This document shows positions 1-64,000 of a stretch of DNA of 64,000 bases, in pieces (within the stretch, counting starts at the first letter, position 1; each line of letters begins with the position of its first letter). The notes beneath the pieces are model-generated. The model made no database searches. It saw nothing but the letters and a program-made list of their open reading frames with translations, and was not told the origin of the DNA. Source of the DNA: Spirochaetota bacterium (GTDB lineage: Bacteria; Spirochaetota; Brachyspiria; Brachyspirales; JACRPF01). Both the position numbers and the translations under genes were made by a program. The DNA is taken from the NCBI GenBank assembly GCA_016214035.1, contig JACRPF010000006.1, positions 1-64,000 of the forward strand, given 5' to 3'.

Positions 1-314
1 CTGCGCAGACGCGCGGTCAGGCGGCCCAGTCCGCTGGTCTTGCCGAAGAGTCCGGTTACCAGGTCCACCGTTGACGAAGCGTTGCGGTACGCTTTATCGA
101 ATACCGCATTCGTCTTCTCGGTGGTCTCAAGCATTCTGAGCTTCATAAGCTCATGCTCGCTCCCGGCTCCGGTTGCCGCATCGGCGTCGGCATTCAGATC
201 GGCCAGAAGCCGGTCGATGTTCATGCCGCGGCTCACCAATGCGTCCCTGTTCGTCTCCACGAAGTCGATGACGGCTCCGCAGAATCCAATAACCTCAGTC
301 TTTGTGTGTGCCAT
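1..314 (-). CDS. Hypothetical protein, C-terminus cut by window edge
   Basis: The frame is open from an ATG at 314 to the window edge (104 residues). A very strong ribosome site, AAGGAGG at 327-321, lies six bases before the ATG, so this is a real gene start. The visible protein begins MAHTKTEVIGFCGAVIDFVE and looks soluble and helical, with no signal peptide or membrane segment; it contains two predicted amphipathic stretches and a Gly-rich LVTGLFGKTSGLGRL segment near the cut. I do not recognise the family. It is divergent from the sigma-factor gene at 541. Confidence 0.75.
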   Translation of the reverse strand, partial: MAHTKTEVIGFCGAVIDFVETNRDALVSRGMNIDRLLADLNADADAATGAGSEHELMKLRMLETTEKTNAVFDKAYRNASSTVDLVTGLFGKTSGLGRLTARLR

Positions 315-368
315 AAAGCACCTCCTTAAATTATTTTGTAAGATTTCGTAAAAAATCATCACGCGCGC

Positions 369-399
369 TTGACTTTCTTTCACGAGCTTACGATATTAT
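369..399 (+). promoter_or_regulatory. Possible promoter of the ECF sigma gene
   Basis: TTGACT at 369-374 is followed by AT-rich sequence with TATTAT at 394-399 (19 bp spacing) or GATATT at 392-397 (17 bp). It would give a leader of about 135 nt carrying the hairpin at 487-520. The match is imperfect, so the call is tentative. Confidence 0.3.
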
Positions 400-486
400 A
401 TACGAAATAGTGTTGCACGGCGCTGCACAAAACGTTGTGGCGCGCATTTAAAAAATATTCAACAGAAAAACCTGAGAAGGCCGGTT

Positions 487-530
487 CTCCCCCTCTATCG
501 TATTTCCGAGAGAGGGGGAGTCAGAGGGGG
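487..530 (+). promoter_or_regulatory. Leader hairpin that can sequester the sigma-gene ribosome site
   Basis: CTCCCCCTCT (487-496) is the exact reverse complement of AGAGGGGGAG (511-520), giving a 10-bp perfect stem with a 14-nt loop. A second copy of the purine arm, AGAGGGGG at 523-530, is the only Shine-Dalgarno-like stretch before the ATG at 541. The pyrimidine arm could therefore pair with either, which would alternately free or block the ribosome site. This is inference from complementarity only. Confidence 0.45.
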
Positions 531-540
531 TGAGTGAGCC

Positions 541-1155
541 ATGAATCCAAAAAATATTTCTCCAACAACACAACTTGACGACCTCTCCCTCATCAACGGC
601 ATCCGGCAGAACAATATGAAATGCTATCGTCTCTTCCAGAGCCGGTATTTCACCTGCATCAAACATCTTTTCAACAGCTGGATCAACGACGCATCCGACG
701 CTGAAGAACTTTCCTGCGACGTCATGATGAAAGCCATCACCACTATCGACCGCTTCGACGCCGCTAAGGGCAATATGCGTCTGTGGATTTATGTCATCGC
801 TATCAATACCAGGAACGATTATCTCCGCAAGCTCGCCGCCCGTGAAAAGGAAGCGAAAGTAGAATCGCTTGATCAACATGTCAACACCGGGAGCGACATG
901 CTCCGCATCGATTTTCTTGTGGACACGCGCGCCGACAGCTCTGAATCGTCATCATCATCTTCTGCTTATACATCCAATCCCGCACTGGCCGCGGCACAGG
1001 AAGTCATCAACGGTCTTTCCGCCGATACACGCTATATTCTGCAGATGCATGAGGATGGATATACATCGTCGGAAATCGCGGAAACCGTCCACAAACCGGA
1101 AGGGACTATCCGGTGTATCTGCTCGCGCATCAAAAAAGCAATCCGCGCAGCGTAG
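541..1155 (+). CDS. ECF-type RNA polymerase sigma factor
   Basis: A 204-residue protein with the two-domain layout of extracytoplasmic-function sigma factors. Region 2 (about residues 15-100) contains LFQSRYFTCIKHLF, the acidic DASDAEELSCDVMMKA helix and FDAAKGNMRLWIYVIAINTRNDYLRK, the -10 recognition helix. Region 4 (about 140-200) has the helix-turn-helix ILQMHEDGYTSSEIAETVHKPEGTIRCICSRIKKAI. A Ser-rich linker joins them. It would direct core RNA polymerase to a small regulon; no anti-sigma gene is adjacent, so the activating signal is unknown. The ATG at 541 follows a purine-rich stretch that can be trapped in a leader hairpin. Confidence 0.9.
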   Translation: MNPKNISPTTQLDDLSLINGIRQNNMKCYRLFQSRYFTCIKHLFNSWINDASDAEELSCDVMMKAITTIDRFDAAKGNMRLWIYVIAINTRNDYLRKLAAREKEAKVESLDQHVNTGSDMLRIDFLVDTRADSSESSSSSSAYTSNPALAAAQEVINGLSADTRYILQMHEDGYTSSEIAETVHKPEGTIRCICSRIKKAIRAA

Positions 1156-1299
1156 CTGGATTACTGCCTGCCGCAAATTCGTTTGAGGCCTTGATAATTA
1201 TGAGAGAATATATACTGTTGTGATGCGGCTGCTAACGGCGACCGTCCCATGTATTGGTTTCGCGGCATGTCCGGTTGAATCCAGCACGAATGATCATAT

Positions 1300-1331
1300 C
1301 CGCAGGCAATGAAATATATCGTCGCCTGCGG
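1300..1331. repeat. Palindromic repeat, copy A
   Basis: CCGCAGGC (1300-1307) and GCCTGCGG (1324-1331) form an 8-bp perfect stem around a 16-nt loop containing AAATATATC. The same outer arms and the same total length of 32 nt occur in the palindrome at 8423-8460, and the inner motif recurs at 10092-10133. It sits just upstream of the GH4 gene. Confidence 0.55.
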
Positions 1332-1349
1332 CGCACATAAGGAGATACT

Positions 1350-2777
1350 ATGAAAATAGCATTGATCGGCGCGGGAAGCGCGGTATTCAGCAAGACGCTC
1401 ATGAACGATATTCTATCGACACCGGCGCTCAGCGGCTGCGAGATAGCGCTCATGAGCCCCACGGAATCGAAACTCCGGAAGATCGAATCGTTCGCCAAAC
1501 GAATGGTAAAAGACAATGGCAAAACAGCAGCCGTCAGCGCAACGACAGACCGGCGCGAAGCGATACGCAGCGCCGATTTCGTAATTGTTACGATAAACCC
1601 CGGCGGGCTTGCCGCATACCGCCACGACTACGAGATACCGATGAAATACGGCGTTGACCAGTGCATCGGCGATACGCTCGGACCCGGCGGCGTATTCCGC
1701 GGCGCACGGACGATACCGGTGCTTGCCGGCATCGCAAAGGATATGGAAGAACTCGCGAAACCCGGCGCGCTGATGCTCCAGTATGCAAACCCGATGGCGG
1801 CGAATTGTCTCGCACTCGGCAAAGTATCGCGTGTGCCGTTTGTCGGCCTCTGTCACGGCGTGCAGACAACACTCGACCTCATCGCCCGTTATTGCGGTGT
1901 CCCTAAGGAAGAAATCGCGTTCACCTGCGGCGGCATCAATCACATGGACTGGTTCCTCACGCTTACGCATAACGGCAACGACATGTATCCTCGGCTGCGC
2001 GAGGTGTTTGAAAAACCGGAGTATTATAAGAACGAGAAAGTCCGCGGCGAGATGTTCCGGCAGTTCGGCTATTTCATGACGGAGAGCACCGGACATCTGA
2101 GCGAATACTTACCGTATTTCCGGAAGAACAGAAAAGCGCTTGATGTGTACTGCGACGAACCGGCCTTCGGCGGGGAATCCGGCGCATATTACAAATTCGC
2201 CATCGCGCTTGCCGAGAAATACAAAGACCGCGACCCGATTGAATTCGACTCCACAGAACTGTCACCGCGAAGCGTTGAGTACTGCTCCTACATCATGGAA
2301 GCAGTTGTCACCGGAAGGCCGTTCCGCTTCATGGGCAATGTCCGCAATGACGGCTTCATCGGCAATCTGCCCGATGGATGCTGCGTTGAGGTTCCCGTAA
2401 TAGCCGACAGCACCGGTATACATCCAACACGTATCGGTTCGCTCCCGGCACAATGCGCGGCACTCTGCCAGACAAACATCAACGTGCAGACACTTGCGGC
2501 TCAGGCGGCGCTTGACGGTGACACCGAGGCGCTTGTCCATGCGGCGGCACTTGACCCGCTCACCGCTGCGGTACTTACACTCGCCGAAATACGCGCGATG
2601 TGCAGCGATATGCTCGAGGCGGAACGCCCATGGCTGCCGCAGTTCAGCGGTAAACATATCCGTCCGGTACCGGCGATATCCATACCGGCTGATGTAAGAC
2701 CGGTCGATGTGCCGCTCGATCCGGCGCTGGCAATAGCTCACCGGTTCGGAACACTTGCGGAACAGAAGACAAAGTAA
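1350..2777 (+). CDS. Family 4 glycoside hydrolase (alpha-galactosidase/alpha-glucosidase type)
   Basis: A 475-residue GH4 enzyme. GH4 enzymes cleave glycosides by an NAD+- and Mn2+-dependent oxidation-elimination mechanism. The N-terminus has a Rossmann dinucleotide motif (KIALIGAGSAVFSKTL), followed by the conserved NPGGLAAYRHDYEIPMKYGV region, the metal-binding Cys in VGLCHGVQTTLDL and CGGINHMDWFL with the conserved Asn-His. This pattern fits the alpha-galactosidase/alpha-glucosidase/alpha-galacturonidase branch rather than the 6-phospho branch, but the substrate cannot be fixed by eye. No signal peptide, so it is cytoplasmic and would act on imported sugars. The start has AAGGAG seven bases upstream. 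No transporter is adjacent. Confidence 0.9.
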   Translation: MKIALIGAGSAVFSKTLMNDILSTPALSGCEIALMSPTESKLRKIESFAKRMVKDNGKTAAVSATTDRREAIRSADFVIVTINPGGLAAYRHDYEIPMKYGVDQCIGDTLGPGGVFRGARTIPVLAGIAKDMEELAKPGALMLQYANPMAANCLALGKVSRVPFVGLCHGVQTTLDLIARYCGVPKEEIAFTCGGINHMDWFLTLTHNGNDMYPRLREVFEKPEYYKNEKVRGEMFRQFGYFMTESTGHLSEYLPYFRKNRKALDVYCDEPAFGGESGAYYKFAIALAEKYKDRDPIEFDSTELSPRSVEYCSYIMEAVVTGRPFRFMGNVRNDGFIGNLPDGCCVEVPVIADSTGIHPTRIGSLPAQCAALCQTNINVQTLAAQAALDGDTEALVHAAALDPLTAAVLTLAEIRAMCSDMLEAERPWLPQFSGKHIRPVPAISIPADVRPVDVPLDPALAIAHRFGTLAEQKTK

Positions 2778-2783
2778 CCCTGT

Positions 2784-4070
2784 TTATTTCCGGACACAAT
2801 AGAGCTTATCAGCGGTTCTGATGTAGAGCGCTCCGTCCGCGGCGGCGATACCGGCACGCGCGGGTTTCCCGCCCATGGGTATGCGTGAAAGTATTTTAAA
2901 CTCATCCCCCGCCGAAAGCACCGTCACCGTACCCGACTCGCTTATCACATATATCTTTCCATCGGCACCGGTCGGCGACGCCCGGTATATTTCCTTGGCA
3001 TCTATCCTGCCTTCCCATATCTTTTCACCGGTCTTCGGATCGATCTTCATCAGTACGCGTTTCACATCGCCGAGCACATAGAGCGCACCGCGATAATAGA
3101 GCGGTACACAGACATCGGGCGTTGTACCGGTGAACGTCCAGGCGCAATCTTCATGCGTAATCGTCCCGCGTCTTCCCGAAGGTACTGCATACAGGTCGCC
3201 ATTTCCGCGAGCTGTCATAACGAAAAGCATACTGTCAGCGGCCACAGGCGACGGCACCAGACGCCAATCACGCCGGCGTTCACGGGCATAGGTGAAACGC
3301 CAAAGCTCTGAACCATCAGCGGGATTGTGAGCCGTCACCGCATCGGCACCGGCAATAATACACGCTTCGTCAAACATCACGGGACTCGTGTAGGCATCTT
3401 TCGATTCATCACGCGCCTCGTCGGGCCGTGTTACACGCCAGAGTTCAGCTCCGTTCGATGTATTCATTGCGAGCAGAAATGATGTAAGGCCGTTCGTTTC
3501 TACTCCCCACCACTTGTGCGGCATATCACCGCGTATCACCTGTATTATCAGGGACGTTCCATACACGAGCGGCGTTGACGCATAACCGAATTTCAAACCG
3601 AGCGGACCGAACCGTTCGGCGATGTTATTCGACCATACAACCGTCCCGCTGCGGTCTATGGCCGCGATATCACCGGTTGAGAACATAAAATATGCCCGCG
3701 ATGCATCGGCTGCGGCGGACGGTGAACACATCGTGTTATTCGGGGCTTTGAGCGCAGTGACGACAACCGGAATTTTCCATTTTTCTGTGCCTGTTTTCGC
3801 GTCAACCGCTATGGCGAAAAGCGTGCTCCCGTTCCGTTCAGCCGATGTTACAAACACCATACCGTCATGGACAACCGGCGTTGATTCGCCAGGTCCGGGA
3901 AACGTATAAACCCATGCCGCAGAGGCAGCAGTCCAGGTATCGGGAAGATTCGTTTCATCGGACGATCCATCGGAATGCGGCCCGCGCCAGTTCGGCCAGT
4001 CCGCGGCGCTGCAGGTGAAAACAATTACGGTGCATATTAAGGCGACGCGTGCAGCAAGTACCGGCGTCAT
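2784..4070 (-). CDS. Exported PQQ-like beta-propeller protein
   Basis: A 428-residue protein with an N-terminal signal peptide (LAARVALICTVIVFTCSA) followed by DWPNWRGPHSDG, a start typical of BamB-like/PQQ-repeat propeller proteins. Repeated blades carry the signature of a small strand, a Gly-Trp/Glu pair and an aromatic, for example LFAIAVDAKTGTEKWKIP, LAMNTSNGAELWRVTR, AHNPADGSELWRF and KIDPKTGEKIWEGR, giving about seven blades. No methanol-dehydrogenase-type catalytic residues are evident, so a structural or binding role is likelier than an enzyme. It is the last gene of the marC-GT9-propeller operon, starting 2 nt after the GT9 stop. Confidence 0.8.
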   Translation of the reverse strand: MTPVLAARVALICTVIVFTCSAADWPNWRGPHSDGSSDETNLPDTWTAASAAWVYTFPGPGESTPVVHDGMVFVTSAERNGSTLFAIAVDAKTGTEKWKIPVVVTALKAPNNTMCSPSAAADASRAYFMFSTGDIAAIDRSGTVVWSNNIAERFGPLGLKFGYASTPLVYGTSLIIQVIRGDMPHKWWGVETNGLTSFLLAMNTSNGAELWRVTRPDEARDESKDAYTSPVMFDEACIIAGADAVTAHNPADGSELWRFTYARERRRDWRLVPSPVAADSMLFVMTARGNGDLYAVPSGRRGTITHEDCAWTFTGTTPDVCVPLYYRGALYVLGDVKRVLMKIDPKTGEKIWEGRIDAKEIYRASPTGADGKIYVISESGTVTVLSAGDEFKILSRIPMGGKPARAGIAAADGALYIRTADKLYCVRK

Positions 4071-4072
4071 CG

Positions 4073-5134
4073 CTATTTCAGCCGTTGACCGATCATCGCC
4101 AATACTTCATCAACGGATATCTCTTTCATGCAGCGGTGATGTTTCTCGCGGCATATCTTGTCACAGCACGGCGAGCAGTATATCTTTTTATAGATGACAT
4201 CTTCGTTCCGGCGATAGGGCGCCGTGGTCACCGGATTGGAACTGCCGAAAAGCACTACCAGCGGCTTCTGCAGCGCCGCGGCGAGATGCGCATTGCCGTT
4301 ATCGATGGTCACCACACAACGTGATGCGGCAAGCACATGGATGAGCTCCCCTATCTCCGTTGCACCGACAACCGAGCATACGCCGTTACCAAGCGGCATC
4401 GCACTGCAGTACTCCATATCATAATCGCTTCCCGTCAGAAGCACTTTCATGCCGGGATACTCGCGCGTTATGCGCACCGCAAGTTCGTTCCATCGATCGA
4501 TATCCCATTTTTTGGCCACACCGTATGAGGTCCCCGGCGAGAATACGACGAATCTGTCTTTCGCGATATCAATGCCTTGTGCGAGAACCTTGGCGTGCGT
4601 CGCGGCGCGATCACGTTCAAGCGGATAGATAGCCAATGAGTAATCGTCGCGCGGCAGTGTGAAATACTTTTTTAGGATGCGCAGATAATAATCCACCTGA
4701 TGAAGCGACGCCTTGGTGAGCGACCAGTCCTTTTCCGAGACTGTGTGCGTGAGCAGAAATCCCCTCATATCGCTGTCATAACCGATGCGCACCGGTATCT
4801 TTGCATACGCGGTAAGCAGTGCCGCTTCAATGGCGCGCTGCAGGAGGAAAGCGACATCGTATTTCTGTCCGGCAAGTTCCCGGGCGAACCTCATCTTTGC
4901 CGAAAGCGATTTATATTCATGCGATGTATCGAACGGGATGATATTTGTTATCGCCGGATTGCCTTCAAACACGCGACGCACACGCTCCGGCACGGCGAGG
5001 TCTATACGCGCCCGCGGAAATAATTCACGGACTGCGGCGATGAACGGTGTCGTCATGAGCGAATCACCGAGACGCCAGTTCAGTCCGCGGATAAATACGC
5101 GTTCGATCTTTGAAACGTCGATGGGCTTTGTCAC
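4073..5134 (-). CDS. Glycosyltransferase family 9 (heptosyltransferase-like)
   Basis: A GT9 protein resembling ADP-heptose:LPS heptosyltransferases, which build the lipopolysaccharide inner core at the cytoplasmic face of the inner membrane. The N-terminal acceptor-domain motif is VFIRGLNWRLGDSLMTTPF. The C-terminal sugar-nucleotide motif is TIDNGNAHLAAALQKPLVVLFGSSNP, followed by a Cys-rich YCSPCCDKICREKHHRC segment common in heptosyltransferase II. No ATG is available near the start. I chose GTG at 5134 because it puts the N-terminus where GT9 proteins begin and has GGAA about eight bases upstream. A TTG at 5203 would add 23 residues and overlap marC. Confidence 0.85.
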   Translation of the reverse strand: MTKPIDVSKIERVFIRGLNWRLGDSLMTTPFIAAVRELFPRARIDLAVPERVRRVFEGNPAITNIIPFDTSHEYKSLSAKMRFARELAGQKYDVAFLLQRAIEAALLTAYAKIPVRIGYDSDMRGFLLTHTVSEKDWSLTKASLHQVDYYLRILKKYFTLPRDDYSLAIYPLERDRAATHAKVLAQGIDIAKDRFVVFSPGTSYGVAKKWDIDRWNELAVRITREYPGMKVLLTGSDYDMEYCSAMPLGNGVCSVVGATEIGELIHVLAASRCVVTIDNGNAHLAAALQKPLVVLFGSSNPVTTAPYRRNEDVIYKKIYCSPCCDKICREKHHRCMKEISVDEVLAMIGQRLK

Positions 5135-5162
5135 TGGATATTCCGGCGGTTCATCGATGCTG

Positions 5163-5753
5163 TCATGATATTCCGAAACTGCCTTTGATGCCTGCAACGA
5201 CAAGCTGCGCGGCTATCGCGGCGATGACAAGGCCGGTAAGTTTTGAAAGCACGGCAAGACCGGTAACACCGAGTACACGCCGCACCAATTCCGACAGAAG
5301 ACAGAGAAGTCCTGTAAGGAGCCCCGCGGCGGCAACCGCCGAGAGCGACAGTATCTTTTCGCTGATGAGCACGGGCTCGGCGCTGAGCACCATGAGCGCT
5401 CCGATGGTCCCCGGCCCCACCGCAATGGGAATGGCAAGCGGCACCACGGATATCTCGCCGTCCTTGTCACCGCGTGCATCAGGGCTTCCGCGCACGAGCG
5501 ATACGGCCGAGAGCATGAGCAGCGCCCCCGTACCAATACGAAACGAGTTGAGTGTGATTCCGAAAATACCGAAGAGCACTGTACCGAACCAGAACAGCAC
5601 CAGACAGACGATGATGATGGCAAGCGTCATCTTGAGCGCCGTAATGCGGCGACGTGCCGGTGAATATTCCGCCGTCATGGAGATGAACGAAGATATCACG
5701 AAAAACGGCGTAAGCAGAAAAAAGATCTTGAGGAATATAGTGAACCATGCCAT
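5163..5753 (-). CDS. marC: MarC family integral membrane protein
   Basis: A 196-residue inner-membrane protein with about six hydrophobic segments. Family features seen are FFVISSFISMTAEYSPARRR near the N-terminus and SVVPLAIPIAVGPGTIGALMVLSA, the conserved PLAxPxxxGPGxI motif. The function of MarC proteins is unsettled; early claims about multiple antibiotic resistance have not held. The start at 5753 is preferred over an ATG at 5771 because CGGAG lies seven bases before it and the segment MAWFTIFLKIFFLLTPFF is the normal N-terminus. First gene of an operon with the GT9 and propeller genes. Confidence 0.85.
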   Translation of the reverse strand: MAWFTIFLKIFFLLTPFFVISSFISMTAEYSPARRRITALKMTLAIIIVCLVLFWFGTVLFGIFGITLNSFRIGTGALLMLSAVSLVRGSPDARGDKDGEISVVPLAIPIAVGPGTIGALMVLSAEPVLISEKILSLSAVAAAGLLTGLLCLLSELVRRVLGVTGLAVLSKLTGLVIAAIAAQLVVAGIKGSFGIS

Positions 5754-5774
5754 AGATGTACTCCGATGCACAAC

Positions 5775-5802
5775 AGTATATTCTCTGTATCCGGTATGTC
5801 AA
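5775..5802 (-). promoter_or_regulatory. Sigma-70-type promoter of marC operon
   Basis: Reading the minus strand, TTGACA (5802-5797), 16 bp, TATACT (5780-5775). The start codon at 5753 follows after about 21 nt with CGGAG in between. It is divergent from the promoter of the SDR gene. Confidence 0.65.
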
Positions 5803-5817
5803 ATTGACCAATATCGC

Positions 5818-5845
5818 TTGAAAAAAAGCGCTGATGACATATCAT
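5818..5845 (+). promoter_or_regulatory. Possible promoter of the SDR gene
   Basis: TTGAAA (5818-5823), 16 bp, TATCAT (5840-5845), about 30 bp before the ATG at 5876. Confidence 0.4.
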
Positions 5846-5875
5846 GCACTGCATCACACACGAGGAGCGCGCACC

Positions 5876-6688
5876 ATGAACAACACACTATTCTCACTGA
5901 AAGGAAAAACGGTGGTCATCACCGGCGGAACCGGCGTGCTCGGCACCGCCATGGTGAAAGCGCTTGTCGATTTCGACGCAACTGTTGCGGTCATCACCCG
6001 TGATGAAAAGAAATTCAATGAAAAGATGAAGGGTTTATCGAACGTATTCGGCGTCACCGCGGACATCATGAGCACGGAAAGCATGAAAAATGCGGCGGAG
6101 ACCGTCATAAAAAAATGCGGCACGGTGGACATACTCGTCAACGGCGCCGGCGGCAATCAGCCGGGAGCGACGACGTCGGACACCAATATATTCTTCGACA
6201 TGCCCATAGACGCCATCCGTGACGTCATGCACCTGAACTTCTTCGGCGGGGCGTTCATCGCATCGCAGGTATTCGCCCGCGAAATGGTCAAGAACGATAA
6301 CGGCACCATCATCAACATCTCGTCGATGGCATCGATGCGGCCGCTCACCAAGGTGCTCGGCTACGGAGCGGCAAAGGCAGCGGTGAACAATTTTACCCAG
6401 TGGCTGGCGGTGCATATCAACCAGAACTACAACAAGAAATTCCGCGTAAACGCCATCGCGCCGGGATTCTTCCTCACCGAACAGAACCGCTTTTTGATGA
6501 TAAACAAGGACACCGGCGAACTGTCACCCCGGGCGCAGTCCATCGTCGGACACACCCCCATGGGCCGTTTCGGCGACCCGGAAGACCTCATCGGTGCGCT
6601 GATATGGCTCTGTTCGGACTCCTCAAAGTTCGTAAACGGTCAGACTATAGCGGTAGACGGCGGTTTTTCAGCGTTTAGCGGTGTTTAA
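5876..6688 (+). CDS. SDR oxidoreductase, probable D-mannonate oxidoreductase/fructuronate reductase
   Basis: A 270-residue short-chain dehydrogenase. Seen: the NAD(P) motif TGGTGVLG, NGAGGNQPGAT in the position of the NAG motif, the catalytic Ser in IINISSMAS and the YGAAK Tyr-Lys pair (written GYGAAKAAVNNF). Family-specific features are FDMPIDAIRDVMHLNFFGGAF, PGFFLTEQNRFLM and the ending DGGFSAFSGV, which match the SDR-type mannonate oxidoreductases known from Bacillus (UxuB/YjmF type). This suggests hexuronate catabolism (fructuronate to mannonate), though no uxaC or uxuA is in the window. The ATG at 5876 has GAGGAG upstream; an in-frame ATG at 5834 lacks one. Confidence 0.85.
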   Translation: MNNTLFSLKGKTVVITGGTGVLGTAMVKALVDFDATVAVITRDEKKFNEKMKGLSNVFGVTADIMSTESMKNAAETVIKKCGTVDILVNGAGGNQPGATTSDTNIFFDMPIDAIRDVMHLNFFGGAFIASQVFAREMVKNDNGTIINISSMASMRPLTKVLGYGAAKAAVNNFTQWLAVHINQNYNKKFRVNAIAPGFFLTEQNRFLMINKDTGELSPRAQSIVGHTPMGRFGDPEDLIGALIWLCSDSSKFVNGQTIAVDGGFSAFSGV

Positions 6689-6730
6689 TAAACCTGAACG
6701 CCGAATTCAACCCTTAAAATACGCAAAAAT

Positions 6731-6759
6731 TTGACTATTTACGCTTTCATTGTTATATT
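6731..6759 (+). promoter_or_regulatory. Sigma-70-type promoter of the zinc-ribbon gene
   Basis: TTGACT (6731-6736), 17 bp, TATATT (6754-6759). The ATG at 6811 follows a GAGGAG ribosome site, giving a leader of about 45 nt. Confidence 0.65.
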
Positions 6760-6810
6760 ATTACAACTTTCCACCATTATAGATTAATCTTGATCGAGGA
6801 GAAGTAAAGC

Positions 6811-7056
6811 ATGGCGATGGCTCATTTAATCGACGGCTACAAAAAAGTTGAGGGCCGCTACCCCACCTTCGAAGGTTATCTGGTAACCTTCAACTGCAAG
6901 AAATGCCGCTACACCTGGGACATCGATGAACACGACATCGAGATGTCTGAGCTTGATGAGCTGAGCTTTATCGACGATCTTATCGAGAACTCTATTACGC
7001 ATTGCCCCATCTGCGGACACGAGCACATCAAGCGGATCACTCCGCTGTCACGCTGA
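6811..7056 (+). CDS. Small zinc-ribbon protein
   Basis: An 81-residue protein with two Cys-x-x-Cys knuckles: CKKCRYTW near residue 30 and CPICGHEH near residue 68. This is the layout of a zinc ribbon. Between them is an acidic segment (DIDEHDIEMSELDELSFIDDL). The gene has its own good promoter and ribosome site (GAGGAG), so it is likely expressed alone. I do not recognise a specific family. Zinc ribbons of this size commonly bind nucleic acid or protein partners, but no partner is suggested by the neighbours. Confidence 0.8.
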   Translation: MAMAHLIDGYKKVEGRYPTFEGYLVTFNCKKCRYTWDIDEHDIEMSELDELSFIDDLIENSITHCPICGHEHIKRITPLSR

Positions 7057-7254
7057 ACCGCAGCATCGTTCTTTGACAGTGTACTGACGGTCATGCCTTC
7101 GGGCACCGTGAGCGAATAAAACAGTAGCCGCGTGTGTCAACGGGTTTAAACATTCGCCCGATTTTTTGAGTGCAAATAAAAAAGTAGCCTTGAAAACGGG
7201 ATTCGAGAAATGGAGTGAACGTTTTTAAACCCCGTATTTCAAGGAGCATGACCC

Positions 7255-8403
7255 ATGTACAAAGAACATCTCGTATCTCCGGGACCGACCGCAGTCCCGC
7301 CCGACGCTTTGCTCGCAATGGCAAAGCCCATCTATCACCACCGCACCAAGCGTTTCGACGCACTCTTCGGTGAAGTCTCACAGAAATTAAAGACCATATT
7401 CTCGACAACACGCGACGTGTTCACGCTCACCTCGTCGGGCAGCGGCGCCATGGAAGCGGCGGTGGTCAACACCATCAATGCCGGCGATAAAGTCATCACC
7501 ATCAACGGCGGGAAATTCGGCGAACGCTGGGCGAAGATCAATAAAAAATACGGCGCCATCGTGGATGAGATCGTGGTCCCCTGGGGCAAGTCGGTCGACC
7601 CGATGGCCGTTGACGCAAAGCTCAAGGCCGATCCGTCAGTCGTCGCCGTGTTCGTACAGCATTGCGAAACCTCCACCGGCGCCATGCATGATGTGAAGGC
7701 GCTTGCGGCCGTCACGGCAAAATACAATGCGATACTCGTCGTCGACGCTATCACCGCGCTCGGCGTACATGAATGCGCCATGGACGCGTGGGGCATCGAC
7801 ATACTCCTCTCCGGCTCGCAGAAGGCGCTCATGATACCGCCGGGACTTGCGCTTATCGCGCTCTCCGACAAGGCATGGAAGCGCGTTGAGCAGTGCAAGA
7901 CGCCGGTATTCTACTTCGACCTCCGTGCGGCAAAAAAGGAACTTGAAAAGAAAACGACGCCGTGGACCCCTGCCCTCACCCTCGTCATCGGCCTTAATTC
8001 AGTCATCGACATGATGATAGCCGAAGGGCTCCCCAACGTGTATGCGCGTCACGCGAACATCGCCGCGGCAACACGCAAGGGCTGCGAAGCGCTCGGACTC
8101 AAAGTATTCCCCGAGAATCCCGCGAACGGCGTTACCGCGGCACTCGCGCCCAAAGGCCTCAGCGGCAAAAAGATAAAGTCCGTCATGGAAGAGAAATACA
8201 AGGTCTCCATCGCGGGTTCGCAGGATGTGGAAAAAGCCGACATCATCCGCATCGGCCACATCGGCTATTACGACAAAAGCGATATCGTACTGACACTTTC
8301 ATCGCTTGAGTTCGCGTTGAAGGACCTCGGTCATTCGTTCACCTGGGGCGCATCACTTGCGGCGGCGCAGGAAGTACTCTATACGGGTGCACCGAAGGTA
8401 TAA
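7255..8403 (+). CDS. Class V aminotransferase, probable serine-pathway transaminase
   Basis: A 382-residue fold-type I PLP enzyme of the serine-pyruvate/alanine-glyoxylate aminotransferase branch. Seen: VSPGPTAVPPDALLAM at the N-terminus, SSGSGAMEAAVVN for phosphate binding, HCETSTGA, the Asp in ILVVDAITALG and the Schiff-base Lys in LLSGSQKALMIPPG. It lies directly upstream of serA on the same strand. In several lineages this enzyme type takes the place of SerC and transaminates 3-phosphohydroxypyruvate to phosphoserine, so that role is inferred here. An alanine/serine-glyoxylate activity is the alternative. AAGGAG lies nine bases before the ATG. Confidence 0.85.
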   Translation: MYKEHLVSPGPTAVPPDALLAMAKPIYHHRTKRFDALFGEVSQKLKTIFSTTRDVFTLTSSGSGAMEAAVVNTINAGDKVITINGGKFGERWAKINKKYGAIVDEIVVPWGKSVDPMAVDAKLKADPSVVAVFVQHCETSTGAMHDVKALAAVTAKYNAILVVDAITALGVHECAMDAWGIDILLSGSQKALMIPPGLALIALSDKAWKRVEQCKTPVFYFDLRAAKKELEKKTTPWTPALTLVIGLNSVIDMMIAEGLPNVYARHANIAAATRKGCEALGLKVFPENPANGVTAALAPKGLSGKKIKSVMEEKYKVSIAGSQDVEKADIIRIGHIGYYDKSDIVLTLSSLEFALKDLGHSFTWGASLAAAQEVLYTGAPKV

Positions 8404-8422
8404 CTCTCACCGAAATTGATGC

Positions 8423-8460
8423 TCACCGCAGGCGCGGATATATATCCGCGCCTGCGGTGA
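8423..8460. repeat. 38-bp perfect palindrome, copy B
   Basis: Positions 8423-8441 are the exact reverse complement of 8442-8460: a 19-bp arm with no spacer. Its central 22 bp (8431-8452) recur with one difference at 10102-10123, and its outer arms CCGCAGGC/GCCTGCGG recur at 1300-1331. It lies between the aminotransferase and serA genes and has no downstream T-run, so it is not a standard terminator. It could act as an RNA hairpin that affects mRNA stability or partial termination. Confidence 0.8.
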
Positions 8461-8493
8461 GGCTCATAAATTATTACCCAAAAAGGATAGACC

Positions 8494-10089
8494 ATGGCAA
8501 AGTACAAAGTATTCGCATCGGACGGGTTCTCGCGCGAAGGCATTGAGATACTCGAAAAGAGCGGCCTGTTTGACGTTACCGTGAACGCGAAAACCGCACG
8601 TGAAGATCTGCTTAAGAATATCGGCGCATACGACGCGCTCATCATCAGAAGCGCATCGCGTGCCGACCGGGAAGTGGTGACCATGGGCAAGCAGCTGAAA
8701 CTCGTGGCGCGCGCGGGCGTGGGGCTTGATAACGTCGATGTTCCCGCCGCAACCGAGAAAGGCATCGTGGTGATGAACGCGCCGAGCGGCAACACCATGT
8801 CGACGGCTGAACTTACGTTCGCCATGCTGCTCGCCATGTCGCGGAACATTCCGCAGGCATACATGAGCATGCGCCAGAAACAGTGGGAGAAAAAGAAATT
8901 TGAGGGTATCGAAGTGCACGGCAAGACGCTCGGTATCGTGGGGCTCGGGCGCATCGGCCGCGAGGTGGCAAAACGCGCCATCGCGTTCGGCATGAAGGTG
9001 CTCGCATACGACCCGTATTTCCCGCAGGATAAGGCTAAAACGCTCGGGGTTGAAATGTCGGACCTCACGCGAATCTACAAAGAATCGGATTTCATCACCG
9101 TGCATACGCCGCTCTCGGCCGAGACGGAGAACCTCATCACGAAAAAAGAAATAGCCTTGATGAAACCCACCGTACGGCTTATTAACTGCGCACGCGGCGG
9201 CATCATCAATGAACAGGATCTCAAGGATGCGCTCGCGGCAAAACGCATCGCGGCTGCAGCACTCGATGTGTACATCAGCGAACCGCCGAAGGAATTCGCA
9301 TACGCCGACCTCGAGAACTGCATCACCACGCCGCATCTGGGCGCGTCAACGGAAGAGGCCCAGATATCGGTGGCCATTGAAACAGCGAACGCCATCGTGA
9401 GCTATTTCCGGGATAATGTGCCGTACAATTCGGTGAACTTTCCCACCGTTGAAGCGCATGTACTCAAGGAGATAAGCGCATTCGTTGACCTCGCGTCGAA
9501 AATGGGATCGCTCCTCGCGCAGATATCGAAATCGAGCGTCAACAAAGTCGAGGTGACATATTCCGGTACGCTCACTGAAAAGCCCACCAAGATGGTAACC
9601 ATCTCGGCGCTCAAAGGGCTGCTCTCGAACATCATCGGGAGCGAGGGCGGTGTAAACTTCGTGAACGCGCCGGTCATCGCTAAAGAGCGCGGCATCGCCG
9701 TGGTGGAACGCAATCTCACCAAACAGAGCGATTTCACCGAGATAGTCGCCGTGAAAGTGTTCACCGACGACGGTAAGGAAACCGAGGTGTGGGGCACGGT
9801 GTTCTCAGACGGAAACCCGCGCATCGTGCGCTTCAACCAGTACCATATGGAGATAAAACCCGACGGCTGTGCGCTCTTCATCGTGTACCGCGATCGTCCG
9901 GGATTTGTCGGTAAAGTGGGCACCATCATGGGCGAAAAAAACATCAACATCAACGAGATGCGTCTGGTGCGCGGCGACGACAACCGGGCGCTCATGGTCA
10001 TGGCACTCGACTGCGCTCCGACTGCTGAAGTATACCACCAAGTACAGACGATAAAGGACATCTACGAGATATATCCGATTAAGTTTTAA
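8494..10089 (+). CDS. serA: D-3-phosphoglycerate dehydrogenase
   Basis: A 531-residue long-form (type 1) phosphoglycerate dehydrogenase, which oxidises 3-phosphoglycerate with NAD+ in the first step of serine synthesis. Seen: IIRSASRADREV, the Rossmann motif GLGRIGREVAKRA, the catalytic Arg in INCARGGIINE, the Glu in ISEPPKEF and the His in TPHLGASTEEAQ. An intervening domain (about residues 310-450) is followed by a C-terminal ACT domain starting at ALFIVYRDRPGFVGKVG, which in this family binds L-serine for feedback control. It pairs with the upstream aminotransferase. A bidirectional-looking terminator follows. The start has AAGGAT before the ATG. Confidence 0.95.
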   Translation: MAKYKVFASDGFSREGIEILEKSGLFDVTVNAKTAREDLLKNIGAYDALIIRSASRADREVVTMGKQLKLVARAGVGLDNVDVPAATEKGIVVMNAPSGNTMSTAELTFAMLLAMSRNIPQAYMSMRQKQWEKKKFEGIEVHGKTLGIVGLGRIGREVAKRAIAFGMKVLAYDPYFPQDKAKTLGVEMSDLTRIYKESDFITVHTPLSAETENLITKKEIALMKPTVRLINCARGGIINEQDLKDALAAKRIAAAALDVYISEPPKEFAYADLENCITTPHLGASTEEAQISVAIETANAIVSYFRDNVPYNSVNFPTVEAHVLKEISAFVDLASKMGSLLAQISKSSVNKVEVTYSGTLTEKPTKMVTISALKGLLSNIIGSEGGVNFVNAPVIAKERGIAVVERNLTKQSDFTEIVAVKVFTDDGKETEVWGTVFSDGNPRIVRFNQYHMEIKPDGCALFIVYRDRPGFVGKVGTIMGEKNININEMRLVRGDDNRALMVMALDCAPTAEVYHQVQTIKDIYEIYPIKF

Positions 10090-10091
10090 GT

Positions 10092-10133
10092 AGCAATTGA
10101 AGGCGCGGAAATATATCCGCGCCTTCAATTGCT
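10092..10133. repeat. Palindromic repeat, copy C, after serA
   Basis: An 18-bp perfect stem (10092-10109 with 10116-10133) around a 6-nt loop, beginning two bases after the serA stop codon. The inner 22 bp are nearly identical to the core of copy B, while the outer arms (AGCAATTGAA) differ. Core conservation with arm replacement suggests a mobile or copied palindrome rather than two unrelated terminators. Confidence 0.75.
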
Positions 10134-10151
10134 GTGGTCAGACAACAAATA

Positions 10152-10193
10152 GAAACCGCGTACCGTTCAATGAACGATACGCGGTTTTTTTTT
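10152..10193 (+). terminator. Rho-independent terminator, serA (probably bidirectional)
   Basis: AAACCGCGTACCGTTCA pairs with TGAACGATACGCGGTTT (one C-A mismatch on the plus strand, a G-U pair on the minus strand) directly followed by a run of nine T. On the minus strand the same hairpin is followed by TTTCTATTT, so it can also end the Gfo/Idh transcript whose stop is at 10213. Confidence 0.85.
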
Positions 10194-10212
10194 ATCGCTT
10201 GTCCGGATGGGA

Positions 10213-11259
10213 TCAGTTTATCGCCACTTCCTTGCCCTGCTCGGAGGATTTATACCATGCGTCGAGCATCTTCTGATCGAGAAGTCCGTGCTCGCCGGTG
10301 CAGATGCATTCCGCTTTCCCCTGGACGCAATCAACGAAATGCGCGATGCGGTCCTTGTACGGGGCCTTATCAAACTCAACCTGTTCGGTGACGATCATGT
10401 TGTCGTGTTCGCCGAAGATGGTGGTAGCTCCGTCCATCTTGAGGAGCGCGCCGGCCTTGTCGCCCATGATGTAGACGTGGTCGTCCTGGTTGCGGTTGGC
10501 AGCCCATGACACTTCTATGGACATGGTCTTACCGCCCTCAAAGCGGATGAGCGCGGTGGCGAAGTCTTCAACGTCCATGACGCCGTCGAGTTTGCGCGGG
10601 CCCGCCCACATGCTCGAACATACATATTTCGCTATATCGCCGAATTTGCGGTAGGTCATGCCGGAGATGGAAACAGGCTTGGGCATGCCCATGAGATACC
10701 AGGTGACGTCCATGATATGGATGCCGATGTCGATGAGCGGACCGCCGCCCGATTTCGACTTGGTGGTGAACCATCCGCCCATGCCCGGTATGCCGCGGCG
10801 GCGTATCCAGGCCGATTTGGCGTGATAAATCTCGCCGAACTTGCCTTCATTGATCATCTCTTTCACTTTCTGCACTTCCGGGCGGAAGCGGTGATTGTGG
10901 CCGAGCATGAGTATCTTTTTGGCTTTCTTCGCGGCGTCGACCATCTTCTGCGCCTGTTCCGCGTTCATCGCCATGGGTTTTTCGCAGATGACGTGCTTGC
11001 CCGCCTCGAGCGCCTGTATGGTGTATTCCATGTGAAATGCGTTCGGCGTGCACACCGAAACCGCATCGATAGACTTGTCATTCAGGATGTCCTTGACGTT
11101 CTCCGTGAGCACCGGTATCTTGTACGCGGCCTTCATCTTTTCGAGTGCTTCTTTGCTCACGTCGCAGACGGCTTTCACTTCCGCGCCTGCTTTCTGGTAA
11201 CCATCGATGTGTGATTTGGCGATTGCGCCGCCGCCTATCACCGCTGTTGTTGTTGGCAT
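10213..11259 (-). CDS. Gfo/Idh/MocA family NAD(P)-dependent oxidoreductase
   Basis: A 348-residue sugar or inositol dehydrogenase-type protein. The Rossmann domain begins AVIGGGAIAKSHIDGYQKAG. The family EKP motif is VICEKPMAMN (catalytic Lys), and GHNHRFRPEVQ and GGGPLIDIGIHIMDVTWYLMG belong to the substrate-binding C-terminal domain, with the His acting as proton donor or acceptor in the family. The substrate is unknown. It is cytoplasmic. A GAGGAGG ribosome site lies eight bases before the ATG. It has its own promoter with a palindrome just downstream, which suggests control by a sugar-responsive repressor. Confidence 0.9.
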   Translation of the reverse strand: MPTTTAVIGGGAIAKSHIDGYQKAGAEVKAVCDVSKEALEKMKAAYKIPVLTENVKDILNDKSIDAVSVCTPNAFHMEYTIQALEAGKHVICEKPMAMNAEQAQKMVDAAKKAKKILMLGHNHRFRPEVQKVKEMINEGKFGEIYHAKSAWIRRRGIPGMGGWFTTKSKSGGGPLIDIGIHIMDVTWYLMGMPKPVSISGMTYRKFGDIAKYVCSSMWAGPRKLDGVMDVEDFATALIRFEGGKTMSIEVSWAANRNQDDHVYIMGDKAGALLKMDGATTIFGEHDNMIVTEQVEFDKAPYKDRIAHFVDCVQGKAECICTGEHGLLDQKMLDAWYKSSEQGKEVAIN

Positions 11260-11317
11260 GAACGGATCCTCCTCAAAGGTTTTGGTTGTATTTACGGGCT
11301 TTTACGTCCGTAGTTAT

Positions 11318-11329
11318 GCACTATAGTGC
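11318..11329. promoter_or_regulatory. Palindromic operator candidate for the Gfo/Idh gene
   Basis: GCACTATAGTGC is a perfect 12-bp palindrome lying about 12-24 bp downstream of the -10 box of the Gfo/Idh promoter. That is a classic repressor position. The regulator is not known. Confidence 0.45.
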
Positions 11330-11341
11330 CTAACGGGGCAT

Positions 11342-11370
11342 ATAATACGCACAATCGCAGAATAAGGCAA
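11342..11370 (-). promoter_or_regulatory. Sigma-70-type promoter of the Gfo/Idh gene
   Basis: On the minus strand TTGCCT (11370-11365), 17 bp, TATTAT (11347-11342), about 82 bp upstream of the start codon. Confidence 0.55.
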
Positions 11371-11469
11371 TACCTCATTCTGCAAATAACATATCATTTC
11401 TTGTGTCCAAAACATCAAAACCGACGATAAATCACATCACCCATTTCACAACGCGTGAAAGCGAAGGGT

Positions 11470-11611
11470 GGAAATGTCTTTCGAGAAATCGGCAAATCTG
11501 TTTGAGCAAAACAAACACGAGCCGGAGCGTAATCATTTATTAGCCAATCCAGCCCAATATGACAAGCCAACAATATGCGAGTTATTTGCCGATTTCGAGA
11601 AAGACATTTCC
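11470..11611. mobile_element. MITE-like element with 28-bp terminal inverted repeats
   Basis: This lies in the 377-bp gene-free stretch 11260-11636. Positions 11470-11497 (starting GGAAATGTCTTTCGAG) and 11584-11611 are inverted copies, 26 of 28 bases matching. The 86 bp between them encode nothing and are AT-richer than the flanks. Size, terminal repeats and intergenic position fit a miniature inverted-repeat element or a long hairpin RNA. No clear target-site duplication was seen. The rest of the gap holds the Gfo/Idh promoter and operator. Confidence 0.5.
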
Positions 11612-11636
11612 CCCCGAGCCTAAACGCATATTCCTT

Positions 11637-12818
11637 TTACCCCCGCACTTTCCCCGGCAGCCCGAACATATCCCGCTTCATCTCAAGATAGTAGCGGTAA
11701 TTCTCATACGATACGTCCGCCTGCACGCGGTGGTCCACATGCGGTATGAATCCGCCCTCTTCCACAAGGGGTTTCAACCGCAGCAATTCCTTGCGTATGG
11801 AATCCTTGCCTTCGAGCAGCTTCACCTTGTCAAATCCGCCCATCATACGGATGCCGGGATACATCGTGCGTAGATCCACCGGATGAACACCGGCGGCAAC
11901 CTCGAGCGGGAACATGATGTTCACGCCGTTCTCAAGCCAGGTGGGGACGAGTTTGCGCATATCGCCGTCACAGTCCACATAGCCGAAACGGCAGCCGGAT
12001 TTCATATAAACTTTATTGATGGCGTCATACACCGCGCCCGCCTCTTTGTGAAAAATATCCGGCGGTACGATAGGCCCGGTCTTGAAGGCGATGTCCTCCC
12101 AGTAGACCTTGATGTCTACCGTGAAATCCTTGATGATGCGCTCGGCGATTCCCACCTCGAGTTTTTTAAGGTCGTCGAGAAATTCAAGCACCACGTCCAT
12201 GTGATCGTAGAGCATGTAGCAGAGGCCTTCGAAGCCCATGAGATTGCGTATCCAGCCGAACGTGCTCCCGCCGCTCGCGCCGAGTATGTAATTACGCTTT
12301 TTCGCTTTCTCTGCTGCGGTCTTCCATTCGGTCTCATTCCACACAAACCGTTTTTCAAGATTCAGCGCGAGGCGTTCTTTGATGGGAAGATAGCTCTCCC
12401 TGTCCTTCACGGGGAAATCGAGATAATGGGGAATGGTGTCGGTTCCGTCCTTGAACACCTGAGCCTTAACCCGTGTACCGTCGTAGTAGATGCGGTAGCG
12501 GTCGGTCTCCTCTACGGTCTCTTCGGGAAATCCCGGATAGATGAAATTCCGGACCGGGATTATCTTCTGCCAGACATCGAAACCGAAAAAAACGTCGGCG
12601 TCGGCGTTATTCTTTACATATGCGGGCAGGCCTTCTGCGTGCCAGCGTTTGAGCGTATCATTCCAGTAACCGAATTCGGTGTCGATGATGCGGTCGGGTT
12701 TCTTGAAATCCATTATAGAAAAGAACCTGTCACGGGGGCTCATCTCGCCCGGGGCCACCGCCACCGGACCGAGGTCCCAGCGTTGTTCGAGCAGTACTTT
12801 CAGTTCATCGGCATCCAT
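11637..12818 (-). CDS. UroD-like (uroporphyrinogen decarboxylase superfamily) protein
   Basis: A 393-residue protein of the uroporphyrinogen decarboxylase/methyltransferase superfamily. Recognisable features are PRDRFFSIMDFKKPDRI near the N-terminus, the internal DHMDVVLEFLDDL helix, VYWEDIAFKTGPIVPPDIF and PGIRMMGGFDK, with a C-terminal GGFIPHVDHRVQADVSYENYRYYLE segment. Proteins of this subgroup commonly occur in carbohydrate-catabolism clusters of anaerobes and are not heme enzymes; some relatives transfer methyl groups to or from corrinoids. The function here is unknown. The ATG at 12818 has AAGGAG upstream. It is divergent from an AraC regulator that is the likely controller. Confidence 0.75.
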   Translation of the reverse strand: MDADELKVLLEQRWDLGPVAVAPGEMSPRDRFFSIMDFKKPDRIIDTEFGYWNDTLKRWHAEGLPAYVKNNADADVFFGFDVWQKIIPVRNFIYPGFPEETVEETDRYRIYYDGTRVKAQVFKDGTDTIPHYLDFPVKDRESYLPIKERLALNLEKRFVWNETEWKTAAEKAKKRNYILGASGGSTFGWIRNLMGFEGLCYMLYDHMDVVLEFLDDLKKLEVGIAERIIKDFTVDIKVYWEDIAFKTGPIVPPDIFHKEAGAVYDAINKVYMKSGCRFGYVDCDGDMRKLVPTWLENGVNIMFPLEVAAGVHPVDLRTMYPGIRMMGGFDKVKLLEGKDSIRKELLRLKPLVEEGGFIPHVDHRVQADVSYENYRYYLEMKRDMFGLPGKVRG

Positions 12819-12850
12819 GGGTTTTCTCCTTGCGTTCAGCTTACCGCAGT

Positions 12851-12879
12851 AATATAGCCATCGGTGTCCGTATCGTGAA
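12851..12879 (-). promoter_or_regulatory. Possible promoter of the UroD-like gene
   Basis: On the minus strand TTCACG (12879-12874), 17 bp, TATATT (12856-12851). The -35 is weak, consistent with a promoter needing an activator such as the divergent AraC protein. Confidence 0.4.
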
Positions 12880-12909
12880 TGGACGAACGGCACATAATGA
12901 TGGACGATA

Positions 12910-12937
12910 TTGCTATTGCATCCCGTTGCGGTATACT
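12910..12937 (+). promoter_or_regulatory. Promoter of AraC gene; leaderless arrangement
   Basis: TTGCTA (12910-12915), 16 bp, TATACT (12932-12937). Only six bases separate the -10 box from the ATG at 12944, so transcription should begin at or next to the start codon. Confidence 0.55.
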
Positions 12938-12943
12938 GCTGTC

Positions 12944-13810
12944 ATGGCGGTAGTATATAATCCCAAAGCAGAGCCGTCGCTTCACCGCGGCGCACACATA
13001 CCGAACGATGTGCTCACCCGGCTGAAAAAGCACCGGCTCGGAAAACCGTTTCACCTCGTCAGCGCGGGCTACGCGGAATCATGGCAGGGACATTACACCA
13101 AACGCGACGCCCTCGGCGAACATATCGTGATCTACTGCGCGGCGGGAAAAGGATTCCTTGAAACTGCGCACGGCACATGGGATATCACCCCCGGCATGTT
13201 CCTTGTCTGCTTCGCCGGGAAACCGCACACCTACGGCGCCGACACCGCAACACCGTGGACGATATACTGGTCGCATTTCTCGGGAACTGTCTCAGACGAA
13301 TTCATAACACTCGCCGGACTTGATGAAAGAATGCCGGTCATCACGGTAAGCGATCACGGCGCCGTCACCGCCCGTTTCTCCGAGATGCTGTCGCTATTCA
13401 CGGGGGACGTTTCCATAGCGCACACGCTCCATGCGGGAACGATGCTTTCATCCATATTCACGGCCCTTGCCTGCGGCCGTACGCCGTCGGCGGCATTCGA
13501 TATGGGAAGCATCGTTACGTATATGCAGCGTCGTATCAGGGGAAATATAACGCTTGATGAATGCGCATCGCTCTCGGGGATGTCGAAATATCATTTCGTG
13601 AGGCTATTCCGCAAGCACACCGGCTACGCACCGGTGGATTATTTTATACGGATGAAAGTGCAGCACAGCTGCGTGCTTCTCGCCGATGTTCGCAAAAAAA
13701 TCATCGACGTGGCGCGGGAAACGGGATATGACGACCAGTATTATTTTTCACGTGTGTTCACGCGCATCATGGGCGTATCGCCGCGCGCATACCGCAAACG
13801 TTTGAGCTGA
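12944..13810 (+). CDS. AraC family transcriptional regulator
   Basis: A 288-residue AraC/XylS regulator. The N-terminal half (about 30-170) is a cupin-like sensor domain containing HIVIYCAAGKGFLETAHGTWDITPGMFLVCFAGKPHTY. The C-terminal half has two helix-turn-helix motifs: NITLDECASLSGMSKYHFVRLFRKHTGYAPVDYFIRMKVQ and IIDVARETGYDDQYYFSRVFTRIMGVSPRAYRKRL. It is divergently placed from the UroD-like gene and probably activates it. An in-frame ATG exists at 12830, but the -10 box lies between it and 12944, so 12944 is chosen. No ribosome site precedes it, consistent with leaderless translation. Confidence 0.9.
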   Translation: MAVVYNPKAEPSLHRGAHIPNDVLTRLKKHRLGKPFHLVSAGYAESWQGHYTKRDALGEHIVIYCAAGKGFLETAHGTWDITPGMFLVCFAGKPHTYGADTATPWTIYWSHFSGTVSDEFITLAGLDERMPVITVSDHGAVTARFSEMLSLFTGDVSIAHTLHAGTMLSSIFTALACGRTPSAAFDMGSIVTYMQRRIRGNITLDECASLSGMSKYHFVRLFRKHTGYAPVDYFIRMKVQHSCVLLADVRKKIIDVARETGYDDQYYFSRVFTRIMGVSPRAYRKRLS

Positions 13811-13814
13811 TATC

Positions 13815-15692
13815 CTACCGCATGCTGCTGCGCATGCGCACCTGTTTCAGGTTGAAGCTCGCCTCGCCGTTCCTCCGGTCCGCATCCAGCGACCTGAGAT
13901 AGAACGATTCCGCCGCGGCATAATCCTTAAGTTTCGCCTGCGTATTGCCCATCGCAAGATATACGGCCGACGCGAGTTTGCCCGTAGGACCGCCGTAGGC
14001 ACGCGCAAGTTTGAATTTCTCCATGGCTGAAGTGTACTGTCCGCGCGTATAGAAAAACATTCCGAGATTGTAATGATGCAGCGGCTGTTTGGGGTTCTCC
14101 ACTGCGGCCTCGGTATAATACTCCAATGCCTTATCGTCGTCGCCCTGCGTATCGCAGATGATGCCGAGATTCAGGAGCGCGTCTTCGCGGAATTCGTTTT
14201 TGCGCGATGCGACATACTCGAAATGCCGGCGGGCCATCGGTATATTGTTCATGCGGTATGCGATGACGGCAACGCGGAACAGCGCCGTGTAATCGTCGCG
14301 GAAGCGTTTGATGATATCCTGATAGCGGGCGAGCGCGTAATCGTCGCGCCGCATGCGCTCATAGTATTCCGCGATGCGGTAAAGCGGCTTGGCACTGTTG
14401 GTGTCGAGTTCGAACGAGCGGTTGAGAAGCATGATGGCTTTCCGCGCGTCACCGAACGTCATAGTAATGACACCGGCGTTGTAATATGCGGCCGGATCGT
14501 CGCCGTTCTCCGCTATCGCGCGTTCAGCGGTTGCCGTCGCCTCCGCACCGCGGCCGAGGTCGGCATACACATTGGCAAGATTCAGCACCGCGTTCTTGTA
14601 TACCGCATCATGCCGCGCGGCATCGATGATGTACCGGTAATACTTTTCAGACTCGATGAGCTCACCGAGCCGATAGTGGAGATCCGCAAGCATCGCCATG
14701 CTTTCATAGCGTTCATACCCCATACCGGCGAGCGCTTTATAGTACGATATGCTCTTCGTATAATCGCCCGCGTGAAACGTCACCTCGCCGAGTGAACGCA
14801 TGAGCGCGCGATTCTTCGGGTCGCGCGCGAGCGCCCCGGCAAGCACCTCCGCCGCGCGGTCGTATTTGCCCTGATTGATATAGATAACGGAAAGGTTATA
14901 CATCACCGCCGTGTCCGACGGATTGAACTTCAGCGATTTGAGATAATGCTCAGCCGCGATTGCAACGCTGCCCTCTGCCGCGTACATCGAACCGAGATAT
15001 GCATACACCCGGGCCGCCATCGGCGGATCATACTCATCAACGGCGGAGCGGAGCGCCGCGATGGCCTGCTCATGCTCGCCGTTTTCATAATACAGCATGC
15101 CGATGCGGACAAGTACGTGCTTGTCCTTCGTCCCCGCCGCAAGCGCACGTTTATAATATTCGAGTGCGAGACGATACGAACGCATCCGCGCATAAATATC
15201 ACCGAGCGACACGAGCGACGGCACGAATCGTTTATTGAGTTTGATCGCGGCCTCGTATGATGCAATTGCCTCGGCAACGGCACCCCGCTTTGAAAAAAGC
15301 ACGCCGCGGTTGTGATACAGTTCCGCAGTAGGACGTTTGAGCAGACGATCATACACGGCGAATGCCTGCGTGGTATTTCCGTTCGCGCCGTAGATGACAC
15401 CGGCAAGGAGTTCCGCATTATAGCGGACTGCGGCATCAGTTGTCCCGGCCATACCGGAACGAATTATCGCCAGCGCACGGCTGTAATTACCCTTCGCATA
15501 TTCCTGTTTTGCTTTTTCGTAGAAACCATTCTGCGACGATGTCCCCTGCACCGGACGTCCTGCGTAATCCGAGCGGAGCAGCAGATACAATACCGCGGCA
15601 AGCACCGCGAGCGCCGTCAATCCCGCAATGGCAAGCGGCAGCGCACGCTGTGCGAATGCGGCACTATTCCCGTTTTTCCCTGTCGATGCCAT
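13815..15692 (-). CDS. Membrane-anchored TPR-repeat protein
   Basis: A 625-residue protein with an N-terminal transmembrane anchor (ALPLAIAGLTALAVLAAVLYLLL, residues about 17-39) and then roughly 13-15 tetratricopeptide repeats to the C-terminus. Clear repeats include AELYHNRGVLFSKRGAVAEAIASYEAAI, SLVSLGDIYARMRSYRLALEYYKRA and MYNLSVIYINQGKYDRAAEVLAGAL. The bulk would be periplasmic or cytoplasmic depending on topology; the basic N-terminus is short, which suggests an N-in, periplasmic repeat domain. TPR proteins scaffold complexes; no partner is visible. Its start overlaps the 3' end of nusB by 29 bp, indicating translational coupling. Confidence 0.85.
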   Translation of the reverse strand: MASTGKNGNSAAFAQRALPLAIAGLTALAVLAAVLYLLLRSDYAGRPVQGTSSQNGFYEKAKQEYAKGNYSRALAIIRSGMAGTTDAAVRYNAELLAGVIYGANGNTTQAFAVYDRLLKRPTAELYHNRGVLFSKRGAVAEAIASYEAAIKLNKRFVPSLVSLGDIYARMRSYRLALEYYKRALAAGTKDKHVLVRIGMLYYENGEHEQAIAALRSAVDEYDPPMAARVYAYLGSMYAAEGSVAIAAEHYLKSLKFNPSDTAVMYNLSVIYINQGKYDRAAEVLAGALARDPKNRALMRSLGEVTFHAGDYTKSISYYKALAGMGYERYESMAMLADLHYRLGELIESEKYYRYIIDAARHDAVYKNAVLNLANVYADLGRGAEATATAERAIAENGDDPAAYYNAGVITMTFGDARKAIMLLNRSFELDTNSAKPLYRIAEYYERMRRDDYALARYQDIIKRFRDDYTALFRVAVIAYRMNNIPMARRHFEYVASRKNEFREDALLNLGIICDTQGDDDKALEYYTEAAVENPKQPLHHYNLGMFFYTRGQYTSAMEKFKLARAYGGPTGKLASAVYLAMGNTQAKLKDYAAAESFYLRSLDADRRNGEASFNLKQVRMRSSMR

Positions 15693-16218
15693 CGAGTATG
15701 CCGTTCACGAATTTATACGCGTCCTTTCCGCCGAACACTTTGGCTATCTCTATCGCCTCGTCGATGATGACCGAGCGCGGCACCTCGGGCTGATAGAAGA
15801 GCGAGTATACCGACAGCCGGAGTATCGCCCTGTCCACGAAGCTGATACGCTCGATACGCCAATTGGTGGAATGTTTCACGATGACCTCGTCGATGACGGC
15901 GAGATTCTCCAGCACGCCTTTGATGATACCGGCGGCAAATTCCTTGATCTTGGGGCGTATGGCGCCGGTCTCAAAATCGAATGATGTCAGCTCGACAATA
16001 GTGGGTTTATCTTCGTTGGCGTCATACCAGAACAGCGCCTGCATCGCGTAGATGCGGGCCTGACGGCGGGTGCCGTATCTGCTGAGGTCAACTTCCTCTT
16101 CTTTATATTCTTCTTTTTTGCGGATCTGTATGCGTTTCTTGACCGCAATGCCTCTCACGGCAGCGGTCTTCGGCGCCTCATCGGCCTTCCCGTTCTTGTC
16201 GATGTCACCTTCACTCAT
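15664..16218 (-). CDS. nusB: Transcription antitermination factor NusB
   Basis: NusB binds boxA RNA with NusE (S10) and promotes rRNA antitermination. The family core runs from RRQARIYAMQALFWYD to the end: KIKEFAAGIIKGVLENLAVIDEVIVKHSTNWRIERISFVDRAILRLSVYSLFY and VIIDEAIEIAKVFGGKDAYKFVNGILDGI, the standard C-terminal signature. A basic N-terminal extension of about 45 residues (KKRIQIRKKEEYKEEEVDL) precedes the core, which is longer than usual. ATG at 16218 is chosen because GGA lies seven bases upstream; ATG 16230 would add four residues. It lies between ribH and the TPR gene in one operon, a common ribH-nusB arrangement. Confidence 0.92.
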   Translation of the reverse strand: MSEGDIDKNGKADEAPKTAAVRGIAVKKRIQIRKKEEYKEEEVDLSRYGTRRQARIYAMQALFWYDANEDKPTIVELTSFDFETGAIRPKIKEFAAGIIKGVLENLAVIDEVIVKHSTNWRIERISFVDRAILRLSVYSLFYQPEVPRSVIIDEAIEIAKVFGGKDAYKFVNGILDGIDREKRE

Positions 16219-16270
16219 ATCAGCATCCAAAGAGCATTACTTTATAAATATTATCGGGCATGCGCCCGCG

Positions 16271-16735
16271 TTACGAAAGCGCCTTCATAAGATTCGCCAT
16301 TTCTATCGCAGCCATTGCCGCGTCCGAGCCCTTGTTTCCCATCTTCGTACCCGACCGTTCCATGGCCTGCTCGAGGCTGTCGGTTGTCAGTACGCCGAAT
16401 ATCACCGGCACTTCGGTCTCATACGACGCCTTCGCTATGCCTTTCGCCGCTTCTCCGGCGACATAATCGAAATGCGGTGTCCCGCCGCGTATCACGACGC
16501 CGAGACATATCACCGCGTCATACTTGCCGCTTTTGGCGAGTTTTTTCGCCACGGGAGCTATCTCGAAACCGCCCGGCACACGGATGACGGTAATATCCGC
16601 ATCATGCACGTCATGGCGTTTCAGCGCATCAAGCGCACCCGAAAGCAGCCGTTCGCTGAGAAGGCTGTTGAAGCGGCTTACCACGATTCCCATGGTGAGA
16701 CCGGTACCGATCATATTGCCTGCGAATTCGTTCAT
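16271..16735 (-). CDS. ribH: 6,7-dimethyl-8-ribityllumazine synthase
   Basis: Lumazine synthase joins 5-amino-6-ribitylamino-uracil and dihydroxybutanone phosphate in riboflavin synthesis and forms large oligomers. Seen: [23 protein letters not shown], the substrate motif [40 protein letters not shown] with the catalytic His and [21 protein letters not shown]. Length 154 is normal. ATG at 16735 is chosen since GGAAGG lies nine bases upstream; a GTG at 16744 would sit on it. No FMN riboswitch is evident upstream. Other rib genes are not in the window. Confidence 0.95.
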
Positions 16736-16770
16736 AATGAACACCTTCCGGGTTGAAAATGATGAATGGG

Positions 16771-16799
16771 AGCATACATCCGTTCATTTAAAAAGTCAA
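16771..16799 (-). promoter_or_regulatory. Sigma-70-type promoter of ribH-nusB-TPR operon
   Basis: On the minus strand TTGACT (16799-16794), 17 bp, TATGCT (16776-16771), about 35 bp before the ribH start. Confidence 0.6.
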
Positions 16800-16852
16800 A
16801 CGAGACGCGGGCTTTGCATGCACAAACTACAACGCGGCCTCAACAAATAGAT

Positions 16853-16874
16853 ACGGGGGAATTGCTCCCCCCGT
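16853..16874 (-). terminator. Possible terminator of the CsgG/lipoprotein operon
   Basis: ACGGGGG and CCCCCCGT form a GC-rich hairpin 25 bp beyond the stop of the last lipoprotein gene. On the minus strand it is preceded by eight T and followed only by ATCTATTTGTTG, so it is a strong hairpin with a weak T-tract. Confidence 0.5.
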
Positions 16875-16898
16875 AAAAAAAACACATCGAACGGTCAC

Positions 16899-17561
16899 TC
16901 ACGGCCCAACCGTATGAACTTCAATATCATCAATCAGATAATCTCCGGTATGATTTGCTGTTATGGATACTTTTTCAAAAGCGGCCCCGGCAGTGAATGT
17001 GACAGCTCCTTTCGCAATCCCGTCGATAAGAAGCGAAGCCGTTCCTGCAGATATATCAATATCTTTTAACTCAAAACCATACCATTGGCTCATGAAATAG
17101 GAAAAACCGGATACCAGATTCGCGGGATTGGTACCTGAACCGGTCATAACCTGATTCATGTTATTGAATTTGATTGCAAGCAAACCATCATCCGCAGATG
17201 AGCCGAGTTTGATGGTAAGTCCGTTTCCCGATGGTCCCATTGTTGATTGAAACTTGAATCTCATATATTTGTGTTTTCCGGATGGTATTGCATGTGTGAT
17301 TGTATATTCCATACTCGCAGTAGACCATGAGCGTAGCGTATTACTAAATATCGGGAACATCGAGGTGCCGCCAGTCCAATTATTCCCAAGATTATTTGTA
17401 TCCGGCCTGTTAAAATGATCTTCAAATATAATCACGTTTGTAACCGTATTAGATACACCCGTGGCACCCGGATCGAGCGGATTATTCCTATTAAATTGGA
17501 TACATCCTGCTACGACCAAAACGACAGCAGCGGAGACGAATGCCGCAATAATGTTCTTCAT
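16899..17561 (-). CDS. Lipoprotein with NPLDPG motif
   Basis: A 220-residue lipoprotein: signal peptide with lipobox VVAGC at residues about 16-20, followed at once by IQFNRNNPLDPGATG. The mature part is predicted all-beta, a single sandwich-like domain opening IIFEDHFNRPDTNNLGNNWTGG, with features of laminin-G/concanavalin-like folds (a DHF start, and YLIDDIEVH at the end). I recognise no family by name. It is the third gene of the CsgG-like/lipoprotein operon and 19 bp after the upstream lipoprotein. A carbohydrate- or matrix-binding surface role is possible but not shown. Confidence 0.8.
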   Translation of the reverse strand: MKNIIAAFVSAAVVLVVAGCIQFNRNNPLDPGATGVSNTVTNVIIFEDHFNRPDTNNLGNNWTGGTSMFPIFSNTLRSWSTASMEYTITHAIPSGKHKYMRFKFQSTMGPSGNGLTIKLGSSADDGLLAIKFNNMNQVMTGSGTNPANLVSGFSYFMSQWYGFELKDIDISAGTASLLIDGIAKGAVTFTAGAAFEKVSITANHTGDYLIDDIEVHTVGP

Positions 17562-17580
17562 AAATAATACTCCCTTAGCC

Positions 17581-18456
17581 TTACTCGGCCGCTACGCCGA
17601 TCTTTTTTATTTCAAGCGCCCAGCCGCCGCCGACATTCCGGCCCAGGACAACCGACTCCACGGTGGATGCGGCGGTTACCGACGAACATATCCGGCTGGC
17701 ATTATCTACCGTGAGATCAAGCGTTATACCGTTCAACCCGTAGCTCATACGCCAGGTATTTTCACCGACGTTATATCCGCTGGGAAAAACATTTGTCCAT
17801 GTAGATCCGTATATATAATATTCGACCCCGGGGGTTGCGTATGTCGGACGGAACGCTATTTTCGGAGAACTCCAGTTCGTTCCGATCCAAACTTCTACGT
17901 CATTGGTTATTCTCGTAACGGCGTCTACAGTAACCCGTCCGCCGGGTACTGAATCCGTCTTCAGGACGATAAATCCCATCATCGGAGATGTCAGGAACAG
18001 ACTGCCGCCGCTCACGGTAACGGTCTGGCTGCCGTCATTCGTCTTGAATTCAGGTCCTACGCTGGGATTATCCTCAAAATCACGGTAATACAGATTATAG
18101 AAAACGATATTCGTGATGAGTGAATCGACTGTATCACCGGACTTCTTCCGAGCAACCACTTTCAGATAAATACTTCCGCCTTGCATCGGTTTTACCTGTG
18201 CAGCATTTGACAATACGGAAGAACCGAGCGCTTGAAAATTGTTCATGTCGCCCTTTGACACGTAAATGTTATATTCGGAATAGAGGTCAGCGTCACCGTT
18301 CCATGCAAGCGTCAGCATCGGGTTGGGCCCCTGCACATGCGCTACCTTGGTGAACCGGAAAAGCGTATTGCCCGGGTCAAGCGGATTGTCACGATCCCAG
18401 CATTGCGTGAGCATGAGCGACATAAGCGCGAGCGGGATGATGAATATTTTTTTCAT
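17581..18456 (-). CDS. Lipoprotein with NPLDPG motif, paralogue of the 19837 gene
   Basis: A 291-residue exported protein. The signal peptide ends at LMLTQC, a somewhat unusual lipobox (Gln before Cys), followed by WDRDNPLDPGN. An Fn3-like segment (about 30-110: MLTLAWNGDADLYSEYNIYVSKG) is followed by a beta-sandwich. It shares NIVFYNLYYRDFEDN with the SVYFYNIYYRDFNGTN of the protein at 19837, so the two are paralogues. The start ATG at 18456 has AAGGAGA upstream; an ATG at 18477 does not. It is 24 bp after the CsgG-like gene, so these are co-transcribed. Confidence 0.8.
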   Translation of the reverse strand: MKKIFIIPLALMSLMLTQCWDRDNPLDPGNTLFRFTKVAHVQGPNPMLTLAWNGDADLYSEYNIYVSKGDMNNFQALGSSVLSNAAQVKPMQGGSIYLKVVARKKSGDTVDSLITNIVFYNLYYRDFEDNPSVGPEFKTNDGSQTVTVSGGSLFLTSPMMGFIVLKTDSVPGGRVTVDAVTRITNDVEVWIGTNWSSPKIAFRPTYATPGVEYYIYGSTWTNVFPSGYNVGENTWRMSYGLNGITLDLTVDNASRICSSVTAASTVESVVLGRNVGGGWALEIKKIGVAAE

Positions 18457-18480
18457 GGTAGTGTTCTCCTTGATCACCGG

Positions 18481-19692
18481 TTAAAATCGCAGCCCGACAT
18501 TGAAACCGCAGTAGTCGGGAGTAACGGATAGCGCATACTGCACCGGGCTATCCGTATTATTGAACGCGGTAACACCCGACGGGAAGTTAAACAGCATTTC
18601 AGTGAACAGGAGCGTTACACCGAGAACGCCGGTGCCGATGGTCGTATACATGAGCACCGTGCTCGTAAGCGCCGACTTTTGCGCGCTCTGCGCAAGCACA
18701 TCCCAATCAGCCGCGGGAAGGCCCGCGATGTCTGCGTTGGTATATTTTGCGTTTAATCTTCCATACTGAGCGTACGATCCTACAAACAGCGTCCCGCTGC
18801 CTGCGGCGACACCGAGCAGTGTCGCCGGAAGAAAATATTTGCTCGAAGCCTGTTTGCCGAGCCCGCCGCCGATGATATCGATGACAAGCATGGTTGCGCC
18901 TATGCCGATAAGACCCGCACTGCCGTAAATGGAAAAATTCATAAGCGTCTTGGCGCCGTCAACATTACCCCACAATCCTTCAAATTTTATCGCAGATGTA
19001 TTCGTGTCTGCATTATTATACGCCTGATACGCCCCGCCGCCCATGAAAAACATCACAAGGCCGTACGCCCCGACCGCTGCACCAGCGCCCATACATCCGA
19101 TGGCCGGCATAAGCAGGCCGTCACTGCCGCCGCTGCTGCCGACATTTATCGGCGTGCGTGTATCTGTGGGCTTAACCGTTACCTTCGGCTGAACAAAAGT
19201 CGGCGCACCTGTTTTCGATGAACGTATGCGTGCCGCAATAGCCTGCGCGAACTGTGTCACTGCACGATCAAGATCGTCAACCGAGTCTACCGTACCTTTC
19301 TCCGCGAATTCCATTTCACCGCGCTCAACGTGTATGATGCGCGCATTGATGATATATTTTGCGCCGAGTTTCGATATCTTTCCGACAAGCATCCGGTCAA
19401 CGGCGAGCAGTTTACCAACCTGCACCGCGCATTCCGTGTCCGTACAACCGGAAGACTGAAGTTCCTGTTCCTTCATAATCTTGTCCATCTGCTCACGCTC
19501 GACTACGCGGAACAGCCCCGTATTGAACATTTCGGTGCGCATCAATTCACTTACTGACGACGCTACGTCTGCGGAGACGCCGGCGCTCGGTGTAATATCC
19601 ATAATAGCGATACGCATTTTCTGTTCCTGCGCACAGAGCGAGACCGCCACGGTCAATGCCAGAGCGGCCAGCGAGATGATTCGAAATTTCAT
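18481..19692 (-). CDS. CsgG-like outer-membrane-associated protein, copy 1
   Basis: A 403-residue protein with a cleavable signal peptide (ISLAALALTVAVSLCAQ). The N-terminal domain (about 25-170) matches the CsgG/HfaB/LpoB-type fold: KMRIAIMDITPSAGVSADVASSVSELMRTEMFNTGLFRVVEREQMDKIM, then a Cys pair in GCTDTECAVQVGKLLAVDRMLVGKI. The C-terminal half has four hydrophobic stretches, which is unlike classical CsgG pores. It is 81% or so identical by eye to the copy at 20852 over the N-terminal domain but the C-terminal halves differ. Each copy precedes a lipoprotein gene. A role in assembling or exporting the adjacent lipoproteins is inference. Confidence 0.8.
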   Translation of the reverse strand: MKFRIISLAALALTVAVSLCAQEQKMRIAIMDITPSAGVSADVASSVSELMRTEMFNTGLFRVVEREQMDKIMKEQELQSSGCTDTECAVQVGKLLAVDRMLVGKISKLGAKYIINARIIHVERGEMEFAEKGTVDSVDDLDRAVTQFAQAIAARIRSSKTGAPTFVQPKVTVKPTDTRTPINVGSSGGSDGLLMPAIGCMGAGAAVGAYGLVMFFMGGGAYQAYNNADTNTSAIKFEGLWGNVDGAKTLMNFSIYGSAGLIGIGATMLVIDIIGGGLGKQASSKYFLPATLLGVAAGSGTLFVGSYAQYGRLNAKYTNADIAGLPAADWDVLAQSAQKSALTSTVLMYTTIGTGVLGVTLLFTEMLFNFPSGVTAFNNTDSPVQYALSVTPDYCGFNVGLRF

Positions 19693-19712
19693 GGGAACTC
19701 CTTCGCGATGGT

Positions 19713-19725
19713 ACAAACGTTTACA
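19713..19725 (-). promoter_or_regulatory. Operator-like box ACAAACGTTTACA (CsgG copy 1)
   Basis: This 13-mer with the palindromic centre AAACGTTT lies seven bases downstream of the -10 box. The identical 13-mer is at the identical distance from the -10 box of copy 2 (21779-21791). It resembles the operators of LacI-family regulators (central CG dyad). Confidence 0.6.
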
Positions 19726-19732
19726 CTTAAAG

Positions 19733-19760
19733 ATATTAAAATATATAACAAAAAAGTCAA
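19733..19760 (-). promoter_or_regulatory. Promoter of CsgG copy 1 operon
   Basis: On the minus strand TTGACT (19760-19755), 16 bp, TAATAT (19738-19733). Sequence around it (GTTGACTTTTTT, then TTATATA) is closely similar to the promoter at 21799-21827. Confidence 0.65.
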
Positions 19761-19836
19761 CCGAAAGTGAACAATTCTGACCTCATGGTTGCGCAGAATA
19801 GGGATGCCCATCCCCGTTTATCAAACCGAAATTCGG

Positions 19837-20835
19837 CTATTCTATTGCAACCCCAATCCAATCAACATACATAGATCCATTCATGCCGCTCGAATTTGGA
19901 TACGCACTCATTGTCAATTGTGAAATAGGCTGCGCTGTACTTGCCATTATCCTATTAAAATTAAAGGTATACGTGGAACTATTATTGACAATCAACATTC
20001 CGACTGCGCTGGACGCATTCAAATATTCAAAATGATAGTTATCCCATTGTCCATCAATGGTAGCTCCACCGATATAGGAACCGTTATCGTACACACTGCC
20101 GTAATCAAAACCAATCATGTACGCAGTCATAGCAGCACCGGAATCGATCCTGAACTGTAAACCTTTACCAGTACGATACATGGCCCAGTCGATAACGACT
20201 TTGCTATTGCCGTCATATACAGTTCCTGATGGAGGAATGAAATTGGGCGTAGACACTTCCGCTCTATCCCCGCTGCCACCATCCTGGGCATATATGTAGA
20301 GAGAATTTCTCTGATTGAAAATCAAGTCAATTGTCGAATATGCCGATCCGCCGACGTTGTAATTGTTTGCAAAGAGATCCGTCGGCAGCATGAAGTTTGT
20401 ACCGTTAAAATCCCGATAATATATATTGTAAAAATATACGCTCGTTATTTTTTTAGCAACAGGTTTTTTGGCACTGTCCAACCCGACAATCATGATATAT
20501 TTCTTTCCGCCTTTCTGAAATTCAGGTTTATCTGTGTATGGCGGGTCAAAATTGAACGGCGGATTCGCAATGGCGGTACCGGTATATTTCGTCCAAGGCC
20601 CATCTACTGATGTTGCGCCATAGACCAAATAGCCGCCGCTGGCCGCGCTATGAGCTTGCCATTGCGCGTTCATCCGGGGATCAACTCCCTGTGCTTGATA
20701 TCCGAACCGAACATCCACTATTTCAGGAAGCGTCCCTTCCGGGTCGAACGGATTCAATCTGCCGTCCACCGGATTTATGCAGCTGGTCATTGACAGGACC
20801 GCAAATATCGTAAGTGCTATAAATAATTTTTTCAT
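19837..20835 (-). CDS. Lipoprotein with NPFDPEG motif, paralogue of the 17581 gene
   Basis: A 332-residue lipoprotein with lipobox LSMTSC near residue 18, followed by INPVDGRLNPFDPEGT, the motif shared with the two lipoproteins downstream. An Fn3-like N-terminal segment (DVRFGYQAQGVDPRMNAQWQAHSAASGGYLVY) precedes a large beta-sandwich region with SVYFYNIYYRDFNGTN and ends MYVDWIGVAIE. Three ATG codons in a row (20841, 20838, 20835) are possible starts; 20835 has AGGA seven bases upstream. It starts 16 bp after the CsgG-like copy 2 stop. It is lower in G+C than its neighbours. Confidence 0.8.
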   Translation of the reverse strand: MKKLFIALTIFAVLSMTSCINPVDGRLNPFDPEGTLPEIVDVRFGYQAQGVDPRMNAQWQAHSAASGGYLVYGATSVDGPWTKYTGTAIANPPFNFDPPYTDKPEFQKGGKKYIMIVGLDSAKKPVAKKITSVYFYNIYYRDFNGTNFMLPTDLFANNYNVGGSAYSTIDLIFNQRNSLYIYAQDGGSGDRAEVSTPNFIPPSGTVYDGNSKVVIDWAMYRTGKGLQFRIDSGAAMTAYMIGFDYGSVYDNGSYIGGATIDGQWDNYHFEYLNASSAVGMLIVNNSSTYTFNFNRIMASTAQPISQLTMSAYPNSSGMNGSMYVDWIGVAIE

Positions 20836-20851
20836 CATCATATCCTGTCGT

Positions 20852-21757
20852 TTAGAATTGATAGGCGAATGCAACAGCAACGCCGTCTTTGGTGGGGAAC
20901 ACGCTTGCACGCGGAACGGAATCCGGTGTGATCATCCACCAGACGAACAGTCCCGCGGCAACGCCGTAACAAGAGTAGCCGACGATATTCAAGAGATTAC
21001 CGAGTCCGACGGTTGATTTATAGTCGTTATATATCGGTCCCGTCAATGCAGGATCGGTAAGCGCCAGATATTCCGCATAAATTATGTTACCGCCCTGCTG
21101 TTGTAAAAATCCGAACACATTACATCCGCCGCCCACTGCGGCAAGACCAAGTGCCGACCAGAACAGAACCGGCTTTATTCCGCTGTCACCGCTGCCGGAA
21201 GAGCTGCCCACCGCTATCGTCGGGCGCGCATCAGAGGGCTTTACTGTCGCTTTCGGCTGAACAAAAGCCGGACCACCCGACTTCGTTGAACGGATGCGTG
21301 CGGCAATTGCCTGCGCGAACTGGGATACCGCGCGGTCAAGGTCATTCTCGCTTTCAACCGTCGCTTTTTCAGCGAATTCCATCTCACCGCGCTCAACATT
21401 GATGATGCGGGCGTTGATGATGAACTTGGTCCCTAGTTTTGATATTTTCCCCACGAGCATGCGGTCGACGGCGAGCAGTTTACCAACCTGCACCGCGCAT
21501 TCGGTGTCGGTACATCCGGTAGACTGCAGCGCCTGTTCCTTCATTATTTTATCCATCTGCTCGCGTTCCACCACACGGAAAAGTCCCGTATTGAACATTT
21601 CAGTGCGCATCAGTTCGCTCACAGAAGACCCGACATCGGCTGAAACGCCGGAACTCGGCGTAAGCTCCATGATGGCTATGCGCATCTTCTGATCCTGCGC
21701 AAACGATACGGCTGCCAATAATAGCGTCATCAGGAAAGCAATGAGTCTTGATTTCAT
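20852..21757 (-). CDS. CsgG-like outer-membrane-associated protein, copy 2
   Basis: A 301-residue protein: signal peptide (LIAFLMTLLLAAVSFAQ), then a CsgG/HfaB-like domain nearly identical to that of copy 1 (KMRIAIMELTPSSGVSADVGSSVSELMRTEMFNTGLFRVVEREQM and GCTDTECAVQVGKLLAVDRM). A Pro/Ser-rich linker leads to a shorter C-terminal part with two hydrophobic segments (VLFWSALGLAAVGGGCNVFGF and YSCYGVAAGLFVWWM). It heads the first of two tandem CsgG/lipoprotein units. GAAGGAG precedes the ATG. The near identity of the N-domains and divergence of the C-domains indicates a recent duplication or gene conversion. Confidence 0.8.
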   Translation of the reverse strand: MKSRLIAFLMTLLLAAVSFAQDQKMRIAIMELTPSSGVSADVGSSVSELMRTEMFNTGLFRVVEREQMDKIMKEQALQSTGCTDTECAVQVGKLLAVDRMLVGKISKLGTKFIINARIINVERGEMEFAEKATVESENDLDRAVSQFAQAIAARIRSTKSGGPAFVQPKATVKPSDARPTIAVGSSSGSGDSGIKPVLFWSALGLAAVGGGCNVFGFLQQQGGNIIYAEYLALTDPALTGPIYNDYKSTVGLGNLLNIVGYSCYGVAAGLFVWWMITPDSVPRASVFPTKDGVAVAFAYQF

Positions 21758-21778
21758 GGATACTCCTTCAACTGGGAA

Positions 21779-21791
21779 ACAAACGTTTACA
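21779..21791 (-). promoter_or_regulatory. Operator-like box ACAAACGTTTACA (CsgG copy 2)
   Basis: Same 13-mer and same 7-bp distance from the -10 box as at 19713-19725. Two identical sites in identical positions argue for a shared repressor. Confidence 0.6.
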
Positions 21792-21798
21792 TATAATC

Positions 21799-21827
21799 AT
21801 AGTATTTTTATATAACCAAAAAGTCAA
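21799..21827 (-). promoter_or_regulatory. Promoter of CsgG copy 2 operon
   Basis: On the minus strand TTGACT (21827-21822), 17 bp, TACTAT (21804-21799). Confidence 0.65.
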
Positions 21828-21861
21828 CAATAAATGACATATCTTTTTCTTCAGAATGTAC

Positions 21862-21906
21862 TTGACATTTAGTTAGCTTATCATTATATTTAGCATCGCC
21901 TAACTA
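21862..21906 (+). promoter_or_regulatory. marR-efflux promoter with flanking inverted repeat
   Basis: TTGACA (21862-21867), 17 bp, TATATT (21885-21890). The inverted repeat TAGTTAG (21870-21876) and CTAACTA (21900-21906) brackets the -10 box, a position from which the MarR protein encoded just downstream could shut off its own operon. Confidence 0.65.
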
Positions 21907-21933
21907 TATTAAAGCGTAACGAGTAATCGACAT

Positions 21934-22383
21934 ATGGACACGACAAACAAAGACATCATCGAAAGCATCAATAACATCATCAAGATAATCCGCAGTAAGC
22001 GGTATTGTGAAACGAATATGTTTCATGCCGATGTACAGGAGCTTTCCATCGGGGACCTGCAGGTGCTCGGACATCTTACCAAAAACGACAGCATCGCCGT
22101 CGGTGAGATTGCCGCATACGCGCAGGTCAAGATGCCGACGATAACCGCCATCATCAATAAACTTGAAAATCTCGGATACGCAAAACGCACGCACGCGAAG
22201 GACGACCGCCGAAAGGTCTTCGTCTCAATAAGCGACAAAGGACAGAAAATAATGGCAAGTCACGGAGATAAGACAGCACGGTATCTTGAACGTATTCTGG
22301 CGGATTTCACGAAGCCGGAACGAGAGAAGATAGCAAAACTGCTGCATGAAGTACAAACCGTTGTAAGCGGAGCCGAGCAATGA
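21934..22383 (+). CDS. MarR family transcriptional regulator
   Basis: A 149-residue winged-helix repressor. Seen: DLQVLGHLTKNDSIAVGEIAAYAQVKMPTITAIINKLENLGYAKRTHAKDDRRKVFVSISDKG, covering the recognition helix and the wing with the family DxRxxxV pattern. N- and C-terminal helices form the dimer interface. It overlaps the next gene by 4 bp (ATGA) and heads a five-gene efflux operon, so it most likely represses that operon in response to a small toxic molecule. An inverted repeat around the -10 box is the probable operator. The ribosome site is weak. Confidence 0.9.
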   Translation: MDTTNKDIIESINNIIKIIRSKRYCETNMFHADVQELSIGDLQVLGHLTKNDSIAVGEIAAYAQVKMPTITAIINKLENLGYAKRTHAKDDRRKVFVSISDKGQKIMASHGDKTARYLERILADFTKPEREKIAKLLHEVQTVVSGAEQ

Positions 22384-22967
22384 GAACACTACTCCCCGTT
22401 CTTCTGGCGATATCACTCACCGTGACCGCATACCCCGCAGAAAAGATATTCTTCACCGGCTATGCGCTCCAGTATGAAACCGTTACCGCTCCGGAATCAA
22501 TGAAAAAAAACACGACCAATGTGTATGACACGCTCTGCGTCTCAGCATACGCCGGCGTCACGATACTGCAGTGGGTCGACATCTACGCCGGTGTGAGCGG
22601 ATCGTTTTTTTTCGTCACCAACAGTATTCAGAATTATTACTCCTTCATCCCAGTATATGCAGGATTGAAAATCCGCATTATGCCGGAATGGGCCGTTCAT
22701 CCGGCAGCTTTTTTCAATGCCGGATATGGCTATAATAACTTTCATGCCAGCGGTTACCGCCGTGTGGGAACGAATATGGTGCCGTACGAAAGCGACACAT
22801 CGTGGAACGGTCTTTACTACAGCTTCGGCGGTGAAGTGGAATGGCGATACGTCGAGAACGTGATGCTCATCGCCCGGGTTGAATATACCGCAACACGCCG
22901 CTCGAACGACATCAGCGATGATTACAGGACACTTCGTCTGGGATTATCATGGAAAAATTATTTCTAA
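22380..22967 (+). CDS. Small outer-membrane beta-barrel protein
   Basis: A 195-residue exported protein with signal peptide LLPVLLAISLTVTAYPA. The mature part alternates aromatic and polar residues in short strands (VSAYAGVTILQWVDIYAGVSGSFFF, AVHPAAFFNAGYGYNNF, GLYYSFGGEVEWRYVENVMLIARVEY) and ends in LGLSWKNYF, a C-terminal Phe as in many outer-membrane barrels. About eight strands are likely. No family name is assigned. It sits between the MarR and TolC genes, which is unusual for RND operons; it may be an accessory outer-membrane component. Confidence 0.7.
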   Translation: MRTLLPVLLAISLTVTAYPAEKIFFTGYALQYETVTAPESMKKNTTNVYDTLCVSAYAGVTILQWVDIYAGVSGSFFFVTNSIQNYYSFIPVYAGLKIRIMPEWAVHPAAFFNAGYGYNNFHASGYRRVGTNMVPYESDTSWNGLYYSFGGEVEWRYVENVMLIARVEYTATRRSNDISDDYRTLRLGLSWKNYF

Positions 22968-23001
22968 AGCGGCGCAATGAAAAACAATAAAGGAATGTAA
23001 A

Positions 23002-24447
23002 ATGACATTATCTATTCCGCAGGATGCGGTCAGGAACACACTACAAAGTATTCCGCCGCGTTACGCCGAGCGCAAGCGACTCAGGACGAGTCGCGAAAGC
23101 GACAATAAGATTCATAGATCAGCTATTTCCACACAAGCCCTGATCATTATTTGTACAGCTTTTATCAGCATGGTTACCGCAGCGCCGCGAACACTCACCT
23201 TCGACGAATGTTTACGGCTCGCGCAGCAGAACAACGACGAGTTCAAGATTGCGCAATTGGACTATGATATCGCCGAGGCGCAGTTCCAGGCGGCCACCGG
23301 CGGATTCGGCCCGACAGTATCAATAAACGGCGCTTATTCGCCTGGTAATAAACCAACGACAATAGATATTGCTCAAAATACTTTTTTCCCGGGTTCACCC
23401 GCAGCATCGATGGCTTTTTCAACTACCTTCCCTTATTCAACACGCGTCTCGCTCTCGCAGCCAATATTCACGTTCGGCAAGGTTTTCTGCGGCTTCAAAA
23501 TGGCGGAAGAAGGGCTCCGTATCGGCGGCATCAAACTCCGCAAGGCAAAGGAAAAACTGAAAGCGGACGTGGTCAACAACTTCTACCGGGCGCTCGTCAT
23601 GCAGGAGAATGTGAAGATACTTGAGGAATCGCTGAAACGCTCCGAGGACATGCAGCGGGTTACCGAGGATAAATACCGCGCGGGCGAGGCATCAAGCTTT
23701 GATCTGCTCCGCGCCAAAATCGAAGTCGACAATACACGGCCGAACACAAGAAGCGCCCGCAACGGATATGAGCTGATAATGAAATCGCTCAAGAACATCA
23801 TCGGCGCCGGTCTTGACGATGACATTGCGCTCAACGGTACGCTCGAGTATAAAAAGATACCCATCGAGCACAGCCGCATAATGCAGCAATTCACCAACCG
23901 CAACGACGATAAGGAAATAACCGAACACGCCGCAGCAATCGCCGAATACAAGAAGTGGCTCATGGTAGGCCAGCTCTTCCCGAACATCGCGCTCGGGGCG
24001 AACGCTACATTTTACAGCACGAACACGACATACCATGCTGAAAAAGAATACTGGAAGAATTCGTGGGACATCACCATCGGTTTTCAATGGCAGCTGTTCA
24101 ACGGATTCAAGAATGCCGCCGATATAAAACAGGCTGCCGCGGAGGCGTCAAAGGCAGCAATCGCGGCGCAGATGGCGCAGAAAGGGCTTGCACTGCAGAT
24201 GGACTCGATACTCCGCGGATTGGATGAATACAAAGAGATCATTGAAGCCGCCGACAAGACCATCAAACAGGCGGATGAAGGATACCGCATCGCGCGGCAG
24301 AACTATGCGAGCGGCATCATCAAAAGCATCGATCTTCGCGACGCGGAAGTGGCGCTCATGCGGGCAAAACTCAATTATCTCAACGCGCTCTATAATTACA
24401 TCAGTAAAGTCCAGGACCTGAAAAACCTGACCGACGAAGAACAATAA
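23002..24447 (+). CDS. TolC family outer-membrane efflux protein
   Basis: A 481-residue outer-membrane factor. The mature start is RTLTFDECLRLAQQNNDEFKIAQLDYDIAEAQFQAA, the usual first TolC helix, and a second OEP repeat ends YASGIIKSIDLRDAEVALMRAKLNYLNALYNYISKVQDL. These form the alpha-helical periplasmic tunnel of tripartite pumps. Unusually, about 43 mostly polar, basic residues (RYAERKRLRTSRESDNKIHRS) precede the hydrophobic signal segment (ALIIICTAFISMVTA). AAAGGAATG precedes the ATG at 23002, and no start codon lies closer to the signal segment. A short perfect hairpin (23076-23094) falls in this extension. Confidence 0.9.
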   Translation: MTLSIPQDAVRNTLQSIPPRYAERKRLRTSRESDNKIHRSAISTQALIIICTAFISMVTAAPRTLTFDECLRLAQQNNDEFKIAQLDYDIAEAQFQAATGGFGPTVSINGAYSPGNKPTTIDIAQNTFFPGSPAASMAFSTTFPYSTRVSLSQPIFTFGKVFCGFKMAEEGLRIGGIKLRKAKEKLKADVVNNFYRALVMQENVKILEESLKRSEDMQRVTEDKYRAGEASSFDLLRAKIEVDNTRPNTRSARNGYELIMKSLKNIIGAGLDDDIALNGTLEYKKIPIEHSRIMQQFTNRNDDKEITEHAAAIAEYKKWLMVGQLFPNIALGANATFYSTNTTYHAEKEYWKNSWDITIGFQWQLFNGFKNAADIKQAAAEASKAAIAAQMAQKGLALQMDSILRGLDEYKEIIEAADKTIKQADEGYRIARQNYASGIIKSIDLRDAEVALMRAKLNYLNALYNYISKVQDLKNLTDEEQ

Positions 24448-24457
24448 GGAACAGCAC

Positions 24458-25366
24458 ATGAAAGAAAAATTGATCAACGCGGCAATCGCACTCATAATCG
24501 CCGCAGTACTGCTCATCGGATTCCGCATCACCTCAAAGATATTATCCAACACGAAAAAAGGCGCGAAGGTCACCTACGAAGTATCGGTGACGCCGATAAA
24601 AAAAGAGGAAATCCGCGACATCATTTCGATACACGGCGTGGTTGAGGGCGACCCGCAGGTAAAAGTGTACGCGACAGTTCCGGGAAAGTTCGCCTACAGT
24701 GCGGTGAAGGAAGGCACCGCCGTGAACAAGGACGACGCCATCGTATTCCTCAACCGCGACATCATCGGATATGATTATCTTCCGGCTCCGGTACGCTCGC
24801 CTATCAACGGCATCGTCACGCGCATTTACTTCATCGACCGCGGAGCATCGGTATCGCCGGACAGACCCGTCGCCGAGGTGGCGAATATCCTCAATATGAA
24901 AGTAGTCCTCAACGTGGGTGAGAACGACCTTTTGACGGTGAAGCCGAAACAGAAAGCCATCATCGTGTCGCTGCACGACAATGCCCGCTTCATCAACGGC
25001 AGCGTTGACGCGGTAACCCCGTTTGTCGACCGGGATACGTTCTCGGGAACCATTGTCATAAAAGCGGAGAACACCAACCGCATGCTCACGCTCGGCATGT
25101 CAGTGAACGTTGATATCGAGACCGGTGTGCGCCAGACGTTTATGGTACCCGAGAAAGCGGTGCTCCTCGGACAGGAACGCGTGTATGTCTACCGGTTTGA
25201 AAACGGCATCGCTAAACCGGTGACGGTGCGGCGCGGATACGCTCAGGGCATGACAACGGAGATCATATCCGAAGCATTGAATGAAGGCGATCTTATCGTG
25301 ACCGAAGGCGCGTTCAAACTGTATGACGGCGCCACCATCGTGACGAACAAGGCTGTTAAGAAATGA
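24458..25366 (+). CDS. RND efflux periplasmic adaptor (HlyD/MFP family)
   Basis: A 302-residue membrane-fusion protein with an N-terminal anchor (INAAIALIIAAVLLIGF). The barrel-sandwich halves are seen in IRDIISIHGVVEGDPQVKVYATVPGKF and PAPVRSPINGIVTRIYFIDRGASVSPDRPVAEVA; then a beta-barrel domain (VVLNVGENDLLTVKPKQKAII) and the membrane-proximal domain (VPEKAVLLGQERVYVYRFENGIAKPVTVRRGY). The helical hairpin is very short, giving a compact protein. It would link the RND pump to the TolC protein. Start is 10 bp after tolC, and it overlaps the pump gene by 4 bp. Confidence 0.9.
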   Translation: MKEKLINAAIALIIAAVLLIGFRITSKILSNTKKGAKVTYEVSVTPIKKEEIRDIISIHGVVEGDPQVKVYATVPGKFAYSAVKEGTAVNKDDAIVFLNRDIIGYDYLPAPVRSPINGIVTRIYFIDRGASVSPDRPVAEVANILNMKVVLNVGENDLLTVKPKQKAIIVSLHDNARFINGSVDAVTPFVDRDTFSGTIVIKAENTNRMLTLGMSVNVDIETGVRQTFMVPEKAVLLGQERVYVYRFENGIAKPVTVRRGYAQGMTTEIISEALNEGDLIVTEGAFKLYDGATIVTNKAVKK

Positions 25367-28300
25367 ACATCGCAGAACTTGCCATAAAGCGGCCCGTATT
25401 CGTCGTGATGCTGGTCGCGTCCATCATCACGCTCGGCGTCATCGGCTACTCGCGTCTGCCGGTAGACCTTTTACCAAGCGTTGAATTCCCGAACATCCTG
25501 GTCACCGTGCCGTATCCGGGCGCGTCGGCTGAAGAAGTTGAAAATCTCGTAGCCAAGGAAATTGAAAGCGAATTCTCCACCATGGAGGGCATAGACCTCG
25601 TGCGTTCCATCTGCCGCGAGAATGTGGCCATCGTCGTGGCGCAGTTCAAACTCGGCGTCGATATCAAATTCGCGGAGCTGAAAAGCCGTGAAAAGATTCA
25701 GCTTGTCCGTCCGCGCCTGCCCTCGGATATCCAGGAACCCATCATCCGCCGCTTTTCGCTCGGCGAACTGCCCATCATGTATGTGGCGCTTGAAGGCAAC
25801 CGGGACCTTGCGCTCATGCGCGAGATCCTCGTTGACGACGTCAAACCGTCGCTGGAACAGATTCCCGGCGTCGGTTCTGTCGAAATCTCCGGCGGGCGTC
25901 AGCGCGTTGTCCGCATCACGCTCGACAAAGCGCTCCTGTCGGCGAACGGCGTCACTTTCAATCAGATATCCGACGCCATTCGAAGACGCAATGTGAACTT
26001 CCCCGTCGGCGAGATAAAAGGTACGGCAAAAAACGTTTCGGTGCGTGTGGTCGGAAAATATTCGACCTTCAAAGAGATCGGCGAGACGCCGGTGACAACG
26101 CTTTCGGGAAAGACCGTACGCGTAAAAGACCTTGCCGGCGTATCGCTTGAGATCGCCGACGAGGTGACCCGTGCCCGCGTGGGCGACAAGAACGCGGTGC
26201 TCCTCCTCATCTACAAACAGAGCGGCGCGAACACGGTGAAGGTGGCCGAGGAAGTAAGAAAGGAAATGGCGGCGCTTCAGAAAAAGCTCCCGTCCGACGT
26301 GAAACTTTCCATCGCCAACGATTCGTCGCGGAGCATCGAACGGAGCATCAACGGCGTGCGTGACGACATCATCCTCGGCGCGATACTCGCCATACTCGTG
26401 GTGTGGCTCTTCCTCGGCAATTTCAGATCCACCATCATCACCGCGGCCGCGCTCCCCAACTCGCTCATCGGCGCGTTCTTCTTCGTGTTCCTGTTCGGCT
26501 TCGGCATCAACACGATGACGCTCCTCGCCTTGTCGCTCGCTATCGGGCTTCTCATCGACGACTCCATCGTGGTGCGTGAAAACATATTCCGATACGTCGA
26601 GATGGGCCTGACACCGCGCGACGCCGCCATCAAGGGAACGAATGAAGTGGCCATGGCCGTGCTCTCGACGACGCTCGCCATCATGGCGGTGTTCATCCCC
26701 ATATCGTTTCTGCAGGGCATCGTGGGACAGTTTTTCAAGCAGTTCGGTTTCACCGTCGCATTCGGGCTCCTCATCTCGCTCGTCGACGCGTTCACCACGG
26801 CGCCAATGCTCTCCGCATACTGGTTCAAAAAAACGGAGAAAAAGGAATCCAAAGGCGTTCTCGCGTTCTTCGATCTCATCAATAAGAAATGGAATGAGTT
26901 CTACGCCGTTATCAACGGCATCTACAGCAAACTCATCGTCTGGGCGCTTAACCGAAAGCGCGTGGTGCTCATCGGTGTCGGCGGGCTTCTCGTGTTCAGC
27001 ATGATATCGTGTCAGTTCATCGGCATGAGTTTTTTCGGCTCCGAAGACCGCGGAACGTTTGTCGTATATCTCGAAGCCTACCCCGGCGCGCCGCTGAATG
27101 TCGTCGACGGCAACATGAAAAAAGTCGAGACGTTCATCCGCTCGCACAAGGACGTCGAGACCTGTTACGCCATCGTGGGCGGCGAAGCGTCCACCACCGG
27201 GAACTTCGCGTCGCATGTTGGCTCGATCTATGTGAACCTGCTGCCGATCCACAAACGTAAACTTTCCACGCAGGACCTCATGACGCGTACGCGCAATTTC
27301 ATCCGGAACGAGATGGGACGCGAAGTACAGTTCAAGATGATCGAGCAGGGCTTCGCCGGCGGCAATGAAGGCGCGCCGATAACCATCAACATCAGCGGGC
27401 CCGACCTGAAAACGCTCGAAGGTCTCGCCCTTAGCATGCAGCGCATACTCCTTGAAACGCCCGGTGCCGCGGACGTGGACTCCAGTTTCCGTCCGGGCAA
27501 ACCCGAGATCGTCGTGCGTCTGGACGCGGTGAAAGCCGAACAGCTTAACATCTCCACGCTCGAGGTGGGCGGAACGCTCCGCCAGCTCATGCAGGGCGAA
27601 CCGCGCGTATCGAGATTCAGCACCGGCGAGCGCGATTACGACATCGTGATGCGGCTTGACGATAAAAGCCGCTCGAGCATCGATTCGCTGAAATCGCTTA
27701 TGGTAACCACGCGGGCCGGCAAAAAAGTACCGCTTGCGGCCATCGCTTCATTCACCTATTCGTCGGGACCGCTTGAGATACGGCGTGAAAATAAGCTCAG
27801 ACTTGTGAAGCTCAGCGCGAACATACTCAACGGCTATTCGCTCAGCGAGCTTAAAAAGACCATCGAGCAGCGGACAAAAAAAGAGATCATGTTCCCCGCG
27901 GGATATAAATATGAATTCGTCGGGCAGTCGCAGCAGTTCGCCGACCTCGCCACGCAGATGGTGATGGCGATGCTTCTGTCGGTGGTGTTCATGTACATGA
28001 TACTCGCGTCACTCTACAACTCGTTCATACAGCCCATCTACGTGATGCTTACGCTCCCGCTCGCCATCATCGGTGCATTCCTGGGACTCCTCATGACCGG
28101 CGTCAATCTCAATGTGTACGGTTTCATCGGCATGCTCATCGTGCTCGGGCTCGTGGCGAAAAACGCGATCCTTCTTATAGACTTCGCCAACCAGAAACGC
28201 GAAACGGGCATGTCGGTACGCGAAGCGCTGCTGGCCGCGGCACCCATACGGCTGCGCCCCATTCTCATGACGACGTTCGCCATGATATTCGGAATGCTGC

Positions 28301-28467
28301 CCATCGCGCTCGGTTTGAGCGAAGGATCGAAAGGCCGCGAGTCGATGCCGGTGGTCGTCATCGGCGGGCTCATCACCTCTACATTTCTTACGCTCATTGT
28401 CATACCGATATTCTACGAGCTCATCGAAGGATATTTCGAGAAGCATAAGAAGATGGCACTGATGTAA
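25363..28467 (+). CDS. RND family efflux transporter permease
   Basis: A 1034-residue inner-membrane proton-driven pump of the hydrophobe/amphiphile exporter type. Seen: the conserved N-terminus ELAIKRPVFVVMLVASIITLG, PYPGASAEEVENLVAKEIE, the TM4 Asp-Asp pair of the proton relay in AIGLLIDDSIVVRENIFRY and the TM10 Lys in VLGLVAKNAILLIDFANQKRE. It has twelve expected membrane helices with two large periplasmic loops; the length is normal. It is the last gene of the MarR-controlled operon. Substrates cannot be told from sequence. Confidence 0.95.
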   Translation: MNIAELAIKRPVFVVMLVASIITLGVIGYSRLPVDLLPSVEFPNILVTVPYPGASAEEVENLVAKEIESEFSTMEGIDLVRSICRENVAIVVAQFKLGVDIKFAELKSREKIQLVRPRLPSDIQEPIIRRFSLGELPIMYVALEGNRDLALMREILVDDVKPSLEQIPGVGSVEISGGRQRVVRITLDKALLSANGVTFNQISDAIRRRNVNFPVGEIKGTAKNVSVRVVGKYSTFKEIGETPVTTLSGKTVRVKDLAGVSLEIADEVTRARVGDKNAVLLLIYKQSGANTVKVAEEVRKEMAALQKKLPSDVKLSIANDSSRSIERSINGVRDDIILGAILAILVVWLFLGNFRSTIITAAALPNSLIGAFFFVFLFGFGINTMTLLALSLAIGLLIDDSIVVRENIFRYVEMGLTPRDAAIKGTNEVAMAVLSTTLAIMAVFIPISFLQGIVGQFFKQFGFTVAFGLLISLVDAFTTAPMLSAYWFKKTEKKESKGVLAFFDLINKKWNEFYAVINGIYSKLIVWALNRKRVVLIGVGGLLVFSMISCQFIGMSFFGSEDRGTFVVYLEAYPGAPLNVVDGNMKKVETFIRSHKDVETCYAIVGGEASTTGNFASHVGSIYVNLLPIHKRKLSTQDLMTRTRNFIRNEMGREVQFKMIEQGFAGGNEGAPITINISGPDLKTLEGLALSMQRILLETPGAADVDSSFRPGKPEIVVRLDAVKAEQLNISTLEVGGTLRQLMQGEPRVSRFSTGERDYDIVMRLDDKSRSSIDSLKSLMVTTRAGKKVPLAAIASFTYSSGPLEIRRENKLRLVKLSANILNGYSLSELKKTIEQRTKKEIMFPAGYKYEFVGQSQQFADLATQMVMAMLLSVVFMYMILASLYNSFIQPIYVMLTLPLAIIGAFLGLLMTGVNLNVYGFIGMLIVLGLVAKNAILLIDFANQKRETGMSVREALLAAAPIRLRPILMTTFAMIFGMLPIALGLSEGSKGRESMPVVVIGGLITSTFLTLIVIPIFYELIEGYFEKHKKMALM

Positions 28468-28494
28468 CCCATCGCCGTGCAGCATCCGGCATCG

Positions 28495-28522
28495 TTGCAA
28501 AAATACCTCCTTTTGGTATAGT
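28495..28522 (+). promoter_or_regulatory. Possible promoter of the PRPP synthetase gene
   Basis: TTGCAA (28495-28500), 16 bp, TATAGT (28517-28522), followed by AGAGGAG before the ATG at 28549. Confidence 0.4.
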
Positions 28523-28548
28523 GACATTATAAACAAGAGGAGTCTGCA

Positions 28549-29526
28549 ATGCAGAAAGACATCAAGATATTCGCCGGAAGTTCCGGGAAAGTGTTCGCGC
28601 AGCGCATGTGCGGCTTTCTCCGCGTGCCGGTACGCCCGACTGAAGTAATCACCTTTTCTGAAGGCAACACGTACGTGAAGATCGGCGAGCATGTGCGCGG
28701 CAGCGAAGTATATCTGGTGCAGACCATCGGCATGCATGCGAACGACGAACTCATGGAGCTCCTGTTCTGGATGGATGCGTTCAAACGCTCCGGGGCCGCA
28801 TATGTGACCGCGGTCATTCCGTACTTCAGTTATGCCAAAGGCGATAAAAAAGATGAACCGCGAGTTTCCATCCGCGCCCGGGTGTGCGCCGAATGCATAG
28901 AGCTTGCGGGAGCCGACCGGCTCATGATGATGGACCTGCATGCGGCGCAGATACAAGGGTTCTTCAAGAAGCCGGTGGACCATCTCTTTGCAAGACCGCT
29001 GCTCACCGCCGCTATCAGAAAAATGAAAATCCCCGATGCGGTCATCGTATCGCCGGACGCAGGCTACGCAAAGAACGCACGCAAATTCGCTGGCGTGCTC
29101 GGACTGCCGGTAGCCATAGGAGATAAAAGTCGCAAAGGCCACGACGAACAGGCGGAGGTACTTGAGATTATCGGCGACGTGAAAAACAAGAATGCAATCA
29201 TCGTGGATGATTTCAGTCTGTCAGCGGGAACGATCGCCGATCTGTCGCGTCAGCTGAAAGAACGCGGCGCAAATAAGGTCTACGCATGCCTTTCACACGC
29301 GCCGCTGAGCGCGGAAGGCGTCAACCGCATCGAACGGAGCCCGGTGGAGATGCTCATCACCACCGACAGCATCGCCAATCCGAACCTGAAGGCGTCAAAA
29401 AAAATCGTGACGATCTCGGCGGCTCCCCTGTTCGCGGAGGCGATACGCCGCATGCAGAACCGCACATCCGTCAGCGATCTTTTTGAGTCCATTCCGCAAA
29501 AGGTCCTGAAAAGCGCTTTGTCCTAG
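28549..29526 (+). CDS. Ribose-phosphate pyrophosphokinase-like protein with altered motifs
   Basis: A 325-residue PRPP synthetase homologue; such enzymes transfer pyrophosphate from ATP to ribose 5-phosphate. Two PRTase-type domains are clear. Conserved: MDLHAAQIQGFF (the DLHAxQIQGFF motif), VSPDAGYAKNARKFA, and a Lys and Arg in the catalytic loop (DKSRKGH for the usual DKRRP). Changed: the ATP-binding loop is YAKGDKKDEPRV instead of YARQDRK, and the ribose-phosphate loop is VDDFSLSAGT instead of VDDIIDTAGT, losing one Asp. It may be a true but divergent Prs or a paralogue with a changed substrate. AGAGGAG precedes the ATG. Confidence 0.75.
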   Translation: MQKDIKIFAGSSGKVFAQRMCGFLRVPVRPTEVITFSEGNTYVKIGEHVRGSEVYLVQTIGMHANDELMELLFWMDAFKRSGAAYVTAVIPYFSYAKGDKKDEPRVSIRARVCAECIELAGADRLMMMDLHAAQIQGFFKKPVDHLFARPLLTAAIRKMKIPDAVIVSPDAGYAKNARKFAGVLGLPVAIGDKSRKGHDEQAEVLEIIGDVKNKNAIIVDDFSLSAGTIADLSRQLKERGANKVYACLSHAPLSAEGVNRIERSPVEMLITTDSIANPNLKASKKIVTISAAPLFAEAIRRMQNRTSVSDLFESIPQKVLKSALS

Positions 29527-29550
29527 TGACGACCATCCGGACGCGTCTCC

Positions 29551-29579
29551 TTGACACGGGAATGGTTCCTTGCTAGAAT
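29551..29579 (+). promoter_or_regulatory. Sigma-70-type promoter of the two-repeat exported protein
   Basis: TTGACA (29551-29556), 17 bp, TAGAAT (29574-29579); the ATG at 29609 follows a GGAGG site. Confidence 0.7.
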
Positions 29580-29608
29580 AGCACTATCTTCGAGGCATGG
29601 AGGTTTCC

Positions 29609-30544
29609 ATGAAACTGCATCATCTCTTCATTTTCATCATCGCTGCTCTTTCACTCTCGGCAGCAGCAAGCGTGAGCGATCTGGCCGGACCGGGCGCGGC
29701 AAAAGCCACAGCCGCCAGCGGTCAGAAACGCTGTTCCGACAGGTTCAAGATCACCGCCGTACCCGCGGTATTTGCGAACGCAACAATGATCACCATAGAA
29801 CGCGGCGACAGTGCGCAGAAATCGCCGGGTTTCTCGTTCAAAATCTCGGGCGATGCAACCGTGTATCTCCTCGTCCACGACCGCGGCACGGCAAACGTCC
29901 CGGCCGGCTGGACAAAGACGCCTATGAAAGTTGAATGGACCACCGATGACGGCAGCATGAACCTGACCGATACGGTGTATAAAAAAACATTTCCCGCTGG
30001 ACTGGTGACAATACCGCCGCATGACGGAAGGGATGAAGGCGGCGCCTTCGGTGTTCCCAATGCCGCTGTGGTGACCGCATCCGACGGTACTCCCGCAGCT
30101 GCCGGTGCGACGGATACACCGAAAGGCCCCGTAAGCATCAGCGGACTTCCCGAGAACCTGCAGGCGAAAGTTATGCCGTGTGTCAAAGGCAGCACGCGCC
30201 TCTCTTCAGGCTTTACCCTGGTGACAATTCCCCCGGCACTCGCCAACGGACAACTTGTGGGCATCGTCCGCGGTGAACGCACAGCGGCGGCACCCGCATG
30301 GAAATTCAGCATATCGAAAGCGGCAACCGTATATCTCCTGGTGCATGACCGCGGCACTCCTGCGCTGCCGTCCGGCTGGACACAGACGTCCATGAAAGTG
30401 GAATGGACAACCGGCGACGCCACACTCACCGACACCGTGTATGTCCGCGACTTTTCCGCAGGAACGGTGGATATCCCCGGACACAGCGGCATGGACGGCG
30501 AGACCTACGGCATACCGAACAGCTGCGTCATCGTTTCAAAATAA
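29609..30544 (+). CDS. Exported protein with two tandem beta-sandwich repeats
   Basis: A 311-residue secreted protein with signal peptide LHHLFIFIIAALSLSAAA. It contains two homologous repeats of about 115 residues. Paired segments are VYLLVHDRGTANVPAGWTKT and VYLLVHDRGTPALPSGWTQT, followed in both by MKVEWTT and then VYKKTFPAGLVTIP or VYVRDFSAGTVDIP. The pattern resembles a repeat seen in secreted polysaccharide-associated proteins (VYVAYDSR.. followed by DFPAGTV), so a matrix- or sugar-binding role is possible, but this is inference. GGAGG lies six bases before the ATG at 29609; the ATG at 29597 has none. Confidence 0.75.
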   Translation: MKLHHLFIFIIAALSLSAAASVSDLAGPGAAKATAASGQKRCSDRFKITAVPAVFANATMITIERGDSAQKSPGFSFKISGDATVYLLVHDRGTANVPAGWTKTPMKVEWTTDDGSMNLTDTVYKKTFPAGLVTIPPHDGRDEGGAFGVPNAAVVTASDGTPAAAGATDTPKGPVSISGLPENLQAKVMPCVKGSTRLSSGFTLVTIPPALANGQLVGIVRGERTAAAPAWKFSISKAATVYLLVHDRGTPALPSGWTQTSMKVEWTTGDATLTDTVYVRDFSAGTVDIPGHSGMDGETYGIPNSCVIVSK

Positions 30545-30577
30545 TATAGCCGCTATTCCGGTAACCGGAGAACGCTT

Positions 30578-30605
30578 TTGACATTTTACTGTGCGCGGTT
30601 ATAAT
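30578..30605 (+). promoter_or_regulatory. Consensus promoter, nearly leaderless
   Basis: TTGACA (30578-30583), 16 bp, TATAAT (30600-30605). The ATG at 30616 is only 10 bases beyond the -10 box and has no ribosome site, so the leader would be about 3-4 nt. Confidence 0.65.
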
Positions 30606-30615
30606 CCCGCGGCAT

Positions 30616-31131
30616 ATGAAAAAACGTAATCTATCGCGCACCGCATCTGTGCTCTTTACAGCGACGGCAATGATGATGCTGATGTCGTGTGCCGCCGCAG
30701 ACCGCGACAACGTGATGCGAACACGGCTTGTAGAGTTCGACATGAAACTTGCGAAGACAATCCGTTCGCGTGACACATCCGCGCTCATCGATATGTTCAT
30801 GCTCTCGCAGCGCATCAACAATATCGACACATTGAAAGCGATGCGCGTACGTATTGCGGCCAGCCCGAATGATGTCCGCGCTTCACTCGTCGATCACGGC
30901 TCATACTATCGGCGCATCATGTCCGATAAAGAATATTCGATTGCGTCGTTCTTGCATGAAGGGCGGGCACCGGAAGTTACCTATGACGTGTTTCAGAGCG
31001 GGAATATGACGGCTGCATCAATCCGTTATGGCAAAGCCGATACGCCGATGTACGGCGTTGAATTCATCGTCCTTTACCAGAACGGCGGATGGCATCTCTT
31101 GACGATCAATTTCGGTGACGCAGATGCATAA
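30616..31131 (+). CDS. Small lipoprotein of unknown function
   Basis: A 171-residue lipoprotein with lipobox LMSC at residues about 22-25, preceded by a basic start and hydrophobic core. The mature protein has a helical first half (VMRTRLVEFDMKLAKTIRSRDTSALIDMFMLSQRINNIDTL) and a beta-rich second half ending FIVLYQNGGWHLLTINFGD, a shape like NTF2-type/DUF4878-like lipoproteins. No firm family. It overlaps the next lipoprotein gene by 8 bp, so the two are translationally coupled. The G+C and codon use match the neighbourhood. Confidence 0.75.
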   Translation: MKKRNLSRTASVLFTATAMMMLMSCAAADRDNVMRTRLVEFDMKLAKTIRSRDTSALIDMFMLSQRINNIDTLKAMRVRIAASPNDVRASLVDHGSYYRRIMSDKEYSIASFLHEGRAPEVTYDVFQSGNMTAASIRYGKADTPMYGVEFIVLYQNGGWHLLTINFGDADA

Positions 31132-31519
31132 AACGATTGCCTTTATCATTGCATTCACCGGCGCGGTCATCGGATGCTCCGGCGATTCGCGACAGAAAAG
31201 TGAATTAATGAACTTCTATACTCGATTCCGCAGTGCCGCCATCGTAAACGACACGGCGTGGATACGCGCAAACGCATCGCCAGAGCTGCCGGTGCATGCA
31301 CAGGCGCTCTGCAGCGGAACGAACGGTGCGCTCAAATCTATATTCACCGCAGGCGGCGGAACGAATATGTTTGTCTCGTTCGCATATGTGCCGGCTGCAA
31401 ACGCACTGCGCGCAACGATAGTCATCCAGAACGAAACGCTTCCCGGAGCAGCGCTGCTTGTCTCAGCCGTCTATCGTGATAATCGCCGCTGGTCTATCGA
31501 CAATATACTCTGCCGTTAG
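31124..31519 (+). CDS. Small lipoprotein, coupled to the upstream lipoprotein
   Basis: A 131-residue lipoprotein with lipobox AVIGC near residue 17. The mature part (LMNFYTRFRSAAIVNDTAWIRANASPELPVHAQALC) followed by beta strands ending AVYRDNRRWSIDNILCR has the same helix-then-sheet plan as its neighbour, so the pair may be distant relatives. The ATG at 31124 is used with GGTGA upstream; a GTG at 31115 is the alternative. Its stop overlaps the stop of the convergent AraC gene by 4 bp. Confidence 0.7.
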   Translation: MHKTIAFIIAFTGAVIGCSGDSRQKSELMNFYTRFRSAAIVNDTAWIRANASPELPVHAQALCSGTNGALKSIFTAGGGTNMFVSFAYVPAANALRATIVIQNETLPGAALLVSAVYRDNRRWSIDNILCR

Positions 31520-32286
31520 ACGCCTGTTTTAGACGCTTTGCGAAACGCACCCGGCGTCATTCCTTTCCATTGCCTGAACACACGGCTTAAGTGCGATGCA
31601 TCCGCGAACGACAAACGCTCCGCTATCGACTCAAGCGGGAGCGTTGTACCCGCAAGCATTCCGGCGGCGGCCTCCGCTTTCAGCATGAGAACATATTTCA
31701 TCGGCGGATATCCTATCGCTTTGCTGAATACACGGATGAAATGTTCACGCGTGAATCCCGACGCGCGCGCGAGTTCCTGAAGCCGCACCGTGCCGTAAAT
31801 CGATGACTGCATGAGCGCAAGCGCCGGCTCAACGGCGGCGGCAGCATCACCTTCGTCAGACGCCGAACGTGACGCCGCAATCTCGTACAAAAACGCCGCC
31901 AGCTGAAGCTCCGCGCTTGTCTTGAAATACCCGGCACGATTGACGTTCTGACGGATTGTCTCAAATAAATACCGCCGGTTCGTACCAATCTGAAAAAAGC
32001 GTTTCCGGCGCATTCTCTTCAGGAGCCGTGTAAGCTCGCCCTCGCTTGCATCAATGGCGACACCGGCAATATACTGGCGTATATATCCCGCGTCACCCGC
32101 GGCTATGATGCGGTGCGACTCGTCCGGAAACACGAAAAAGAAATGGCCGGGATGAACCTTCGTGCGGACACCGCGGCATTCAAATAACCCGCCGCCATCG
32201 ATGACATAATGGAGCTCGACATGCGCATCGTTATGCACCGGCATCCGTGTGTGCGTCTCATGAAAACCTATCGTGATGATATGCAT
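31516..32286 (-). CDS. AraC family transcriptional regulator
   Basis: A 256-residue AraC regulator. The N-terminal cupin segment is HNDAHVELHYVIDGGGLFECRGVRTKVHPGHFFFVFPDESHRI. The C-terminal DNA-binding domain has VRLQELARASGFTREHFIRVFSKAIGYPPMKYVLMLKAEAA and IAERLSFADASHLSRVFRQWKGMTPGAFRKA. It is divergent from a sulfatase gene, with promoters 28 bp apart, and most likely activates it on sensing a sulfated-glycan product. The start codon lies six bases after a TATACT box with no ribosome site (leaderless arrangement). Confidence 0.9.
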   Translation of the reverse strand: MHIITIGFHETHTRMPVHNDAHVELHYVIDGGGLFECRGVRTKVHPGHFFFVFPDESHRIIAAGDAGYIRQYIAGVAIDASEGELTRLLKRMRRKRFFQIGTNRRYLFETIRQNVNRAGYFKTSAELQLAAFLYEIAASRSASDEGDAAAAVEPALALMQSSIYGTVRLQELARASGFTREHFIRVFSKAIGYPPMKYVLMLKAEAAAGMLAGTTLPLESIAERLSFADASHLSRVFRQWKGMTPGAFRKASKTGV

Positions 32287-32292
32287 ACCGCC

Positions 32293-32320
32293 AGTATATC
32301 GCCGTCCGGGTAAAAATCAA
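32293..32320 (-). promoter_or_regulatory. Promoter of AraC gene; leaderless arrangement
   Basis: On the minus strand TTGATT (32320-32315), 16 bp, TATACT (32298-32293), then six bases to the ATG at 32286. Confidence 0.6.
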
Positions 32321-32348
32321 TTTTATACAATTCCGCGACAATCGTACA

Positions 32349-32377
32349 TTGACCGGAATGCGTTCCTTCCATATATT
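32349..32377 (+). promoter_or_regulatory. Sigma-70-type promoter of the sulfatase gene
   Basis: TTGACC (32349-32354), 17 bp, TATATT (32372-32377), followed by CGGAG and the ATG at 32410. Confidence 0.6.
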
Positions 32378-32409
32378 ACGACAGAGAACAACATCGTTAC
32401 GGAGTGCAT

Positions 32410-33945
32410 ATGAAACGCCCGAACATCCTGCTCATCACCAGCGACCAGCAGCATTGGAACACGCTCGGCTGCATGAACCCGGAGATACAGACACCGGCGC
32501 TTGACCGCCTCGCGTCGGAAGGTGTGCTCTTCACACGGGCCTACTGCCCCAACCCCACCTGCACGCCCACGCGCGCGTCCATCATCACCGGCCAGTATCC
32601 GAGCCAGCACGGAGCATGGAGTCTCGGCACCAAGCTTCCCGAGACCGCACACACAGTCGGTGAAGACTTTCAGAAAAACGGATACCGCACCGCGCTTATC
32701 GGCAAGGCGCACTTCCAGCAGCTTTTGAACACCGGCGCGTATCCGTCGATCGAGTCCAATCCATTGCAGCAGGACCTTGCGTTCTGGAAGGATTTCACCG
32801 GACCGTTCTACGGATTCGAACACATCGAACTTCTTCGCAATCACACCGACGAGTATCATGCCGGACAGCATTACGGTCTCTGGATGGAGTCGAAAGGGCT
32901 CAAGAACTGGCGCGATTATTTCCAGGTCTTCGGCGAAAAACGGCGGGACAGCCACATCCGGCCGGGCGACAAACCGGGCCGCGGCTCGTGGACACTTCCC
33001 GAGGAATACCATTATAATGCGTTCATAGCCGAACGCACGAACGCGATGATGGATAAATACAAGAAAAACGATGAAAACTTTTTTCTCTGGGCAAGTTTCC
33101 CCGACCCGCATCCGCCGTACATCGTTCCCGAACCATGGGCGTCGATGTACGACCCGAAAAAGATAACAACACCCAGGGTATACTCCGGCGAGCACGATAA
33201 CAATCCGCCGCATCATAAACTTACCCAGACGCCAAAACCCGATTTCAGTCCCTGGCAGGAAAAGGACGGCAACGGAATGCACGGAATGCACTCGCACCTT
33301 CATGATCAGGATAGTCTTGCCCGCGACATCGCGCTTTACTACGGCATGGTGAGCTTCACGGACAAGTACGTGGGTGTCATACTCGACAAACTCGCTTCAC
33401 TCGGCCTTGCCGATAACACCATCGTCGTGTTCACCACCGATCATGGACATTTCTTCGGACATCACGGACTCACCGCGAAGGGTCCGTTCCACTACGAGGA
33501 CATGATAAAGGTCCCGTTCATCACGCGCTATCCGGGACATATTCCAGCGGGAAAGAGAAGCGCAGCGCTGCAGTCGCTGGTTGATCTTCCGGAGACATTT
33601 CTCGACTACACGGATATATCCATTCCGCGGACGATGACCGGCGTGAGCCAGAAAGCGGTCTGGAACGGTGATGCATCTCAGGCACGCGACCATATCATCG
33701 TGGAAAATCATCATCAGCCGACCACGATACACGTCAAGACATACGTCAACGAACGCCATAAACTGACCGTGTATTACAACCAGCCATATGGAGAATTATA
33801 CGATCTTGTAAACGACCCTGACGAAGTGAACAATCTCTGGGACGACGAGACTTCACAGGGATTGAAAAAGGACCTGCTGCTCAACATGCTTCATGCCGAG
33901 ATGGGAAAGGAACCGATGTGGATGCCGCGCGTATACGGGGCATAA
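32410..33945 (+). CDS. Sulfatase (formylglycine-dependent, Cys type)
   Basis: A 511-residue type I sulfatase of the alkaline-phosphatase superfamily; it hydrolyses sulfate esters, probably on a carbohydrate. Seen: PNILLITSDQQHWNTLG with the metal-binding Asp pair, the modification site C-T-P-T-R (residues 51-55) whose Cys is converted to formylglycine, TGQYPSQHG, and the later metal motif VVFTTDHGHFFGHHG. The Cys needs a formylglycine-generating or anaerobic maturation enzyme, not present in this window. No signal peptide is visible, so it may act inside the cell on imported oligosaccharides. CGGAG lies five bases before the ATG at 32410. Confidence 0.93.
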   Translation: MKRPNILLITSDQQHWNTLGCMNPEIQTPALDRLASEGVLFTRAYCPNPTCTPTRASIITGQYPSQHGAWSLGTKLPETAHTVGEDFQKNGYRTALIGKAHFQQLLNTGAYPSIESNPLQQDLAFWKDFTGPFYGFEHIELLRNHTDEYHAGQHYGLWMESKGLKNWRDYFQVFGEKRRDSHIRPGDKPGRGSWTLPEEYHYNAFIAERTNAMMDKYKKNDENFFLWASFPDPHPPYIVPEPWASMYDPKKITTPRVYSGEHDNNPPHHKLTQTPKPDFSPWQEKDGNGMHGMHSHLHDQDSLARDIALYYGMVSFTDKYVGVILDKLASLGLADNTIVVFTTDHGHFFGHHGLTAKGPFHYEDMIKVPFITRYPGHIPAGKRSAALQSLVDLPETFLDYTDISIPRTMTGVSQKAVWNGDASQARDHIIVENHHQPTTIHVKTYVNERHKLTVYYNQPYGELYDLVNDPDEVNNLWDDETSQGLKKDLLLNMLHAEMGKEPMWMPRVYGA

Positions 33946-33997
33946 GTCCTTCGTTTCGAATGACAACTCCCCGCGATTACTGTCTACGCAGTTAACT

Positions 33998-35188
33998 TCA
34001 GCGGTTTTCGCGTATCAGATTCGCGTAATCTTCCAGTGTCGCATATTTTCCGCTGAACAGATCCGGCTCAAATGCCCAGATGATACCGGCCATATCATTC
34101 TCGCGCATGCGCTGGAACGACAATTCCATTGCCGCCCTGTCGCCCCTGCCGGTATTCTCGCCCCAAACGCCGAGCCTGTTGGGATTACGTTTCGCGAACA
34201 TGGAGAGTTGTTTCAGCGGCGACCACGCATTGGGATTATCGGACGCGTCGTTGTAATACGGACTTTTCGCATCGACCCAGGTGCAGTAGACGATGAGATC
34301 CGGGTCACCGACGCCCGCAATAAACCGCTCGAAATCGTGTCCCATCTGCACTTTGCGGTTGCGTTCGGGGATACTCGTTCCGTTCAGATCGGTGGCGACA
34401 GCGCTGTCAAGTTCGCCCCTTGCGAGCGCGCTTGACGGATACAGCATGCAGAGTTTTCCCTTGAAATATTTCCGCGTCGTCATTATCTGCCAGTCATGCC
34501 AGTTCTTCTGCGCGTCGAGATACCAGTTCACGAAAGCGCGCGCCTTCGCATGATCACCCGATGATGTCCCCGGTATCCAGCCCGGCACGGGACACGGCGG
34601 AATACCGTCTGCAAGTCCGGCAGATTTACCCTGCGCGATGTCGTCGAACGCCCAGTAGGTGTTACTCTGTTTTTTAATAGCCGGAGGAAAGTTCAGTTCG
34701 CCGTAGTATCCCCAGCCGAGCCGCACCCATTTGAAATCGGTGCCGAGTTCATCGAAGACCGCCTTGAGCCATAACTCCTCGCGCGCGCGAACCTCCCGGT
34801 TGAACACCGCATTATACGATTCCGCGCCGATCTTTTCGGGAACATAGGCGTCGCCGTACTGATTCACATACCGCGCATGCGCAATTTCACCGAGCCACTT
34901 CGGCGCATACTGAAAACCGAAGTCGAGCATCGGCTCAATGCCGTACTTCCGGAACGCCGCAATTTTCTCTTTCACGGATGCCAGATATGCCTTGTCGATC
35001 TCCCCGCGTTTCGGTTCACCGCGATTCCACCCGACATTGATGACCGCTACAAGCAGCCCCGCCGCAGATGTTTTTGCAGCATTCGATACATCCATCTGAC
35101 ATGCGCCGTACCATCGCGCCGGCTGTTCAGCGGAAACCAGAGACTGCATCATCAACATCCCGAACACTATCGCTATTATCTGCTTCAT
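33998..35188 (-). CDS. Exported glycoside-hydrolase-like TIM-barrel protein (paralogue A)
   Basis: A 396-residue protein with signal peptide (IIAIVFGMLMMQSLVSA). The N-terminal part (INVGWNRGEPKRGEIDKAYLASVKEKIAAFRKYGIEPMLDFGFQYAPKWL) matches the beta-alpha pattern of clan GH-A enzymes such as GH42 galactosidases. Candidate acid/base is Glu164 in LGWGYYGELNFP and candidate nucleophile Glu344 in GVWGENTG. It is homologous to the proteins at 35981 and 38299 but to no family I can name. Last gene of the regulator/GH/SGNH operon, 10 bp after the SGNH gene. The substrate is unknown. Confidence 0.75.
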   Translation of the reverse strand: MKQIIAIVFGMLMMQSLVSAEQPARWYGACQMDVSNAAKTSAAGLLVAVINVGWNRGEPKRGEIDKAYLASVKEKIAAFRKYGIEPMLDFGFQYAPKWLGEIAHARYVNQYGDAYVPEKIGAESYNAVFNREVRAREELWLKAVFDELGTDFKWVRLGWGYYGELNFPPAIKKQSNTYWAFDDIAQGKSAGLADGIPPCPVPGWIPGTSSGDHAKARAFVNWYLDAQKNWHDWQIMTTRKYFKGKLCMLYPSSALARGELDSAVATDLNGTSIPERNRKVQMGHDFERFIAGVGDPDLIVYCTWVDAKSPYYNDASDNPNAWSPLKQLSMFAKRNPNRLGVWGENTGRGDRAAMELSFQRMRENDMAGIIWAFEPDLFSGKYATLEDYANLIRENR

Positions 35189-35198
35189 GGCATATTCC

Positions 35199-35960
35199 TT
35201 AGTGATTCAATAGGCGAAACAAGACCGCCGGATATGTTTCACCGTCGACAGCACCCGCACCTTTCGCCCCGGCGCCGAAGGTAAGACTGTCGCCGAGACA
35301 GACGACGGTATCGCCTTTTTTCACCAATTCCCTGACAACGGCAAAAGCCGATTCCGCCACGGCCCTATATCCCTCCGGTGTGTAATGAACGCCATCGGGC
35401 GCTTTCAGATTCGCCTTGTTCTTGAGAAGGGATGACGCACCCTCGCTCGGTTCGCCGCGGCTGACAAATATCGCGTTGAGATCCACAAGCTTCAGCAATT
35501 GCTCCGCGGCAATCGACTTGATCACGTCATTGTATCGTTTGACCTTGGCGTTGGGCGGATCGTTCTCAAAATATTCCTTTTTATGCCGCGCAAGTACATA
35601 CGACTCGATAACCGGCGTAATGGTCATGAGTACCGGCGTTATTCCCGCGGCACGGGCGCGCGCTATCATCGCGGAAAGATTCTCGCGATACTTTTCCACC
35701 GGCACCGAGTTCATCGAATTGACCGCGTCGTTCATACCAAAGTACAGTACGACTACCGATGGATGAATACCGACAACGTCTTTATCGAACCGCGCGAGTC
35801 CCTGCGTCGTGTTATTGCCGCCGATACCTTTGTTGATGACTTTCACTGAGATCTGTTTTCCTCCGTTTGAAGTCTGATCGTTTGATAGAGCCATCGGTGA
35901 TCCCCCCCGCACTACACTGGTAAAAAGCCCTGTCAATACCATGAACACGATTATCCGCAC
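35199..35960 (-). CDS. SGNH/GDSL hydrolase with circularly permuted blocks
   Basis: A 253-residue exported esterase-like protein. All SGNH blocks are present but in a rotated order. After a signal peptide comes block II (VINKGIGGNNT, residues 41-51), block III (VLYFGMND, about 71-78) and block V (APDGVHYTPEGY with Asp189 and His192). Block I with the nucleophile Ser225 (VVCLGDSLTFGAG) is at the C-terminus, followed by GETYPAVLFRLLNH and the stop. In ordinary members block I is N-terminal and its GETYP..LL segment leads into block II. The GTG start at 35960 has AAGGAGG six bases upstream. It probably removes acyl groups from a glycan handled by the flanking GH-like proteins. Confidence 0.85.
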   Translation of the reverse strand: MRIIVFMVLTGLFTSVVRGGSPMALSNDQTSNGGKQISVKVINKGIGGNNTTQGLARFDKDVVGIHPSVVVLYFGMNDAVNSMNSVPVEKYRENLSAMIARARAAGITPVLMTITPVIESYVLARHKKEYFENDPPNAKVKRYNDVIKSIAAEQLLKLVDLNAIFVSRGEPSEGASSLLKNKANLKAPDGVHYTPEGYRAVAESAFAVVRELVKKGDTVVCLGDSLTFGAGAKGAGAVDGETYPAVLFRLLNH

Positions 35961-35980
35961 CGTAATCCTCCTTCGTCCGG

Positions 35981-37222
35981 CTATCGCTGTTCCGCGATGT
36001 GCCGTTTATAATCTTCGATGGTAGCGTACCGGCGATCCTTGTCGTGAAGCTGAAAATCGAACGCCCACATAAAGAATGAAAGGCCGTAAGCACGCACGCG
36101 TTCGAATGATAAACGCATACCCGCTACATCGTCGTTGCCGTCGTTCTCACCGCCTATGCTCAGCGGCGGCCGGTGTCGCGCCGCACACGATGAAATAAAA
36201 TGAATGGGGCTCCATGCGGCGGGGTCGTCTCCCGCGTCGTCCACCATGTTGTTCGTCGCGGGCCACGGAGAATTCGCGTTCACGCAGGTGCCGCAGACGA
36301 TTACCTTGTCATCCTGTATCGACGCTATGAAACGCGCAACATCATAACCCTTATGCGTCTGTTCGTAGCGTTCGGCGAAACTCGATCCGTCAAGATCGTC
36401 CGCCACCGCTTCAGCGATCTGTCCGGGACGAATGCCCCAGTTCGCATACAGCGCGATGAGATACCCGGCATATGACTTTCTGAGCGTGGTAATCTGAAAC
36501 TGCTGATACTGCGCCAGCGAATCAAGATACCATTCGATGAACTGTGCCGCATTCGTATGTCTTCCGCTCGGGGTTCCCGGCAGCCAGCCCGATACAGGAC
36601 ACGTCTTCACACCTGCGGCAAGCCCCGGCGCTTTTCCCTGTGCAATATCGTCAAATCCCCAGTAGCAGTTTTTCTTACCATTATAACCTTTCCATGCGTA
36701 ATGAAGTTCGGAGTAATGTCCCCAGCCGATACGGACTCCGTAGAAGTTCGTACCGAGATCGGAAAAGACACGCGCCGCATACAGCGCCTGAATGTCGCGA
36801 ACCGTCTGATTGAATACACCGTTCACCGCATTTAGCCCCGGCTTGTTCGTGATGACAAACGCATCGCCGTACTGATTGACAAACCGGCTGTGAGGGATAT
36901 CGAATATCCATGCCGGCGGGACATGCATACCGAGGTCGAGGACAACGCGCATGCCGATGTCGGTAAAAACTTTTATCCGCGAGCGGACTTCGTTGACATA
37001 CGCCTCATCAACACGACCTTTCTGCGGCATGTAGCGTCCCCATGAAAGCCCCACGGTTGCCAGCCGCACGCCGGCGCGATAATCCTCAGCGGCCAGTTTC
37101 GTATCGCTTATCAGCGTTCCGTAGAGTATTTCCGTAGCCGACGCATACGACGGCACACACACAAACAAAGCGGTTACAATCACCACCACCGCAAGGCCGT
37201 GTCCACGCAAAGCCGATATCAT
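35981..37222 (-). CDS. Exported glycoside-hydrolase-like TIM-barrel protein (paralogue B)
   Basis: A 413-residue protein with signal peptide (LAVVVIVTALFVCVPSYASA). It aligns along its length with paralogue A: VGLSWGRYMPQKGRVDEAYVNEVRSRI, FVNQYGDAFV, candidate acid/base Glu172 in IGWGHYSELHY, CYWGFDDIAQGKAPGLAAG, and candidate nucleophile Glu359 in LSIGGENDG. Both Glu positions fit clan GH-A spacing. The ATG at 37222 overlaps the stop of the upstream regulator by 4 bp (ATGA), so it is translationally coupled to it. It lies 20 bp before the SGNH gene. Likely an exo- or endo-glycosidase of unknown specificity. Confidence 0.75.
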   Translation of the reverse strand: MISALRGHGLAVVVIVTALFVCVPSYASATEILYGTLISDTKLAAEDYRAGVRLATVGLSWGRYMPQKGRVDEAYVNEVRSRIKVFTDIGMRVVLDLGMHVPPAWIFDIPHSRFVNQYGDAFVITNKPGLNAVNGVFNQTVRDIQALYAARVFSDLGTNFYGVRIGWGHYSELHYAWKGYNGKKNCYWGFDDIAQGKAPGLAAGVKTCPVSGWLPGTPSGRHTNAAQFIEWYLDSLAQYQQFQITTLRKSYAGYLIALYANWGIRPGQIAEAVADDLDGSSFAERYEQTHKGYDVARFIASIQDDKVIVCGTCVNANSPWPATNNMVDDAGDDPAAWSPIHFISSCAARHRPPLSIGGENDGNDDVAGMRLSFERVRAYGLSFFMWAFDFQLHDKDRRYATIEDYKRHIAEQR

Positions 37223-38250
37223 CTCGTTGACTCCCGCGCGATGATACTGCCGGCAACGCGTACCGATTTCACCGTTTTCCCGGCGATAATATCCATAAGC
37301 AGTTGTGCTGCGTTCATACCGAGCGTTTCGGGAAAAATATCCACCGCAGTAAGCGATGGGCTCGTGCAGATTGTTGTCGGGGCATTGTTGCAGCATATCA
37401 CCGCAATGTCATCGGGCACGCGCAGACACGATTCACGGATTGCGGCAATTGCCCCCACGCCGAGATGATCATCACAGGCAATAATAGCGTCGGGTTTGTT
37501 ACGCAGTAGACGTAGTGCATGCTGTTTCCCTTCATCGACGGTGAAGTTGCTGTATGAGACATCAAATGCTCCGTTTATCCCCGCCCGCTCCAGTCCTTTT
37601 CGTACGCCGCGTTCGCGATCCATACTAACCGTCAGATGATTCGGGCCGTTCGCCATGGCAATATTCTTTGCGCCGCGTTCAATACAATATGCGGCCATGC
37701 TTTCTCCGACGGCGACATTATCGTTGTCGGCAAAGACAACGGTATCGTCATCCGGATTCCCGATTACGACGAACGGGATACCGCGTTCACGCAGGAGCGA
37801 AATACGTATGTCGTTCGTGCGCGGATTCTTGAGAATAACACCCTGAACCGTTTCATCGGAACAATATCCCGTTTCATTTTCGTTAAATATCAGACATGTC
37901 GCACTACCGCCGGCAATTACCTTTTTAACACCGCGAACGACATTTGAAAAAAAATAAGCATCCGTTCCGCTGTTCTCATCGCCAATCACGAGACCAATCG
38001 CGATGCGCTTCTCGTGTTTTCCCTCATTAACGAATGTTCCTTTGCCCGGAATGCGCGTGAGAATGCCGTCGCGCACCAGATCACCCACCGCCTGCCGAAC
38101 GGTTATCGTGCTCACGTCATAGGTCCGGCACAGATCGCGTTCCGTCGGTATCTGCCCGTCCTCGGCAAGCTTGCCCGATGCGATTTTTGTACGCAGATCC
38201 TCACGGACTCTTGCGTATAATGTCTTTTCTTTACGCGACGTCTTATTCAT
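37219..38250 (-). CDS. GntR-type winged helix/LacI-type effector regulator
   Basis: A 343-residue regulator built like AraR: an N-terminal GntR winged helix (LYARVREDLRTKIASGKLAEDGQIPTERDLCRTYDVSTITVRQAVGDLVRDGILTRIPGKGTFV) joined to a periplasmic-binding-protein-like sugar-sensing domain (IAIGLVIGDENSGTDAYFFSNVVRGV to the C-terminus, with GVILKNPRTND and PDAIIACDDHLGVGAIAAIRE). It heads an operon with two GH-like genes and the SGNH hydrolase and should repress it until a sugar is present. A 20-bp perfect palindrome covers its -10 box and start codon, which indicates autoregulation. It lacks a ribosome site. Confidence 0.92.
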   Translation of the reverse strand: MNKTSRKEKTLYARVREDLRTKIASGKLAEDGQIPTERDLCRTYDVSTITVRQAVGDLVRDGILTRIPGKGTFVNEGKHEKRIAIGLVIGDENSGTDAYFFSNVVRGVKKVIAGGSATCLIFNENETGYCSDETVQGVILKNPRTNDIRISLLRERGIPFVVIGNPDDDTVVFADNDNVAVGESMAAYCIERGAKNIAMANGPNHLTVSMDRERGVRKGLERAGINGAFDVSYSNFTVDEGKQHALRLLRNKPDAIIACDDHLGVGAIAAIRESCLRVPDDIAVICCNNAPTTICTSPSLTAVDIFPETLGMNAAQLLMDIIAGKTVKSVRVAGSIIARESTR

Positions 38251-38267
38251 TATAATATATTATAATG
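38248..38267. promoter_or_regulatory. Perfect 20-bp palindromic operator over -10 box and start codon
   Basis: CATTATAATATATTATAATG reads the same on both strands. Its left end is the start codon of the regulator and its interior is the -10 box. A further half-site TATAATG is at 38272-38278. A dimeric GntR-type protein bound here would block RNA polymerase completely. Confidence 0.7.
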
Positions 38268-38287
38268 TTAGTATAATGAATTGTCAA
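38259..38287 (-). promoter_or_regulatory. Full-consensus promoter of the regulator operon; leaderless
   Basis: On the minus strand TTGACA (38287-38282), 17 bp, TATAAT (38264-38259): a perfect sigma-70 consensus. The ATG at 38250 is eight bases beyond the -10 box, so the transcript should begin at or within two bases of the start codon. Confidence 0.8.
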
Positions 38288-38298
38288 GCGTAAAGACA

Positions 38299-39888
38299 CT
38301 ATTTTAGTGCGGTATTTGTGCCCGGGGCCGGAATCGGAATATATCCGCTTATCGGCGTCCATGCATCCGCATCCGGTGTGATCCTGAATACCGTGTTGCT
38401 CCCCTCGGGCGGAATCACCACAAGTTTATGCGGTACGCCGTAGGGCGATGCGAGAAGCCCGTTGGTGTGTCCGTAGATGATGTCGGCCGGCTTCCATTCA
38501 CCATCACCAACGCGATATGAGACGGTTATTCCGATTATCTGAAATTGATTTTCCCTCAGCACATATTCGATCATTACATTCGTCGTGGCTGTCCATGATG
38601 CCGTCAGCGAGAACGCTTCACGCGCATTGTTCGACAGTATTTCCCTGAAGCATGCAGTGACCGCGCCGATACCCTCGCGCAACTGCACCATGTTCGTCGT
38701 ATACGGATACGAAAGAGCGGTTATTCTGTTCGTTATGAATTCCTCCGCGACGATACGCGCGTCACCGCCCGCATACACCGCCGCCACCGGAAATCCATAC
38801 GCCCGGATATCGGCGGCTGCGTCGGCAACAACCGCGTTAGCCGATCCGCGGACAGCTCCGTTCGTAAAACAAACAGGCGCTTCAATAACGGCCATCAGCG
38901 CATTGCTTCGGAGAACGGCAAGACAGCGCGACGCCGTTCGTCCGGACTGCATGAGTCCGTTCTGTTCAACAGCACTGCTTCCGCTCAGATTGTTTTTCAT
39001 CGCGCCCGTAATGTCGTTGGCCGTGAGCAGAAATGAAGAAGTGCTGAATGGAACGACAATGCTCCCGCTGAAATATCGCCGTATCACCGTGTATTGCCAG
39101 ACAACCGTATCCGCCAGCATGCCGCTGTACCACTCATGGAAATCACGAGCCTTCACATTATTGCTGCTTGCATTACCCGGAAAAAAGATGACCTCGTCGA
39201 ATGATGAAAGCCTGTCACCCCATGACACGTTCACCGCATCGATATCACCGCCGTATTTCCGTTCCATCGCCTTCATAAAGCCGAGCTTGCCGGAAAAATC
39301 ATACGCCCAATATGAATTCGCATGGCGGTTGTATAACGGACCGGGAAATGACGGCTCGCCATGCACACCTGCGCTCACTGCGACAGATTCAATTACATTG
39401 CTGCATGCACTCAAATCGGCAAACAGATTTGAAATCGTAGAAGCGACCGCAGCGCGGACTTCGTCGTTGAAAACGATATTAACCAGATTGCTGCCGGACG
39501 CCGCGGGTGCCCGATAGACATCACCATATTGATTGATAAACCGCGCATGACGAAGTTCGGCTGCCCATTTCGGCGGATAATGCCACCCGAGCCGCAGTTG
39601 AACACGCATCGAGTTTAAATCCGCACGCATGATATTTGAGATTATCCCGGATATGTAGGCACGGCTGTATTTACCGCGGGCCGGTTCATATCGCTCCCAT
39701 TGTACCGGCATTTCCAGATATGTCAGCCCTGTATTTGCCGGCACGGCCGCATTACTGCTCTCAATGGGCGGGCACTGCATGCCAATCCGGTATCGAAATT
39801 GTTCCTGCTCGCCGGATACTGGCGCCGCCAGACATGCCGCCGCCATGACCAATGCAGCAGAAAACAATAACGCCGCTTTATTTCGCAT
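38299..39888 (-). CDS. Exported glycoside-hydrolase-like protein with C-terminal beta domain (paralogue C)
   Basis: A 529-residue protein with signal peptide (ALLFSAALVMAAACLAAP). Residues about 30-380 align with paralogues A and B (PVQWERYEPARGKYSRAYISGIIS, HARFINQYGDVYRAPAASG, NSYWAYDF). The candidate acid/base Glu178 is kept in GVHGEPSFP, but where A and B have the nucleophile (GEN) this protein reads VYAGGDAR with no Glu. It also carries an extra C-terminal beta-sandwich (about 440-529). It may be a catalytically altered enzyme or a binding protein. Start lies six bases after a TACGAT box with no ribosome site. Its transcript would read into the regulator promoter. Confidence 0.7.
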   Translation of the reverse strand: MRNKAALLFSAALVMAAACLAAPVSGEQEQFRYRIGMQCPPIESSNAAVPANTGLTYLEMPVQWERYEPARGKYSRAYISGIISNIMRADLNSMRVQLRLGWHYPPKWAAELRHARFINQYGDVYRAPAASGSNLVNIVFNDEVRAAVASTISNLFADLSACSNVIESVAVSAGVHGEPSFPGPLYNRHANSYWAYDFSGKLGFMKAMERKYGGDIDAVNVSWGDRLSSFDEVIFFPGNASSNNVKARDFHEWYSGMLADTVVWQYTVIRRYFSGSIVVPFSTSSFLLTANDITGAMKNNLSGSSAVEQNGLMQSGRTASRCLAVLRSNALMAVIEAPVCFTNGAVRGSANAVVADAAADIRAYGFPVAAVYAGGDARIVAEEFITNRITALSYPYTTNMVQLREGIGAVTACFREILSNNAREAFSLTASWTATTNVMIEYVLRENQFQIIGITVSYRVGDGEWKPADIIYGHTNGLLASPYGVPHKLVVIPPEGSNTVFRITPDADAWTPISGYIPIPAPGTNTALK

Positions 39889-39894
39889 GCATGC

Positions 39895-39922
39895 ATCGTA
39901 ACAAACGGATATGATTTTGCAA
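39895..39922 (-). promoter_or_regulatory. Promoter of paralogue C gene; leaderless arrangement
   Basis: On the minus strand TTGCAA (39922-39917), 16 bp, TACGAT (39900-39895), then six bases to the ATG at 39888. Confidence 0.5.
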
Positions 39923-39956
39923 GCTATCCGGGCTATACAATAAACCCCGCGCTATG

Positions 39957-39984
39957 TTGCAATCAATATTTTTCGGCATATACT
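39957..39984 (+). promoter_or_regulatory. Promoter of the formate/nitrite channel gene
   Basis: TTGCAA (39957-39962), 16 bp, TATACT (39979-39984); AAGGAG then ATG at 40011. Confidence 0.55.
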
Positions 39985-40010
39985 GACCGCATATCGTCAA
40001 GGAGATGCGC

Positions 40011-40844
40011 ATGCCGAAACAAAAACCGACATCCCCCGATTACGATCCGAAGCACACCGTAAAGGAAGTACAGCAGGCGATATCGAAACTCGGCATAAAA
40101 AAAGCGAATACGCACGGCTGGCAGCTCTTCCTCCTGGGCGTACTTGCCGGCATCTATATCAGTTTCGGCGGCCACGCATATCTCGTCACACTCGAGCAGG
40201 GCATGGGCCGCATCATCGGCGGAGCGGTCTTCAGCGTGGGCCTCGTGCTCATCACGATTGCCGGAGCTGAACTTTTCACCGGCAATGTCACCATGGTTGT
40301 CGGAACGATTACGCGGCTCTATTCCTTCAGAAAAATGCTCAGGAGCTGGGCAATCGTGTATCTGGGCAACTTCATCGGCTCGTATCTCTTCGCCATGCTC
40401 CTCTGGAATTCGGGAGTTTTCGGCGGGCATGGGAATCTCAATAAACTCGGTGAACTGGCGGTGTCCGTCGCGAACGCGAAAATGGCAATCCCCTTCTGGC
40501 AGGCGTTCATACGCGGGATATTCTGCAACATCCTCGTGCTGCTCGCTATAATCCTTTCCTATTTTTCCAAGGATGTCATTTCGAAGATATTCTGCTGCGT
40601 GCTGCCTATCATGGTGTTCGTGGCGTCCGGTTTTGAGCACTGTGTCGCCAATATGTATTTAATCCCGGCGGGACTTTTCGCGCAGGATATTCCGATCATT
40701 GACCAGTATGTCATGTGGAAAAACCTTGTGCCGGTTACGCTCGGGAACATTGTGGGCGGTATATTCATCCTTGTAGTCCACCCCAACCGTATACGGCAGA
40801 TAGTCACGCTGTTCGGGAACAGGAATGCGTCAAAACCGGTATGA
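40011..40844 (+). CDS. Formate/nitrite transporter family channel
   Basis: A 277-residue inner-membrane channel of the FocA/NirC/HSC family with six expected helices. Seen: LFLLGVLAGIYISFGGHAYLVT (first family signature region), AGAELFTGNVTMVVG (the conserved GAELFTGN motif), YLGNFIGSY and IMVFVASGFEHCVANMYLIPAGL (the second signature with the central His). These channels form pentamers and pass formate, nitrite or hydrosulfide. The substrate cannot be told from position. ATG 40011 is chosen because AAGGAG is six bases upstream, whereas ATG 40005 abuts it. It appears to be transcribed alone. Confidence 0.92.
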   Translation: MPKQKPTSPDYDPKHTVKEVQQAISKLGIKKANTHGWQLFLLGVLAGIYISFGGHAYLVTLEQGMGRIIGGAVFSVGLVLITIAGAELFTGNVTMVVGTITRLYSFRKMLRSWAIVYLGNFIGSYLFAMLLWNSGVFGGHGNLNKLGELAVSVANAKMAIPFWQAFIRGIFCNILVLLAIILSYFSKDVISKIFCCVLPIMVFVASGFEHCVANMYLIPAGLFAQDIPIIDQYVMWKNLVPVTLGNIVGGIFILVVHPNRIRQIVTLFGNRNASKPV

Positions 40845-40984
40845 CAAGATACCATCATCACCGGGGGCATTTTGTGATAATTTCATGCGCCGGACGCTTA
40901 TTTTATGCATATCGCGGACCGATAATATAAAAGCATATCGCTGCGCTCGCTGTGAAGCAAGCAGTGAAGCTACTGGAGTTCGTC

Positions 40985-41593
40985 ATGGCCGAAAATGATA
41001 AAAAAGATGAGATAGACGTTGACGCGATGTTCGCGGCAATGGCAGAAGAAGCCAAAAAGGACGGCGCAACGATTGATCTTGAACCGTCAGAAAAACCCGC
41101 CGACGGCGACACCGGATTTATCGCCCCGGGCGGTGACGATGATGATGAAAGCATCACCCTCGACCCGTCGGAGCTGGACGCGGTATTATCCGAAGCAAGT
41201 GAGACCGATCTGCCCACGATGGGAACCGGCGACGCAGTGACGCAGGATATCGACACGGACGCCAAAGACGACACTGCAGATGCGATTGAAGTTGATATCG
41301 CCGCGCCGGACGTCAAAGGCCTTGATATCGATCCCGACGGAGACATAGCGCTTACCATCGACGATATCGGCACTGAAGTTGCCGGCATACATGACGCTCC
41401 TGCCGCGGAAAACGCTGAAGCAGGTGCCGGCATAGACCTTGCAAAAATACGCGAGATCATCGACAGCGCCATTGATGAACGCATGCTTGCATCGCAGAAA
41501 GAGCTTGAACGCATCATGAAAGAAGTTGCCATTGAAGCGGTCAAGGTAAGTACGAAATCCATCGTCGAATATCTTAAAAAGAATCTGAAATAA
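40985..41593 (+). CDS. Acidic protein of unknown function
   Basis: A 202-residue, strongly acidic protein. The first two thirds are low-complexity and probably disordered (FIAPGGDDDDESITLDPSELDAVLSE, then runs of Asp-Ile-Asp). The last 55 residues form a basic/helical end, IDLAKIREIIDSAIDERMLASQKELERIMKEVAIEAVKVSTKSIVEYLKKNLK, likely a coiled coil. No signal peptide. The ATG at 40985 has CTGGAG upstream. Its stop is two bases before the start of the J-domain gene, so they are co-translated and may interact. No family is recognised; acidic spirochaete proteins near motility or chemotaxis genes can look like this but no such genes are here. Confidence 0.7.
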   Translation: MAENDKKDEIDVDAMFAAMAEEAKKDGATIDLEPSEKPADGDTGFIAPGGDDDDESITLDPSELDAVLSEASETDLPTMGTGDAVTQDIDTDAKDDTADAIEVDIAAPDVKGLDIDPDGDIALTIDDIGTEVAGIHDAPAAENAEAGAGIDLAKIREIIDSAIDERMLASQKELERIMKEVAIEAVKVSTKSIVEYLKKNLK

Positions 41594-41595
41594 GA

Positions 41596-42357
41596 TTGCT
41601 GCTGGAAAAAGCATACGAAATATTCGGGCTTTCGGGCAGACCGCCCCTGGCCGAAGTAAAATCGCGTTATAAAACACTTGTCAAGCGCTGCCATCCGGAT
41701 ATCGTGAAAGGCGAGAACGACGCCATACGCACATTGAATATCGCCTACGAGACCATCCTTGAACACAGCGCCGAGGCGCCGCCGGCGGCAAAGCTCTCTC
41801 CCTCGCTTGAGGAGGTCATCAAAGGGCTGAAACTCGCCATGAAGCGGTTCGCCGGTACGCTGCAGAAAAAACGCCGCCCGCAGGACCGTGAAGCAGACAC
41901 TGCCGAACTCGCCGCGCTGCTTGCCGTACTTGAGTCACAGCCGGAGGAAAGCGAGGAATATCTCACCGCAGTCTCATTCATCCGCAATGTACTGCGTTTT
42001 GCCGCACTGCCGCAGAAAGTCCGTATCGTAAACGCAAAGGATAAAAAAGCGTATTTTCTGTATAACGACATCTGCAAACAGACTGAACGCTCGCTCGAGG
42101 AGGCGTTCGCGCGGCTTGACGGCATACGGCGACGCACCTCTCTCTGGCGCTACTATCTCGAAAAATCGCGTGAGGAATACCGGTCGTTTCGAACAATAAA
42201 CGCGCCGGCGTTCGCATCGGTATTCGACTTTTTCGACCAGTTCGCCGAGGACATCGAATTCATGGTGGACATATTCGCGCGGCAGCCCTCAATGCTTACC
42301 TATAAGGATTTTTTCGCGCTGTTCAGCCGGAGCAGGATCCGTGGATCCGGAAAGTAG
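41596..42357 (+). CDS. J-domain (DnaJ-like) protein
   Basis: A 253-residue protein whose first 55 residues are a J domain: LEKAYEIFGLSGRPPLAEVKSRYKTLVKRCHPDIVKGENDAIRTLNIAYETIL with the HPD motif that stimulates DnaK. There is no Gly/Phe region or zinc-finger, so this is a type III J protein. The rest is helical and charged (SLEEVIKGLKLAMKRF; LRDGIRRRTSLWRYYLEKSREEYRSF is similar in style) with no named domain. The start appears to be TTG at 41596, two bases after the upstream stop; no ATG or GTG is available. It probably recruits DnaK to a client linked with the acidic protein. Confidence 0.75.
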   Translation: MLLEKAYEIFGLSGRPPLAEVKSRYKTLVKRCHPDIVKGENDAIRTLNIAYETILEHSAEAPPAAKLSPSLEEVIKGLKLAMKRFAGTLQKKRRPQDREADTAELAALLAVLESQPEESEEYLTAVSFIRNVLRFAALPQKVRIVNAKDKKAYFLYNDICKQTERSLEEAFARLDGIRRRTSLWRYYLEKSREEYRSFRTINAPAFASVFDFFDQFAEDIEFMVDIFARQPSMLTYKDFFALFSRSRIRGSGK

Positions 42358-42403
42358 CATATCGCTTCGACAACTGTTGCGCCGTAATGTTTCATGCAAT
42401 TAT

Positions 42404-42431
42404 TTGATTTTTTAGCACATCACGGTATAAT
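42404..42431 (+). promoter_or_regulatory. Promoter of the mla operon; leaderless arrangement
   Basis: TTGATT (42404-42409), 16 bp, TATAAT (42426-42431), then six bases to the ATG at 42438 with no ribosome site. Confidence 0.6.
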
Positions 42432-42437
42432 CGCATC

Positions 42438-43247
42438 ATGACCTCCGCCACGATCAGAAAAATAATGCTTGCGCCGGTTCTCCGCATCGTCGATCAGGCG
42501 GGCGGCATTCTCGGTCTGCTCATCTATTCGCTCGCGGAGGCCGTGCAGCTCGGAAAACCGGACACCGACGTGGTATATGAAGAAACGGTAAAGCAGGTCT
42601 ATTTCTCCGGCGTCACCACCGTTCCGCTCATCGCGGTCATGTCACTTGCGCTCGGCATCGGCATCAATCTTTCGGCATCGGCGGCATCGAACTTCCTCTC
42701 CGCCGAGATGGTTTCCAATCTCATCATCACCGTCATTCTCCGTGAGGGCGGACCGCTTCTGACCGCCATCATACTTATTTCCCGCAGCGGCACGGCGATA
42801 TCCGCCGAGATAGGCGCCATCGTCATCGGCCACGAGCTTGAGGCGCTTGAATCGCTCGGCGTTGACCCGCTCAGGCTCATCACACTCCCGCGCATCATCG
42901 GCATGATGATATCCATGATGGTGCTCAATCTCCTCTTCACCGCAATCGGCATTTTCGGCGGACTTATCGTCAGCGCAATGCTCAATCCCGCGGTGTCGTT
43001 CCTATCGTTCGTTGACACCTTCTTCACGTATCTCACCTATGCCGATCTTTTTATTAATGTGCTTAAAAGCCTCATCCTCGGCGCACTGGTATCGGTCACG
43101 TCGGTCTATTACGGATTCAAGATACGCGGCGCGACATCCGCCATCGCCATTGCGGCGCAGAAAGGCGTGATGAGCGGCTTTCTCTGGGTGTTCATCTTCG
43201 ATATCATCATCAGCGTTCTCTTCTACGTTTCAGGCGGCGGGAAGTAG
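42438..43247 (+). CDS. mlaE: MlaE-type ABC transporter permease
   Basis: A 269-residue permease of the MlaE/YrbE family, which moves phospholipids between inner and outer membranes with an MCE protein. Seen: the typical VYFSGVTTVPLIAVMSLALGIGI helix, ILREGGPLLTAIILISRSGTAISAEIGAIVIGHELEALESLGVDPLRLITLPRIIG (the family core including GPxLTA and EIG) and TSVYYGFKIRGATSAIAIAAQKGV near the end. Five to six membrane helices. The permease looks intact, in contrast to its ATPase partner, whose gene starts five bases downstream. The start codon follows the -10 box by six bases. Confidence 0.92.
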   Translation: MTSATIRKIMLAPVLRIVDQAGGILGLLIYSLAEAVQLGKPDTDVVYEETVKQVYFSGVTTVPLIAVMSLALGIGINLSASAASNFLSAEMVSNLIITVILREGGPLLTAIILISRSGTAISAEIGAIVIGHELEALESLGVDPLRLITLPRIIGMMISMMVLNLLFTAIGIFGGLIVSAMLNPAVSFLSFVDTFFTYLTYADLFINVLKSLILGALVSVTSVYYGFKIRGATSAIAIAAQKGVMSGFLWVFIFDIIISVLFYVSGGGK

Positions 43248-43252
43248 CACCG

Positions 43253-43993
43253 ATGAGAGAATACGCGGTAGAATTCAGGGACGTGACCTTCGGATTCGCG
43301 GATAAAACGGTCTTTAAGGATCTTTCGATAGCGTTCGTCCGATCGGAGTTCACGGCTATCGTAGGCGCAAGCGGTGAAGGACTTTCGACACTGCTCAAAC
43401 TCGCCGACGGATTGTATTCACCTCAGGGAGGCACCATAATCACCGCGGGTATCGATCTTACCGCGGCGAAAAAGCCCGAGCTCATGAAGATGAAAAGCCG
43501 CAACGGATTCGTGTTTCAGGACGATGCGCTCCTGTCATCACGAAGCGCGTATCAAAACCTGTCGCTCCACGCAAAGTACAACACCCATAAACCCGACGCG
43601 GAAATCGACGCGGAGATAACCGCGCACGCCGCGCATCTGGGAATATCGAAAGAACGGCTCCTGACCGCGCGTCCGAACGTGATGAACAACCGCGAAAAAC
43701 GTTTCGTCAATCTCATGCGGGCGACGCTGCACCGTCCCGAGATACTGTTTCTCGACTCCGTGTTCGACGGTGTCGATCAGCAGACCGATTCGATGATACG
43801 CAGGGAGATCTGCCGTCTTGTGACCGACAACGCCGCGATGACCGTCATTGCGGTATGCTCGAAGATATCCGAATTCAAACTGCTCGCGCAGCGCGTGGTC
43901 GCCATGCGCGATCATGCGATCTATTTCGACGGAACCATGGATGAGTACAAGCAGCGTCAGGAAGATGACGACTATTTAAAAGAGTTCCTGTGA
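43253..43993 (+). CDS. MlaF-like ABC protein with degenerate nucleotide-binding motifs
   Basis: A 246-residue ABC-fold protein in the position of mlaF. The fold is recognisable: VEFRDVTFGFADKTVFKDLSIAF, the Q-loop GFVFQDDALLSS and a final DRVVAMRDHAIYFDGT-like strand (QRVVAMRDHAIYFDG). The catalytic motifs are not. Walker A reads GASGEGLST with Leu in place of the essential Lys; the LSGG signature is replaced by VMNNREKR; Walker B is ILFLDSVFDG with Ser for the catalytic Glu; and the H-loop His is absent (VCSKIS). It should not hydrolyse ATP by the normal mechanism. It may be a structural pseudo-ATPase, or a second, active ATPase may be encoded elsewhere. Confidence 0.85.
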   Translation: MREYAVEFRDVTFGFADKTVFKDLSIAFVRSEFTAIVGASGEGLSTLLKLADGLYSPQGGTIITAGIDLTAAKKPELMKMKSRNGFVFQDDALLSSRSAYQNLSLHAKYNTHKPDAEIDAEITAHAAHLGISKERLLTARPNVMNNREKRFVNLMRATLHRPEILFLDSVFDGVDQQTDSMIRREICRLVTDNAAMTVIAVCSKISEFKLLAQRVVAMRDHAIYFDGTMDEYKQRQEDDDYLKEFL

Positions 43994-44025
43994 TACACAG
44001 GATATAAACGACAGGAGTACCCCGT

Positions 44026-44895
44026 ATGGCTTACACTTTCTCGCGAATGGAAAAGCTGGTGGCTATTTTCATCACCGTAGCCGTCATCATCACGCTGACG
44101 ATGGCGGTATTCATCTCGAGCCAGAAAGGCCTCTGGCGTATGAAGTACACCTACACCACCGAGTTCAAGACCGGCAAGGGCTTAAAAGAGAATATGCCGG
44201 TGACCCTGCAGAACATTCCCATAGGAAAGATAGGCAAGCCGCGCGTCGACAATGAGAACATGGTTGACGTACCGGTGATCATCTATTCTGAATATACCGA
44301 TCGTGTACGCGAGGACAGCGTGCTGGTATTGAGCGCGGGTCTCATCGGCGGCAGCGAGCTCATCCTCTATCCCGGATCTCCGGAATCGAAAAAACTCAAG
44401 AACCATGCCTTCGTGCAGTCGTCGGACACGGAACGCGGCGAGCTTCTGAAAAAAAAGCATGAACTCACGATGAAGGCCACCGGTCTTGACGCGATGCTCG
44501 GCAATGTGACGTCGTTCACCAAAAAACTGAGCGACCCCGACAGCGACATTTCGGGGCTCCTGCGCAATGTCAAGGACATCACCGGTGAATTGTCATATTC
44601 CATGAAAGAGGGAAATCTTTCATATATCATGCGCGACCCGGAGTTCAAGGGAAAGCTCAACGGCGCCCTGGAAAAGCTCAATGGAACGCTTGAAAATCTG
44701 AAATCAACCACGGAAATGCTCAAATCGAAAAACGACGACCTGAAAGCGACGCTTGAAAACCTGAAGGCGATGAGCGAGAATTTGAAAAAGCTCACCGGTT
44801 CACTGGCGCCGTCGGACGGGAAATCGAAGACGCAGGAAAAAACGCCGGAGAAACCGGCGGAAAAAACTGCTGAAAAATCCACCAAAAAGAAATAA
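44026..44895 (+). CDS. mlaD: MlaD-like MCE domain protein
   Basis: A 289-residue protein with an N-terminal membrane anchor (LVAIFITVAVIITLTMAVFI) and one MCE domain (about 40-125: YTYTTEFKTGKGLKENMPVTLQNIPIGKIGKPRVDNENMVDVPVII ... SVLVLSAGLIGGSELILYPG), the lipid-binding ring-forming domain. A long helical, coiled-coil region follows (LEKLNGTLENLKSTTEMLKSKNDDLKATLENLKAMSENLKKL), then a Lys/Glu/Pro-rich tail. It would sit in the periplasm bound to MlaE. AGGAG precedes the ATG. The coiled coil resembles the tunnel-forming helices of longer MCE proteins. Confidence 0.88.
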   Translation: MAYTFSRMEKLVAIFITVAVIITLTMAVFISSQKGLWRMKYTYTTEFKTGKGLKENMPVTLQNIPIGKIGKPRVDNENMVDVPVIIYSEYTDRVREDSVLVLSAGLIGGSELILYPGSPESKKLKNHAFVQSSDTERGELLKKKHELTMKATGLDAMLGNVTSFTKKLSDPDSDISGLLRNVKDITGELSYSMKEGNLSYIMRDPEFKGKLNGALEKLNGTLENLKSTTEMLKSKNDDLKATLENLKAMSENLKKLTGSLAPSDGKSKTQEKTPEKPAEKTAEKSTKKK

Positions 44896-44937
44896 TCCGG
44901 AATTCACAGACACGAACAACATAGAGCGGAGCACATC

Positions 44938-47454
44938 ATGAACAACGCACAGGCCGCGCTTGCGGCATACCACGAACGCAATAAATCACGGGCGGGGCTT
45001 CCTCCCCGTCCGCTCGATGAGAAGGAAGTGCGCGCATTCATCGAAGCGCTCGCCGACGCGAACTGCCCGCTTGCCGAACGCGACGAGATAATCCGCCTTC
45101 TCGACAACGAGGTGCGCGGCGGAAGCTACCCCGAAGCGAAGCTCAAGGCAGAGGCGCTCTATGATTTCGCTGTCGGAGAAAAAAACGGAGCACTCACCCC
45201 GCCCGAGGCGCTCTCCATGCTCGTCAACATGAACGGAGGTGCCGCGGACCTGCTCCTCGTCAAATGTCTTGAAGAATCATCGATAGACCGCGATATCGTG
45301 GCAGCAGCATGCGAAAAAATATTCACGATATCGAAGGAAGCACTCGACTATTGCGCGGCACTCGCCGCCGGCGGCAACGAATATATGCGCAGGGTGCTCG
45401 AACAGTGGGCGCACCGCTCATGGGAAGCGCATCTCCCCTTCCCCGAAACGATAACCGTTATCGCGCTTAAAACGGGCGATTATATCTCCACGGACCATCT
45501 GTCGCCGTCAAAGCGCGCCTCATCACGTACCGACAGACCGCTCCACGCCACGTTCCTCATGGAAGGACGCGACGACCAGAAGGATTTTGCCGCACGGTGG
45601 AAAAAGCTCGCGGCACAGGGACGCCTCGCCGTTGTCGGCGGGCTTCAGTTCGGCGAAGGTTCGTCGCGCAAAAGCGCCACGTACAATCTGCTTGAAGTCA
45701 TCGGCATGCAGGAACACCATGTGCCGGAAAGCAAACGCGGCGGCGTGCTTATCGCCAAATCAATAGCGCCGATATTCGAGAACAGCGTTATATCGTCCGG
45801 CGTGATTCCGCTCAAAGCGGATACGGACCTGATCGCCGAAGGCGACGTGCTCCGCGTTGAACTTTCGAAGAACATCATCGTGAACGAGACGCAGAAAAAG
45901 GATATCCCCTTTGCACCGCTCTCGCCGTTCGTACTCAAAAAACTCCGCGCGGGCGGACTGAACGCATACATGTCCCAGAAAAAGCTCTACCTCATGGCGG
46001 CTGAAGCGGCAAAGCGTCTGCATATGTCATTTGAAGCGCCGGCCGTCGTACCGGCGGCGGCGCCGAAACCGCAATCGATTATGCGGAAGCTCTTCACGGC
46101 CAACCGCCTTGACGGCGCGTCGTTCACGGAGACGGGAGAGAACGTAGAGGTTAAAATACGCGGCGTGTTCTCGCAGGACACCACCGGCCCCATGACCATG
46201 GATGAATACCGGCAGATCGGCGGCGGCACGAGTTTTCAGAGTGAGTTCGTCGTGCAGTCGGTATGTCATACGAGCGAATGCCCCACCACCGAAGAACGCA
46301 ACACACAGCTTTTCCTCCAGCGTTTCGTCCGCGAACACGGCGGCGTGGCGCTTGAAGCGGGCGAAGGCATCATACACACCATCGCAAACCGCTTCGTGCT
46401 GCCGACGGACATCATCGTGGGCGGTGATTCACACACGCGCACCGAGCGCGGCGTTTCATTCCCGGCGGGAAGCGATATCGTCGCCATTGCGATGAAGTAC
46501 GGATTCCTTGAGCTCTCAGTCGACGAGGAAGTGCTTGTCACGTTCACCGGAAAGCTCAATGAGGGCGTTACCGTTCGCGACGCGGTAAGCATGCTCGTCA
46601 CCGAGGCCGAACGCACGGGTCTCGGCAAAGGCATCTACAACGGACGCGTCATCGAATTCGGCGGTGTGGAACATTTCAACCGCGACGAACGCTACATCCT
46701 CACCAATGCGGTGGCGGAACGGAGCTCATCGGCAGGCGTCATGCCCACGGATTCTGTGACTGTTGCAAGCGTAACCAAAGACCTCGTCTATCTCAAACAC
46801 CGCTATGACCGCGGCGACCGTTCTCAGGCGCTGATAAAAACGATAACATCGTTCGAGGCGTATCTCACCAAGAAAACACTGTTCGCCTCGGATCCCGGAA
46901 CGGTATATGCGGCGAAAGTATCGATAGACCTGTCGCGCTACAAAGAACCGCTTATCGCAAAGCCGCATCACCCGGATAACGTGGCGACGCTTTCGGATGT
47001 CGCGGGAACGAAGGTTGATGAAGTGTTCATCGGAAGCTGTGTGGGCGGCGATCTTGCGAGCATTCGCGCTGCGGCGTTCATTATGGAAGGAAAACGCATT
47101 GCGCCGGGTGTGCAGTGCGTGGTAATCCCTGCATCGGCCGATATTCACAGTACGCTCATGAAAGATGGAACACTCGCAAAACTTCACGATGCAGGCGCGA
47201 TAATCGGCATACCGAGCTGCGGACTCTGCATGGGCAATAAGCGGCGCATCGGCGACAACGCCACGGCGGTCACCACGACAACGAGAAATTACCAGTCGCG
47301 CATCGGACCCTCGTCGGCGCAGGCCTTCCTCGCAAGCGCCGAAGTCGCGGCACTCTGCGCGCTTGAAGGAAAGTTCATTAGCGCGGAAGCGTATCACAGC
47401 GCGTATCATGCGCGGGTGGCGAAACACCGTTCGGCGATAACCGCCGGGATATAA
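44938..47454 (+). CDS. acnB: Aconitate hydratase B
   Basis: An 838-residue AcnB-type aconitase, converting citrate to isocitrate with a 4Fe-4S cluster. The domain order is that of AcnB: an N-terminal HEAT-like domain (about 1-160), the swivel domain (about 165-370, GDYISTDHLSPS and GLQFGEGSSRKSATYNL) and then domains 1-3. Cluster ligands are visible in FIGSCVGGDLASIRAAAFIMEG and GIPSCGLCMGNKRRIGDNATAV, and the substrate motif in VGGDSHTRTERGVSFPAGSD. Length is close to normal (about 860). GGAG lies before the ATG. No other citric-acid-cycle gene is adjacent. Confidence 0.93.
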   Translation: MNNAQAALAAYHERNKSRAGLPPRPLDEKEVRAFIEALADANCPLAERDEIIRLLDNEVRGGSYPEAKLKAEALYDFAVGEKNGALTPPEALSMLVNMNGGAADLLLVKCLEESSIDRDIVAAACEKIFTISKEALDYCAALAAGGNEYMRRVLEQWAHRSWEAHLPFPETITVIALKTGDYISTDHLSPSKRASSRTDRPLHATFLMEGRDDQKDFAARWKKLAAQGRLAVVGGLQFGEGSSRKSATYNLLEVIGMQEHHVPESKRGGVLIAKSIAPIFENSVISSGVIPLKADTDLIAEGDVLRVELSKNIIVNETQKKDIPFAPLSPFVLKKLRAGGLNAYMSQKKLYLMAAEAAKRLHMSFEAPAVVPAAAPKPQSIMRKLFTANRLDGASFTETGENVEVKIRGVFSQDTTGPMTMDEYRQIGGGTSFQSEFVVQSVCHTSECPTTEERNTQLFLQRFVREHGGVALEAGEGIIHTIANRFVLPTDIIVGGDSHTRTERGVSFPAGSDIVAIAMKYGFLELSVDEEVLVTFTGKLNEGVTVRDAVSMLVTEAERTGLGKGIYNGRVIEFGGVEHFNRDERYILTNAVAERSSSAGVMPTDSVTVASVTKDLVYLKHRYDRGDRSQALIKTITSFEAYLTKKTLFASDPGTVYAAKVSIDLSRYKEPLIAKPHHPDNVATLSDVAGTKVDEVFIGSCVGGDLASIRAAAFIMEGKRIAPGVQCVVIPASADIHSTLMKDGTLAKLHDAGAIIGIPSCGLCMGNKRRIGDNATAVTTTTRNYQSRIGPSSAQAFLASAEVAALCALEGKFISAEAYHSAYHARVAKHRSAITAGI

Positions 47455-47595
47455 TGCCTCGAAACGCGGCAGTACGGCGGGAACGGCACGGCGCTCCGTC
47501 GTCAGCATCACGGGAAGTCGCACCTGCACCGCGTCGATACCGTGATTGCATGCCGGTGAAATAGAAGCGCATCGGCATACACGCGCCGACACTAT

Positions 47596-47624
47596 TTGCG
47601 AAACGGCTCCATTTGGCCTATACT
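47596..47624 (+). promoter_or_regulatory. Promoter of AraC gene; leaderless arrangement
   Basis: TTGCGA (47596-47601), 17 bp, TATACT (47619-47624), then seven bases to the ATG at 47632. Confidence 0.55.
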
Positions 47625-47631
47625 GTCTGTA

Positions 47632-48375
47632 ATGGAAACATTTATCAAAGCGGCTCCGTTCACCGTCACCAAACGGTTTCCCGAACACGAACATCCGTCG
47701 TGGCAGTTCAACGTCTACCTGAAAGGCAGAGGAACGCTTACGGCCATGGGACAGGAACTGCCGTTCGTACCGGGGCGCATCATCTGCGTTCCGCCGCACT
47801 CAACGCACCGCGAAGATTCCGACGGCGTCTATTCGGACATCGTCCTCTGGATGAGCCATTGTCCGGCCATTCCGGATAAACCGCATCAATGCGACGACCC
47901 GCCGCATAAACCGCTCGCGGTGATGGCGGCAGTCATGCTCCGCGAATATGAACGCGCTGACGACGGCTGGCAGCGTCGATGCAGCGACATGGCCGACGTC
48001 TTTGTCCGTTATTTCCGCCACTACAGCAGCGGGACGTCGATGAATGCGGATGTCGAATCGCTGAAACAAAAACTGCTCGAGCACATCGCCGACCCCGCCT
48101 TTTCCGTTGAACAGGCCGCGGCAGCCGGCGGATTCTCTGCCGGTCACAGCAACCGTCTGTTCAGAAAATATACCGGCATGTCGCCGCTCCAGTATCTCAT
48201 CGACGCGCGCATCCGCACCGCGGCGGATCTCCTGCGCACCGAGGCGATGAGCATACGCGAGATAGCCCGCATGACCGGCTTTGCCGATCCGTACTATTTT
48301 TCACGCATGTTCAAAAAGATCACCGGGCATTCACCGCGCGGATACCGGACACGGAAAGCATCTCCGGCGATGTGA
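47632..48375 (+). CDS. AraC family transcriptional regulator
   Basis: A 247-residue AraC regulator with an N-terminal cupin (EHEHPSWQFNVYLKGRGTLTAMGQELPFVPGRIICVPPHSTHRE) and two C-terminal helix-turn-helix motifs (FSVEQAAAAGGFSAGHSNRLFRKYTGMSPLQYLIDARIRTAADLL and MSIREIARMTGFADPYYFSRMFKKITGHSPRGYRTR). No ribosome site; the ATG follows the -10 box by seven bases. The gene lies directly upstream of the sigma-factor gene, whose promoter has tandem 12-bp repeats spaced 21 bp apart next to its -35 box. That is how AraC proteins usually bind, so this protein may activate the sigma gene. Confidence 0.9.
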   Translation: METFIKAAPFTVTKRFPEHEHPSWQFNVYLKGRGTLTAMGQELPFVPGRIICVPPHSTHREDSDGVYSDIVLWMSHCPAIPDKPHQCDDPPHKPLAVMAAVMLREYERADDGWQRRCSDMADVFVRYFRHYSSGTSMNADVESLKQKLLEHIADPAFSVEQAAAAGGFSAGHSNRLFRKYTGMSPLQYLIDARIRTAADLLRTEAMSIREIARMTGFADPYYFSRMFKKITGHSPRGYRTRKASPAM

Positions 48376-48399
48376 AACGGCCGCGATAGACCGGATGTG

Positions 48400-48432
48400 C
48401 GGATTATCCATCTTTTTGTCCGGAATATCCAT
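48400..48432 (+). promoter_or_regulatory. Tandem direct repeats, candidate AraC binding site
   Basis: CGGATTATCCAT (48400-48411) and CGGAATATCCAT (48421-48432) differ at one base and are spaced exactly 21 bp start to start, two helical turns. The second copy abuts the -35 box at 48433. Confidence 0.55.
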
Positions 48433-48460
48433 TTGCCCCGGACGTATACCGTAGTAGACT
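48433..48460 (+). promoter_or_regulatory. Promoter of the sigma-70 family gene
   Basis: TTGCCC (48433-48438), 16 bp, TAGACT (48455-48460); AGGAAA precedes the ATG at 48482. Weak elements plus adjacent upstream repeats suggest an activator-dependent promoter. Confidence 0.5.
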
Positions 48461-48481
48461 GACCGCATCATAGGAAAAAAT

Positions 48482-49531
48482 ATGTGCGAAGCCTGCATTG
48501 ACACCATGGATCAGGCACTCGATGTGCCGTTATTGCCCGCCATACGGACGGCGCTCGTCTGCCGTCCGGTGCGGCGTACCTCACGTCAGCGCCCGCCGTC
48601 AGACACAAGAACGGCTGACCGGCATCGCACTACCCCCACTAAGACCGGCGTTCATGACGCAACCACCATCTATCTCACACAGATAGGACGCATCAAAAGA
48701 CTCGCTGAATCCGAAGAACGGATTTTATGGGAGACGCTCCGCACGCTGAAGAAGAACATACGCGAAGCGAATGAACGGCAGATGCGGAAATATGCGCGCG
48801 CCTATGACACCTGCACGAAACGCCTTGTTGAAGCGAACCTGCGGCTTGTCGTGGATGTCGCCAAAAAAATGAAACAGTCAAGCGGCACGGCTACACCGCT
48901 CGCGGATCTCGTCAACGAGGGCAACATCGGCCTCATGACGGCCATCACCAAATTCGATTATATCAAAGGTTATAAATTCTCCACCTATGCCACCTGGTGG
49001 ATACGTCAGGCTATTTTCAAAGTGGTGAACTCGGAAAAACATCACATACGATTCCCCATGCATCTGCACCGGCTCAAGCGGCGCTATCTTGACGCGGTGA
49101 ACCGCTTTGTGGACGACCACAAGCACAATCCCACAGCCGCCGATATGGCGGAAAAACTGTGTGTAAGTGAAAAGACCGTGGCGCATCTTGCGGTATTGGT
49201 GAAAGAACCCCTGTCGCTGTCACGCGCGGCAGACCCGGGCGGAACGGTACGCGAAATAGACATCGAAGATGAACGGTTCCTGAAACCGCATGAAGAAGCG
49301 TTCATGCGTAATCTCAAGGACATGGTGAACGGCGTGCTCACCTCGCTCAGCGACCGCCAGCGAATCGCGATAACGCTCCGCTTCGGCCTCGACGGAAACC
49401 CGGCCCGCAGTCTCGAGGAAACGGGCGCGTGCATGTCGCTGACACGTGAACGTGTACGCCAGATATTAAACGAGGCATTTGAAGCAATACGCGCCATGAA
49501 GAATGTGGAAGCGATGAAGGATCATCTCTAG
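48482..49531 (+). CDS. Sigma-70 family factor (RpoD/RpoS-like, group 2 or 3)
   Basis: A 349-residue sigma factor. After a basic, Pro/Arg-rich N-terminus of about 55 residues there is a region 1.2-like segment (TTIYLTQIGRIKRLAESEERILWE), a canonical region 2 (LVEANLRLVVDVAKKM, DLVNEGNIGLMTAITKFDYIKGYKFSTYATWWIRQAIFKVV), region 3 (HIRFPMHLHRLKRRYLDAVNRF, TAADMAEKLCVSEKTV) and region 4 (LTSLSDRQRIAITLRFGLDGNPARSLEETGACMSLTRERVRQILNEAFEAIR). It lacks region 1.1 and is too short for the housekeeping factor, so it is an alternative RpoS-like factor. It precedes a long set of surface-protein genes that may be its targets. Confidence 0.92.
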   Translation: MCEACIDTMDQALDVPLLPAIRTALVCRPVRRTSRQRPPSDTRTADRHRTTPTKTGVHDATTIYLTQIGRIKRLAESEERILWETLRTLKKNIREANERQMRKYARAYDTCTKRLVEANLRLVVDVAKKMKQSSGTATPLADLVNEGNIGLMTAITKFDYIKGYKFSTYATWWIRQAIFKVVNSEKHHIRFPMHLHRLKRRYLDAVNRFVDDHKHNPTAADMAEKLCVSEKTVAHLAVLVKEPLSLSRAADPGGTVREIDIEDERFLKPHEEAFMRNLKDMVNGVLTSLSDRQRIAITLRFGLDGNPARSLEETGACMSLTRERVRQILNEAFEAIRAMKNVEAMKDHL

Positions 49532-49558
49532 CAACTCCGTATTTTCTCGAAAATCAAC

Positions 49559-49587
49559 TTGACAATCAGGGCTAAATGTGATATTTT
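49559..49587 (+). promoter_or_regulatory. Promoter at the head of the surface-protein series
   Basis: TTGACA (49559-49564), 17 bp, TATTTT (49582-49587), followed by AAGGGGG and the ATG at 49648. Confidence 0.6.
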
Positions 49588-49647
49588 ATTGATGAATTGA
49601 TGATGCTTGGAGATATACCTGCATTTTTCTCATTAAAGGGGGCTTCA

Positions 49648-50373
49648 ATGAAATACCGAAAACACATACTGCTTTTATTGGTATGTTGTACTGCCATGGC
49701 ACTTCATCCGCAAAATACCGAAAGCGCTTCGACCGAAACGACGGTACAACCCGACACTCAGGACGCAGATCAGGCCATCATGCAGATGGCATCGGCAAGC
49801 GCCAAAGCGAAAAACTACGAAAAAGCTATAGCACTCTGGAATAAGATCACCCCCGAATCCGCATATTATCAGACTGCACAGAAAAACATAGCAAAGGCAA
49901 GCAGAATGTCCGGAGCGGCTTCGGCCGTAAAAGCGTCCGAGGTGAAACAGCCGGTCGATTCTTCTGTCAGGAGCTGGGCGCTGTCGCTCGAAGCGGGCAA
50001 TGGAGCCATTATTGGCACGACATTGGAATACAGGTTCGGCCTGTTCGGCATCGGTGCCGGTGCCGGATTCGATTATTCTATCGAAAGGATCGTTGCGGTG
50101 GATTATCCAATCCTATTCTTCAGTGGGAGTGCGATCGCGTTTTTCCATTTCCTCGACGAAAGTGATTTCATCATCGACGGCCGTTTACGCGCCGGCTACA
50201 GTTTTTTGCAGACACTGACCGCAGTTGCGACATACGGAGGCGGCATCGAGCTCACGCCGGAAGTCCTTCTTGGCGTATATAATATATACGCAATAGGCTC
50301 GTGCGTTTTCCTATTCTCAAAGGAAATAAATATCATACCGCAGATCGGCATCGGATACCGGCTGCGGTTCTAG
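49648..50373 (+). CDS. Exported TPR-like/beta-barrel protein
   Basis: A 241-residue protein with signal peptide (HILLLLVCCTAMALHPQ). A short helical segment resembling one TPR unit (MQMASASAKAKNYEKAIALWNKITPESAYYQTAQKNIAKAS) is followed by a likely outer-membrane barrel from about residue 110: WALSLEAGNGAIIGTTLEYRFGLFGIGAGAGFDY to the final IIPQIGIGYRLRF, ending in Phe. It starts the same-strand surface series; the next gene begins 19 bp downstream. The ATG at 49648 has AAGGGGG upstream; an ATG at 49597 does not. No named family. Confidence 0.75.
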   Translation: MKYRKHILLLLVCCTAMALHPQNTESASTETTVQPDTQDADQAIMQMASASAKAKNYEKAIALWNKITPESAYYQTAQKNIAKASRMSGAASAVKASEVKQPVDSSVRSWALSLEAGNGAIIGTTLEYRFGLFGIGAGAGFDYSIERIVAVDYPILFFSGSAIAFFHFLDESDFIIDGRLRAGYSFLQTLTAVATYGGGIELTPEVLLGVYNIYAIGSCVFLFSKEINIIPQIGIGYRLRF

Positions 50374-50392
50374 GAAAGGTTCAGGAGGATCT

Positions 50393-51652
50393 ATGCAGAA
50401 GTTCATCGTCATTGCATTGAGCATAATTACCGTATCTGCACTTTTCAGTATCGATTTGTTCCGCGGGAAGCGGGATGCGATTCTGCATGAAGCGGGTGGT
50501 ATAAAATCGCAGATCGAGACCCGGGGACAGACCAACACCAATACGCATGACCCGGCATTGTCCCTCGGCACACCGCAAAATGTCATCGCATATTATAACA
50601 CAGCCGGCGGATATATCATGGTCACCTGGACGCCGGTGACGGGCGCAGCGGGATATAAGATATTCCGCGCCGAGAACAGCGGAGGATATTCGCAGGTGGC
50701 CACACTCAACGCGCTCGGCAATTCATACAGCGATATCGAGATAACCCGCGGCGCCGCCGACAAGACATATTATTACCGGGTGAGCGCATATAAGACCGGT
50801 GTTGAATCCGCTCAATCCGCGTCAACAGGAGCGGTGGTGCCCCATACGGAGATGCCGCCGCAGGTCGTCGCATCGACATTCGATCTTCCGTATGATGTAG
50901 AATGCGTGCTTGTGCTTGATATGGAAAAGCTGAGCGCATCGACTAATTTCATCGACATATACCGATATGTTATGACGAATGTACTGTCAACGAATACCAC
51001 AGCGGTCATCGACGAATTCCAGCTGTCCAACGGGATCAATTTCACCAACACCAATTCGGTAAAGCGTATCCTGGCCGCGGCGCACATGCCGTCTCCGGGA
51101 TCTTCACCTTCCTTCTACGTACTCGCAAACGGTTCCTTTAACCCGTCAGCGACATCGAATTTCATGAGCAACCAGCATTCCGAGTTCGGCACCACGAATT
51201 ATAAGGGCATCACCCTGTACCGGACATCGGACAGCGGCGGCAATTTCGGCTTCTGCGACACGAGCAATTTCATCGTGGGAAGCACCATGTCCGCCGCAGC
51301 AACAATGATCGATGTAACGAACACGAACTCGCTCAGCAGCAACGCTGTGATGATGTCCGAATTGAACCTGTACGGCAACAATGCATTGTACGGTGTCTTC
51401 AGAATGGCGGTAACCAACGCCGTCGACCTGAGTTCATACGGGCTGCCGGCATATGTTACCAACGAGATTCAAAAATACGCGCTTTATATCGGCTTCGGCA
51501 TCGATATGTCCGACACCACGAAAGCGTCGGTATCGGTGAATGTGTATCAGGTCACGAACACCAACGCAAGCCCGATAGCCTGCACGGTGCAGGTGTATAT
51601 CGACAGCACCGAAGTGTTCAATCTGATAAAAAAATATAACACCAACCACTAA
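50393..51652 (+). CDS. Exported Fn3-domain protein
   Basis: A 419-residue secreted protein with signal peptide (FIVIALSIITVSALFS). Residues about 58-145 are a fibronectin type III domain: LSLGTPQNVIAYYNTAGGYIMVTWTPVTGAAGYKIFRAENSGGYSQVAT ... KTYYYRVSAYKTG. The rest is a domain shared with the next gene product: YDVECVLVLDMEKLSASTNFIDIYRYV corresponds to ADCNYVVMINMDSLMNSVVYQRAYQLI, and LYGVFRMAV, KYALYIGFGI and YKGITLYR have counterparts there. This shared domain resembles DUF3352-like periplasmic proteins but is not firmly assigned. AGGAGG precedes the ATG. Confidence 0.8.
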   Translation: MQKFIVIALSIITVSALFSIDLFRGKRDAILHEAGGIKSQIETRGQTNTNTHDPALSLGTPQNVIAYYNTAGGYIMVTWTPVTGAAGYKIFRAENSGGYSQVATLNALGNSYSDIEITRGAADKTYYYRVSAYKTGVESAQSASTGAVVPHTEMPPQVVASTFDLPYDVECVLVLDMEKLSASTNFIDIYRYVMTNVLSTNTTAVIDEFQLSNGINFTNTNSVKRILAAAHMPSPGSSPSFYVLANGSFNPSATSNFMSNQHSEFGTTNYKGITLYRTSDSGGNFGFCDTSNFIVGSTMSAAATMIDVTNTNSLSSNAVMMSELNLYGNNALYGVFRMAVTNAVDLSSYGLPAYVTNEIQKYALYIGFGIDMSDTTKASVSVNVYQVTNTNASPIACTVQVYIDSTEVFNLIKKYNTNH

Positions 51653-51662
51653 GGAGAAGGAC

Positions 51663-53381
51663 ATGAAAAAAACACATATCATGCCGTTTGCCGTCTGCGC
51701 GGCGCTTCTATTCATACTGAGCGGTTGCGGCAAGAACTTCTTCTCTCCGTTGACCGATTCGCCGGATCAGCAGCGCCGGAACGCCCCCGGGGGCTCATTC
51801 CGCGGGCTCTATTCAGGAGAATTTACCGGCGATCAGATGAGCGCGCTCGACACCATCCCCGCCGACTGCAACTATGTGGTGATGATCAATATGGACAGCC
51901 TCATGAATTCCGTAGTGTACCAGCGGGCGTATCAGCTTATTGTGAGTAATTTCATCACGTCAAATAATCTGGCAATGCTCGGCATGTTTGAATCATCAAA
52001 CAATGTGCACTTCAACAACGCGGATTATTTCGATACGTTCGCGTTCGCGGGAAAAGCGCAACTAGCCCGACAGACATATAGTTACAGTAATACTTACTAT
52101 TATGACGACAACAGTTTTACGAACAGCTTCTGGATTACAAACCATTATGACTGCGATCCGGAATTTGCCGCTTACGCAAGCCAGCGCCCATGGTATGTAT
52201 ATAACGACGAGTATGGGCATACGAATATCGATACCGTGAGTGTCCCCGGCAGCATTGTCTATTTATATGCTAGCGGACAGAAAACGACCAACAGATGCCG
52301 ATCAGGGATATCAATTTATGCATACGCCTACGCTGACGGTTCTGTATACACAAACTCATGTAAAAAGATACCCAGTATAAGCACCTATTCTTATTCGTAT
52401 AACACACCGATCAGCACGGCGTACGGACTTTTAACCGGCACCTTCGACCCGGCGGGAACGCTGAGTTTCATGAATATGATGAATGCGGTACAATCCAGTT
52501 ACACCTATACCGGCGTTAACGTGAAAAATCTCGGAGGTTCCGACGACAATTCGCTGCACCTCGGCTTTAAAGGGACATGCAAGCTGTATCTCGCCGGCGG
52601 AAAAACGATGATGAACACGGCACTGGACACAACATCAGCGAATTCCATCCGCAACAATTCCGAACTGTACAACATGCTCAAGGAATACAATCAGGGCGCC
52701 ATCTTCGGTGCACTCCGCACCGATGCCGAACATATCATGACTACGGAAATATGGAACAGCATCCCGAGCGATATCCGCGCGGACGCAAGCAAGTACGATT
52801 ATCTTATCGGCTTCGGCATCGGTTTCAATAATACCATCGAAACGACGGCTAGGATTATCGTGCAGGAACATCTGAATCCGTCGAAACAGCTGTTCCGCGG
52901 TGTCGTAACGCTTCATGTGGGCATGAACGTGATTCTTGATTTTGTGCAGGCAAACGTCACGACGTTATCAAACGAACTCTATACCATGTTCAACAGCGGC
53001 GGGTATAGCGGTCCGACCAGATACGATCCGGATGTATATGAGCCAAACAATTCATTTTTCCAAACAGCCGGTATCGCAGCGCCGACGACAACACCGCAGC
53101 AGACAAGTGAAATAACGCTGAACCCCGGCGAGGAAGACTGGTTCACGATAACGCTTGAAGGAAATGCCAATTTTAAATTCATTGCAAACAGCAGCGCTTC
53201 TGCATATTTTTCAGGCAGAATATATGATGCAACACTCATCCCGGTCGGGTATGTCGACCCATGGAATACGAATACTATAAACACTTCCGGAAAAACAAAT
53301 GCTGTATATTTTATAAAAATATCCATATCTTCAAACGACTATTCTTCCTGGCGCGGGTGTTTACACTACTGGAAAGAATAA
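51663..53381 (+). CDS. Lipoprotein with C-terminal PPC domain, paralogue of the upstream gene
   Basis: A 572-residue lipoprotein, lipobox ILSGC at about residues 18-22. Its central 370 residues share a domain with the 50393 protein (IPADCNYVVMINMDSLMN; LLTGTFDPAGTLSFMNMMN; AIFGALRTD; KYDYLIGFGIGF), but with a Tyr/Ser/Asn-rich insertion (about 130-240, SYSNTYYYDDNSFTNSF). The C-terminus (about 460-560) is a bacterial pre-peptidase C-terminal (PPC) domain: DVYEPNNSFFQTAGI ... LNPGEEDWFTITLEGNANFKF. AAGGAG precedes the ATG. An intrinsic terminator begins 27 bp past its stop. Confidence 0.8.
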   Translation: MKKTHIMPFAVCAALLFILSGCGKNFFSPLTDSPDQQRRNAPGGSFRGLYSGEFTGDQMSALDTIPADCNYVVMINMDSLMNSVVYQRAYQLIVSNFITSNNLAMLGMFESSNNVHFNNADYFDTFAFAGKAQLARQTYSYSNTYYYDDNSFTNSFWITNHYDCDPEFAAYASQRPWYVYNDEYGHTNIDTVSVPGSIVYLYASGQKTTNRCRSGISIYAYAYADGSVYTNSCKKIPSISTYSYSYNTPISTAYGLLTGTFDPAGTLSFMNMMNAVQSSYTYTGVNVKNLGGSDDNSLHLGFKGTCKLYLAGGKTMMNTALDTTSANSIRNNSELYNMLKEYNQGAIFGALRTDAEHIMTTEIWNSIPSDIRADASKYDYLIGFGIGFNNTIETTARIIVQEHLNPSKQLFRGVVTLHVGMNVILDFVQANVTTLSNELYTMFNSGGYSGPTRYDPDVYEPNNSFFQTAGIAAPTTTPQQTSEITLNPGEEDWFTITLEGNANFKFIANSSASAYFSGRIYDATLIPVGYVDPWNTNTINTSGKTNAVYFIKISISSNDYSSWRGCLHYWKE

Positions 53382-53384
53382 GCA

Positions 53385-54833
53385 GTGTTCAAATTAACCG
53401 TTGACAGAAAGGCGGCATACATCGCTGTATGCTGCCTTTTTTTATACACTACGATTCAGGGATTTTCCCTGTTTGATGAATTTTCCCGGTACACCTTCGG
53501 CAAAAATGCGCTTGATACCGTCTCATCTTCACCGAGGGGCAGCTATGCTTTTGCCGAAATGGGAGGACGTAATCTCATAAGCACCTATCGCGCCGTGGAC
53601 GGCGTTACCGACTATGAATATCGTTTCCTTACCGGAAACCTCCGTACAGGCGGTCTCTATGAAGATGCGAACGAATGGATACCCGCGGTGTATGCCGACA
53701 TCGCGGGAACACTGTCGGGTACCGCTGTCACCGGCGGTGATGTTGCGGCCACGGTACGGGTTCCGGATGCGGATGCCCGTTTCGCCGTCATGTATCCGCA
53801 CACGGAACTGATCACCTGCATCGCCGGTGTCAGTGCATACGGGATGCTCGGTTCAGTATACCCGTCGTCGGCATTTGCCGCGGCACGTCTGCGCCATCCG
53901 CTTGTCGATATCGATGTATCGGGTTCGCTCATATCGCTCACGCCGCTGCAGATAGGATGGAACACGCGGACGTACAACGCGTTTTTTCCGTCATCCGCGG
54001 TGAACGCATCCGTAACGCTGAAGATGTTCAAACCGAACATCACCGTCAACGGCGGCTATGCACTGTCATCAGATGCGCTGCTGGCGGGCAATTATGCAGC
54101 CACCGTTGCGCCGTTTTATTCGGCGGGCATCGACGTCTGCTATCCGTGGGAAGAATGGTCGGCCGGCATATCGGCGGGATACGGGACCACCGGCACTAAC
54201 GCACGTCTTGTGGTACGGCAGCTCGGACTTTTCGAGGGAACGACGTTCGATCCGGCCTCAGCGGTCTATCACTATGACGAATATACCGCAGCCGTATTCG
54301 GCGACTATCGTTCCGGCACGATGAAGATCCACGCCGCATTGCAATACGAATACGCGTCTGTCACGGGACAGGCGATAGTGCAGCCCGTCGAATCGTTTTC
54401 ATTCATCTGGGCGGACATCAATGACCGCATAGGACTGACGGCATGGACACTCAGTATTCTGTGGAATAATCCGGTTGTCAATGTCGGCACCGCGGTGTCA
54501 CTTATCGACAATAATGCGCCTCTGATCGCCTATACGGAACATATATCGGTCCTCCTCAGCACGTATAAGCCGCTGCAGACCGATGTACGAACGGTACTGA
54601 CGCTGCTGTTGAATCTCGATCACACCTTCGTCGTCGGAAAATGGTCGATCATCCCGTCCTGTTCGATACTGGTACCATTCATCGTGCGCAGATTCTCCTA
54701 TGACGGCGATGGACACACTTCCTCAACGGCGGAACAGACAACACCCTCGTCATCCGGTGCTATTCAGAAAATCGATGCATATTCCGTACCCCCGTTGGCG
54801 ATAACGCTTCGGGCGGAATACTCTTTCCACTGA
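53385..54833 (+). CDS. Large outer-membrane beta-barrel protein; terminator inside its 5' end
   Basis: A 482-residue protein rich in amphipathic beta strands, ending LRAEYSFH. The signal peptide would be AAYIAVCCLFLYTTIQGFS. The layout after it (LFDEFSRYTFGKNALDTVSSSPRGSYAFAEMGGRNLISTYR) resembles FadL/PorV-like barrels of diderm bacteria. The start is a GTG at 53385, three bases past the previous stop, without a clear ribosome site. A strong intrinsic terminator (53408-53443) falls within codons 8-20, so expression would need readthrough or coupling with translation. No start codon downstream would keep the signal peptide. Confidence 0.7.
   Translation: MFKLTVDRKAAYIAVCCLFLYTTIQGFSLFDEFSRYTFGKNALDTVSSSPRGSYAFAEMGGRNLISTYRAVDGVTDYEYRFLTGNLRTGGLYEDANEWIPAVYADIAGTLSGTAVTGGDVAATVRVPDADARFAVMYPHTELITCIAGVSAYGMLGSVYPSSAFAAARLRHPLVDIDVSGSLISLTPLQIGWNTRTYNAFFPSSAVNASVTLKMFKPNITVNGGYALSSDALLAGNYAATVAPFYSAGIDVCYPWEEWSAGISAGYGTTGTNARLVVRQLGLFEGTTFDPASAVYHYDEYTAAVFGDYRSGTMKIHAALQYEYASVTGQAIVQPVESFSFIWADINDRIGLTAWTLSILWNNPVVNVGTAVSLIDNNAPLIAYTEHISVLLSTYKPLQTDVRTVLTLLLNLDHTFVVGKWSIIPSCSILVPFIVRRFSYDGDGHTSSTAEQTTPSSSGAIQKIDAYSVPPLAITLRAEYSFH
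53408..53443 (+). terminator. Intrinsic terminator inside the coding start of the next gene
   Basis: AAAGGCGGCATAC (53408-53420) pairs with GTATGCTGCCTTT (53427-53439) with one G-U pair and a 6-nt loop, running straight into seven T (53437-53443). This is a canonical Rho-independent terminator for the operon ending at 53381, but it also encodes the signal peptide of the barrel protein. Confidence 0.8.
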
Positions 54834-54890
54834 CCTCTGAACAGACCGGCTTGGCATCATTTCACCGATATCCGCCTATGTGTTTGAGAA

Positions 54891-54917
54891 GGCGCGATAG
54901 TGCGCCATCGTTTTTTT
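54891..54917 (+). terminator. Intrinsic terminator after the barrel gene
   Basis: GGCGC-GATAGT-GCGCC hairpin (54891-54906) followed by ATCG and seven T (54911-54917), 58 bp after the stop at 54833. Confidence 0.65.
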
Positions 54918-54918
54918 C

Positions 54919-54947
54919 TTGTAATATTTTCTCGCATGTGATATTAT
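54919..54947 (+). promoter_or_regulatory. Promoter of the CsgG-like/FG-GAP unit
   Basis: TTGTAA (54919-54924), 17 bp, TATTAT (54942-54947), directly after the terminator; leader of about 62 nt to the ATG at 55017. Confidence 0.6.
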
Positions 54948-55016
54948 CATACCGCATCGGAAGGCAGTGTCCGTTGTAATAATAATAAAATGAGCTTACA
55001 TACGGGAGAAACACAA

Positions 55017-55880
55017 ATGGGTATTCGTGCAGCATATTTTATTTTTTTACTATTATTGATGTCGTCTTTACTTATTGCGGCCCCGAAGAAGATACGCATC
55101 GGCATCATCGATTTCGGCGCGAACGGGACATCGGCCAATGAAGCGCAGGCGATCAGCGACCTGTTCAGGAACGAGCTCGTACGCTGCGGTGCGTTCGATG
55201 TACTCGACCGCAAGAACATGGATGCCGTTCTCAAAGAGCAGGCGTTCCAGCAGACGGGATGCACCGAAAGTTCCTGCGCCGTACAGGTGGGAAAACTGCT
55301 CAACATGCAGTATATGATCTACGGCAAGATCGTTAAGGTGGGTGATTATTTCCTGCAGACGGAGATGATCGACATCGAAACGACAAAGATCGTCAAATCG
55401 TCCAAGGCGCGGTTCGCCGATTTCACCGAGATTGAGAAGCATTTGAAAATAATGGCGTCGGACCTCGCCAACACCGGAGAATATGACTATGAAGAAATAT
55501 CGCTGAGAAAAAACAACGCCTTCGGCGGCGTTGTGCGTAACGGGCTCATCACCGCGGGATGCGCGGCGATAACCGCCACAGGGTTCATCCTGGCCGCTGT
55601 CTATGCCGGTAACGGCGACAGCGTATATGCCGACTATCTCACGCAGAGCAGCACCGACAGCGCAACGCGGCTGGGCGATGAATATTCGTCATTGTATAAT
55701 CTGGCCGACGGTTTTGCCTACGCCGCCGAGGCGGGGGCGGTTCTCGGTACCGTATTCATCACCTGGATGATTGTCGACTGGATGAACTTTTCGCACTATA
55801 ACGGTCTGCAGATGAAATACAAAGTGACGGTCACGCCGAAACCAGATACGCTCGCGGTATCACTGAGCGTACGTTTTTAA
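55017..55880 (+). CDS. CsgG-like protein, third copy
   Basis: A 287-residue exported protein: signal peptide (AAYFIFLLLLMSSLLIAA), then a CsgG/HfaB-like domain (KKIRIGIIDFGANGTSANEAQAISDLFRNELVRCGAFDVLDRKNMDAVLKEQAFQQTGCTESSCAVQVGKLLNMQYMIYGKI). It shares with the two copies at 18-22 kb the Cys pair in GCTxxxCAVQVGKLL and a C-terminal part with two hydrophobic segments (NGLITAGCAAITATGFILAAVYAG and GAVLGTVFITWMIVDWM). Here it precedes FG-GAP proteins rather than NPLDPG lipoproteins. The ATG at 55017 has GGGAGA upstream; ATG 54990 does not. Confidence 0.8.
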   Translation: MGIRAAYFIFLLLLMSSLLIAAPKKIRIGIIDFGANGTSANEAQAISDLFRNELVRCGAFDVLDRKNMDAVLKEQAFQQTGCTESSCAVQVGKLLNMQYMIYGKIVKVGDYFLQTEMIDIETTKIVKSSKARFADFTEIEKHLKIMASDLANTGEYDYEEISLRKNNAFGGVVRNGLITAGCAAITATGFILAAVYAGNGDSVYADYLTQSSTDSATRLGDEYSSLYNLADGFAYAAEAGAVLGTVFITWMIVDWMNFSHYNGLQMKYKVTVTPKPDTLAVSLSVRF

Positions 55881-55893
55881 AAAGGGGACTATC

Positions 55894-58095
55894 ATGAAAC
55901 GTTATATGCTCATCGTCACGATTCTCGCTGTAAGCTCAAGCGTATTCGCCTCGTTGCTGTTTCACAAGAACAGAAACGAAGTGAACAAGCGTGTAAATCC
56001 GGCCGATAAAAAAGCGGAGAATTATCAGGGGTATGAGACAACAAATGCCGCGCAATATGTCACGTGCGTCAATGAACCCGATCTCAGCAACAATATCACC
56101 GGCATAGCGCAGCTGAGCAATCACGGCTGGAAGCCCGTGAAATACATGATCAGCATCGTCGATACGTTCGCGGGTGCCGCCTGGGCCGACATGCCGTCCA
56201 ACCGCATCATGCGCATCGACCTCGCCGCGCACGGACCGAACGCGGTATACACACGATTCATGTTGCCGAACAACGCCGAATGGCGTTGCACGAACTCGGT
56301 CTTCTACGGTGGCGGAACGAACCGCGCGCCGGTGATTGCATCGTTCACCATGAGCCCGGCCGTCGTGAAGCCGGGAAGCAATGCGACGCTCACGGTGGTC
56401 GCGAGCGATCCCGACGGGGACACCCTTTCATACACCTATCTTTTTTCCGGACTTGTCACCAACGGCACCGGGTCATCCATCACCGCACATTCGACATCGA
56501 ACATCGCCACCACCGTGTGGGTGCTGGTCTCCGACACGAACGGCGGCGTCTCATCGAATTTCCTCACGTTCCGGGCTACCAACCTCGCGCCGGTGATCGC
56601 ATCGTTCTCCGGCGTACCGTGGGTGCTCAAGACGAATCAGCAGAGTACGCTTACCGCGAGCGCAAGCGATCCCGACGGCGATCCGGTCGCTTATACGTAC
56701 GAGATTGTGAGCAACGGCGGAACGGTAAGCGGCAGCGGAGCCACGGTCACCTATACCGCGACGAACGTATGGCCTACGGGCATCGCGGCGATACGCGTCA
56801 TCGCATCGGACGGATACGGCGGAAGCGCGACGAACGTGCTTGAAATGCCGGTAAAAGCGTGGCAGAAAATCGGTTCCGGCACCGGAGGGTTCACCGGGAC
56901 GATCGCCGACGGCAGCTGGTTCGGATACTCGCTGTCGCCCGTCGGCGATCTTGACGGCGACGGCATCAATGATTTTGCCGTGGGTGCCGCGGGAAGCGAC
57001 GACGGAGGTACGGACCGGGGCGCGCTCTGGGTACTGCTCATGCAGAAAAACGGCCTTGTCAGAACGAATTACAAAATAGCCGATGGAACGGGCGGTTTCG
57101 GCAGCGGCCTTGCCGACGGAGAGTATTTCGGCTGTTCCGTAGCCACGAACGGCGACATGAACGGCGACGGTGTCGTGGATCTTATCGTCGGAGCGAGCTT
57201 CTGTGCCGATGGCGGTGCGGACAGCGGTTCAGTCTGGGTACTTTTCATGAACTCGAATGCGACGGTCAAATCGAAACAGAAGATCAGCCGCACGTCCGGG
57301 GGATTGTCGAACATCAGCGACGGCGATTGGTTCGGCGGGTCGATCACATCACTTGGAGACTATGACGGCGACGGGGTATACGATGCGGCAATCGGCGCGG
57401 CAGGCACGTCAAACTTCCGAGGCGGCATCTGGATCGTCTCGCTGAAAGCGGACGGCACCGTGAAAACGAACCGCCGTATCGCAAGCAACGAGGGCGGGCT
57501 CTCGTCATCGGCGCTCAGCGTCGGCGATCAGTTCGGCGCGGCGGCATGTTCCTTTGATGTCAACAATGACGGTACGAACGACATACTCTGCGGCGCACCC
57601 CGCGACGACATATCGGCAACGACCGACGTCGGATCGCTGCGCACACTTTTCATGATGAGCAACGGAACTTCATCCGGCAGTATAATCGTGACCAGCAACA
57701 TGAACGGGTTCACCGGGAACATCCTCGGCTCGGATTTCTTCGGTTCATCGCTGGCATATATCGGCGTACTGAACGGTAAACACACCTTCGCCGTCGGCGC
57801 GAGCGGCGATGACAGCGGCGGCCGTTCACTCAGCGGTGCGGTTTGGCTCGTTTCGTTTGACAGTTATGGAAATGCGACCGGCAATGCGAAGATAAGCTAT
57901 ACCGACGGCGGATTCGGCGGAAGCGACATCGCCGCGAGCGACAGGTTCGGCTACGCGGTGGCGCCGGCCGGTGACTGTAACGGCGACAGCATCCCCGATC
58001 TTCTCGTGGGAGCATATGCGACCTCATGCGGCGGCACAGAACGCGGCGCGGTATACCTCATCTATCTGAATAACGACAGTTCGGTCACAAAATAA
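55894..58095 (+). CDS. Exported FG-GAP repeat protein with Ig-like domains
   Basis: A 733-residue secreted protein with signal peptide (YMLIVTILAVSSSVFA). Two Ig/PKD-like domains (about 145-320) each begin with NRAPVIASF or NLAPVIASF and include the cadherin/PKD-like ASDPDGD motif. The C-terminal 400 residues are about six to seven integrin-alpha FG-GAP repeats with Ca2+-binding Asp loops: FGYSLSPVGDLDGDGINDFAVGA, FGCSVATNGDMNGDGVVDLIVGA, FGGSITSLGDYDGDGVYDAAIGA and so on, which fold into a propeller. It is probably an adhesin or surface matrix protein. It starts 13 bp after the CsgG-like gene. Confidence 0.88.
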   Translation: MKRYMLIVTILAVSSSVFASLLFHKNRNEVNKRVNPADKKAENYQGYETTNAAQYVTCVNEPDLSNNITGIAQLSNHGWKPVKYMISIVDTFAGAAWADMPSNRIMRIDLAAHGPNAVYTRFMLPNNAEWRCTNSVFYGGGTNRAPVIASFTMSPAVVKPGSNATLTVVASDPDGDTLSYTYLFSGLVTNGTGSSITAHSTSNIATTVWVLVSDTNGGVSSNFLTFRATNLAPVIASFSGVPWVLKTNQQSTLTASASDPDGDPVAYTYEIVSNGGTVSGSGATVTYTATNVWPTGIAAIRVIASDGYGGSATNVLEMPVKAWQKIGSGTGGFTGTIADGSWFGYSLSPVGDLDGDGINDFAVGAAGSDDGGTDRGALWVLLMQKNGLVRTNYKIADGTGGFGSGLADGEYFGCSVATNGDMNGDGVVDLIVGASFCADGGADSGSVWVLFMNSNATVKSKQKISRTSGGLSNISDGDWFGGSITSLGDYDGDGVYDAAIGAAGTSNFRGGIWIVSLKADGTVKTNRRIASNEGGLSSSALSVGDQFGAAACSFDVNNDGTNDILCGAPRDDISATTDVGSLRTLFMMSNGTSSGSIIVTSNMNGFTGNILGSDFFGSSLAYIGVLNGKHTFAVGASGDDSGGRSLSGAVWLVSFDSYGNATGNAKISYTDGGFGGSDIAASDRFGYAVAPAGDCNGDSIPDLLVGAYATSCGGTERGAVYLIYLNNDSSVTK

Positions 58096-58110
58096 CAATA
58101 AGGATCTGTT

Positions 58111-61100
58111 ATGAAAAAATACTATCTCATCTTGTGCGCTGCCGGTATACTTGCAGTATCATGCACGAGCGTGCGCTATGGCGGCGGATCATCCGCGCTC
58201 AACCGGGCTCCGGTGATCACCCTGAGCGGCTTCTCCTATTCCGCCGGAACGTTCGACGTGAACATACAGGTTAACGACCCCGACAGCGACGCCGTTTCAA
58301 ATACGGTGAACCTGTATGCGGGAACAGGTACGGTAACCCCGTCGGAACCGAGCACGAACACATCGATTGCGGCATCGGTCATGGGCGCCGGCACCCCCTG
58401 CGTCATAATCGTACGGTCATGGGATATGTCAAACGGCTCCCCGAAGGGCGGACATGCAACACTTACCTTCAATGTCAGACGCTACATCACCGGCGGCGCA
58501 GGCCGTGACCGGCGCATGGTGTTCAGCTCGTTCCCTCCGAAGTATGCTCATCCGGGAACGGAGACAAACCTGATCGCGTCAGCCGCAGATTCAACGGGAA
58601 GTGAAACACCGTGGAACTACATCACATCATCCGGCGGCACGATAACCTCCGCCAATCCGCAGCAGAGCGAAAATGCCGTGGTGTCGATGGTAATCCCCGG
58701 TCTCATGAAATATTTTTTTACCAATCTTGCATCGAACACTGCGGGAGACTTTGCCACGATGACCGCCGAGGTCATCGCCACGAATGCCGAGCCAGAGACC
58801 GCTTCGCTGTCACTGAGCAACCGGGCGGGCTCGGGGAACGCAACGACGCGCGCGAATGATGCATTCGTCACCTTCACGCTGTCCGACGCTGACGACAACA
58901 TCACCAACGTGCATACGCTCTGCTCGATGACATCCGGCATGGGGGTCCTCTCGCTCTCCAATGCGACTAATGCGGCACGAACGGTATTCGTGGATGTGAC
59001 CAACAGGGGAACCTTCACGGTATATGTCGTCAATTATGATGATTACGGCGGCACGAACACCACCAACGTATCGTTCTCCGTCACCAACGATGCGCCGATA
59101 ATCAGCTCATTCACCGCAACAACATCGGATTCGCCGGACGGCGCATCGATTGCATTCTCGCTTTCGGCGTCCGATCCTGAAAACGACGACAGGCTCACCA
59201 ACATCACCGTAACCACCAACGGTACGGAATACTGCAGCCAGGACACCATCGACACGCTCAATGATATGCCGCGCGGCAGCTATTATATCGTGCTTCGCGT
59301 CACCGACAGCTACGGCGCATATGCCGAAGCGGTCACGAACATCAGTATCGGCAATCACGCCCCCGCGATAACGAATGTCACCGTAGTACCCGCCCTGCGG
59401 TATCCGGGTACGCCGATTACACTGCGATGCTATGGCAGGGATGCCGACGGGGATACGGTCACGTACGATATCGCAGCACCGGCCGCCGTTCCCGCAACCG
59501 CGGCGCATATCGCCGACGGCGCGCCGCAGAGCATCACCTATGCCGCCGCGGGGATGCACACCGTGACGGTCACCGCCGGTGACGGCAACGGCGGCAGCGT
59601 ATCGAGCAATATCCTCATCATCGTTTCCAATACCGTTACATCGAACGCAGCGCCATCCGTGGCGTCATTCGTGTCCGAAAAACCGCTGCTCAAGACAAAA
59701 GAATCGACACGCCTCATCATCGCCGCGGACGACCCGAACACCAACATCGTCGGCACGAATGTAACGATCATCTCCGGCGGCGGCATTATCTCGAACGGCA
59801 TCGGCGGGTGGTGGTATCTCGCGCCTACGAACCACGGCACGGCGACGATACGGATGACGGTGACGGACGGCGGCGGGCTCAGCGCATCGGCGGACACTTC
59901 GGTCATGATAAAGGATTATCAGCTGCTCATCCCGTCAACGACACTGCCGCTGAAAAGCTATTTCGGAGCATCGGTCGCCCAGGTGCCGCTGCGTCAAACC
60001 GGCGGCTTTGTGCTTGCCGGCGGCGCGCCGGGATATAATCACGGCTACGGCGCCGTATACCTTCTCTTCACCGCGATGAACGGAACACTCGTCCGCGATG
60101 TACGTCTCAACGGACCGTCGGGTCCTCTCGTCCCGGAGAATTCCGCGTACGGCACCGCCGTGGCTGCATGCGGACTCTCGTCATTGTCGCTGCCCGAACG
60201 ACCGCCGTTCCCCCGCCCGGTCCGATACATCGCGCTGCTCGCTGTCGGTGCCGTCGAATACCCGCGCGGATGCGGCGCGGTGTATCTGCATAAGCTTGAT
60301 GCATCCGGCACGGTGCGCGACACCTCGTTCATCGGCGGCACGAGCGGATATATGCACGAAAAGCTGCATCTGAAAGACCGCTTCGGTTCATCGGCGGCTT
60401 TCCTGCCCGTCAAACAGCGGAGCGTCATTGACCTGTCGAACATTCGAGTATCACCGGAACGCACGTATATGCTCGCGGTGGGCGCACCCGGTGACGACAC
60501 CGCGGGTGACAATGCCGGTGCGGTATGGATCATCCGCACGAATGCGTTCTCCGGTATGACGAATTTCAGAATCGTACCGCCGCGGCGCGGGTTTTCCGGC
60601 GTGAAGGAATTCGGCCGCTCGCTTGCCGCTCTCGGCGATGTTGACGGTGACGGTTTTTGCGACCTGGCCGTTGGTTACTCCGGCGGCGCCTGCATACTCA
60701 CGCTCGACAAATATGGCTCGGTGATACGTTCATATAATGTACCGAACGCCGCGATTCCACCGGGAAGCGACTTCGGCTGTTCGCTCGCGGGCATCGGCGA
60801 CATCATGCGGAACGGCACACCCGACATGCTCATCAGCGCGAAAACGGACGGCGACGGAAGCGCCGGCACCGGCGCCGTATGGTTCCAGTGGCTCAAGCGC
60901 CCGCTGCTGACATTCGGCGGCATGTTCGACGGAACGATAAAAGTGAGTGCCGCATCCGGCGGACTGCACGCGCCGTTAACGAACGCTCATTTCGGTTCAT
61001 CGGCCGCTCTAGCGGCGCATCGCGATAACGACGTGCCCGTCATAGCAGCGGGGGCAGAGAATTACGATAGTATGCGCGGCGCGCTGTGGCTGCTCTACAT

Positions 61101-61131
61101 GAACCGCGACGGAACGGTCATTAACTGGTAA
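58111..61131 (+). CDS. Lipoprotein with Ig-like and FG-GAP repeats
   Basis: A 1006-residue lipoprotein (lipobox LAVSC, about residue 18) related to its neighbour. About five Ig/PKD-like domains fill the first 610 residues (starts such as NRAPVITLSGF, NHAPAITNVTV, SNAAPSVASFV; repeated SDPENDDR/GRDADGD calcium-type loops). A degenerate FG-GAP propeller fills the rest: SYFGASVAQVPL, FGSSAAFLPV, FGRSLAALGDVDGDGFCDLAVGY, FGCSLAGIGDIMRNGTPDMLISA and FGSSAALAAHRD. Several Asp loops are lost, so calcium binding is reduced. Anchored in the outer membrane, it may display the adhesive domain. AAGGAT precedes the ATG. Confidence 0.87.
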   Translation: MKKYYLILCAAGILAVSCTSVRYGGGSSALNRAPVITLSGFSYSAGTFDVNIQVNDPDSDAVSNTVNLYAGTGTVTPSEPSTNTSIAASVMGAGTPCVIIVRSWDMSNGSPKGGHATLTFNVRRYITGGAGRDRRMVFSSFPPKYAHPGTETNLIASAADSTGSETPWNYITSSGGTITSANPQQSENAVVSMVIPGLMKYFFTNLASNTAGDFATMTAEVIATNAEPETASLSLSNRAGSGNATTRANDAFVTFTLSDADDNITNVHTLCSMTSGMGVLSLSNATNAARTVFVDVTNRGTFTVYVVNYDDYGGTNTTNVSFSVTNDAPIISSFTATTSDSPDGASIAFSLSASDPENDDRLTNITVTTNGTEYCSQDTIDTLNDMPRGSYYIVLRVTDSYGAYAEAVTNISIGNHAPAITNVTVVPALRYPGTPITLRCYGRDADGDTVTYDIAAPAAVPATAAHIADGAPQSITYAAAGMHTVTVTAGDGNGGSVSSNILIIVSNTVTSNAAPSVASFVSEKPLLKTKESTRLIIAADDPNTNIVGTNVTIISGGGIISNGIGGWWYLAPTNHGTATIRMTVTDGGGLSASADTSVMIKDYQLLIPSTTLPLKSYFGASVAQVPLRQTGGFVLAGGAPGYNHGYGAVYLLFTAMNGTLVRDVRLNGPSGPLVPENSAYGTAVAACGLSSLSLPERPPFPRPVRYIALLAVGAVEYPRGCGAVYLHKLDASGTVRDTSFIGGTSGYMHEKLHLKDRFGSSAAFLPVKQRSVIDLSNIRVSPERTYMLAVGAPGDDTAGDNAGAVWIIRTNAFSGMTNFRIVPPRRGFSGVKEFGRSLAALGDVDGDGFCDLAVGYSGGACILTLDKYGSVIRSYNVPNAAIPPGSDFGCSLAGIGDIMRNGTPDMLISAKTDGDGSAGTGAVWFQWLKRPLLTFGGMFDGTIKVSAASGGLHAPLTNAHFGSSAALAAHRDNDVPVIAAGAENYDSMRGALWLLYMNRDGTVINW

Positions 61132-61137
61132 AAACGC

Positions 61138-62445
61138 TTACGGACGTATCCGCCGGCCGAGCAAAAAGAATTTCCGTTCCGGATACCAGAGCACCGGCAC
61201 GCCGTTACGGACAGTGAAACTGGAATAGAGCGCAAGATCGAGACGGCCCGGTGTTCCCGGCTTGCCGAGCGGTACACCGTCATGATCCATGAAAAGCGCA
61301 GGCTCATCGAACCACACCGGCTGATCCGCATTCTTCTGAAAATGTCCGCGCACGAGATGTATCGGCCGGCGGTGAAACGATGTATCCGTTGGCCCGTACT
61401 GTTTATAATGGCCATCGTGGTTATGGATGAAAAGCGCATAGCTGCCGCTGCCGGCTGAACTGCCGCCCATATCGTACATCGGGCAGGGAGACAATGGATG
61501 GAGAAGCGCCTCACCGCCGTCGCGTTTGAGAAGACGCCGCGGCTCGGTCCATGTCTCGCCGATATCGCTGCTCACCGACCAGAAGGGGCTCCCGGACGCG
61601 GTGCGCACCACACAGAAGAGGCGTCCGTCGGGAAGCTTCACCACCGTGGGCTCCTGACACACACTCAGCTCGGGATGACCGGGGAACGGTACCGCAAGCG
61701 CTTTATCATTGAACGCGAACCAGCTGATGGCGATATCCTTGGGCTCGGGATTTTCATCGACGTTCTCAAAGCGCATGAACTCAACGCGGGCGTCGGCCGA
61801 GCGCCAGTCGGTCAGCGGGCTTTTGCGTACGGCGAAACTCGTCCAGCGCGTGATGCCGGCGAAATATTTTCCGTCCTTTCCCAGACGCAGCGGCTTCTGC
61901 CAGCAGAGAATGTTCGGCGGCATAGCGGTGTCGGGATTATCGTTAATGCTCCGCGTTACGGGAATGAACTCTGGCTTCGACCATGTTTTACCGTTGTCAT
62001 CGCTGTAGATACCGTTGAGCCAGCCTGTATGATGAAAGAACGAATCGAATTTGCCGATATGCTGGCTGTAGAGTACGTAGATGCGTCCGGTCTTGCTCAC
62101 CAATGGATACGCCCAGCTTGCCATGAACCCGTCGCCCGGAACTTTCGGACCTGCGATGATGCGCGGCTTCGTCCACGTCTTTCCCTCGTCTCTGCTCTGC
62201 ACGAATACGATATGCTGATCGGCCGGAAGATCCGCCGAATAATTTTCCACCGAACTCTGCGTCCATACCGCCATGAGCGATCCGTCGGGACCGTCGAACA
62301 CGAGAAAGTGCTCGTTGCCCGTGTCGCAGACCTCGGTTGCGTTGACCTCGGGTACGAATACCACATAATCCGGCTTGGTGATATGCAATTGCGCCGGAAT
62401 GCGTTCTTTCATCTGTTCTACCGTGATGGTGTTCTGGGCGGCCAT
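61138..62445 (-). CDS. Sialidase-superfamily (BNR/Asp-box) protein
   Basis: A 435-residue six-bladed propeller protein of the exo-sialidase superfamily. Three Asp boxes are clear: SRDEGKTWTKP, SDDNGKTWSKP and SSDIGETWTEP. A run CQEPTVVKLPDGRLFCVVRTASGSPFWSVS carries the E-P and an Arg typical of the active-site rim. No signal peptide is visible, so it is cytoplasmic or non-classically placed. Substrate may be sialic acid or another acidic sugar; many members of this branch in glycan-degrading bacteria are not true sialidases. The ATG at 62445 has AAGGAG upstream. It converges on the FG-GAP gene with a 6-bp gap. Confidence 0.83.
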   Translation of the reverse strand: MAAQNTITVEQMKERIPAQLHITKPDYVVFVPEVNATEVCDTGNEHFLVFDGPDGSLMAVWTQSSVENYSADLPADQHIVFVQSRDEGKTWTKPRIIAGPKVPGDGFMASWAYPLVSKTGRIYVLYSQHIGKFDSFFHHTGWLNGIYSDDNGKTWSKPEFIPVTRSINDNPDTAMPPNILCWQKPLRLGKDGKYFAGITRWTSFAVRKSPLTDWRSADARVEFMRFENVDENPEPKDIAISWFAFNDKALAVPFPGHPELSVCQEPTVVKLPDGRLFCVVRTASGSPFWSVSSDIGETWTEPRRLLKRDGGEALLHPLSPCPMYDMGGSSAGSGSYALFIHNHDGHYKQYGPTDTSFHRRPIHLVRGHFQKNADQPVWFDEPALFMDHDGVPLGKPGTPGRLDLALYSSFTVRNGVPVLWYPERKFFLLGRRIRP

Positions 62446-62575
62446 GATGAACTCCTTAACGTGACTTATCACTATGATATATACGGGGCGGTGAAAGGCA
62501 ATAGAGAAAACGGATATTGGTTGGAGTGGATGGAAGATGAGAAATAAAGATGTTGGGAAGGTGCGTGAAACGCTC

Positions 62576-62746
62576 GGAAAGAAATGTCATTCTTCGCGTC
62601 GTGCACGACTCAGCTGTCCGTCCTTGGACAGATTCGTCGCAATCGCGGCATCCTGCCGCTATCATATATTATCAGACCACCCGTAACATCACCACAGAAT
62701 GCGATGAGGCCCGTTAAGCCCGACGCGAAAAACGACATTTCTTTCC
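62576..62746. mobile_element. MITE-like element with 26-bp terminal inverted repeats
   Basis: Positions 62576-62601 (GGAAAGAAATGTCATTCTTC...) and 62721-62746 are inverted copies, 24 of 26 matching. The 119 bp inside carry two small hairpins (CTGTCC/GGACAG and GCGGCA/TGCCGC). The ends share GAAATGTC followed by a TTC with the element at 11470-11611. It lies in the 650-bp gene-poor stretch 62446-63094. The remaining 62747-63000 holds no gene I can support. Confidence 0.5.
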
Positions 62747-63004
62747 TTCGCTGTACACGCATTGTGAAAAAATAGAATATAAGGCTCGTGTCGCTGGTAA
62801 CGGATGTGGTCAGGTTCGTATGGTCCACTGCAGATTTCCTGTTTTCTAAGCTCTCCGAAATAGTATTCTCATTAAAAGATGCTGTATTTGATTTTACCGG
62901 ACTGGTATTCATGCGCGAAGAGACGCTTTTCACGCCGGAATACATACGTGCGTCAGGCGAGACAATGGATTCCCGCGTGAAGAAATGATAATCACGTAAC
63001 AGGA

Positions 63005-63083
63005 CAGGGGTTTAATCTCAATGCAGCGGCACTGGCGCAGCGCGACAGCGAGAGCTTTGCCCGAGCGGAAGTCATGGCGTGAA
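63005..63083 (-). repeat. Degenerate attC-like site
   Basis: Read on the minus strand, TTCACGCCATG (63083-63073) matches 10 of 11 bases of TTCACGACATG in the attC-like site at 63832-63952, followed by partly self-complementary ACTTCCGC and AGTGCCGC arms. No good RYYYAAC or GTTRRRY core is present, so this copy looks decayed. It directly follows the stop of the AT-rich cassette gene. Confidence 0.35.
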
Positions 63084-63094
63084 GTCTATGTATT

Positions 63095-63685
63095 TTAATC
63101 ATTACCTGTATCATGCAGCAATTTTTCATGTTTCTTTGTTTCATCAATAAATTCCGACTTGAGTGATTCTATCTGTCTATTTATATATTCTGATTTTTCT
63201 ATACTCTTATATGCTTTTGTATGGTATTCATCAAAATCAATAAAGTCCAGTCTATTGGAATCAATCAATTGCCTGCCGGATAAAAAGGGTTGAGCAAAAT
63301 TTGACCATGCCTTGCCGTTTTTCCAAAAATAATCAGAAACAGGTGAAACGGCAAACTCATAATCAGAATAAAGTATCCAGTTACCACTCGTGGACTGTAA
63401 CGATTTTCCTACACCAGCCAAGCCGCACTTATTTAAATCATGCAAGAATATAGAACCATCTTGAATAAGTCGCCATTTTCCAACAGTCCTGTCGTCTTTT
63501 TGAAAAAGAACATAGACATTATCGTCGAAAAAACATTCCGTGCAGCGGATATTATTCGAAGTATATGTAATCAGTTTGCCTGCGGGGGTATGTATAGTTT
63601 CAGACAACTTATTGAGACGTTTGTCACAACTCGAAAAGAAAAGCATAATTACGATAAATAAAAAAATAATTTTATTATTTCGCAT
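63095..63685 (-). CDS. Lipoprotein in an AT-rich cassette
   Basis: A 196-residue lipoprotein with lipobox FFSSC at about residues 16-20, followed by a charged helical then beta-rich domain (GKLITYTSNNIRCTECFFDDNVYVLFQKDD; SGNWILYSDYEFAVSPVSDYFWKNGKAWSNF) and a long charged C-terminal helix (EKSEYINRQIESLKSEFIDETKKHEKLL). No family is recognised. The gene is markedly AT-rich (roughly 35% G+C against about 55% for the rest), a sign of acquisition. GGAGG lies five bases before the ATG at 63685. It is flanked by attC-like sequences, as expected for an integron cassette gene. Confidence 0.75.
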   Translation of the reverse strand: MRNNKIIFLFIVIMLFFSSCDKRLNKLSETIHTPAGKLITYTSNNIRCTECFFDDNVYVLFQKDDRTVGKWRLIQDGSIFLHDLNKCGLAGVGKSLQSTSGNWILYSDYEFAVSPVSDYFWKNGKAWSNFAQPFLSGRQLIDSNRLDFIDFDEYHTKAYKSIEKSEYINRQIESLKSEFIDETKKHEKLLHDTGND

Positions 63686-63800
63686 CAGCATCCTCCAAAG
63701 CAGCGGAGATAAGACAATAAATCTCCAATGCCGAATATATGATAAATATGTTTATAATATTATCAATGGTTAATATACCTGCTTGAATACTTCGTTTCAT
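63675..63800 (-). CDS. Small membrane-like ORF in the AT-rich cassette
   Basis: A 41-residue frame, MKRSIQAGILTIDNIINIFI then IYSALEIYCLISAALEDADAK, with one hydrophobic segment. It begins about 32 bp after the GTTGGGT core of the attC-like site, where integron cassette genes usually start, and its stop overlaps the start of the lipoprotein gene by 11 bp. The ribosome site is weak, so it may be a leader peptide or chance ORF. The frame is open further upstream to the window edge, through the attC-like site. Confidence 0.35.
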   Translation of the reverse strand: MKRSIQAGILTIDNIINIFIIYSALEIYCLISAALEDADAK

Positions 63801-63831
63801 TTCAATTTTCAAATAGCTTGTACCGGATTTC

Positions 63832-63952
63832 ACCCAACGACCCGCGTGTTTGCGCCGTGCGGAAGTGTCGCGAATCGGCGAGTTTCTCGCGCTGAGCTTG
63901 TCGAAGCATGCGAGCAGCGGCACTTGTGCATGTCGTGAACCCGCTGTTGTGC
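63832..63952 (-). repeat. attC-like recombination site
   Basis: Read on the minus strand, GCACAAC (63952-63946) begins the site and GTTGGGT (63838-63832), a full GTTRRRY core, ends it. Between are long imperfect inverted arms: GCACAAGTGCCGC pairs with the complement of GCGGAAGTGTCGC (10 of 13), inside of which is a perfect GCGAG-TTT-CTCGC hairpin. Core-arm-loop-arm-core order, about 121 bp, and an AT-rich gene beginning just beyond the GTTGGGT fit an integron attC. The outer core GCACAAC is imperfect. The 48 bases beyond are AT-rich and may be the next cassette. Confidence 0.5.
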
Positions 63953-64000
63953 AATCGTTCCGATTTGCCTTACTAAAGCTATTACCATTTATATATACTA

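Follow-up and report, generated by a model that had tools for sequence, protein, structure and literature searches.

SGNH hydrolases form a large superfamily, much used for polysaccharide deacetylation. The superfamily is defined by four conserved blocks that supply Ser, Gly, Asn and His, with an Asp three residues before the His, in the chain order I-II-III-V (S-G-N-H). Permuted relatives with the order H-S-G-N have been described in AlgX, AlgJ and WssI and in PatB1 of the DHHW family, all of them transferases with altered motifs (PMC9487903, PMC4148444, PMC10302187, PMC5697884). Circular permutation itself is thus not new to the superfamily. A preliminary description of the gene reported here knew of no SGNH family with its block order; that statement holds for a cut between blocks I and II, of which we found no description in the open literature on permuted SGNH and GDSL enzymes, while the permuted families named above had already been described with another cut. 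Five further papers considered as precedents (PMC13276840, PMC5408684, PMC6385246, PMC2848206 and PMC3779223) were rejected, as none concerns a permuted SGNH fold.

The window analysed here is a stretch of 64,000 nucleotides from a Spirochaetota genome (contig JACRPF010000006.1). One of its genes encodes an SGNH hydrolase in which GIGGNN, GMND, DGVH and GDSL follow one another along the chain (Table 1), confirming the order II, III, V and C-terminal I first read from the letters and the position of Ser225 C-terminal to Asp189/His192. The order of the key residues is therefore G48, N77, D189/H192 and S225, that is, G-N-H-S. All five residues lie in conserved alignment columns, whereas the canonical order I-II-III-V is absent, the two halves of the profile being swapped. 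The stop codon follows 27 residues past GDSL, and the helix after block I (ETYPAVLFRLLNH) corresponds to the segment that runs on to block II in normal SGNH enzymes.

Table 1. Coordinates, strands and sequence elements of the permuted gene and its neighbours in the window.
Feature	Coordinates	Strand	Remarks
Circularly permuted SGNH hydrolase, complete gene	35199..35960	-	253 aa, GTG start
Candidate signal peptide VRIIVFMVLTGLFTSVVRGG, residues 1-20	35901..35960	-	hydrophobic stretch, by eye
Block II GIGGNNTT, residues 45-52	35805..35828	-	G48 aligns with oxyanion-hole Gly
Block III GMND, residues 75-78	35727..35738	-	oxyanion-hole Asn77
SLLKNKAN, residues 177-184	35409..35432	-	motif private to permuted clade
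Block V DGVH, residues 189-192	35385..35396	-	Asp189, His192
Block I GDSL, residues 223-226	35283..35294	-	nucleophile Ser225, moved to C-terminus
C-terminal helix ETYPAVLFRLLNH after block I, chain end	35202..35240	-	helix 209-218 of predicted 219-residue model
Secreted GH-like protein	35981..37222	-	sub-threshold Cellulase match; paralogue of 33998-35188
Secreted GH-like paralogue	33998..35188	-	no Pfam match
GntR/LacI-type transcription regulator	37219..38250	-	apparent operon head
Sulfatase (PF00884 + SGSH_C)	32404..33945	+	strand opposite to cluster
Secreted protein	38299-39888	-	weak GH14 and GH42 similarity near curated cut-offs

The gene is intact at both ends. An AGGAGG Shine-Dalgarno sequence lies 6 nt upstream of the GTG start, and only 20 nt separate the gene from the one before it, which together indicate that no N-terminal part is absent; the downstream gene begins 10 nt past the stop codon. 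No second block-I motif occurs in any of the six frames over 32.0-39.9 kb. With an intact 5' end and no other block-I motif, nothing has been lost in front or duplicated behind.

The least biased of our rotation tests used an HMM for which 65 normal-order SGNH domains, and no permuted member, served as the training set. Against the native window protein, this HMM gave two swapped matches, to profile positions 43-190 (121.9 bits) and 4-37 (19.7 bits, iE 2e-7); against the rotated protein, it gave a single match to positions 4-189 at 157.9 bits. Three other proteins with the same block order, from the genome G030 and the viral contigs L075 and L082, likewise gave two swapped matches each as native chains and one each when rotated. 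The C-terminal 45 residues of the window protein scored 24.9 bits compared with at most 4.7 for shuffles, and the corresponding tails of all four permuted proteins scored 23-30 bits compared with at most 7.6, counting only shuffles with a reported score (about 900-1,600 per protein). The Pfam profile PF13472 (Lipase_GDSL_2) matched the native window protein at 86 bits from profile position 32-33 to 178, and the rotated protein at 99 bits over positions 1-178; the G030 domain rose from 92 to 105 bits. Searches of PDB sequences with the rotated chain, a check proposed in the preliminary description, extended the acetylxylan esterase and TesA alignments through block I and improved their E-values. 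The earlier claim of a true rotation, not a truncation, duplication or misassembly, is thus supported on two counts: three independent sequences have the same order, and the SGNH profile is matched over its full length once the chain is rotated.

The domain in G030, a genome of another genus in the same family-level group (L007/L035), is 60% identical to the window protein and lies inside a 1151-residue protein that continues into a DUF6259 region. Among about 40 relatives on viral contigs, two share the block order of the window protein. The L075 protein (2010-2705) has 231 aa and 34% identity to the window protein; its start overlaps the end of a gene for an fn3-containing protein, and an Amidase_3 endolysin comes next. 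The L082 protein (L082:1332-2630) has 432 aa and 29% identity, with the SGNH part at its C-terminus, and lies near a tail-protein gene. The window, L075 and L082 proteins all end shortly past the helix that follows block I.

All four proteins fit the proposed G-N-H-S group, having the order II-III-V-I, an SGNH part that ends at the post-block-I helix and the motif S[FL][LI][RK]N..N. This motif precedes block V in each of the four but in none of the 65 normal-order domains, and the catalytic residues are invariant across the four in the alignment. In a tree of 69 rows, comprising the 65 normal-order domains and the four permuted proteins, whose chains were rotated before aligning, the permuted members form one clade with support of 78/89, recovered in 242 of 300 bootstrap trees, and a single change of state accounts for the order. 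Given this clade and its private motif, one permutation event is likely, and the data are read most simply as one such event, after which the gene moved between phage and bacteria, at moderate clade support.

Several features of these proteins were noted in passing. The G030 protein (L035:5178-8717, minus strand) joins a lectin-like N-terminal region (by eye), the permuted SGNH domain and DUF6259 in an unusual three-part architecture. The regions that precede the SGNH part of the G030 and L082 proteins look by eye like jelly-roll lectins, as does the product of the gene before the L075 esterase, with no Pfam confirmation. Both viral esterases sit in tail or lysis neighbourhoods (L075:247-2705, L082:1332-2630). 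The L075 protein (L075:2010-2705) also matches PHROG 13362, a family of function unknown, at profile positions 543-733; since this match runs through block I, PHROG 13362 may hold further permuted members.

Besides 18 segments spanning blocks II-V, the AlphaFold2 alignment for the window protein contained three sequences of the permuted type, so that only three rows cover block I. The resulting model of 219 residues has a pLDDT of 86.6 and a pTM of 0.86, and that of the L075 domain has values of 84.0 and 0.84; both are confidently predicted as single-domain folds. The preliminary description expected the C-terminal segment to supply a core strand and the catalytic Ser, and the predicted model agrees: the GDS strand (residues 184-189 of 219) has a block pLDDT of 96, compared with 93 in L075. 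The last helix of the window model reaches a block pLDDT of 92, whereas the loop right after GDSL falls below 60, and the same contrast between a confident strand and helix and a poorly predicted loop is seen in both models. Five core strands alternate with helices in the models, as expected for the three-layer alpha/beta/alpha SGNH fold with its parallel five-strand sheet. The nearest Foldseek matches to the window model were SGNH entries (E 2.5e-8), carbohydrate or acyl esterases that include Bacteroides GDSL acylhydrolases, a sialate O-acetylesterase, Axe2 and TesA, aligned mostly over about 170 of the 219 residues, as expected with one element out of sequence order. In PDB and BFVD, no target matched the whole chain at high TM-score (best TMq 0.64), and the matches listed included neither a solved structure nor a predicted viral one of equal connectivity.

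The genome that contains the window matches PF13472 at 24 places. Of the other 23, 21 are in normal order and span almost all of the profile, and two cover its first part only (1-107 and 2-150); the match of the permuted gene alone lacks the profile start. When 393 genomes sampled from the same phylum were searched with a junction profile spanning blocks V and I, only the window genome and G030 matched across both blocks. A pattern scan of genome contigs with the window protein returned one distant match, in an Omnitrophota contig (L006), which was rejected as a permuted relative on account of its normal order. In plasmid and phage collections, good matches cover blocks II-V only, and none of the annotated-phage matches aligned credibly across the V-I junction. 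The match in Vibrio phage K389, which reaches query residue 209, was rejected as normal in order. So too, on reading, were three viral-contig matches, two seemingly full length in native order (L133 and L135) and one at the junction (L152), and a short junction match in G366 (L120) does not belong to an SGNH protein. Within the scope of these searches, which took in this phylum, viral contigs and annotated collections of phages and plasmids, the G-N-H-S order is rare.

The permuted gene belongs to an apparent operon with the GntR/LacI-type regulator and lies there between two GH-like paralogues that are 41% identical to each other; the sulfatase, an AraC regulator and the GH14/GH42-like protein are also encoded nearby. 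As one paralogue has no Pfam match and the other only a sub-threshold match to Cellulase, they may represent an uncharacterised glycosidase family. The canonical hydrolase motifs, and the carbohydrate esterases that are its neighbours in fold space, point to a secreted carbohydrate O-acetylesterase as the most likely role, one suggested also by the neighbouring genes and by weak family similarity. Elsewhere in the window, a secreted protein on the plus strand (29597-30544) contains two similar domain copies (SPGFSFKISGDATVYLLVHDRGT and APAWKFSISKAATVYLLVHDRGT) and has no Pfam match.

We read the gene product as a secreted, single-domain SGNH serine esterase, naturally circularly permuted and acting on esters, with a probability of roughly 0.8; its geometry, catalysis, substrate and single origin are what we infer as follows. 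The old N- and C-termini would be joined by a short linker (VKKGD) past the last helix, and the new termini would have opened in the loop between the post-block-I helix and strand 2, which bears block II. Closure of the fold as in normal SGNH enzymes would bring the C-terminal Ser225 to Asp189/His192, the Ser225 amide would form the oxyanion hole together with G48 and N77, and esters would be hydrolysed by the usual acyl-enzyme mechanism of normal SGNH hydrolases. The substrate would most likely be an O-acetylated polysaccharide processed by the neighbouring glycosidase-like proteins, and the order probably has a single origin, possibly through a tandem duplication after which the outer halves were lost.

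Chimeras are possible in a source assembly of 22 contigs, and a rearrangement during assembly or sequencing that scrambled a normal SGNH gene was the artefact of which the preliminary description warned. However, the gene is a single intact ORF with a signal-like peptide and a ribosome-binding site, it fits between operon genes, and the junction is kept at 58-60% identity in another genus and also on two viral contigs, which refutes this explanation to all intents. The alignments of Pfam and NCBIfam from block II onward only are what a serine-less relic would give, in which blocks II-V serve carbohydrate binding and the GDSL-like tail is due to chance. A catalytically dead remnant of this kind is nonetheless highly improbable, given how far the four tails score above their shuffles and that the catalytic residues are invariant in all four members.

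The remaining alternatives accept the permutation and differ in how the protein would work. Short linkers can permit swapping, and the one here is only about 5-9 residues long (VKKGD); the enzyme might thus be active only when two chains form a domain-swapped dimer, the C-terminal block I strand of one completing the active site of its partner. Against this, the monomer models are confident, with the pTM values given above, and the linker connects the normal N- and C-terminal positions, which lie near each other in SGNH folds; we regard an obligate dimer as quite unlikely. An O-acyltransferase resembling AlgX, AlgJ or PatB1 deserves consideration, because those permuted SGNH enzymes whose biochemistry is known from the literature found all transfer O-acetyl groups to polysaccharides (PMC9487903, PMC4148444, PMC10302187). 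Yet the blocks are of the canonical hydrolase type (GDSL, GIGGNN, GMND and DxxH), unlike the GTSYS, DXH and Tyr of AlgX, the nearest relatives are hydrolases, and no acyl-donor membrane protein was seen among the neighbouring genes, which makes transfer in place of hydrolysis unlikely.

A permuted esterase of this kind would extend what is described of the fold. It is probable that G-N-H-S is a third natural SGNH topology, which arose once, passed between phages and environmental bacteria, occurs either by itself or within larger extracellular proteins as one of their modules, and has been missed by automatic annotation, since domain tools report such proteins as GDSL hydrolases that lack the serine. 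Intact enzymes may be present among the proteins annotated as serine-less GDSL relics, and the presence of block I after block V offers a database test. With one natural permutation (H-S-G-N) described in the searched literature, G-N-H-S would be the second cut point, implying that the SGNH fold tolerates opening directly behind the nucleophile strand and helix. The natural series S-G-N-H, H-S-G-N and G-N-H-S suits tests of chain order against folding and catalysis.

Known systems share different parts of this design. The annotated tail-associated SGNH esterases of phages (for example PHROG 6102, 8460 and 14008) are similar in blocks II-V, and the two viral permuted members lie near tail or endolysin genes, but the annotated esterases, unlike the permuted members, give no credible alignment over the V-I junction. 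PatB1 of the DHHW family shares a circularly permuted SGNH core, with the order H-S-G-N and KDS, DXRY and DHHW motifs of its own, and acetylates a secondary cell wall polysaccharide (PMC9487903). AlgX, AlgJ and WssI are also natural permutations of the SGNH core and retain its triad geometry (PMC4148444, PMC10302187), but they are cut between blocks III and V, with the order V-I-II-III. Their own features are GTSYS, DXH, Tyr or Asp in place of Asn, an extra cap and antiparallel strands, and they are alginate or cellulose O-acetyltransferases. The window protein has neither the H-S-G-N order nor the altered motifs of these families (GTSYS or KDS; DXH or DHHW; Tyr or another residue for the block III Asn; compare PMC9487903 and PMC4148444), but GDSL, DGVH and GMND in the order G-N-H-S. 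The canonical SGNH enzymes (PF13472; TesA, Axe2, and the Bacteroides sialate and GDSL-like acylhydrolases) have the fold that is predicted for the window protein and the same blocks and residues, and differ from it in chain order: theirs runs I-II-III-V, whereas the window protein runs II-III-V-I, with its termini between blocks I and II.
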